Positions 1 through 64,000 of a stretch of DNA of 64,000 bases are shown here, in pieces. The DNA is from Onthophagus taurus (Eukaryota; Arthropoda; Insecta; Coleoptera; Scarabaeidae). Where the stretch lies: contig NC_091966.1 of the NCBI RefSeq assembly GCF_036711975.1, positions 44,151,501-44,215,500 of the forward strand, given 5' to 3'. How positions within the stretch are numbered: the stretch's first letter is position 1; every line of letters starts with the position of its first letter. The translations under genes and the position numbers were made by a program. The notes under the pieces were generated by a model. That model did no database searches, was not told the origin of the DNA, and was given only the letters and a program-made list of their open reading frames with translations.

Positions 1-283
1 CGACCAGTCCGCGGCACGTCCACGGGTCGGATGGAACAGCACTTTTCAACTGCGCAGGCTGGTGACTGTCAATTGGCAGTCAAAAGTGCGGTTGGAACGA
101 ACCTAATGTCATTGTGACGCGCCGTTTTTACTAAATTAAACTTTTTTAGAAAATATTTTTAACAGCAATGAGTACCAATCCGTTTTTGATCATTTTAAAT
201 AGTTCAAAACGATTTAAACATTTTTACTACAATGTATCTAATTTTCGGATATTATGATTAATTTTTTTCTTTCAAAAGGTGAT

Positions 284-2295
284 ATGGAATCGGATCATGA
301 AAAACCACAGAGTCCAGAAGCGAAAAAAGAATCGATAAACATCACTCACGACGATTTATCAGACGTTTCCGATTTAGATGATTCAATAGGATGTCATTCT
401 GAGGAAGAAGAAGAAGAACATAAAGAGGATAAAATCGAAGATGAAGAAGAAGAACAAATTCCCGCCGATCCTAAGCCGACCGAAACGGAAGTAAAAAAGG
501 TTTCTGAAAAAACGAGTAAAGCTGAAGAAGGCGAAGAACAACTCGATTTTGAAGCGGAAGATGGTGAATGTCAAGATCAAGAGCCGACGAAAGATGAAGA
601 TAAAGAAGCTGTTGCCCAAAAAGTGGAGGAAAAAGATAAAAAAGAAGAAAAGGATGAATTAGAAGAGGGGGAGGTAACTGATGAGGATGAAGCTCGACCT
701 GAAGAAACTGAACCGAGACCGGTTTGTCGATTTTTTTCGAGGGGGCAATGCACTTGGGGTGCAAGTTGTCGGTTTCTTCACCCAGGTGTAACAGATAAAG
801 GAAATTACACCATGTTCGAAATGATTAGACCAGTTATTCCGGGTGAGTACGGTCGTGAAGAGCGAATGTACCGTCCTGAACCCCCGATGGTAGAATCGGC
901 TTGGGAACGCGGCTTAAGAACAGCAAAAGAAATGTTAAGGAAGTCTATGAAAAGGAAAGAACAAGATATTGATTTTGAAGAGAAAAAAATGAACCTTAGT
1001 TTAGCTCAAGAAGAATTTGATAAAGAAAATGGTTATTACGCTAGGGCCCCATCGCCTGAGCCACGATACGTAATGAGACCACACCATCCGGTTCCCGCTG
1101 AATATCCTCCTATTGCTCGACCACCACCTCCCGAAGAATACTACGGACGACGTCAAGTTTTGTACGAACCCGAATTTCAGCCAAGAGAAAGAGTGCGCCC
1201 ATCTTACAGAGAATTACCACCACATCGTATGCCGGATTATTACAACAATAAATACGAAGAAGAAGCACCCGGACAATCTTCATCAAAACCGCGGCGACCA
1301 AAACGCGAAGTTATCGTTCAAAAAGTACCGGAAGAACGTCCGCAAGGTAGAGGAGACGAATGGTCGGATCCGTGGATGAGATCAAAATCCCCTGGAACGA
1401 GAAAAGGAAGGAAGAGATCATACAGTTCTGGTTCGAGTTATTCATCAAGTAGCTCATCGAGATCTTCTTCACGATCGAGTCGAAGTTCATATAGTTCTCG
1501 ATCGAGAACCTCTAGGCATAAGAAAGAAAATCGTTCACATCGACCAAGGCAAGCGGTTTCACCGTCGGTTATTGTTTCCGAAAGAAAAGCTGCTAATGAA
1601 CGTGCTGCTCTTATGAATCCACCAGCACCAAAGAAAAAGGCTTTATCACCAGGTAAATTAATTCAAAATTACTTTGAATTAAAAAAGAATATTGTAATTA
1701 AATCAATTAATTCTTTTGTTAGGTATGATGCGTGTTGGTGCTCAAAACCCACCACCACCATCCAAATCCGATTTGGGGCGTACAACGAGCAAATTAGCTA
1801 TCGCAGCAGCTTTAGCTCGAGTAAAAGGTAGAAGGCGTTCGTCTCGTTCATCATCCGAGTCATCCGGTTCAAGTTCAAGCGACTCTGATTCTTCAGGATC
1901 GAGCAGTTCTACGAGTAGAGATGGGAGTCCTCCACCTCGACGTAAGTTAACTCACCAACTTGTAGTAGGTAAACTATTTAAGAGCGTTTGTAGGTGTTGA
2001 TTTAGCGATGGCATTAAAAGCTCAAGCGATGGATGTTTTGAAAGGTGGTACGGAAAAGAAACAAATTAAATTGAATTTAAAAAATCCGGTTGGAGTAAGA
2101 AAACCAGAAACGGGTGATGTTAGGAAAATTGAGAGTTCAGGGGGTGGTGGGAAAAAGAGGGTTGCTGCTTCACCACCTTTGGTCGATCCTAAAGCAGCGT
2201 CTAATAAAAAGGCAACATCGAGAAGGGAGGAATTGTTGAAACAATTAAAGGCGGTGGAAGATGCTATTGCTAAAAAGAGATCGAAAGTTAATTGA
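284..2295 (+). CDS. ZC3H18: ZC3H18-like CCCH zinc-finger nuclear RNA protein
   Basis: Three exons: 284-1652, 1723-1941 and 1994-2295, giving 629 residues; both introns are short and in phase 1. Residues 1-145 are strongly acidic (Glu/Asp/Lys runs). One CCCH finger of spacing CX7CX5CX3H lies near residues 148-166 (CRFFSRGQC...CRFLH), followed by HPGVTDKGNYT as in vertebrate ZC3H18. The rest is Pro/Arg-rich, then Arg-Ser rich blocks, then a C-terminal Lys-rich coiled segment (REELLKQLKAVEDAIAKKR). ZC3H18 is known to link the nuclear cap-binding complex to the NEXT-exosome in RNA turnover; that role is transferred by family. An in-frame ATG at 254 precedes the chosen one, but the sequence between them ends in CAAAAG before GTGATATGG and looks like a 3' splice site, so 284 is preferred. 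Confidence 0.87.
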
Positions 2296-2749
2296 TTGCA
2301 AAAAAATTAATTGGAGGGAGATTAATGACAAAAAAAGGTAATGATGGTTTATTATTTTATATTATTATTGTTAGGATTTAAATGTGAAGCACAATGAAGT
2401 TATTTTCGTTCTTTTTTTATATTTTTTTTGTAACAGTTTCTCGTATCTTGTGAATAACTGTGAGATTTATTTCTTTTTTTTTTTTTTTAATTAGGATAAA
2501 TCTTTTAATGTTGAGTGATGATAAGATCGTTACTATAAGTAATTAACTAATTTTCTTTTCTTGAAATTAATTATTTCTTCATAATAATCAATAACTGTCG
2601 AGTATTTACTCTAATTAAGAAATACTTTGAAGAAAACAATTAAATCATAAAAATAAAACGTTAACAAATAGTTGTTAGTTTTAAAAATGTAACGATAATT
2701 GAAGTTTTCTTTTTTATGATTTACAGTGTTTATTATATATAACGTTGTA

Positions 2750-2755
2750 AATAAA
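2750..2755 (+). terminator. polyadenylation signal of the ZC3H18-like gene
   Basis: AATAAA about 455 bases after the stop codon, followed by a T-rich stretch. It is the best placed candidate for the mRNA 3' end; the 2296-2750 stretch would be the 3' UTR and shows no other feature. Confidence 0.45.
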
Positions 2756-2789
2756 TGCATTTGGATTTAAAAGAAAAGGTAATTTTATT

Positions 2790-3203
2790 TATGAAAAGAA
2801 CCTGCTTCCTAAAAGGAATTCCTAAGAAATCTTTATTTAAATATTATAATTTTGTTACAGTTCAATATGTTAATGAATTAACCTTGAAATTCAATGAACT
2901 AGAAAAATTCCACATCTAGATTTTAAATTTTTGAACAACTTTAAAGAAAAACTAACATTGTTAGTAATGGTAATAGCAATTGCTATAATATGATTGGCAT
3001 TTGAACGAATTATTGAAACATTATAGACAGCGATCAAGCATATTTTCGTCATTCTGGTTATGTTAACCTGTAGATGTTATCAGTATCAACTTGCAGTATT
3101 TAGAGTGTAACATAGTGTAATTAGTGAAGATACTTACAACAGTATCTGAATCAATGTAATTAATTTTTATTCTCATCGAATCTTAGAATTTGCAATGTTT
3201 AGT
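2790..3203. other. AT-rich spacer, nothing recognised
   Basis: No open frame, repeat or RNA gene could be supported between the ZC3H18 3' end and the transposon that starts at 3208. Confidence 0.5.
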
Positions 3204-3585
3204 ATCTGGGTCATTCTCAGAAAGGGTGGAAAAAAGGTTTATAAGAAAAAAAAATCGTGTAATTAGTTTTGTAGGTTATATATTTATCGAAGAAAACATA
3301 TTAGTATAACAAAAGTTTTGTACTTTGAGAATATAATTAAATAATGTTAAGTTTAGAGGTAACGGAGTTGACAAATAATAATTTAATTCCAAGTTTTGTT
3401 CCTAACATCTCAACTTATTGCATACTAAACTCAATGGCATATCATCATCCAATGATGATGAATCTGTATATACAACGCTATAACGTAGAGCTGTTCTATA
3501 CTCCTTAGATCCAAGTTATAGTGTGAGCAAAGCTGGCCGGGTTCACAACACAGACATGTCAGTTCTCTGAAAGTAAGTCTATTCC

Positions 3586-4270
3586 TTATTTATTGATCCA
3601 GGCTACTTTCATCGTACCTTTAAACATAGGAATATTTTCTGGGATCAGTTCGTCGATTATAGGGATTAGTTTTTCATCGATACGAAAGATCTTGATCCCT
3701 TTTATTGAGTTTTGTAAGACTTTTACTAAAGTATCGTAATCTGGTGTGGATACTTTTAATATACAACTAAGGTATGAAAAGTGTGGTAAGGTTGCTTGAC
3801 AGACTTTACCACGCCGCAGTTATATCTAAGATATCTGATGCTTTAAAGAGCCAAAGTGTGCAGATTGTACTTTTTCAGTATATTTCCAGAAGTAATTTTT
3901 AGAAAAATCCATATGGATCAAGATTTTATCAACAGATAAATTCTTTTTCACTACATTTATACACCGATACTGATGGATATACTCCTGAGGTGCAACATAT
4001 ATGTATCTCGGAATAGATTGTATCAATTCTGTAACTACTTGGTGTTTTTCTAGCTGCCTTTTTTGCTTGGTAAGTTTCTTACTATGTTCCCTCTATTCTT
4101 CCCTTTTACGTCTTTTATCTGGATCTGTTAACATTGATATCTTTTTTATTTTATCGTAATTCACTCTGCGATGATACCGCTGTCTTTCCTTCAATTTAGC
4201 AATTTCATAAGCCTCAGGATCATTTTTTCGTTGCGCTCTCAGTTTTCTCAAAGCATCCCTCTTCTTTTAA
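3586..4270 (-). pseudogene. transposase remnant of the 3208-5329 element
   Basis: Reading the minus strand from 4270 gives a basic N-terminal stretch (RDALRKLRAQRKNDPEAYEI...), one stop codon, then a conserved-looking block near 3850-3950 with VDKILIHMDFSKNY and VQSAHFGS. Downstream, after a break, comes a C-terminal piece ending IPENIPMFKGTMKVAW. I have seen HMDFSENY/VHFG blocks in multi-copy arthropod proteins thought to be DDE transposases, so this is called a transposase relic. The central catalytic region between the block and the C-terminus is absent, consistent with an internal deletion. Confidence 0.55.
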
Positions 4271-4572
4271 TTGCATATTTTCTTTTACTTTGATGTTGTA
4301 ACCGCAGCCTCACTTAAGACCTTACCTCTAGTTTTCACATTTTGGAACAAAAGAATAATAAAACGTAAAATCGAAATTATACTCAAAATTAGATCTCGTC
4401 TAAAGCAAGAGAAACATGGTGCATATAAATTTGGAAATTATCACATTTGAGCGCTGTTTTCTTTTTCTTTAACTTTTAACTAAATGTTGGATACATTGAA
4501 AATAAAATATTTACAGTACATAATGCGTTGTAACTGTTAAATGTGGCTGTAAATGCTACTGCCTAACATTAG

Positions 4573-4943
4573 TAACGGAGTTGAAATTCACGGAGTTGAG
4601 AAAACGCGCTTTCAAAAATATTCAAAATTAAACTAAATTAGATTTTATGCTGATAGTTGTATACCGTGTTCGTATATTTTTTAGTAATTTACTTAATGTA
4701 ATTACAGTAAGAAATCACTTAAACTTTACCTTTCACGACAGGTAACGGAGTTGAGAAACCGAATAGCCAGAAAATATTTGTAGAAATCAATCAAAATCTT
4801 GAATATATTCAGCGTGTCAATTTTATATTTTTTAACAGTTATTGTGTCATACTAATATTAACTTCCCTGTGCAGTGTTAACAATGAGCCGGGTAACCATA
4901 GCGACACGAATATTTATATTAGAAGATGTGGTAACGGAGTTGA
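4573..4943 (+). repeat. clustered TAACGGAGTTGA motif
   Basis: Exact 12-mers at 4573, 4743 and 4932 plus CGGAGTTGAG at 4591; another exact copy stands at 3360 near the other end of the element. All are in the same orientation. Such subterminal motifs in DNA transposons are often transposase binding sites. Confidence 0.6.
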
Positions 4944-5985
4944 GATTAAAACGAGGGACACAACATTTTCGAGATTAATTTAAAACCAAAATGTATAACA
5001 AATTGCAAACCATCTTCAAATCGATTTGTTAATTACCCCATATAAAAAAGACAGTAATAAAATGATATAATACTATTTTATTTCCGATTTAGAAATAGTT
5101 TTAGTTGCAATTTTACCAGAGGGACACCTGAATATTTAATGAAGTGCGAACCAACTTTTAAAAATTTTTGAATTTTGTGTACATAAAATATTTGTTACTT
5201 TAATGTAACTTAATGAAGTAATACTAATGAGTCTCACCATATAGCTTTTTGCTCGAATGAATGTACTTATCTCAGTATATAAGATTTGATATTAGAGGGA
5301 CACTTTTTTAGCCCTTCTGAGAACGACCCATCTGATTCTGAGATAAAATTTGTCGCCCGTTTCTTGTTGGCGGTTCGATTCCAAGGTTTATAAAGGTAAG
5401 AGGCTAAGAAATTGACGATAACCCGAATCAATTCATTACGTCATCAATAGTAAATGAGGTTTTCGGTACATGAATAATACAATAACACTAGTTAATTCCA
5501 ATAAATGTGAGACTTATTCATGAATTGAGAGAATATGAATGGCATTTTAACAAATCATTGGAATATTGCTGCCAGAAGATTACTGATTGTGGTATCAAAG
5601 CAACTGTTCTGTAATTATTGCAGTTTGTTGGTTAGCTGTTTTTATAAATAACTAGTGATTCGCACTGTTCAGTTGGCCATTGTCTTGTGCTCCTTATTTT
5701 TGAGGATAAAGTGTATACATGCCATTCCTTGGGTGGTATGAATAAAGGAGAGTAAAACCTTATACTCGCAAAATTTCGAGCATTTGCTACATATTTTATG
5801 AATAAAAATGTAAGTAAAAGCTTTTACTCAACACTTTCCTCTGAGCATGAGCATCTACTTACTTTTAAGCATATGCTCCGATTGATATGAATAAAACGGA
5901 GGTTTTGCTTCACATTTTGAGCATATGCTCGATAAAATGTGCATCTAGTTCAGTACTAGATGCACCCTTTCAGTGGTCGGTAATA

Positions 5986-6993
5986 ATGGCAGAGTTTATT
6001 AATTTACGGGCAGAAAAACATTACAAAGTACGAAGAGGAGCTGATAACCGAGATTTTAAATCACTTTACCGGTTTGAGGAAGAAAATTTGCATTACATTG
6101 CAACACACTTTATGGGCGAGAACAACGAAAGAAGAGGAGGTGCTCTTTCGTCGGACCTTAAAATTAAGATATTTTTACGGTATATGACCAATCCTGGTTT
6201 CCAAACTGGTGTTGCTGAAGAATTGGGAATTCATCAGTCGACAGTATCAAAAACAATTACGTTCGTGATTAACAAAATACTCGAAAAAGCTCCTTTATGG
6301 ATCAAATTTCCGTCAACGTTGAACCAAGTAAACGAAGCACAGGAGAGGTGGCAGGAGACATTTCAATTTCCATGTGCGATAGGCGTAATTGATTGCACAC
6401 ACGTTCAAATATTGAAACCTATCCATCACGGTGATGAATACATCAACAGAAAGGGGTTGGCGACTTTAAATGTGCAAGCAACGTGCAACTCCAAAGAAAT
6501 CTTTACTAGTGTTGATGCAAGTTGGCCGGGTTCTGTGCATGACGCTAGAATTTGGAGAAATTCTGAAACACGTTTGATTATGCAACAATTCCCTGGTGCA
6601 ATATTATTAGGAGATGACGGTTATGGTTTGGAACCGTGGCTAATGACACCATTTCGGAACCCAAATAACGAATCTGAAAGAACTTACAACAGATTGTTTA
6701 AGAAAGAAAAGGTGATTATCGAAAGATGTTTCGGCCAACTTAAGCGAAGATTTCCAATTCTAAAATATATGTGCCGTGTTAAATTGGAAAGAGTCCCTTC
6801 CGTTATTGTTTGTTGCATTGTACTACACAACATTGCCAAATATTTAGGAGATGCAGATTTTCCAGATGATGATGATGAAGAAAATCTCAATAACGGCGAA
6901 GAATATGAATTAGAAGAAGATCGTCTTCTTCAGCGTGCAAGAGAGCGAAGACTTGAAATAGCTGATGTTATCTTTACACAGAATTTGAGGTAG
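5986..6993 (+). CDS. Harbinger (DDE_Tnp_4) transposase
   Basis: A 335-residue intronless frame. A helix-turn-helix appears near residues 70-95 (GVAEELGIHQSTVSKT). The catalytic acid residues are visible: first Asp in GVIDCTH, second in the ILLGDDGYG block, and Glu in IERCFGQLKRRFPIL; the SWPGSVHDARIW block between them is typical of HARBI1-like enzymes. The protein would cut and insert the element with its Myb-like partner. The frame stays open upstream to an ATG at 5887, but that extension lies in the repeat-rich terminal region; MAEFINLRAEKHYK at 5986 looks like the real N-terminus. No break is seen. Confidence 0.9.
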   Translation: MAEFINLRAEKHYKVRRGADNRDFKSLYRFEEENLHYIATHFMGENNERRGGALSSDLKIKIFLRYMTNPGFQTGVAEELGIHQSTVSKTITFVINKILEKAPLWIKFPSTLNQVNEAQERWQETFQFPCAIGVIDCTHVQILKPIHHGDEYINRKGLATLNVQATCNSKEIFTSVDASWPGSVHDARIWRNSETRLIMQQFPGAILLGDDGYGLEPWLMTPFRNPNNESERTYNRLFKKEKVIIERCFGQLKRRFPILKYMCRVKLERVPSVIVCCIVLHNIAKYLGDADFPDDDDEENLNNGEEYELEEDRLLQRARERRLEIADVIFTQNLR

Positions 6994-7821
6994 AAGTTTG
7001 TGTATTATAAGAGTTTGAAATAATTAAAATAAAAAACATATATATTGATATTTTTATTAAGTACTTATGCTTTACAAATTTAAATATACAAAAAAATATT
7101 TTTATCTACAACTATTGAATTATCTATTCGTTATACAATTGATTTTTGACGGGTAATGACACTCATTACCCATGACAGACAAAGTGTTGAATAATGAGGC
7201 CATTATTCCACACTTCTGACACTGCCTACTAATCAAAAAATAAAATATTAACAGAAATGACAGCTTTCTTATATTGAGGTTATGTCTGAAATGTCTATCA
7301 AGTTTATTTTTTTTTTCGTTTTTTTGATTTTTTTTTCAAAATTAAATAGTTGTAGATAAAGTATAGTATTCAAATTGCGTATAATGGATGTTACCCACTC
7401 AGATTACAACACTCGCTCGTGTTGCAACTTCTTCTTCGTGGGTAACAGCCGCCATTGTACGCTTGTTGAATAATATACTATTATGCGCCGTACAACAATA
7501 ACAAAAATAAAATGCTTCTGGTACAAATTATAACCCTTAAGAATGTAATGTTTTATTTATGTTAAATAAAGAGAAAATTCTTAGTATGAAATGTTTTTTT
7601 TAATTCCTACAATAACTCAGAAAAAAAACGTGTTATATGAAATAAAGATAAAATTCTTGTATGGCAAGTCTTTTTCCTACAATAGCCCTTAAGAAAAATC
7701 ATTTTATAAAAATAACAAATATCCCTTAACAAAAAACATGTTTTGTAAATGTAATCTTTGCATGGAATCATATCATATTGTTAGTACCAAAGTATCTATC
7801 TAAACCAAATTTATTATTTCT

Positions 7822-8740
7822 TTAAAGCACTGCGTACCTAGGTACATCATTATCGTTTTCGTTTCCATCAGGCTCATAATAAGAGCGACCGGTATTGGAT
7901 TTTTGCATCATTTCTCGATAATACTGCCTTTGAACACGAGTGGTCTCCAATTGTTCGATAAGTACCAATCGTTGCAATTCCTGAGTAGTGAGTTTGGAAG
8001 TTTCTTCTGTTTCATATGTTTCTAAATTCTTCTTCGTTTGATGTTTTGTAGGTCGAGGTGGCACAAGGGAAGCTATTTGGGGACTAAATTCATCCGTCTG
8101 CGCAGACTCAAGCAATATAGAAGATGATAAATCTTCGTTGTTTTTGTTTATTTTGGTGGTAGGAGGTCCAATACTTTTTGCTCCTATAATAAAAACGGAA
8201 CATATTTAGCCATTAGTTTAAAATTATGAATGAAAATAACTACCTATTTCATATTTCGTACAAATTTTTAGTGTTTCAAAGAGCCATTTTTTATACATCT
8301 AGTTAGGTAAGTTATGTAAAGAATTAACTTTAACAAAGTTTTATGAATATATACGCGATACATATATTTGTATAACATAAACAGGTTAAATAAAATACAT
8401 ACTTACCAGGAATTTTGCTTATAGTCGGATTATCCTCTCCATCCATTAATTCGTGCAAAATTTTTTCCCACTGGCATAAAACGGTTTTTTTATTCCCGGT
8501 TTTGTTTTTGTCCACTTTGCTTTTTAGCCTCGTTTTCATATTGTTTACTTTTTTCATCAATTGAGAAGAGGTTAATGGTTTTCCCAATTGACGTTCTAGC
8601 TCAAGAACTGATTGCCTCAAGGCTTCATCTTTCAATGTTTTTTTCTGCGGAATTTGTGTTTTCCATGACCTTTTTTGCAACTGCAATGCTACTAGCAAAT
8701 TGTTGCTTGATACATCGTCACCATTTTCTTCTGCCGACAT
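7822..8740 (-). CDS. Harbinger accessory protein, Myb/SANT-like
   Basis: Two exons, 8740-8407 and 8183-7822, joined in phase 1, giving 231 residues. The N-terminal half (about residues 20-100) has the pattern of the Myb/SANT-like protein of Harbinger elements: KKTLKDEALRQSVLELERQ, LTSSQLMKKVNNMKTRLKSK, then CQWEKILHELM. The C-terminal half is charged, with a probable coiled helix (LTTQELQRLVLIEQLETTR). In known Harbinger systems this second protein helps the transposase reach the nucleus and bind the ends. Splice signals are GTAAGTAT and ATTATAG. The frame is intact. Confidence 0.82.
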
Positions 8741-10168
8741 TGTTGTCTTACAAATTACTGGTTTATACAAAGCATTAAACTTCTAAGGGTATAATTCAGT
8801 ATGTTAGGTTAGGTAAATAAACACAAACATCAAATACTAAGAGCGTAAGTATAACAACTGCGGCACCGATTTATACAAGTCACGACGAGTTAGACGAGCA
8901 AATCCTCATTTGATCTAAGCAGATGCTCATAAGTAAAAGCAAATCATTATTCATACAAATCGGAGCAAATGCTTATACTCGGACCTTTTACTTTCAGCAT
9001 AAGCTTATAGCTGTTGCTTATACTTAAGAGCATTTGCTCGCTTTTTATTCATACCACCCCTTGTCTTTCTCCCTTGGTTTTGTAGATTTCGGCAGATATC
9101 CCATCTAATAATTTGTGAAATACGTTAACAATAATAAAAAGCTGTGTGGTAAATGTGATTCGATTTAATATTACGGAGGTAACATAAGGTCTTTTGTAAC
9201 ATAAAAGAAATACTTTACAACAAATTTGGATTAAATACATGAAAACATAAACAATTACTGATATAGAAAGGTAATCTAAAGTTTATGTAGACGATAAAAT
9301 CTTAAAAAAGAAAGATTCAAATATTTACATTTTAAACTATTTTGATTCACAAAAAATCGGGATAAAAATTAAAAAAAAAATCGATTTATTATCGTATAAT
9401 TTATTGATATATTCTTCTATATTATACATTTAGGAAGTTTTGGCTTCGTCGCCAAAAAAAAATAAAAATAAACAAAAAAAAATTGTAACAAAAGGTGAAA
9501 ACAGCACAAAACGTTCTTATATCAACTAAGAAAAAATATATTTACACGAATATCAAACGTTTTGACCAATATAATCAATCTAAAAAAAAAAAGAGTCAAA
9601 AACGTTATAAACTAAAACGATTCGCTTAATTAATAATAAAACAGAAAGAAAAATTGAACAAAAAATCCACCGTTTCACATCCTTTTTTCTTTTAAATTTT
9701 CGGTGGTTGTTAGCACCTAGCATACACATATACCTTAAAAATTAGGTTTTTAATCTTTATTTACAATTATTATCGTTAGTTCCAAGTAGATAACAATGTC
9801 TGGTTCTTAATTGACACCTATTTTTTGAGGATGAAGGAACGAAAATCATCCTAAATTGATGATAAAAACCATCAATATTAAATCAACTTTTTTATTTGAT
9901 TTGTATACAGCTTTTTAAAATCAAAATAACTCATTTATATATCTCAAGTTATAAGTTTAATTTTTTTTATTTCGTTTTAAATAAACAAACGATAAAGTCC
10001 TGTTCTTATCAATTAGATAAAGACCAATGGAAGGTTTTCATCGAAATCGCGATTACTTTATTTACATTATGAAACGTTATTTATTTCTTTTTGGGGTCTT
10101 TGTAATTAGTTAATTGTAAAAAAATTAAACTGGATTAAGTAGTGATAATAGATTAAAATAGATCTTAC

Positions 10169-10420
10169 CTTTGCCAACCGAATTTTGCGTTCTCTTTACT
10201 GAATTCAACTAAGCCCGCTTCCGACCTCGCCTTAGTCGAGTACAATCGTTCATTCTTTCTTTTGAGTTTAGCCGAGGCCGGTTGAGGTCGAGGCGCTGTA
10301 GCATGTTTGCCAAATTTAGTTCGATTCGGTATTAATTGCAGAGTCTTTGATTTTGCCTGATTATAGTGGAATGGTATGATTTTAACCAATAAAGCCGAGA
10401 CTCTATAATTACTACCATAT
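10169..10420 (-). other. orphan exon-like open stretch
   Basis: On the minus strand an ATTATAG acceptor-like site at about 10410 is followed by an open frame of about 80 codons (FGKHATAPRPQPASAKLKRK, RSEAGLVEFSKENAKFGW) that ends exactly at a consensus donor CAAAG/GTAAGA (10169/10168). Composition is less AT-rich than the surroundings. It lies after the UBALD stop, so it could be an exon of an unseen gene or chance. I recognise no family. Confidence 0.22.
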
Positions 10421-10615
10421 CAAATAAAGTATACTTAACACATTTAAAATGAAGTAAGTAGATAGCATTACACTTTATTAAGCCAAGATCGTTTATGACC
10501 GAAACGCTTTTTTCATTAATACCATATTCACCTAAAGGTAATCGATACGTTATAACGTCGATAATAGGCTTGCTTACTTCTTTTCTTCTTCGCTCGCGGC
10601 CTAGGGGCTGCTAAT

Positions 10616-10784
10616 GCAGAGTGTTAATTAATCATCGTAGCCGACGTCATCATTGCAAGTATGCAACCAATATTACAGTGCAATACGCATCATACGCAAA
10701 TCGCGTATTGCAATATCAATACTGTGATATTAGTTACATACTTGCAATGATGACGTCGGGTACAATAATTAATTAATACACTGT
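10616..10784. repeat. foldback/MITE-like imperfect palindrome
   Basis: Two arms of about 70-80 bases pair with each other: the left arm (10616-10687) contains CGACGTCATCATTGCAAGTA, the right arm (10702-10784) its complement. A small insertion (AATATCAAT) interrupts the right arm and the centre is about 14 bases. No clear target duplication was fixed. Confidence 0.75.
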
Positions 10785-11867
10785 ACAATGCCTCGATCGC
10801 AAGCGACCTTTGCGAACTAAGAGAAAATCTAGGATTCTGCTGGGTTAACTTAGTTAGAAAATGTTTTCCCATCTTTGCATATAAAATTTTGTATAACATG
10901 ATAAATATTTACTAAATTTAATCATTAATCTTCACTATCATTTTGAAAGTCGTAGTTCATGACAACGTAATACACTATAAAGTATGATAAGATGTTATGA
11001 TGACATCAAAGTGATAAGAAAACTATCAACAGAACTAGATCACCACATAAAAAGTTCTGTTGTTACAATATCAGTACTCATTGACTACATTCCCGGCAAA
11101 TATACTTTTACAAATGAGAAGACAAATCTATAGCAGGTAGATGTATGAATGAGATAATATCTCCTGCTAAATTAATGTTGAATCATTTCCATCTTTTTGA
11201 TAGAGACATTGTGCTCATCGAAGTGTTAATTTCTGTATATGTATATGATATAAATTATATGTATGTATAATTTCGCAAATTTTTTTAAAATTTATTTATT
11301 GTTCAATTCACAACCAAAGTGACTCGAAATTAATAACATTTCATAACTATTTTTAGTTATCCGATTTTTTTAACTAATAATGAAATTTATGGCACGATGT
11401 GGCAGTTTATACAATTACTAAAAATTAAAAAAAATAAAACCCGATTCTTATAAAAAAACTTAATAATCATACTTGTCAAATGAAATTAAAATTACATTAA
11501 TTGTGTCTGCAAATATAAAAAAACTGTATAAAAATCAAAAGCAATTTCACATTCTTTTGTTTCCACTTATTATTAAAGATTGACAAAAAAATCCCGTACC
11601 AACCATACGTATATTTTTAAGTGTTGTGGACAACCTGCGCGGATATATACTCTAATTTTTTTTGTTTTAATAACAGTTTAGTAGAAACGCGCCCCTCTTT
11701 CTTTATCTTTTCGTCAGGTTACGGAAATCGAACTTTGGGACTTGATCCGATCTCCGTTTATTATTACAATTAGAAACAAAACTTATGAATTTGATAAAAC
11801 AGTCACTCATCATCATCGTTATTAATTATTATTATTATTAATAATCGCGATAACCTCACACTCTATC

Positions 11868-28843
<16,976 letters not shown>

Positions 28844-30467
28844 TATTGCGTTCTAATTAAAGTAGTTTTAACTTAAATTAAAAAATTAAACTATAAACAT
28901 GTGTTGTGTAGATTGATGATGTAAAAAATGGTAAAAATGCAATTCCCGCTCTTTTCGTGTCAATAACGTGAAAGTAGTTGCAAACACTAAAATTTATTTA
29001 TTTAAAATATTGTTGTAATTATTTTCTATTATATGTTGTTATTTTTATTTAATAATTATAAAGCGTTATATTCGTTAAAATAAGAAGTTTTGAATTTCTA
29101 ATTTATTTTTTATTTATTTTGTTATAATAAAGAAAAATGAGGTTGCCAACTTATGTTTTATTTAAATAATTTTTTACTGTTTATTTTTTTTTTTAAACTG
29201 TATACTATATACCATTAATTTTTTTTAAATGTAATTTAATTAAATTTTCAAATATGTTTTCTTTAATTTTAATTGCAAAACCATTTAAAAAATATAAAAA
29301 AGATTAAAAAAAATAACGACTGTGCGCCACCTATCTTTTAATTTTTTAATTGTTAAAGTGATGCCGTAATTGCTACATTATAAAGAAATGTAAAGAAATC
29401 TTAACAGTTAACGAAAGGAACGTTAAAGAGTTATATTTCTAATTTGAGTACGGAAAAAGTTTCTCTATAAGAATTAGGGGAATTAGGGGCACAAAAGTTG
29501 TAATACAAAGTATAGGTACAGGTCAAAAATTGAAGATATTTTAGCTGTAATATGTGACAACTTTTAACCAATTAAATCATCTGCTTATAGAATACCTTTT
29601 TTGAAGAGTCACCTAACTTATAATCCTGTTCAATATATCAAACAGAAAGCAGATATGGGTTCTCTAGTCCTTGGGCTTTATCTAGGAAATTAGAGATTAT
29701 TACAAAGAAGAAATAATCTACTTAGCAATAATTGTTATCTTGTGCACCTGTAAAGTTTTAGTTGTGATAGTGCATTGTAGCTGTAAACATTCTCAGACTA
29801 TTCCCAGAGAATCACATTATCTAGTTACCCAAGCAGCTGTGCTGGAGAGGCAGTGGTTGAAATATTTTGAATAAAGGCATTAAAGGTTACTTTTGAACAT
29901 GATTATATTAGCTAAAAGCCAAGGTAGCTGATCTATGTTTGTCTACTGCTATGCTTGTTGTATGCTGTCTGTAGATATTTAGTTAACAGCTTTGCTACAC
30001 TGTCTACAGCTGCAGTGAGCTGCAGTTTGCTATAGTTTGTATACCATAACCTCTTATAGGTCTATCATTTTAACACAATTTAATTTGCAAGTATGAACTC
30101 TGAAGTTCAATTACCTGGGGTGAAGTAATAACAAACATCATGTAATAGTCAAAGCCGGAAAATAGAGGAAAACGGTTATTATCTTAATTGATTATTTCAA
30201 ACTGGTCTACATCTTGGTTGGACAAGAACTACTACCAGATATTACGCTAAGAGGGAAGATAAAGTGAAGATAGTTTAAGGGTTTATGGTCGTAATAATAA
30301 AAAGTTAATTTGGGTGATAATGTACAAATAATATACTTTGTCTTACTAGGTCACTATTTGGTTTTGTTATATCATTTTGTTCGTTTTCTTATTACTTCTA
30401 TAAATTTTTCATCTTTGTAGTGAGTTAAAAAAGTTAAAAAAAGTACTATATAAATGGTGAAAACTAT
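28844..30467. other. spacer, nothing recognised
   Basis: AT-rich sequence between RECQL4 and the proline-rich gene. One CTCF-like word, GCGCCACCT, lies at 29324-29332. No open frame, tRNA or repeat was supported. Confidence 0.45.
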
Positions 30468-30473
30468 TTTTAT
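30468..30473 (-). terminator. polyadenylation signal of the proline-rich gene
   Basis: AATAAA on the minus strand, about 57 bases after the stop codon. Confidence 0.5.
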
Positions 30474-30529
30474 TATAAACATTTTAATTAAACATTAATA
30501 TATAAATCAACGCCATATTTTAATCGATT

Positions 30530-32184
30530 TTAGTACAATGCTTTAATCGGAGCAGGTTTCGTTCCCTGTAAAACAAAAAAGTTTACAAAAGTAAGCAATT
30601 TACTTCATTTTCTTAATATACTTACAACAGGTTGAGGTAAAGGTCTAGGTCTCTATTTCAATGTAAAATATAGATTAATTTAAATTAATAGGTTTAAAAG
30701 AAGATAATTTTAACTTACAACCGGTTGAACTTGTGGTCTTAAATCTGGTCCTCCAGTTTTAGGAATGTCCTTAGTTTGTCTCTGAAATTTAATTAATGAT
30801 AATTAAATTATTTATTATTAATTACCTTTATTTTTTTTATATTTACGGTTTGGCGAGCAAAAGTTTTTATTGGACGAGGCCGATTTTGATCCTGAAAAAT
30901 TAAATAAATTTAAAATGAATTATTATTAATATATTAACTTACAATTGGATCAATTTGAGGGCCATCTAAAGAACCTGGTCGTCCTCCTGTTTTAGGAATA
31001 TCCTTAGTTTGTCTCTGAAAATTTTTGTTTTAATCTAACGTTTAAGTATATCTATTGTTATTCTTACAACTGATCGATTAAGGGGTTTTGCTGGAATTGG
31101 ACGAGTTTGATCCTAAAATACAATAAAGGTTAAATTGATTATTTGTTAATAAAATTTGTTAATAACATACAATTGGATCAATTTGAGGGCCATCTAAAGA
31201 ACCTGGTTGTCCTCCTGTTTTAGGAATATCCTTAGTTTGTCTCTGAAAATTTTTTTTAATCTAACATTGTTTAAGTATATTTATTTTTATTCTTACAACT
31301 GATCGATTAAGGGGTTTTGCTGGAATTGGACGAGTTTGTTCCTAAAATACAATAACAGTTAAATTGATTATTTGTTAATAACATTTGTTAATAACTTACA
31401 ATTGGATCAATTTGAGGGCCATCTAAAGAACCTGGTCGTCCTCCTGTTTTAGGAATATCCTTAGTTTGTCTCTGAAAATTTTTTTTAATCTAATATTGTT
31501 TAAGTATATTTATTTTTATTCTTACAACTGATCGATTAAGGGGTTTTGCTGGAATTGGACGAGTTTGATCCTAAAATATAATGAAGATTAAATTGATTAT
31601 TTGTTAATAAAATTTGTTAATAACATACGATTGGATCAATTTGAGGGCCATCTAAAGAACCTGGTGGACCTCCGTGTTTAGGAATATCCTTAGTTTGCCT
31701 CTAAAAAAAATTTATTAAATTTATTATTATTATAATTCATTATTTTTTTTATTCTTACAGCTGATCTAGCTTGAGGATTTACGGGAAGAGGAAGAGTAGC
31801 TGGTTTCTAAAAAATGATATTAAATTATATTATGCTTAAATTTTTGTGATGTTTAATCTTACTTCAGGGCGTGTAAGTTCACTTGGTTTAATTTTCTGTT
31901 TAAAAAATAATTCATTTAAATTCTTTTTTTAGATAGTAATCAAATAAATTACCGGTGGTTGAACTTGAGGTTGAGTTGGATCTTGACGTCTAACTCTAGC
32001 ACCTGACGCTGGTACTGGAACGGGTTTAATTGGTCCTCCTGCTGACCCAGGAGCTGGACCTGGTACTCCTTGAGGAATTGAGTAACAAACGCTTACCAAA
32101 AAGGTAAATAATAAAACTGGCAACATCTACAAAAAAATTAATATAAGCCAAATGTATTTAAAAACATCAACTTACATTGAACAT
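30530..32184 (-). CDS. secreted proline-rich multi-peptide precursor
   Basis: Fifteen exons, every intron in phase 0: 32184-32176, 32126-31953, 31895-31863, 31806-31759, 31700-31629, 31570-31526, 31471-31400, 31341-31297, 31242-31171, 31112-31068, 31014-30943, 30891-30847, 30781-30719, 30652-30626, 30565-30530. The product has 285 residues. It begins with a signal peptide (MFNMLPVLLFTFLVSVCYS), then a Gly/Pro propeptide ending RVRR. Six RXXR/Q sites follow: RVRR, RSAR, RSVR three times, and RQTR, each with Gln next. Cutting there gives peptides of 39, 39, 39, 39, 39 and 40 residues; repeat peptides open QTKDIPK and carry RPIPAKP or RPRPIK. The layout recalls apidaecin and acaloleptin multi-peptide antimicrobial precursors, but I recognise no homologue and activity is inferred. 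Confidence 0.85.
30943..31700 (-). repeat. 229-bp tandem repeat of an exon pair
   Basis: The 72-nt exons start at 31700, 31471, 31242 and 31014, and the 45-nt exons at 31570, 31341 and 31112: steps of 229, 229 and 228 bases. Introns are as alike as exons between the copies (for example TTAAATTGATTATTTGTTAATAA recurs three times, shown here as a word present in each intron), so the unit of duplication was genomic DNA holding two exons and two introns, and it is recent. Confidence 0.95.
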
Positions 32185-32228
32185 TGTAGTGTTATCAAAA
32201 CAGTCGACAGTGATAATACTTAAAAGCG

Positions 32229-32263
32229 ACTGATTTGGAATCGTTTTACTCCTAACTTTTATA
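32229..32263 (-). promoter_or_regulatory. TATA box and initiator of the proline-rich gene
   Basis: On the minus strand TATAAAA occupies 32263-32257 and an arthropod initiator TCAGT occupies 32233-32229, with the expected start A at 32231, 32 bases after the first T of TATA. The 5' UTR would be 47 nt to the ATG at 32184. Spacing is canonical, which also supports the first, 9-nt coding exon. Confidence 0.75.
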
Positions 32264-32433
32264 CCTACGTCTCTAATGGAGCTATTTTTTTGTGTGATGG
32301 TAAACAGTTTATATAAAATAGAATAACAAGTACTTCTTTACCAGACAAATGCTAATTATTCCTGGAATAGAACCGCAATAAATTTGCTTGGTGTAAATAT
32401 TGATGGTCAGTTGAGCATAGAAAAATTAACAAA

Positions 32434-32443
32434 GTAAGTCCCC
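32434..32443 (-). promoter_or_regulatory. Rel/NF-kB-like site
   Basis: GGGGACTTAC on the minus strand, about 205 bases upstream of the predicted start. It fits GGGRNNYYNC and resembles insect Rel sites of immune peptide promoters. A 10-mer with this degeneracy can occur by chance. Confidence 0.35.
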
Positions 32444-34119
32444 TCAAAGTAAATCAACAATTTTTTTTCTCTCTCAATTGTATAACACATACACTCTTTT
32501 ATTTAATAAGCACTTCAGATATCTCTCGGTTTTTCTGGTTTATAGATAAACAACATTTTTGTTATGTTCTTATATAATATTGCTTTCTTAATTTGTCGTT
32601 GAACCTAATAACCTTTAAACTTTTAAAGATAAGTTTGGTGTTTTGTTTATATTTTAAAGTATTTATTTATGGTTTAATTTAATTGTTATTTTAATTAAAT
32701 TATTTTCATAAATAAATAATTATGATTGGTGAGTAGGCAACGCATATTTCGTCATAATCCATATAATCATATAATTGAAGCTTGGTTTGTGGAGATTTGC
32801 CTAAATGAGAGAGTAAATAATTTAAGAAAGTAACACGTAAACTTACGGCTTTTCATTGTCTAATGTAAAATTGTCGAAAAATGTTTTCACTTGAAACTCA
32901 TCGCCATACACGAGGGAAAATATTAATTAAATCGTATCTTTATTTACCGATTTTGCATACATTATAAAAACAAACAAAATTTCAATCAGGTTTAAAAGTT
33001 TTTATTTATAATAAAAGCATTTTTAACAAAAAAAAAATTAAACATATCTAAATATGTATAATGATTTCCTTTTTTAAATATTCACATTTACTTTGTCTTC
33101 TCCCCATTACCTTACGGTGTCAAGGTGTTGAGCCATTTTCCGTACTCTTGCCTGTTGTTGAGTAGGTTCTTTATTTGTCGTTCAATAAAAATATACACCT
33201 AAAATTCGAATTAACACAAGACCTAGAAACATTTGGGTTTAGCAGTCTTGAAAAATTCAAGGCTTAACCCGCATATTTCTAGTTCTAGTCCAAGTGCTAA
33301 TGTTAGTTCTAGTTTTGGTTCAATAAATTCAACTTTGTTAAAAAAATATTTATTTTTATAATTTTAATAATTGGTAAATAGATTAACTTTAAAAGTTTTT
33401 ATTTGCAATAAAGGTACCTTTTAACAAAAAAAATTAAGCTTATAGATAAATATTTAAAGATATACATCAAAAAACTAGTTGTACATAATGGTATTATAAT
33501 ATAATTCTTTTTATTTTTAAATATTTATGTTGTTTTTAAGTTGAAAATTTTAAATAGGCACTTAATAGTTTAAAATGTGACGCATACAATTTATTAATAC
33601 CGATTACAACCATCATTGTTTCAATATAAACTTAAATGGTAAACATACAAGTAGAGAATAGAGATTTTAATATATCGTATTCGTAAACAATCAATAAAGC
33701 ACAGCTCCAAGATTTATTTTAAAATGAGATAAATTGTTTTTAAACATTAAATAAGCAAGAAAGAAAAATAACATAATATTATATAAATAATCTATACAAA
33801 GAATAACACAAATAGATTTCATAAAATTAACATTTTCTGTTTTTTCTTAAATAAAAATATAAAAAATAAATTAATCGACCAAAATAATGTACATAAATTA
33901 TTTTTAGTATAAATATTAAACTTTATGATTTACTTAAATTATATTAACATTTTAGTTTTTTATTTTTTTTTTTTTTTCTAAGAACAATCTCCACAACCGA
34001 AACACTTCAAACCAATATAATATATTAAGTAAGTGAACTTTAAATATAAAATTAAATTACACTACCCATTTATGTAGAATTTAAGAGGTTTTGGTAACTG
34101 TTTTTTCGTAATCTTCTTC
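32444..34119. other. spacer and probable 3' UTR of the C2CD2-like gene
   Basis: Very AT-rich. Holds copy 2 of the CTAGTTCTAG repeat (33241-33335). No gene recognised. Confidence 0.4.
33241..33335 (+). repeat. CTAGTTCTAG-type dispersed repeat, copy 2
   Basis: AGCAGTCTTGA...AACCCGCATATTTCTAGTTC, TTAGTTCTAGTTTTGGTTCA and AATAAATTC correspond in order to copies at 26236 and 45783 (inverted). Confidence 0.6.
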
Positions 34120-37100
34120 TCAAAGCATCCTTATATTTTTATCGGTTAAAGGGTTTTGTATATATGACCTAAAAACAAAAAGAAATGCTTTAATTAAATA
34201 TATTTATCAAAAATATATTTGTAAAAATAAAATAAAATAGAAGCAGAGAATATTTAATAAAGAATTTGATGGAATAACTTAAAAATAGCAGGGGAGAACA
34301 ACAACACTCATTCTTACCCATTTTTATTCACTCAAAATTGGTAACAGAGACCCATAGAAAGAATAAATTAATTAGTATGATAAGGATTTTAACACAAATA
34401 GATCATAAGGTTAAACTTACAATTCAATGTTGTGTATAGTAGATGTTGGACAATTATCATTAACTTTAACGTGACATTGTTTGTGGCATTTTAATAAGCA
34501 ATCCCTACACTCATAACCTTGTTTTCCAATTCTACGTGCTATCGTTTTACAACAAACTTGACAAACAGTTCCACTAAAAACAATATCTCAATTGAGCCAT
34601 AGTTAATTTAGATAAATTTAAATCGTACCCAGTAATATGCTTAGCAATAAACGTGTGATCATTAAATATATGTAATTTAGTCCCTTTCTTTTTCCATTTA
34701 GATTTTTGTGCCAATGACAACGGAACTAAGTAGTGCTTCTTAATTCCGTTCTCTAAGGTTTCCAACACTAGAGTACTCGCTTCATTTATATAAGTCCTAG
34801 TTGATGTACTACTTAAACCCGAAGCTTCCGATAAACTCGATCGTCGCGATGTTTCTTCCGGTCTCCCCCCAGGAACGGTAAGTTTATAACCTACAAATTA
34901 TTTTTTTTAAATTAATATGTCAAATAAGTTATCAAAAAGTACTTTCACCACGGCCTCTATCCGCTGATATCGAACGATTTAAAGAATCCTCTCTCCCGAA
35001 ATCTTCATCACCGGGGCCAGCACTTTTTGATCTCCCTTTAGAACGCCCCAATCTCCTTTTTATAGTCCCAAAGAAATCTCGTCTTTTCCGAGAACGACCA
35101 CGATATTCTAACGATTCATTTGGAATTTGTGTTTGGTGGTATTGGCTATATGGTGATTGTTGTAAAGACGCTGGACCCTAAAATAATTATTGATTCATAT
35201 TTTTATAAATAATAATTATGTTTAATAAAATAAAACTTATTACGAAATTTTTTTAAGGGAGTTATGTTAAGTCTTACAGTAACTTAATAATTTTAAATTA
35301 AAAATATTTTATTTTATTAAACACAAAATTTTATTTAAGTTGAAATAAGAAAGAAATATAAAAAGAAGAGTATTGGATAACTTTAATATTATTCTCGAAA
35401 ATTATATAAAAAAATAGAAGTAGTTGATTTAGTAGGGTTATGACAAAATCGAAAAAATCAACTTACTTTTTCTTCATCGGTAACAGTTGTGTTACCATTA
35501 CCGATATTTCCGTTTCCGTTAGATAATTCATCGAGCTTTTCTTGTAACTCTTCTCGTGCAATATCGTCGTTTAAAGATTTTTCGATGCGTTCGACTTCTT
35601 TCCAAGAGCCTTCGCTCAGCTCAACCTGGGTTAGTATCAAAATAAAAACCAGAAACACAGAAAAAAACGAAAAAGAAAAAAATAAAAAAAGTAGAAACAC
35701 ACATTTTATTAGGAAATAATAAGTTCTACTCTTAGTAATGAGTGTTTTTAGTTTCTTAAAACACAAAATATTTTAAATGAAAATGTTGTGTTAAATCTTA
35801 CCTTTACTAATCGTTGAGATGGCTGCTAAAATAATAAAAATGATTAATATATTTAAAGTTAAAACGAAACAACTTACTCTTTGCATGCTATGAACCACTA
35901 AAGTGTTTGTATTTGGGTTAAATGATGACGGTCTTCTGTAATCTCCATCGACAAAGTGATCTCCATTAGTTAATCTATCTAAAATAGAAAAAAGTATTAT
36001 TTTTGTATTTAAATAATAATTAAATAGAGTGGTGGTTAAATAATTCTAAATATCAGTGCTTACTAACCATTTCTAAAGACAGGATTGGGGCTCAAGCGAC
36101 CACTAGAAGGTGATGGGGAAATGGTTTCTTTAATTTTATAAGGGTGACTGCCTACAATTGGAATATCAGCACCTTCTATAAACAAGAACTGAAAAAGTGG
36201 TATACAAAGAACATTGTTACAACACTTAAATGTTTATGGAGCTGATTTTTTCGACATACTTCAGCGGTTAGAGTTCCTGAAACTTGATCACTCTCGTATG
36301 GTCGACTTTGTAGAGAAATCGTTTGTCTTTGAGATGGATTTATTAAAAGCTCTTCAACACCAACGATTCCTAAGCCTAAAAATCTTGGGGGTTTTTTACT
36401 ATGATCGTAAATTTCTAAAAGAAGTTCTTGAGTATTCGATGAAATCTCACTAAAAATGAAAACGATTATTTATTAAGTGAGGTTATGGACTGGTTGATTG
36501 GTTGCCTATACTCGTCAAATGTCATAATAAATACATAACCTAAAATAAATTACTTACAATAAGAAATGTTCGTCCCAATAAGGTGAATCAGTATTTTTTT
36601 GAAACGATGTTTGGTATTTTTGCGGTGGTTCATCCATTTCAATGACACAATAAGGTTCAGTACATCCTAAATTGCCACCAAGTTGGGTTGCTCTTATTAT
36701 TTTTACTAATAATCTTTTATCGCTAGGTATTCGATTCGTTGACATATGATTTATGCTTGATGTATATCCACTTAACTAGTTATTAATCATTTATTAACCA
36801 CAACAAAATAATTTCTCCACAACAATACTTACCATACTATCGTAATGAAGAGGTAAACTCCTGTTTGTATTCAACACTTCAATATGTCTAATTAATCTTG
36901 GACATGATGCATATTGTGCCAAATTTAAATGGAATTCTGTGCTTCTTAAAGCAGCAGTTACAATTTCACTGAAACATAAAGAAAAAAACGATAGATATTT
37001 TAATTAAAATGAAAGCTTTTATTTTACCTAACTACATCTTGTAGTTGAGATTCGTCAAGGTTATTTTTAATGTTACCAACCGGAGCCAAAGCAATCTTAA

Positions 37101-40100
37101 TTTCCGGCCAACCATCGCATTTTAAGTCAGCTTGAAGCTTTTCCGATATTAAATAAATGTTCAGTCTCGCACGTAATCGGTTCACATTTACACGATAATG
37201 AGATGTTTCCAATTTGTCCCCTTTTTTTCTTGTACATTTTAATTGGAAAGCTGGTGTGGCTTCGCAATCACAAGTTAAAACCTGTATGAATAAACAAAAT
37301 TAAGAATAAAACATAGTATTAAGAAAAGTTGTAACCCAACTTTTATATTGTATTATAATTTTAGGTTATGATGGTAATGTCAAAAATGTAAATAAATCAT
37401 TATGAGGTGGTTTTTGGTAAAAAGAAGGGATTTATATCTGAAAATAAAGCAAAAAGATTCTAATTCATGTTATGATATCAAGATATAAAAGATTTGTGGC
37501 AAAAAAGTTCAAAATTAAATCTTATAAGAAATTTTAATTGTAGGTTATTTGAAAAAAATGTAAATTTTATTTAATTGCTGAAAGATTATTTACATGTAGG
37601 AGTTAAGATATGATTTATATCTCAAATTAAAGCTCAGAATCTTTGATTGTATATATAATATGGATTGAGCTAACTGAATATATCTACTAACAAAAATGTG
37701 GCTCAAGGTGAATAGACGCAGATGGAAAGCGATAATGTGAAAGTGTAACAAAGATAGACATAAAACGGTACTAAACAGACGGGCGCATGCGCACAAAAGT
37801 GTCAAACCTCTTCCATGTTTATCGTTTTGTTGTGTCACAGCCAGTCACACCGTTATGTTTAAAAATGTATTGTTTCGTGTGCAAAGTTCGCGATAATACA
37901 GTTTCACATCACCTGTAAGTATTATAAATAATAAGGAAATTTTATTTTATTTTATTTTTTTTTTCTTTTTTCATTTATTAATTTTGTTTTAAATTTACCG
38001 CCAAAATTAACGCACGCCCATTATATGTCAGTACGCTTCTATGTCTATCTCGGTTCGATCACCTTGCGCAAGCTATCTCTCTCGTTGGCTCAATCTATAT
38101 TATATATAATCAAAGCTCAGAATTGATATTTTAACATCATTTAAAAAACCACCAGGTTTTATTGCATATTTATTTAGAAAACGATGGTGAAGAAAATACT
38201 TGTAAAATACCTAGATTTCGAAATGTCAACAAATCGAAAATTTGAATAAATGATTTCAAGGTTATTTTTTGGTATAAAGAAGTAATTTATATCTCAAATT
38301 AAAGCTAGAAGACTCTAGATCGTGTTATTATATTAAGATATAGAAGATTTATGCAAAAACTCCAAATGTTTAACATGGCAAATTTTTTTTGTAATTTTAT
38401 TTTAATAAGCTTTGTTATTAAATCCCCTTTTTTGAAATCCCAAATCATCTTTGTTCCTACGCATCATAAATTTGGATTATATCCAAAAAACTAAAGGATT
38501 CTTGACTAAGATCCAAGGTATTTTTGGTATTATTCACTTATTACCGGATCTTCTTACGTTTTGTGCGGGTGTTACAAGCAGTTAGCTAACAAGTTACTAT
38601 ATCTAATACTTACCACATCATCTTTGCTATCACATTCGCAAAACAAATTGGTCAATGATGGAGGATGTGTTTCTGGTAATATACGAACGAATTCAATCCC
38701 AATTCCTTGCTAAAAAAAATAAAATTGGATCTGTTTATATAATCAAACCGTATTAAATTTAAATTTTTATTGCTTGTGACTCGGTTAGACATTCATTAAT
38801 ATTCCGATGACCTAAACATGACCTCAATTGATATAAAAAATCTACGTGAATGGATTGAATTAGATCATCGGTTTAATTTTAATTATTAGCTTTGTTTATA
38901 ATCAAATTAAAATTTCTAATCTAATAAAATTACTTTCGTTGCTAAGCAAGAAGTGAAAGGGCTACGTCATTAACAAGTTAACAAAAAAAAATTATAGAAC
39001 TTTCACCAAGTTACAATGAAAGTTTAAAGCTCATACAAATCTTTTAACGCGAAGAAACTAGGAAGGAAGTTAAAAAAAGATTTTAAGAAAACGTAAAAGG
39101 ATTCTTTTACTTTCAGAAAGTTCTTTGAAATCGGATATACGCAACCGGAATACTAAAGATGAGCTTGACCGGAAATTGAGATTTCTTTTAAGAAGGTTAA
39201 TTTTATTTTCGATTTGGAACGCGGTTGTCTGTGTGTTGGTTTCGTTTGACATCATCGTTCCTTCTAAAAATAAACGAACGTAAAAGTAATGACGTCATTT
39301 CACCTAAAACCTTAGCGTATTAAAACGTGTACAAACTAGAACACTAATTCGATTTTACAACATTAAATTTACAATCGCGTTGTAATTGGGTTTAGTATAC
39401 ACTCTGCTTTTAGAAAATTTTAAATAAAACATGAAAGCAAATGGGATTAAAGATAACAAAAATAATGGTAAAACTTTGTTTTAATACGAATTAGGTTATT
39501 TTTTTTTAAATCTTTGTAACTTTCTATTATTTAAGCTGGAAGTGGAGAATATAACACTTTGATTAAAACCGTTCTTTTTTTAGTAACGGAAATTAGAACG
39601 ACCACTAATCTTATTTATAGTTTGAAAAATATGATAATGTCGGAATATTATTTTTTAATTAGAACTATTTTTTATTAAAATCTCTTAAAATTATTTAATG
39701 TAATAATCAGAAAAAAATGACATTTTGAAAACTTTTGTCCTCGGGTACAACTAAAACCGATTCTTGTTAGGTTTTGCACAAAAGCTAAAGTGGTTGCAGA
39801 TTGCTGTTTATGGCCAAAATTGTTACGACAAGTGTTGATCGTGGACAAGGAGTTTAATGCCAACGTCGTAAGGAGACAACATCATTCGCAACCCCTAAGC
39901 AAAGTCGAGCCAGCCTATTACAAGGACATCGAATATTAATGATGTGGCCATCCTCTAGTTTTAATTACAACGGTTAAGAAGGCAAATTAACTTCCTTTAA
40001 GTATTACCTTTTTATACTTATTAGAACTGCTACACTTTCAATAATTTTTCGTCATTTTGAAAGGACTCGAGCAAGCTTTTAAGAGTTACGGTTCACAAAG

Positions 40101-42259
40101 AGATATGAGAGAAACGCGATTTCTGAGCATTTCTTGGTGGAATAAGTAAAGAGAGCTGTCCATAATTGAAAAAAAAAATTGATTTTTTCGATCTGAACAG
40201 TTAGCGTTTTTACTTACATGAGAAGATCATCTATAATGATTTTAAAGGACGGAATAATTGTTTAGAGATTATCTCCTGAGAGACTTTCTTCTTCAGAAAC
40301 GTTGCGTGCAGGTACTAGATAGCTTCAGGAATACGGAGAGATGCAGACAAACTTTTCTCTGTGGCCACCTAAATGTGTACACAACTAAGTTTGTGAAGAA
40401 ACACTTAAGTATAAGATTTGTATAACAATTCACAAATGTTAAGGGGTTTCCTGAGGTATTTAAGGCTTTCTGCAAATCTTTTGGAAGGGAAGACCTTAGT
40501 GTGAAAATCAACAGGAAATGATAATAAATATTGTGGAGAATAAAATAATCAGCAAAATGGGAGACACAAAGAAATCTACCCCCAAGGCAAGCTAATTAAA
40601 TGGCCAAATTAATTCAAGTACAAAGTAACTCAATCGAACCTCAATATAACTCAAACAGAAAGGAACTCAACTGCCACACGCATGTCACTTTAAAACTTAG
40701 GGGCTACTTTAGGAACCGAAAGCAACCGTAAGCCGAGCTAATCCAATCTCAAACCAACGCAACCTTACCTCAAATCAAACCAATTATAATCCCAAAGTAA
40801 ACCAACCTAACTCTAAAGCAACGCGATTCATCTTCAAAACGAGTTAATCTAAACCAAGAAGGATTATATTCTTCTGGAATTAGAAAAGGAAATTCAACTC
40901 CAATGCAAGCCAATCAATTGATTATTAGCGATCGTTTATTATATTACGATTCGATTACTTTAGGAAATCTGAAGTAATATAATCAGTCTTGCGTGAATCG
41001 AGTTATTAATACAATAAGAATAAGTATCCAGAATAGTTGTAAATTCTGTAAGGCGACAACCTTGTTTTAGCGTCAGGGAGTCTGAATCTCAATATGAATT
41101 ATCTAGATTGGCGTTCACCGCATACTGCAATCTGATTTGCTCTTTAAGGTCTAAAAATTCAGCTGTAAAGCCTTAGCTTAGGCCCACTTTCAACAGTCTG
41201 GGGAATAGTTAATTTAATACCATGGTTATAGTGGTTTTAAACGCTCTCATTGCCTAAGAGCTGGATTTATAAATTTGTCAAGAGGTGGTAAAAGTGGGCC
41301 TTAATCTGGCAAAAAATAAAGTTCTCAGATATGTTATCTAATGTCTACCACATATGACCTATTATAATTATTCTTGTTTATAATAAAAATCTTTCTTATT
41401 TAACAATAGTTAATATTGATATTGTAATTATCAATATTAGTAATTATTGAGTTTTATTTTTAATTTTTTTAACCAACTTTTAGACAGCCTGTACTTTAGA
41501 ATGATTACCTAACTGAGTTTGTATAATCACATAAATTACAAATTTGCAACAATAGAGTGGGAAGGTCAATTATTACCGTTCCACCATGAAATAATCAAGG
41601 TGTGGTGAAACAATAGCTTTTCAAATAACAACGGAAGCAAAAATAAACAAAAAATGCGGTAATAAACTTATTTTTTTTACCTCGATATCGCTTCTTGTGC
41701 AGAACTCGTTCAAACTTTGGATCCAAACTTGAAGTAATTCATTCACAATAACCATATCACTGTATAACCATTGAAACACATCATTTATCCATAAAACACT
41801 AACGTTATCTGCACCTGTGCACATAGGAGCCGGAATATATCGAGTTTTTTTAAGATCAGCTGGAGCTGGTGATTGTCTTGTTAATCGTCTTCTTGCTGTC
41901 GGTGTTGATGGGACCGCTCCACCTTTACTTTTCGGTAAACTTGAAGATTTTTTTAATGACACCAGCGGTTTTTCGATAGATTTTTCTAAATCGTTGGTTA
42001 CTGATGCTGAATTAGAGGTTAAAGCCAAATCATCTTTGCTTATTACTTCGGTAATTTTCGGTTTGCTAACGATTTCCGTTGCTGATTTCTTGTTACGATT
42101 CTCAAGGAATTTTGCGTAAAGGAACTTGCCAAGCCAAAGAAGGCCGAAAGCTACCAGGATCCAGCCGAAAATGAACATGGCCAGAGTATCCATGGTTGTA
42201 TTTGAGTAGGAATCGAAGGTACAGATTAGATCGTCCACATTTTCCGCTTGATCTTCCAT
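34120..42259 (-). CDS. SMP-C2-C1 lipid-transfer-type protein (TMEM24/C2CD2-like)
   Basis: Fourteen exons: 42259-41681, 38709-38614, 37281-37028, 36968-36833, 36775-36558, 36449-36260, 36188-36068, 35978-35878, 35825-35802 (24-nt microexon), 35625-35467, 35177-34943, 34890-34629, 34573-34421, 34168-34120; 858 residues. A membrane segment sits near residues 24-46 (LAMFIFGWILVAFGLLWLG). An SMP-like lipid-binding region follows (NVSVLWINDVFQWLY to about 355), then a C2 domain at about 360-510 (LLVKIIRATQLGG, EPYCVIEMDEPP), a disordered basic part and a C1-type zinc finger near 775-842 (CQVCCK, CRDCLLKCHKQCH, NCP). N-terminal anchor plus SMP plus C2 matches TMEM24/C2CD2, ER-plasma membrane lipid transporters; PDZD8, which has SMP and C1, is the alternative relative. 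Confidence 0.82.
37641..38115. mobile_element. MITE with 8-bp TSD in an intron
   Basis: Inverted ends begin CTTTGATT and continue TATATATAATAT and GATTGAGC with small differences; arms run about 35 bases. The flanks are CTCAGAAT on both sides (37633-37640, 38116-38123), an 8-bp duplication. It sits in the C2CD2-like gene's intron 2 and interrupts one copy of an older diverged repeat (other copies near 37420 and 38275). An 8-bp TSD fits hAT-type elements, although the end does not start with the usual CAG. Confidence 0.75.
38710..41680. other. intron 1 of the C2CD2-like gene
   Basis: About 3.0 kb with no recognised gene. The 40560-40880 part has a marked strand bias (A/C-rich, many AACC, CTCAA and CCAA words) unlike the surroundings. 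Open stretches here show no domain. Confidence 0.4.
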
Positions 42260-44843
42260 ATCACACCGCCATCGCGTTCAATCGAAGGTGGGAGAGATAC
42301 TCCAAGCTACTCTTCATTGTAACCATCAAAAAAATCATTTCAAAAACCGTCTGGTGGTGTTCTCCATTTAGTGGCGAGGTGCCGGGAACGACTGCGAACC
42401 GCCTCCCTGAGAATAGAACGAATAGAGGAGAGACTTAGATATTTTTGTTATTTTTATTTATTTTTTTTTTCGTTCGTTAGCGAGAAGGACGAGTGTATGA
42501 GATCGAGGAGAACCAAAAATACGACTCCTCCCGGTCGTACCGCTGGGGAGCGCCGCAGTGGACATTATAAATATAACTACACCAAGTGTTCCACATTTTG
42601 CCGGATCGCACGGTCTTGGAATAGGTAAAGTGAACGCGAGGTGATTCACGTTTTAAGATAACGTGCTCTCTCTTCAATATTACACTCGAAATTCTAAGTA
42701 AGAGTTTATTAGTTATGCTCTAGATGTTTATCAGTAGTGTATATGTAAACTTTTTACTTTTTTATTTATGTACATAGATGTTTGTGATTGTTAACGTTAT
42801 AACGTAAAAATTAAAAAAGAATTACATAATTGATATGATTAGTTTAAAATCCCAAAATGGACCATTTATGTTTAAGTTTTGAACTTATTTAACTAATTTT
42901 CATAATTGAACAGAAAATGTCGTATCAGCTTATCCAGAGACGGATAACGCAATGGTAGCAAGTAGCAAGCCAGCCAGCTCCTTTGAATCGCTAATATTTT
43001 TATTTTTTTTCAATACGAGTTATTATTATGAGTTTATCCAGCGCTAAAACTGCCTCCCCAGTTGTTAAATATCTTTTCAAAAAATCCGAAATGCCAAGGA
43101 TTTTAAAATTGTCAAAACAAATGTCATTATAACCAAAAGCGATGCTAAATTAGCTGCAATTACATTAATTTATTTTTAATTTATTTCAATTTTTTTAATA
43201 GTCAAATATGTATAAAATAGTAGTAATTAGTATCATCGGGAACGAAAAAAAATGGAGACAAATCCAAAAGTGAAGTGAAATTAGCGGCAACTTAATTAAG
43301 ATTTATTTAATTAATTACTTTAATTTATTTGTAAATATATTAAATTTTACCTAAAACCTACAAATTAATCATCACTGAACCAATTCAATGCAATTTCGTA
43401 AATAAATTTAAAATCATTTAACGAAAACATTATTTTAAATTAACATTATATTTGAAATAATTTATAGATGTAATAAAAATTGAAATATTTAAAATGATTT
43501 ATTATTACAAAGAGAAAATAAAACCTCTTATCAACTTAATCTTATCACAACTTTTATTATTTTCTTCTTAAAGCCGTTAATACCAGATCTTTTTACGTTA
43601 AAAACGTTTTTTCAACATTAATCATATATTCATATAATAACGTTTTCTTTAGGTTATCATATGCAAATTACTGGAATATGGAGACAGTTTTGTCGACGAC
43701 ATTGACATAATTTCTATATTTAAATGTTCACACAATATCGTATTTAGTAACAACTTTAAGATTATGTAAAACAACATTGACTTAATACAAATTTGTTAAT
43801 AATTTATTGTAAACATGTACTTTATTAATGAAATAATAAAACATTCAATCTTTTTTGTGATTATATATTTTTTTAAATCTTTTAAAATATCTATATCGTA
43901 TGTCACGACTATATTTGGCCCCTTCCGTGTCTGTCGACAAAACGTCTGGGGAGCACATCACAAACATCTGTACGAGTACAAAATAATCAATAACGTGAAT
44001 ACCTTAATTGCGCCACCTTTATTTATTAACATCATTTTGTATCTTACCCTTATTTAATTAAAATCCCCTTAAAATAAGTCATCAACATCAATCAATATTT
44101 ACCTATACCTTTTTTTCAAAAAAACCCTTAAATGTTCACTTAAAATCTCACTGACACATCAAGGTTTATTTTTTCTAATAAATAAATTAATCTCACGACA
44201 TACGTTGTATACAAAATACGCACATGTTCGTCGTTTTATTTAGCCTTGCGGCATTTAACGCGGATTTCTGGTGACACGAACCGCATCAGCAGGAGGAGTC
44301 GATACAGTGTCGATATTGGAGTGTGCAGGTTCTCTTCTCCCCCACCTTGTGTTTCGGACGACAGCAAGAAAGGCAGGAGTTCTCAAACTGTACGGATTAA
44401 AATTTTATCAATTGCGGTACCGTTAGTTTATTACATACTTTATTAAAGGAATGTAAAGTGAGTTTGTATGGATTTGCAACGTTCTCATACGAATCACATC
44501 TGTTATTAATAAAACAATTTAGATAACAGGCATTATTTTTCTTTGAAAAAAATTTTTCATTGTTGTTCCCATGAATAAAATTTTATGTATCAAAGAAATG
44601 TTTGTTTGTGCTAAATCGTCTATCATCAATTATTTATCGTCAATTTTTAATCTTATCATCACTAACTCATTACCACGGTTAGAACCATGAATAATGACAC
44701 AACCTCGGGTGAATCCCATGCAAAAAAATAATGAAACAATACAATAGACTAAACAACCCAGCGAACTATCAAATCAACATATTACGAAAAGGAGTTAGCA
44801 GTTTATTATCTAACTGGCCGGATAAAAACATACATAAAAGCAG

Positions 44844-44888
44844 AAGGTACTTGTTATGTCTATAACATCTAGACATAACAAGTACCTT
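44844..44888. repeat. perfect hairpin, 19-bp stem
   Basis: Left arm AAGGTACTTGTTATGTCTA, loop of 7 bases (TAACATC), right arm its exact complement. No gene adjoins it. Confidence 0.85.
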
Positions 44889-45479
44889 GCATATTATATT
44901 GGGTGTTCTTATATATAAACTGCAATTTTGGGTGCCTAAAGAACCCGAGGACGTAAGGCGAGTTTCAAAAATCGGAAAGAACTGTAATCTTTCGGCTACA
45001 TTCCCGATATTGGAATGTGATATATTGCTAGAGTAGGCATTAAAGGATTTTGAATTAGTCTCACCGAGACGAAGAGGTTGAGAGCAAAGCCTAGGTACTC
45101 GATGAAGTACATAGTCTACCAGGGTACGAGTTTTGAGAAAAAAGATCTTGCTCTTTCTACTATTTCAGGTAGTCCATTTAAGGCTGCAGCAAAGTGTTGG
45201 CACTTACCGAACGGAGATAAGAAAAGAGCATATCCGTAATCATGAGGTCAGCAGGTGCACAAATAGAGTCTACCATACACTACAGCGAAGATAATAGAGA
45301 CAATAATTGAAATGCGGGATGCCATAAAGGCCTTAGGAGAGTCTCCAACCTTCACAATTCCTTTTGATTGTAACATTCACATAGCCATAAATTTTGCCTG
45401 TTGAATTTCTAGGATGAGTGATAGTGAATTTCTTTACGTCAATTGACATTTAGATGTACAGATTACAGAAAAATCAATA

Positions 45480-45760
45480 GAATTCAATAAACCCGTCTTT
45501 CTCCGCTTCGACGACTCAATTAAAGCCGTTGATCGAGTTAAAAAAGAATATACCGGAACAGATAATAGATGTTATATACACTAACACTACCACTAAAATA
45601 AAAACCCCCCAAGGCGAACTGAAGACATATCTGTTAGCGAAAGTGTTAAACAAGGGGATTCACTAAGTTCCTTCTTATTTAACCTACTGCATTAGTGTTT
45701 AGCCGTCTTGAGAGACGCATTGCAAAATCCGAATGTTTCTTGTTGTAGTGGTAATTTATT
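45480..45760 (+). mobile_element. LINE reverse transcriptase fragment
   Basis: The plus strand encodes FNKPVFLRFDDSIKAVDRV (the palm block, usually DLTKAFDRV), then KIKTPQGELKT and, in another frame, SVKQGDSLSSFLFNLLH (fingers/palm block GVRQGDPLSPLLFN). Frameshifts and stops make it a dead copy. An inverted CTAGTTCTAG repeat lies directly downstream. Confidence 0.85.
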
Positions 45761-45782
45761 ATTCAGCGTTAGGTTGTTACGT

Positions 45783-45870
45783 ATTTTTATTGAACTAAAA
45801 CTAGAACTAACACTAGACCTAGAAGTAAAAACGTTTGGGGTGTGTCTCAAGACTGTTTGTAGTTTAGCAG
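45783..45870 (-). repeat. CTAGTTCTAG-type dispersed repeat, copy 3
   Basis: On the minus strand it reads CAGTCTTGAGACACACCCCA, AACGTTT, TTCTAGGTCTAG, TTAGTTCTAGTTTTAG and TTCAATAAA, matching copies 1 and 2. Confidence 0.65.
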
Positions 45871-46101
45871 TGCTATTCTAGACATCTTAACACAACGTAA
45901 TTTTACAATTTATTCTAGGCTCTAATAACTGTAATTCCGCACATTTTTTTGCAATTTAGAGTTTACTCAATCAATCGATTCTACATTTTAATTTCAAATC
46001 CAAACATTACAATCAAGTTTCCAGTTATTCAGTAAACGAAAATTTAGTTATAAAATCACCAACAAAAATGATTTTATTGCAAACAAAAAACACAAAATAA
46101 T

Positions 46102-47184
46102 TTAATTATTTACAAATTTATTTAAATAAATATCATCGCTTTTGGTAGATGCAATTAATCCATTTTCATGTATGTGATTACTATCATACCCATAATCGAT
46201 TAAATTCCCTTTTAAATCAACCATTTTTCCACCGAGCGCATCAAGTATAGCATTTCCAGCGCAAATATCCCATTTTTTTATGTTTGTTGTGTGTATATAA
46301 ACATCGTTTTCACCCTTTACCACTTCTAATACTTTATAACCTATAAAAAAATTATTTCAAAATAAATCTTTACAAATAAATTTAATTAACTTGACCTGCC
46401 CCTCCCGCTGTTGTTATTTTAAAATTCTTTAATTGACTAGATTTAATCATTTGTTCAACGGCACCTTTATGTGATCTTGATACGATTATCTTTATAAAAT
46501 CGTCCGATTTAGCTTTAACTTGTATGTTTTTATCAGATAATCCAACACCGACCCATCCCCAGTACCACTTTTTAATTAATGGTTGATAAATAACACCAAT
46601 AACAGCCCTATTTTTAACGGCAACACAAACCATTGTAGTTACATAATGTAATAAGCCCTCTAAAAAACGTAATATTATATCAATTTCACTTTTATTTTTT
46701 AAATACCAGTAAATTCTTGTGTAGCATCTAAAGGATCAATCCAAACAGTAACATCATCTACTGGAACATTAACATCAACTAACTCATCAATTTCCGATAA
46801 TTTAATTATTCTATCACTACCAGTATAATCACATTTATCTACAGCTTCCTCTGATATCACACGAATTCTTTTATCATACGATTTTATAGTCCCCATCATA
46901 ACACAGTGTGATTTTAAATCAGCCATAGTCACAGAATCGTTAGCACCTTCTTTCGTTTTACCTTTACTTCTAATATCATTAGTATTTTTGTATTTGAGCA
47001 CTTCCAAACCACCCTCGTTAGCTGCCAGTATCGATGTTTGAAGTAATTCTTTTAAATTAATTGTTCTAATGTTGTTCATTGATGATGTGTCCCTCAAGAA
47101 AGCATAATAAAAAATTAATAAAAAACCTATTGCAAATATTGCTATTCCAGTTTTATTTAAGTGTACTGTCCCTGCTAAATTCAT
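46102..47184 (-). CDS. BPNT2: Golgi 3'(2')-phosphoadenosine phosphatase (BPNT2/IMPAD1)
   Basis: Three exons, 47184-46707, 46659-46396 and 46340-46102, joined in phase 1, give 326 residues. A signal anchor spans residues 12-31 ([18 protein letters not shown]), placing the enzyme in the Golgi membrane. Family motifs of the lithium-sensitive phosphatases are present: [13 protein letters not shown], the metal site [13 protein letters not shown] across the first junction, and [10 protein letters not shown] near the end. The enzyme hydrolyses PAP formed during sulfation of glycosaminoglycans and other substrates. Exon 2 ends at GCAG/GTCAAG, an unusual donor; it is required to join AGGAG to YKVLEVV. 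The start [11 protein letters not shown] is the only suitable one before the anchor. Confidence 0.92.
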
Positions 47185-48032
47185 CGTAAGATCACGTTTA
47201 TATTATTTTATGAGCATAAATATGTAGATAATGACACGTATACATATAATTTTTAGTATTTTATAAATTTGTAGGTTAGAATTGATTAGAACACGCAGCA
47301 AACTAATTAAGTTGGGAATAATTTAACACGTGTTTTCTTTAATTAATATTTATTTAAGTTTATTTAATTTTTAATGATTAATTTATTTCCCCGAATAGGG
47401 ATAAGAAAAATCATTATTTTTCTTGGGTTATAAAGTTTATTTTGACATTTGATATGTAATACTAATAAATAAAATGAAGTTAGTTTCTGGTTAGTTTCAT
47501 CAACGGTGATAAAGATTTAATCAATATATAAAAATTATTTAATACAATCAACAATTATAAAAAATAACCTAATTTTCTTAATTTTTATTTAATTAATTAT
47601 AATAACCAAAAAATATTAACAAATTGTCATGTTTTGCATTGACATAAAAATAAAATGAAGTTAGGTAAAAAATGTTTAATCGAAATAAGCGGTTTTAGTT
47701 TCAAAAATTATTATTAATAACCTCAAAATACTTCAAAATTAATTATGGCTTCTTATATATGAATTTAAAAAAAAGATGTAAATTATTTCACTTTTATTTA
47801 TTTTTTGGAGAATGAAATGAAGTTAGGTTAAATTTAAACGTCAAAATTCAAGGTTGAAATTTTAATAGGTAAACTGGATTATCTCAAGTCTATTATTATT
47901 TTTATTCCATTGTTCGTTTTGATTCGTTTAAACTTACACGGATCGTTCATCGATTCCGTTTTTAATTCAATTACGACCATAAAATTCACTGAACGGTGAC
48001 GTTTTGGAATGACATAAAAACAAAAAGTCAAA
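47185..48032. promoter_or_regulatory. shared head-to-head promoter region
   Basis: 848 bases separate the start codons of BPNT2 (-) and UBE2W (+). AT-rich; the words AAATGAAGTTAGGT/TAGTT recur around 47473, 47651 and 47816. No TATA box is obvious for either gene. Confidence 0.4.
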
Positions 48033-49136
48033 ATGGCAGGAATGTCTCCCTCTGAAGTAAGTTTTCAATGTTTTTTCAACAGAATTTAAACTATTTCTTT
48101 GTTAATTCGATTCAATTACATAAAAAATAACAACTTCATTAAGTATTCTTTATGTTATAACCATCAAACAATTAGCTTTGTTGTAAAAAAGTGCCTACAT
48201 GAACGTTTGCTTGATTTATCAACTTACAGAGAAGACTTCAAAAGGAATTGATGTCTTTAATGAAAGAACCACCACCGGGAGTATCTGTGGATGTTGATTT
48301 GACAGGACAAAATTTATTACAGTGTGTTAATAGGAAGGGTTATGTAAATTTTATTTAAAAATATTATTTTAGGTGGATTGTTCATATGGAGGGTGTTAAC
48401 GGAACGCTTTATGAGGGTGAAAGTTTTCAATTACAGTTCAAATTCACCAATAAATATCCTTTTGATTCGCCAGAGGTAAGCTTAAAAAAAGTTGTTTTTC
48501 TTTTATTTTATTTATATTTTATTTATCTGCTGTTTATGTAAAACCTTGACTCATTAACAAAGAATTTATCTTGTTTTATAGATAATTGTTTTTTTAAAAT
48601 TTATTACTCCGAATAATAAATTAAAATGTTATTGTTTCCTTTATTAAGGAAAAAAAAGTTTGGTTATGATAAATGGATATATCAACAATGCCAACTTAAT
48701 TAGTTTAAAAATAAAAAAACCAAAAATATTTTTTTTTAATAAATCATTAAAAAATGCGTTTTAACATTTTTAAAGGTAACATTTATTGGAAACAATATCC
48801 CAGTTCATCCACATGTATATAGTAATGGTCACATTTGCCTTTCAATATTAACGGATGATTGGTCACCAGCACTTTCTGTTCAATCAGTATGTTTATCGAT
48901 TGTGTCCATGCTCAGTAGTTGCAAAGAAAAGGTAATAATGAATTAAAAATAAATGATTTTAAAGTGAAAATTTTTGTGAATATTTATAGAAAAGGCCTCC
49001 CGATAATGCTTTTTATGTAAAAACTTGTAGTAAAAACCCAAAGAAAACGAAATGGTGGTATCACGGTAAGTTTAATTAAATACAATTAACAATATCTTTT
49101 TATAATTTTTGTTTTATTTTAGATGACTCGGTATAA
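48033..49136 (+). CDS. UBE2W: ubiquitin-conjugating enzyme E2 W
   Basis: Six exons: 48033-48056, 48230-48321, 48373-48475, 48776-48931, 48990-49065 and 49123-49136; 154 residues. The UBC fold shows [24 protein letters not shown], then [17 protein letters not shown] with the catalytic Cys; HPH in place of the usual HPN is typical of UBE2W. The C-terminus [12 protein letters not shown] also matches. UBE2W is known to attach ubiquitin to protein N-termini. Exon 1 codes only eight residues (MAGMSPSE). Exon 2 ends at a GTGTGT donor, chosen because only it joins NLLQ to WIVHMEG in frame. Confidence 0.95.
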
Positions 49137-51574
49137 TATTGAACACAAAAAAGAGGAAAAAGAATACAGAAAAAAGAAATAATGTGATTATTTATGAATT
49201 CCTTAATATGTAAAATAACACATATTTACATTGTTTAAAGTAGGTTAAGCTTATAAGTACGTACTTGAATGTGAATTACTTAAATGAAATGAAAAAGAAA
49301 AATCGAAAATTGTGGTAAAAAAATTTTATTGTTATTCTCTTTTCTCGATCGGACGTAGAAAAGATGAAATTACGAAGAAATAAGAAATATTTCCTGCCAT
49401 ATGTAACTGTTATTTATGTGAATTTGTGAATTTAAAGTTTTCCTTTTTTCTTTATAACACATAATAGGGCGTTTTTATTTTTTTTAGAATGCAATTTGTT
49501 AAGATTCAATTACTCAATAATTAATAAAAGAAAATTAGAGACGGTTTCAACATAGATTAGATAAAAACAATTTTTACATCTAATACGCTTTTTTATTTCA
49601 AACGATAACCTATTTTGAAGCGAATGGTTTATTTTGTTGTTAACTTCAAGATTGTCAGAAGAATTTGAAATCATTTGTATAAATCTATCGGAACGAATCT
49701 CGGAGTAGCTATAAAACTATATGCGACATGGTGAAGAGCAAAACCAGCTGTATGAGGTGGCGAAAGAAGCTCGAACGAAATATGCGCTTAGAATCGGCCA
49801 AATTGCGCAAATTCAACTTGGTGGTGAGCCAAGGTCCATTGAGTATTGGTTATAAGGTTATCCAACTCGAACAAATTAACGTTGACGGCGTGAGGTGGGA
49901 AACATAACGTCATTAGAGGAAAAATATAACAATTTATGTTAATAATTATTTAAAAATTAAACAAGTGTTATTAAACTCAAGAAATAAAGAGTTTGTGTTG
50001 GTTTACGTATATAAATGAAAACAAAGAATTGACAATTCTTCCAATGACGTCACAACAGCGTTCACAGGGAGTTGGATAACCTTACACAGTATGTTTACTC
50101 AACTGACCTTGGTGGTGAACAATGAACATGAGGTGGTTGTCTCTTATCACGACAAATAGGTTAAGTACAGGTATCCCAAATTCGTTGTTCGCATAGGCAA
50201 CCTCCGAAACCAAAAGAGATAGAAAAAAAGTAGCTTACATGTCATGATCTCGTTTTGCGAGAAACTCAGAATAGCTATCGTCTTTTGTTTTCGGCCTATC
50301 GGCAAAAACTGAAAAATTTGCGAAAGCGACAAATGCGTGTATCTCACTTATTACCAAAGATGAAGTATTATAATTAAAACATTGTATGGGCAACATTTTA
50401 CAAAGAATTCAGTGGTGTAGGTGGATTTTCTTCTCAATGATTTATTTTCGAGATTTTACAAGTAACTTTATTTTTTAAATACATATAATGGGGCCGTTAC
50501 AATTTTTTTTATTGGCTTATTCGATAGTTTAGCAAAATTGAAGACTTCTATAATTTTTTATTTTTCAAACGGCTTTAATTTTTCCAAAAAAAAAAAAAAT
50601 AATGAAAATTTGAAAACACTTTGGAGACGTCACCGTTGCTTCGCACGTGGTTGGTCGAAATAAAAATCAACAAATCTGCATGAGCGCTAGAAGAAGAGAT
50701 CCGAACGATGCACATTTGTGTCTTCTTGATCTTACGCGACAACTTCGGATTTTGAATTTTAATATTAATTATTGCAAAAATTAAACAATTTTAGGATCTG
50801 AAAATGTTACTAATCCTTCTATTTTTACATAGTTTATCGATTTTTTGAAAGACGGTCTTTCTACGCGATTGAGGGTAACGACCCCATTGGCTAAACCTCT
50901 AAAATAATTGGATATTTTTTCTGAATAAATATAACATAAAAGGGATGAAATTCTCCATATTTCTCTAATATAAATATAACATAACCTGGAAGCTGTCAAT
51001 TCTTGATATGATTAAGTTTAAAATGATATTTTATAACGTTGTAATAAATAATAACAGCGTTAATAACCTTATTTTTAACGGCAAATTTAATAACAGAGAA
51101 AATAAAGGTTTTGAAAGTGCAAGGTAATTATCATCGCGTTTTTGCTCCGTTACTTTAAGGTTAAACTTCATTATCTCTATTATTTTTGCGCTAATAATCG
51201 ATCGCTTCCGCTTTTTGTAATAAGGTTAGAGTCCTAATACGCACAGACGATCATTTTTAACGTTTCTCAACTAAATTTTTTTCCACTTTAACGATTTCTT
51301 ACACAGGAAGTTGTTTTATCTATTTAAATTGTTGGTAATAAGGTTATATAAACTTCCGTTATTTAAAAATTAACTCTCTTAATTTAATTCGTTTTAAAAC
51401 AAACTTTATGAAGATTTAACGAACCTATTTGGGTCTTAAATTACACAAAAACCTTTGATATTGCAATAAGTAATTTAAATTGCTTCATTCTCCTCCGCTT
51501 TCTAAAACAAAATACAACAAACAGAAAAGCTTTTTATAATCACACTAAATTATCAACACCGTTAAGGTGATTAA
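49137..51574. other. UBE2W 3' UTR and spacer
   Basis: AT-rich. Contains dispersed repeat A copy 2 (50485-50860). The 49660-49920 part is less AT-rich but has no open frame of note. Confidence 0.4.
50485..50860 (+). repeat. dispersed repeat A, copy 2
   Basis: Inverted relative to 13491-13897; shares GGGGCCGTTA, TTGGCTTATTCGATAG, AAAACACTTTGGAGAC, CTAGAAGAAGAGATCCGAAC and GAAAGACGGTCTTT in the same order. Confidence 0.7.
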
Positions 51575-51723
51575 CCCATTAGTGCATAGTGTCCCTTTTA
51601 AGGGACGTTTTGCAAAAAATGTTTTTTCTAAAAAAATTACTAAAAATTACTACTTTTGATATAATAGATAATAAAATGAAAGAAAAATACAACAAAAAAT
51701 ATTTAACTTTATGCACTCATGGG
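51575..51723. mobile_element. 149-bp TTAA MITE (piggyBac-like)
   Basis: Ends CCCATTAGTGCATA and TATGCACTCATGGG are inverted with one mismatch, flanked by TTAA (51571-51574, 51724-51727). Just inside the left end is a near-palindrome GTCCCTTTTAAGGGAC. It lies about 150 bases before the start of the decarboxylase gene. Confidence 0.8.
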
Positions 51724-51869
51724 TTAATAACGTTCTTAAATATTCCAATTCAATTTCCAGGAAATTACTCACATGACGAATGTATTTTGAAAATCCCCAA
51801 GCCTCAATCTACTTGATGACGTCGCGGCTTCCGTTTAATTTCATTCCCGTCACCTTCCGACGAAGAAGA

Positions 51870-54436
51870 ATGGAAAAAACGAAAACGAAACTAAACCGCA
51901 AGGCCTCGCGTCGATGGCTTCATAAACCACCTGAATCGACGGCTACCGTTCAGAAAATACCTAAACGCCACCAACTACGTTTAAATTTAAATTCAAAGAT
52001 GCCTTCAGACAATCTTTTAATAACCAGTGAAGATCCAGTTTCCTCCGGGGTTTCCTCCGAAGACGACGACGTCGGACATCAAAAAGAATTATCATTAAAA
52101 AAAGATGTTTTATCCAATTTTGAGAGTCTCCCGGATAAAAATAAGCACGAAACGTTTTTGAAAGATTGCGTCGATTTGTTGCTAAAAGAAGCGGTTTTTC
52201 ATGGTACAGATCGGGAAAATAAAGTGTTGGATTGGAAAAGTCCCGAGGAATTATTGGAAATCTTTGATTTTAATTTAAACGGATCGCCATCGACTCACGA
52301 AGAATTAAAATCAATTCTTAAAAACGTCGTTAAGTTTTCGGTGAAAACTGGACATCCATATTTTGTAAATCAACTTTTTTCATCTTTGGATCCGTACGGT
52401 TTAATTGGACAATGGTTAACAGACGCTTTAAATCCAAGCGTTTACACTTACGAAGTCTCGCCAGTTTTTACTTTAATGGAAGAAGTCGTTTTAAAAGAAA
52501 TGAGAATTATCGTTGGGTATAAAGATGGTAAAGGTGATGGTATTTTTTGTCCAGGTGGTTCTATGGCTAACGGATATGCTATTAGTTGTGCAAGATACAA
52601 ATTTAATCCAAATTTAAAGGTAAGTCATAAATTTTAAAATGTCAATTTAAATGACAACATGAAATTGTCATAAAGTATGTAAAATATAACTTTTAGGTTA
52701 AAAATTTTGTTTTTTCCCCATAATTGTATGATCAGTCAAGTATAACATCATTTTTAAAGCTGATCCAAATAAATATTAAAAAATGTCATGTTCACATCAT
52801 TATTACAAGATTAAAGCTGTCATCTTGACAATTAATGTCATTTTCTCATTTTGACGTTTTAAACGTCACTTTAATATAATTTTATTTTTTAATTAGGAAA
52901 CTGGTCTTCATAACTTTCCACGTTTAGTCCTTTTTACATCGGAAGATGCTCATTACTCGGTTAAAAAGATGGCTTCTTTCCTGGGGATTGGCACAAAAAA
53001 CGTTTACACAATAAAAACCGACGATAAAGGAAAAATCAATGTTGATTTACTTAAAAATGAGATTGAAAGGGTGAAATCGGAAGGTGGTGTTCCGTTTATG
53101 GTTAGTGCAACGGCTGGGACGACGGTTTTGGGTGCTTTTGATCCTATAAATGACCTGGCGGATGTTTGCGAAGAACATAACTTGTGGTTGCATGTTGATG
53201 CGGCTTGGGGAGGTGGTGCATTAATTTCTGAAAAGTACAAAAATCTCATGAAAGGAATTCATCGGTGAGTATTTTTTTGTTAGGTTACGTTATCGTTTAA
53301 TGGAATTAAATTGTGCAAGGTTAAATCACAAACGATATAATAATTAGAGCGTAAATTAAAGTTTCTTCAGCCTTGTTTTGATCATTTAACCTTGAAAAAA
53401 TGGCTTTTAATTTTCTTTTTTGCGTAATTCCCCCAGGGTTGTTTCTTCTACTTTTCTAAATCGATAAGCAAGGTTTCTACAATCACCTACGCTTGAATTG
53501 CATTGCGAAAGATATAAAATTAATTATTATATCTAATAACCTTGTGAAAACTTTTTGGAGTTGTAAATTTGATATTCTTGATGGTAATTAGCGCCATCTC
53601 TTAGATTCAAGCTTAATTATTTATTATTCCAAATTTTCTTTTGTATTTATTAATATATTTAAATATTTAAAATGTGACTTAATAGTTTAAAGTGATAAAT
53701 ATTTAATTCACATAAATCATCCTTGTTTTTATTAAGATTAGGAATTTTTCAAAAATCGATTGGCGCCATCTCTTAAATTTTCTTCTAATTTAATCTAACA
53801 TAACCTACAAATATTAATTAATTTAAATTATTTTTTAGTGCTGATTCAATAACTTGGAATCCCCACAAACTATTAACAGCCCCTCAACAATGTTCCACAT
53901 TACTATTAAAACACGAAGGAATTTTAAGTGGAGCTCACTCGGCGAATGCTGCTTATTTATTTCAAAAAGATAAATTTTACGATACCAGTTATGATACCGG
54001 TGATAAACACGTTCAATGTGGACGAAGAGCTGATGTGCTTAAATTTTGGTATATGTGGAAAGCGAAAGGAACCCACGGTTTAACCCGACATGTTGAAAAA
54101 GTTTTTGATAACGCTGAATATTTCACAAAAACGATAAAATCAAAGGAAAACTTTAAAATGGTGCTTGAAGAACCTGAATGTACAAACGTATGTTTTTGGT
54201 ACGTCCCCCCCAGTTTGTTGGGTAAAGAAAACGAAGATGATTATGAGGAGAAGCTTCATAAGATTGCTCCGAAAATTAAAGAGAGAATGATGAAGGATGG
54301 TTCTATGATGGTTACGTATCAAGCCCAAAAAGATTGGCCTAACTTTTTTAGGATCGTTTTTCAAAATTCAGCATTAACTCACGATGATATGATGCATTTT
54401 ATACAAACGATTGAAAGATTAGGATGTGATTTATAA
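51870..54436 (+). CDS. ADC: aspartate 1-decarboxylase (Black-type, PLP group II)
   Basis: Three exons, 51870-52619, 52897-53264 and 53839-54436, give 571 residues from the ATG at 51870, or 528 from the ATG at 51999, which has the better start context; both are open and the choice is uncertain. PLP-enzyme motifs: NPSVYTYEVSPVFTLME, FCPGGSMANGYAISCAR, LWLHVDAAWGGG, and NPHKLLTAPQQCS with the cofactor lysine. The Gln before Cys (QQCS) marks insect aspartate decarboxylase rather than cysteine sulfinate decarboxylase, where Leu is usual. The product, beta-alanine, is used by Ebony in cuticle tanning; loss gives black cuticle in flies and beetles. A TTAA MITE lies just upstream. Confidence 0.92.
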
Positions 54437-54471
54437 TTAATAACTATTTATGACTTAAATTAAATTGTAAA

Positions 54472-54477
54472 AATAAA
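54472..54477 (+). terminator. polyadenylation signal of ADC
   Basis: AATAAA 36 bases after the stop codon, within the 178-bp gap to the convergent ENOX gene. Confidence 0.55.
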
Positions 54478-54614
54478 AAATTTTTGATTTCTTATTATAT
54501 CTTTTTTTATTTTCATCCATTCAACAATACAATCAGAACAGAAAAGGAGAAAAATATCACAAAAAATAAAATAAAGGATACACTTCAATATAATTATTTA
54601 TATTCTCTATATTT

Positions 54615-57600
54615 TTACGCTTGTTTATAAGCATAAAATTGCCATCGGCGTTCAATATTAGCTCCGATCCCCACAAGTTCTTGTTTAAAGACTGCGGGAA
54701 ACTTAGACATTAATAATTCGATATCGGCAGGTCGTAAATTTGTTTCTAATTTACTAACATACGACCAAATATAATCTAAGCCGGCTCCGAAAGGATGCAC
54801 GTTAAGAAACGTTGAGATAATCCCTATTAACTTCGCTTCCTTTTCAGATAAAGGTTGTGTGGAAATCGTTTCTAAACTTTCATTAATACTACATACACTT
54901 TCAGCTTTATCAGATTCATTATCTTCCAAATTAACGATATTGTTATCGATTTGTGATTTTTTTTCTTTTGATATTTTTAATTGGAGCTCTTTTACTTTGG
55001 TTTCTTCTTCAATTTGTTTACGTTTAGCTTCTATTAATTGTTGTTGCATCCCTTGTAAGGTTTGTTGAAGCATTTTAAATTGTTTATCTTTTTCATCAAT
55101 ATCTTTTTTTAAATCCATTTTAACAACTTCAACCTATAAATTTTATATAAATAAAAATATTATACATTTATATTCATTCATAATTTCACCTCATTTTTAT
55201 AAGCTTCAACTTGCATGCGTAAATTATTATTTTCCTCCCTAAGTACGTCTTCTTGATTAATCATATCAGTTCTGGGTTTTTTCCTAATTGTTTCCTCTTC
55301 ATCAGAAACGTCCATTTCATCATCGGCTTTTTCAACGCTTATTTCGCCATCAAGTTGAACATTTTTTATCTCCTAAAATCCAAGGGACGTATTAACACAA
55401 ATAAATAAAACGACAACATTCTAAATCAACATTATTAGATAGTACAAAAAAAAATTAAATAAAAAAAAACCGCTAAAGAACAATACATTACTATATTCAC
55501 GTCAAAGAATTTTTGTTCTTTTTAATTTTTTTTAGTAAATGAATTTAAGTTGGTACAGTTGTTTTCTAAACAAATTCTTGGTTAAATGCATTTACTACTT
55601 TATTGTTATAGCCAATCCTCAGCACATTTTGACGCTCCAAATAACGGTTTTTCCAATTGCAATCAGCGACCCGACCCAATCTGTAGATCTCTCATTTTAA
55701 CACTTACCTTTCCATTTCTTACCTTTATGTTTACGATTTCACTGTTATTTGCTTCATGATTGATTAGACCGTGCCATTACAAGAAGTATTTGATAACATC
55801 CACTTTGATTTATTATTTATGTTTATTTCAAGAATTAACAGGTGTGTTAAAAGTACTCGCACAATATTTACTTATCTTTAAAAATTAAAAAACATTGATT
55901 TGGAGGCGCCAACTATTAAAATCTATTAAGAAAGGGTTAAATTGGGCTAGAACTAATCGATAAATAGATTTACTGAATGTAAAGTTATTATTTTGCATTG
56001 GGGTTACTTTGCGCACGTAAATAAAACGACGTTGGCAGATTGTTGGTTAAATGATTTAAAAATATTGACAGGATGCTAATGGCGATGCTGAGTTGTTAGA
56101 AATAATATTTAGGATAGCCTGGAACGTTATCCTGTTCATAACAGGAACGTTGAGTGAACGAGATTGAGTGTCTGAAGTAGAACTCCACAGGAATACATTT
56201 TTATCGTGATTTTATGTGCTTACTTTGAACCTATTATCTGTCTAATTGGCACTTCTAGTTAAGTAGGAGATGCAGCATAACACCGAGCTGTGTTCAAAGG
56301 AAAAACGACTCATGAAATTACTGCAGCGTAGTGTGTACAAAGTTTTTTGAGCCAGTAAGAGTGGCAACAATATTTCTAATTAGTATCCTAGAGCGTTCAC
56401 GTTTTCAGGTTTACATTAGTTTACGATATATTTCCTCTTATTTCCTTGAAATATTTATTCTTCTGACGTTCTTGTAAATTTCCGGATGACAACAGGTGCT
56501 GATCATCGAGTAGCTTGGGAGTTGCCGTGAGATGTAAAGTTAGACTAGCTCTGTTAGATGGTCTAGAGTAAAAAAAGTGAAACCGTTCACAGACCCAAAG
56601 GTTTGCCTCGGAACAAGATTACGATACGATAAGAAAACAAGATATGGTGATGACACACGCAAGAAGTTGGACACGAGTAATGAAATAGCGACACAAAGGC
56701 AAGGTATCGGTCAATAAGAGTGCTTAAAACCACTGTAACCGCGGTAATTATCCCCTACTGTATATCAACTGAAACAAAATCAAGAATATATACGGTATGC
56801 GTGAGTAAACAAGTGGTGGAGAGAGTGGTTAATACGCGCAAAATTTTGAAATTATTATATTTCCCAGGATAATCTTAAAGCTGTTTTAGAACGTTGGGTG
56901 TACATCAATCCATAAATTGCCCGTTTTTTATTTTTGACACACTTTGACAACAAATCAAAATTTTATCAGATTACATCACCACTTTAAAGTTCAACGGAAT
57001 GAATTAGATTTCTTGTTAACAGATATTTACTACAATTTATTTGAATTGGCAGATGATGAGTAAAAGACAGAATTAATATGAGTTAAGATAACTTATAATA
57101 ACTTTTCAACACCCTGTATTAATCATACACAATTATTTAATCAACAAATTAAGATAAATATCATAACTTATTAGGTTGTTATCAAAATCCTCTTGTAATA
57201 AATAATCATAACTATATCCCAAAAGGAAAATTTTGTTGACCAAAAAAATAAAAAAAAATATAATCGGAAGAATTTTCGATTTAAGATTTCGCACTGTTTT
57301 TCTTTAAGCTTGTTTTTTTGAGAACTGGAAATCTTAGCCTACAGGCATGCAAAGAGAATCCGCAAGCTTTACAAATAACACTTTTTAACATCTTTAAAAA
57401 CATTAAAACAATTTATTTTTATTACATGATTTCTTATAGAAAATTCAGTGTATCTTTACACTTAAATTTGTAAATCTTGCGGTGTATTACGTACCATCGA
57501 TTGCTTTTTCCACAGTTCAATGTTCTTTCTTTGCGCTTTGGTGAAATGGTCCCAAACCTTCTTATGGCAGGCGGCCGAGAACAAACGCTCGATTTGACTG

Positions 57601-60022
57601 ACTGAGACAGGGACACGCAAACAAATGATTAAACCATCTTAGATCATTATAGATCTCCTGCGCGCGGTTTATTTTATAATAAATAATTACATTTGTAATG
57701 AGAAACAAAAGAAAGTAATCCCCCCAATATCATACTAAATCATTATTGTAAAGAACACAAAAAGTGAAATAAAAGAAATTATTTTGGAGATAAATTAAAA
57801 AAAAAAAAAGCAGAAAATAAAAAAAAATAATTTACCTATTCGTTTTTTAACCTGTTTTGGTTCTTACTTCTATCTAAAGAGCTTGAACACTGGTTTTTGT
57901 ACAAAAATTGGAACAAGTTTTAATTTGATTAGATTAGATATTTAATTTTTATTACCACCATCGCTTTTAATCAATTTAATAATGAAAGTTACAATTAATA
58001 CGAAAAATCAGTGTACACACTTCAAAAATACATCAGAATTTATCTCTAATAAATAAAAAAAAATTTAAATACACATTTGTCCCCAGAAGATATCTCGTTT
58101 TGTCCGATATACTTACTACACATTAATCGTACCAATTTATGAAAAAAAATGATAATCTCCTAGCTAATAACAAACATAAACTTACATTGTAATAAAATCC
58201 CCTGCATCCGTCCTTTCATTATTTCCCGAGCCTTCATCAATTCATCTTCGTATTGAGTTTTTTCATTAAGTAGTCTTCGAACATGCGAATTCGTCGATTG
58301 GATCATCGAATAAAAAGTATTTGCATTTCTTTTACTGCAATCCCCTCGTTCTAACCATGTTATCACAATCTGCAATAACAAATCAAACTTTAATCTTTCC
58401 TAACACAGCTTTGGTAAAACAATCATGTTTTTTAATTTAAAAATTAAATTAATTTAAAATAGTTTTATTTAAAAAAGCTCAAATCATTGATTTTAAATTT
58501 TATTAATATTGATTAATAAAAAGTAAATTAATGAAAAAGTTTCTAACCTATAAATTTTTTTTTTTGTAAGTCCTTTCAGTTTTAATTAAAATGTTAATTT
58601 AAATTAGTTATAATTTTAAGTTAATTTTAAAAAAAATTAGAATAAAATTAGTTTTTAAAAAATAATTTAGGTTAACAGCGCCATCTCTTGACAAACGAAA
58701 ACAGTAATTTCGCAAGAACCCTTCACCTTTAACACAACTTTTGGGCTAATTAAACTTTGTAGACAAACAAATTGAATATAAAGTATTTTCGTTTCATTTA
58801 CTGCATTTACTGGTAACAAATCAAACTTTGAACTTTTTTAAATAATAAATTATAACCTGCACAGCTTTCGTAAAAGTATCATCTTGCTTTAATTTCTCAG
58901 AAACAGCCGAAGCTTCATGATCTGTATAATGTACAACTGGTGGTGGTGATGGTGGTCTTAATCGCTCCTCTTCCATTCGTTCTCGGTGCCGTTGTTCTCT
59001 TTGTAATTGCCGTTGTCTACATTCCCATTCATATTGGTCATCTCTCGCCTTAAAAACAGTTATTAAACAAAAATAATTAATTAAAAGTAAATTACCTGAG
59101 CATAATCAACATGTAAACGTCCAGTATTTGGGGGATCATTATTAGAACCAATACGAATTCGATACCCAGAAAGAAAAATAGCTGAATCGATGGATGCTTC
59201 ATAAACAAATCGGATATGACAAAAATTTTTTTTGCTTAAACGTAACGTAGTTATCTCTCCACAACGTTCAAAAACTTCGGTAATTATTTCTTCGGTCATA
59301 TTCTCTGGGAGACCACCTACGAAAACTGTTCTACACCCCGGTGGCCTTTCTCGTGTAGTCGGAGGTGGGGCGTTTGGATTTGGAGGAAATAACGTACAAC
59401 TCTTACAATGTATAATTTCTTTAACTGGGTTAATAATAATACTTGGTTCTGTAGGAATAATATTCGGATCTGGTGCCATCATCGGAGGAATCATCCCGTA
59501 ATTCCCCATCGACATCATATTTGGGTCCATAATCATATTTACACCAACCATCGGATAACCCATCCCCATAACTCCACCCCATACATTCGGAGGTATCCCG
59601 TTTTGAATGGGAATCACTTCCGGGGTATTAGAGAGGTTAGAATCGGAGTCATCACGAGTTTTATCAGATTCCCTTCGATCGCGTCTTGACCCTCGTTCCA
59701 ATCGGCGATCTTTCCGTGATTTTTGAGGAGGACTTTGACTATTATCGTCTTTATTATTATCTTCGACAACTATCTTGGAGGTGGTCGGGTTTGATTTTGA
59801 AACGAATTCTGCGGTGGTATCGTTCATTTTGTTACTAGTACCGAATGGATCGCGGAAGTCGATTGACTCAGAACCGCCGCCAACGAGAAAATTCTGCGGC
59901 CCTGTGCGGACATTTATTTTTAAACGTGAAAAATCAATATCGCCCTTGTATTCGCAGTCAGATCCGAGGCATATTGAATGAAACTTACCTAACTGGGATT
60001 GGCTTGTATAGTGAAACGCCAT
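54615..60022 (-). CDS. ENOX: ecto-NOX disulfide-thiol exchanger (ENOX1/2 homologue)
   Basis: Six exons: 60022-59096, 59048-58857, 58369-58186, 57601-57495, 55372-55190 and 55133-54615; 703 residues. The N-terminal half has a Ser/Arg-rich stretch and a Met/Pro/Gly-rich part (MGYPMVGVNMIMDPNMMSMG), then VKEIIHCKSCTLFPPNPN and an RNA-recognition-type domain near 229-300 (TVFVGGLPENM, KKNFCHIRF). The rest matches vertebrate ENOX in order: RLRPPSPPPVVHYTDHEA, TFYSMIQSTNSHVRRLLNEK, WDHFTKAQRKNIELW, an acidic coiled coil, and LIGIISTFLNVHPFGAGLDY near the end. ENOX proteins are reported as surface hydroquinone/NADH oxidases with thiol exchange; the insect role is unknown. An alternative GTAAGT site lies inside the first 15 codons and could mark another splice form. 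Confidence 0.93.
55373..57494. other. ENOX intron 4
   Basis: 2.1 kb. The 56560-56830 part contains pieces such as VLKTTVTAVIIPYCIST that vaguely recall the end of a LINE protein, but too little remains for a call. Confidence 0.35.
58440..58700 (+). repeat. dispersed repeat B, copy 1
   Basis: Matches 60176-60470 in the same orientation: TTTATTTAAAAAAGCTCAA, AAAAAGTAAATTAAT, TTTCTAACCTATAAATT, TTAGAATAAAAT, TTTTTAAAAA and GCGCCATCTCTTGA in order. The match goes on through CAAGAACCCTTCA. Copy 1 is in an ENOX intron, copy 2 just upstream of ENOX. Confidence 0.7.
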
Positions 60023-60175
60023 ATCAATTAATCACGGATTTATACCTGATCTTTAATAATTTGTAAATTCACTTTAACGTATTTATAAATAAATTATCAC
60101 ACGCGGTCGAAACTCGAGACACAACTTTTCAATCGATATGTCATATCAATTTCATAAAAGCTTGTATATTTAATT

Positions 60176-60470
60176 AACAGCTTTATTTAAAAAAGCTCAA
60201 TCTTTAATTTTACTAACATTGATTCATAAAAAGTAAATTAATAAAAACATTTCTAACCTATAAATTAAGTTTTTGTAATGTCAAAAATTATTTCTGTACT
60301 TATCAATTTCAATAAAAATATTATTTTAATTTCTGTTAATTTGAATTAACTAATTGAAATAAATTATGATTTTCAGTTAATTTAAAATAAATTAGAATAA
60401 AATAAGTTTTTAAAAATAATTCAAGTTGATAGCGCCATCTCTTGATGGCAAAAATCGGCAATTGTGGAAG
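60176..60470 (+). repeat. dispersed repeat B, copy 2
   Basis: Same order of blocks as 58440-58700, with an extra AT-rich insertion near 60280-60340. Both copies end in GCGCCATCTCTTGA followed by AGAACCCTTCA. Confidence 0.7.
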
Positions 60471-60541
60471 AACCCTTCAAGGTTAACCGAAATTTCTCGC
60501 ATTTCTACTATTAAATATCTGTTCCATAATTATACAATATA

Positions 60542-60962
60542 CAGCGTGTCCCGTATCTTCCGCATCAGAGCATTACACGGTTGTAGGATACATTATTCTG
60601 AAGCGATCTTTCTAATAAAATTTTTTCGAAATGTTTATAATAACCGCACGGGAACTGTTTAAAGGAACTGTTTTTCGTCCAATCAGCAGATCGCAAATCA
60701 GACTCAGGTAATCGGTGCCACCCTCGGCCGGTCCGCTACGCCGATGATAACTCGTTTCCCACGTGTACTCACCAATAAATTCGTCATGGAAAGAGAAATA
60801 AACTTTTTCGATGAATCAAAGTCGTCCGTTATTGGTCGTCGTTAAACAGTTCCCGTGCGGTTATTATAAACATTTCGAAAAAATTTTATTAGAAAGATCG
60901 CTTCAGAATAATGTATTCTACAACCGTATAATGCTCTGATGCGGAAGATACGGGACACGCTG
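60542..60962. mobile_element. 421-bp MITE with TA duplication (Tc1/mariner type)
   Basis: Long inverted arms of about 120 bases begin CAGCGTGTCCCGTATCTTCC and are nearly perfect; each end is flanked by TA (60540-60541, 60963-60964). The centre is GC-richer. It lies between the ENOX start and the RNF216 3' end. No transposase. Confidence 0.88.
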
Positions 60963-61232
60963 TATATGTGCATTGGTGTTAAGTCCAAACTTGTCATTAT
61001 ACCCTGATAAAAAATGATATTAAGTACTGTACCTAGAAGTAAGAGTTTTGTTTCTGTATTGTGTAATAGTTATTTATATATTAATATACACACGTAAAGT
61101 AACCTTAATTAATGGCAACATCGTAATAAAAAGTAAGAAAATATAAAATAATTAATCTATCTTTAATTTTTTTTATATTATAAACAACGTATATTAAGAA
61201 AAATATTTTAACTTTAAATAAAAATGCAAAAA

Positions 61233-64000
61233 CTAGTGACGATGATGTCCTCTTCTATTCTGATACTGGCGGTTTTGATTGATTCTGATCATATGTGGAC
61301 GTACACCATGCCCCACAATGTTCACAACCATATGAAACTAAAAGAAAAATTGTAACGTATTATAATATAATTACACTGTGCTGCAAACTTTAACTTTTTT
61401 TTGTGTACAGTAGATCAGTTGACTGCTTTTAGTTAACTTTGGGTTGCTGATTTCAAATATGCCTCCCATTTTTTGTAACACGTCACGTATTCTTTTTTAT
61501 TTAGGTTTCTCACGGCTGCGAGACTTAGGATTTTATAGGGAAACCACTAGTGTCATGTTTGTACCACTTCCCATTACACCGGAAATTGTTACTAACATCA
61601 CTATTTTTAAGAAAATTTTGAAATTTTATTTAGCTGTTGGTTACATAACATAATTCTAAATAACTGAAATTTTAAAATTTTCTGTAACCGTTTAGTGGTA
61701 CAAACATGACACTACCACTAAAAGGTTGATCTCTTCACCTTATATCATGGTGCCAAATATTAAATTCATTGCATTTATAGTTTCCCTATAAAATCCTATG
61801 TCCAGCAGCAGTAAGACACCTGAGTAAAAAAAAAAAAAAAAAAAGGTGACGTGTTACAGAAAAATGGAAGGCATATTTGAAATCAGCAACGCAAAATATT
61901 TACTAAAAACACTCAACTCATCAACTGTACAAAAATCTTGCAGCACAGCGTTATTATAATAATAATTCAAAAACTTACACGTGCTTGGGGATCAACCTCG
62001 ACATCATGTATTCCGGGCAATGGAGGTGGTGCTAGGCTTCTACGTTGATCGTAATGCTGGTGAACATCCTCAAGAGGATCAACTTTTAATTTATCATCTT
62101 TGGCGATTCCCAACTCTTCTTTTGCCATTTCGGCACCTTGCATAACTTGGTTTTCATGTAAAGTATTTGTATCGGAATAAAGAGGGCATAAGTGGAATTG
62201 ATCGCCACCTTGGCCGTTAAAATGTTTATAATCTTTAACAGGAGCTAAACATACATAACACATTGATGCCCCGCAACTGCAGGTCATTTTATTGCAGCCG
62301 TCTTCTTTAATAAACTTCAAACCACATTTATAACACACTCTAAAAATAATTAATGTAGAATTCTTCTTAATTTTATTTGATTAATTTACCTAACCAACGC
62401 TTCAGTCATTTTATTTTCAATATAAATTCTTTTTTTAACATCGTCATCTTTCTCGATTTCATCGCACCTTAAAGGCACATGAGATGGTTCTTTACATTCG
62501 CGACAACTCTCTTTCATACATTCAGTATTGAGGCACTTGAATATCTTATCGCCGGGAGCAGGAATCGTAGCAAAATCACAAAACGGACAGGTTACAACAT
62601 CATCTATTCCCGCTGCTTTTACTTCTTGTAATTGTTGACGTTGTGCGACTTTTGAAAAGAATTTTGGAACTAACGCATCCTATAAAATTATTAAATATAT
62701 TAAAACGATTTCTTCTAAACATCAACAGATAAGCTAAGTGACTTTAAATCAAATGAACAACTAATATTAATTGTAAGACTATAACGGTGGAGCAGGGTCA
62801 AGAGTTGAAGATGACGTAGTTAGAAGACACAGTGAAATTAATTGGAGGTGCAAGATCAACAGAATAAATTGAGTTGTTAGTGGCATTTATCGAGAACCAA
62901 GGAATAACGAGAATTGAGATTAATGACAACAGGGAAGTCATAATATTGGAAGAAGACTGCAGTGGTTATTCTAATTTAACTACTAACAATAAATAATGAA
63001 TTAATTAAATTTGGATTTAATGTCTTTGGACGATGTTTCTGATGTTTTTTGAAGTTATATCCTAATTTATTTATATGGCAACAACGAATATATCATATAA
63101 AAACGGAATATATAAAAATAATAATTGGAATCAAAAAATAAATGCAAAACAATAACAAACGTAGGTTATGCTACAAAGACGTTATACGATGAATGGTGAA
63201 CCGATTAAGTATGGATTCAACGTGTTAATCCACAGATTAACGAGTTTAATGAACATATAAAGATGACTTTACTGAATAGAAGACCTCATACATAGTATGT
63301 AAATCGATATAATTCAATATTTAAGAATGGTAGTAAACGTGATCCAGCGACATTGTGCATTTGAATGTTTTCAAGAAATTACACAAGAAACAACACATTT
63401 ACTTTTGACGCGAACTGTATATTAAAATCATTACGAATTCATTAATTTTTACCTTTAACATTTTTATGGTAAAATTCACTTCACATCCAGCCAAACATGG
63501 AAAATCAGATTTCCCCTCATTAAACGCAATTTGCACACTAGTTTCAACGCAGCGTTTACAAAAATGACACCCATTTTCGCACATTACGCAATCTTTAGGC
63601 ATAACTTCATCATCGTAACAGCAAGCGCAAGTTAACATTAAACCGTTCTTTTTGGCTTCTTCGCGTTCTAAAGTTTCTTGATGTTTTTTATCCTCAACTC
63701 GTTTTAAAATAGCGGCACGATTAGTTAAATAGGCAATCTAAAATTAATATTAATTAAAGCGGGATAAAAAAATAATTTTTTAAGTCTTACTTCTTGTAAT
63801 AATGGAATATTTTGTAAAGCAGATAAATCAACGTATACCGGTCTACGCACGGTTTTCATAGTTTTCACATTATTTAAATGTTCAGCGGCGATTATTAAAT
63901 TTTGTTCGTATAAAGATGGGGGCATATCGCGAATTGCTACTCGAGAATAAAGATTCTTTAATACTAAACCGCAAAGATGACGTTCGACTTGATTATCAGA
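61233..64000 (-). CDS. RNF216: RBR E3 ubiquitin ligase RNF216 (TRIAD3), 3' part
   Basis: Five exons seen, the gene running off the right edge: 64000-63791 (partial), 63737-63453, 62679-62390, 62339-61979 and 61337-61233; 416 residues visible. RING1 starts CACCYDDEVMPKDC and ends HFCKRCVET; the in-between domain has CPFCDFATIPAPGDK and CMKESCRECKEPSHVPLRC; RING2 is CYKCGLKFIKEDGCNKMTCS, CGASMCYVC, with the probable catalytic Cys in KMTC. Next come YKHFN and FHLCPLY, as in the RNF216 zinc-binding tail. The C-terminus is basic (GHGVRPHMIRINQNRQ). RNF216 builds ubiquitin chains on targets in innate signalling and autophagy in vertebrates. The last intron carries a MITE; a 710-bp intron lies before exon 62679. 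Confidence 0.94.
61374..61950. mobile_element. 577-bp palindromic MITE in the last RNF216 intron
   Basis: Ends CACTGTGCTGCAA (61374) and the complement of CGCTGTGCTGCAA (61950) face each other, flanked by TTA (61371-61373, 61951-61953). Long arms pair over most of the element: GATTTCAAATATGCCT, GTAACACGTCAC, GGATTTTATAGGGAAAC and GTGTCATGTTTGTACCAC all occur on both arms. A run of 19 A lies at about 61826. A 3-bp TTA duplication fits Harbinger-type MITEs, but the ends differ from the 5731-9059 element. Confidence 0.85.
62680..63452. other. RNF216 intron
   Basis: 773 bases, AT-rich, no feature recognised. Confidence 0.5.

Follow-up and report, generated by a model that had tools for sequence, protein, structure and literature searches.

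Organization of the predicted precursor gene

We analyzed a 64,000-nucleotide stretch of the genome of the beetle Onthophagus taurus (hereafter, the window). On its minus strand, running from position 32184 to 30530, 15 exons can be joined into a single predicted product of 285 residues, and rebuilding this gene from the sequence bore out the coordinates, the exon count, the cut sites, and the piece lengths given in the initial annotation. The exons measure 9, 174, 33, 48, 72, 45, 72, 45, 72, 45, 72, 45, 63, 27, and 36 nt; all 15 lengths are divisible by three, all 15 exons are free of stop codons, and 14 are shorter than 75 nt. Each of the 14 introns is of the GT...AG type, with sizes of 49–66 nt, and reading through meets an in-frame stop in 13 of them.

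The first possible start codon opens exon 1 (32176–32184, minus strand, as are all of the gene's features below), which encodes MFN, and a second ATG begins exon 2 (31953–32126), which carries the signal peptide, a proline-rich propeptide, an RVRR site, and the start of peptide 1 (11 residues, QDPTQPQVQPP). The remainder of peptide 1 comes from exon 3 (31863–31895, KIKPSELTRPE) and exon 4 (31759–31806, KPATLPLPVNPQARSA). Module comparison divides the exons that follow into A and B modules, one of each per peptide: exons 5 (31629–31700, RQTKDIPKHGGPPGSLDGPQIDPI) and 6 (31526–31570, DQTRPIPAKPLNRSV) for peptide 2, exons 7 (31400–31471) and 8 (31297–31341) for peptide 3, exons 9 (31171–31242) and 10 (31068–31112) for peptide 4, and exons 11 (30943–31014) and 12 (30847–30891, a diverged B module, DQNRPRPIKTFARQT) for peptide 5. 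Peptide 6 starts in exon 13 (30719–30781, RQTKDIPKTGGPDLRPQVQPV), continues in exon 14 (30626–30652, RPRPLPQPV), the acceptor of which (GAAATAG) is by eye the weakest-looking of the set, and ends with the stop codon in exon 15 (30530–30565, GTKPAPIKALY). An AATAAA polyadenylation signal lies at 30469–30474, 55 nt 3' of the stop codon. The gene model predicts a real-looking, apparently undescribed peptide precursor.

Elsewhere in the window, an open frame of 374 residues at 5869–6993 on the plus strand matches the transposase family DDE_Tnp_4 (PF13359, E = 1.3e-35), and we take it to be HARBI1-like. Two small minus-strand frames beside it (7822–8205 and 8330–8782) may represent the element's partner gene; the frame at 8333–8779 had no Pfam match. 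A helicase gene at 26381–28678 on the minus strand, continuing to about 23506, encodes a CCHC zinc knuckle as well as a DEAD domain and is presumably RecQ4-like. On the strand opposite this gene, a frame at 25354–25779 looks like a retroelement remnant.

The predicted precursor and its cut sites

The product begins with a hydrophobic signal sequence, the core of which reaches 2.78 on the Kyte–Doolittle scale, and the -1,-3 rule places the probable signal cut at CYS/IPQG. The propeptide, 31 residues long, ends in the first of six RXXR sites, which stand at residues 47, 86, 125, 164, 203, and 242 and read RVRR, RSAR, RSVR (three times), and RQTR. The protein contains no further RXXR, and Gln comes next after every one of the six, so that cutting would give Gln-headed pieces of 39, 39, 39, 39, 39, and 40 residues. 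An intron falls between P2 and P1 in all of the sites except RVRR, which lies inside exon 2. As judged from their motifs, RSAR, RSVR, and RQTR are furin sites of the minimal, not the optimal, kind. The string RXXRQ occurs six times in the protein, whereas 20,000 residue shuffles averaged 0.18 and never exceeded three. Once duplicate modules are removed, it occurs four times, a count that none of 20,000 shuffles reached (mean 0.13), although the sites are related by descent and the shuffles therefore overstate their independence.

The six pieces have a net charge of +2 to +5 and a proline content of 15–26%, with three or four acidic residues in each of pieces 1–5 and two in piece 6. Their predicted average masses, with pyroglutamate and an untrimmed C-terminus, are close to 4176, 4181, 4218, 4295, 4339, and 4340 Da, and would be lower by about 156 wherever a final Arg is lost. 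Either RPIP or RPRP is present in pieces 2–6, and piece 1 has neither. Constancy is highest at the N-terminus, where five of the six pieces share QTKDIPK-x-GG, and the C-terminal halves are variable. The pieces show the features of the class of proline-rich antimicrobial peptides (short, proline-rich, with RP/PRP, and cationic), and the precursor shows, at the level of motifs, the layout of furin-processed multi-peptide precursors, that is, a signal peptide followed by repeated peptides separated by RXXR. It does not group with neuropeptide precursors, since there is no dibasic pair inside any of the six pieces and no C-terminal amidation signal (G plus two basic residues) anywhere in the 285-residue protein. 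The secretion, furin-like cutting, and N-terminal Gln that the initial annotation had proposed are supported at motif level, and a combination of tandem peptides, RXRR sites, and N-terminal pyroglutamate has been measured in Baramicin A of Drosophila (PMC8423362).

Duplication and divergence of the exon pairs

Pieces 2–5 are copies of a two-exon module, with a spacing of about 229 nt that is visible in the raw DNA. In this module, exon A (R plus QTKDIPK-x-GG...IDPI) is 72 nt long, and exon B, which encodes either DQTRPIPAKPLNRSV or DQNRPRPIKTFARQT, is 45 nt long. The initial annotation had drawn attention to the near-identical lengths of the pieces. The lengths are correct, but because pieces 2–5 are copies of one module, their equality needs no special explanation and is mostly a by-product of tandem exon duplication. 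Evidence of a length constraint that is partly independent comes only from the two outer pieces, which are assembled from other exons: piece 1 (39 residues) uses the tail of exon 2 with exons 3 and 4, whereas piece 6 (40 residues) uses exons 13–15. These are two cases and may be a coincidence.

Exon 4 is related to the B exons. Together with its flank it has a 75% DNA match to 31281–31335; on its own it is 64% identical to exon 6 and one codon longer. Exons 7 and 11 are identical at 72 of 72 bases, for which constraint or gene conversion was considered and dropped, as the introns upstream of them (introns 6 and 10) are also 94% identical. The wider differences are confined to the downstream introns (74% identity), so exon 11 simply closes the young tandem array. 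Exon 12 lies beyond this array; compared with exon 10 it has 60% identity, with 18 substitutions and its length unchanged, and the introns that adjoin it have 65–74% identity and altered lengths. Of the 19 differences that separate modules 3 and 4, 16 are nonsynonymous and three are synonymous, nearly all of them in exon B, so the tail of peptide 5 was free, or was driven, to change. Divergence of exon 12 (30847–30891) beyond that of its flanking introns, by mostly nonsynonymous changes, could reflect selection on the cationic tail that is relaxed or diversifying.

Coding constraint is moderately supported by the codons. The P4 Arg is encoded by AGA in exon 4, by CGA in exons 6, 8, and 10, and by CGC in exon 12, and Arg is kept throughout. 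Across five exons, four of the five codon differences in the RQTKDIPK-x-GG stretch, which was picked after inspection of the data, are synonymous, against a 23% share of synonymous sites (P = 0.012); counted by bases, the figure for this stretch is four of seven (P = 0.055). The older copies have changed by substitution without change of length (exon 12 against exon 10), save for one codon (exon 4 against exon 6). Exons and introns of the young copies have diverged about equally, and these copies therefore give no sign of constraint, either way; nor do we see any sign of strong constraint within the young copies and exon 12.

Upstream sequence and the coleoptericin yardstick

A pattern scan found TATAAA at 32258–32263 on the minus strand, a candidate core promoter together with TCAGT at 32229–32233. 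Two such pairs occur in the window, compared with 1.39 expected, and as promoter evidence the pair is not significant alone. An NF-kappaB-like site, GGGGACTTAC, is located at 32434–32443 on the minus strand, 259 nt before the first ATG and 180 nt before the TATA. Three of the five NF-kappaB patterns, the strict ones, found nothing, and the two loose ones match GGGGACTTAC but do equally well in 25% and 13% of shuffled sequences.

The coleoptericin genes of the same genome served as a yardstick. There are at least 10 places matching PF06286 in the O. taurus genome, all on contig 7 among the matches listed, whereas the window is on contig 1. They form two clusters, at 2.23–2.25 Mb and 31.37–31.45 Mb (L009–L016 and two more places), and one of them is 100% identical to a known rhinocerosin-like protein of O. 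taurus. The eight numbered loci were used for comparison, L015 being without a located start codon. We built an NF-kappaB profile from 15 sites of six of these loci, with L016 left out and L012 giving no site. The profile finds the same GGGGACTTAC site; its score there is reached or exceeded by 6.3% of 364 background windows measuring 350 bp, and by 12% of 700-bp windows. A pair of upstream sites is present in five of the eight loci (L009, L010, L011, L013, and L014) and absent from L012, L015, and L016. The first site of the pair, GGGGAATTCC or its core, is 171–174 nt upstream of the TATA in four loci and 226 nt upstream in one; the second, GGGGAATCAC or GGGGAATTAC (GGGGAATYAC), is 43–50 nt upstream in the same five. 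Compared with these stronger pairs, GGGGACTTAC is single and weak; it is compatible with immune control without being proof of it. The coleoptericin precursors of this genome also carry furin-like sites (RHRR, RYRR, and RNKR). Coleoptericins of PF06286 are found in beetles only, according to an excerpted review (PMC4874388).

Searches for relatives

The full-length product was compared with a collection of 5.8 billion proteins, and no relative at E ≤ 1 was found among the best 7994 word-sharing candidates that were scored. A shortened query with one repeat gave a single match among 149 candidates (E = 4.6, 30% identity), which we took as chance, as we did the one match among solved structures (E = 1.2). 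As a positive control, an O. taurus coleoptericin retrieved itself and three relatives from the same collection, so some O. taurus proteins are contained in it. In Pfam, searched with HMMER filters that may lose very weak matches, no family scored above its cut-off and three in total were listed up to E = 10: S100PBPR (E = 0.0034) was rejected because its 17.2 bits fall short of the cut-off, which is 27, and the two weaker matches were likewise below cut-off and rejected. The precursor did not match the profiles of apidaecin (PF00807), abaecin (PF08026), metchnikowin (PF08105), or coleoptericin/acaloleptin (PF06286). There was also no cuticle or chorion match in Pfam, and a structural family of that sort is what the initial annotation had named as evidence against its reading. 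The general searches of the protein collection yielded no lebocin homologue; lebocins are not known to be tandem 39-mers. No second copy of the gene was found in the O. taurus genome outside the locus, by a search with short exons, which is insensitive.

The initial annotation had recognized no described family and had pointed to a protein search of the 285-residue product as a check. That search, the Pfam results, and a search of the literature, in which three of the precursor's peptide strings occurred in no paper of the collection searched, all agree with it. The lack of any matching O. taurus protein, in a collection that holds four O. taurus coleoptericins, points to a gene that is missing from public annotation or wrongly modeled there, and with 14 of 15 exons this short it may have been missed for that reason. 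The precursor represents a new and apparently unnamed family of peptides, with an architecture of a known kind.

Discussion

We put the probability at about one in two that this gene encodes a secreted, furin-cut, multi-peptide host-defense precursor, the peptides of which circulate. The signal peptide would be removed, and a furin-type convertase in the secretory pathway would cut after each of the six RXXR sites, which would free the proline-rich propeptide and six peptides of 39–40 residues. Their N-terminal Gln would close to pyroglutamate, and the C-terminal Arg of the first five would probably be trimmed by a carboxypeptidase. In pieces 2–5, one exon would supply a neutral N-terminal half that starts with QTKDIPK-x-GG and a second exon a cationic, proline-containing half (RPIPAKPLN or RPRPIKTFA). 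As circulating host-defense peptides, they would most likely act on bacteria through the cationic RP/PRP half, and the blocked N-terminus may provide stability or contact with a target. The extra copies stem from duplication of the phase-0 exon pair, which would raise the dose per transcript. By analogy with Drosocin (PMC9233930, in excerpt), one may also speculate that removal of an Ile-Pro dipeptide by a dipeptidyl peptidase yields a Gln-headed seventh peptide from the propeptide.

A fuller version of this proposal is tentative, and we consider it less likely than not. It would make these peptides a pyroglutamate-capped family of beetle host defense, and Coleoptera would thereby gain their first peptides of the proline-rich type, in which paired phase-0 exons join a constant neutral head to an exchangeable cationic tail and splicing could set the number and kind of peptides. 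Splicing could have this effect because the frame is maintained in every exon and an intron interrupts five of the six cut sites.

The peptides had been called perhaps antimicrobial in the initial annotation, which is plausible. Their charge and proline content agree with the proline-rich class, but their acidic residues and the gene's single weak NF-kappaB-like site tell against an antimicrobial role; three or four acidic residues in pieces 1–5, with a constant N-terminus, are what we take to be unlike classical proline-rich antimicrobials. The same points (an N-terminus more constant than the variable C-terminal halves, a charge lowered by acidic residues, and weak NF-kappaB support) would suit peptides that are cut and secreted but serve signaling or reproduction, such as a cytokine-like hemolymph factor or a seminal or salivary peptide, and do not kill microbes. 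We regard such a role as unlikely, given the lack of an amidation signal and of neuropeptide-type dibasic sites and the resemblance of the RP/PRP halves and RXXR architecture to known immune precursors. Host defense is, in our estimate, the most likely role, and signaling or reproduction comes next.

Arthropod structural materials often contain repetitive proline-rich secreted proteins, and no family match contradicts a structural role. The product could then be an uncut or partly cut secretion of cuticle, silk, egg-shell, or brood-ball coating, with RXXRQ being incidental. We consider this improbable, as RXXR stands at the repeat borders with Gln next in all of them, Arg is kept through codon changes, every piece is cationic, and Pfam gave no cuticle or chorion family. 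It is also improbable that the gene is decayed or unexpressed, or that the model is partly wrong, for example in exons 13–15. The missing O. taurus entry beside four coleoptericins would fit with this, as would the weak-looking acceptor of exon 14, a frame that would also end soon past exon 13, and divergence in the young copies that is no different between exons and introns. However, 15 stop-free exons, canonical splice sites throughout, a poly(A) signal, and Arg codons that have changed with Arg retained all speak for an intact gene.

Proline-rich antimicrobial peptides of 15–39 residues are described from four other insect orders in an excerpted review (PMC4874388), which covers flies, bugs, bees, and moths but, in those excerpts, not beetles, and which terms the coleoptericins glycine- and proline-rich. 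The main text of a second review (PMC11678341), as excerpted, uses none of the terms Coleoptera, beetle, and weevil. Among literature judged by titles and abstract openings, with subscription papers mostly outside, we found no proline-rich antimicrobial from a beetle. If confirmed, the precursor would fill this gap, and in a dung-feeding species that lives among dense microbes. Its peptides, with their unfamiliar layout of head and tail, could then be tried against bacteria and ribosomes, and the multi-peptide precursor design would seem to have arisen independently once more.

Several known systems share parts of this design, as far as the cited excerpts describe them. Acaloleptin A and coleoptericin are beetle multi-peptide precursors with up to five peptides (PMC4874388), but they belong to the PF06286 family, which the precursor does not match, and their listed places are on another contig. 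Lebocins of moths likewise come from proline-rich precursors with RXXR motifs (PMC5282435). Drosocin and Buletin are proline-rich peptides of Drosophila with RVRR between them; their precursor has a dipeptide directly behind its signal peptide and a dipeptidyl-peptidase site in addition to RVRR (PMC9233930); the counterpart of the dipeptide here would be the Ile-Pro-Gln that follows the probable signal cut. However, these are two dissimilar short peptides, without the tandem exon modules of the beetle gene. Apidaecin precursors of bees carry many short proline-rich peptides each and have serial peptide-coding exons (PMC3415428, PMC11678341). In the honeybee, the gene has several exons that each encode a peptide (PMC3415428), whereas four of the six beetle peptides take two exons each; in addition, it is the N-terminus that is constant in the beetle precursor, and the Pfam apidaecin profile finds no match in it. 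Baramicin A of Drosophila is also a secreted precursor with tandem related peptides between furin-type sites, and its N-terminal Gln has been measured as pyroglutamate (PMC8423362). It differs in being a fly gene, in its 23-residue repeats, which contain a VXRPXRTV motif that is absent from the beetle protein, and in its RXRR sites, while five of the six beetle RXXR sites are without a basic P2. Baramicin A is nonetheless the nearest working precedent, and our best reading is that the beetle precursor works like baramicin and apidaecin and belongs to neither family.
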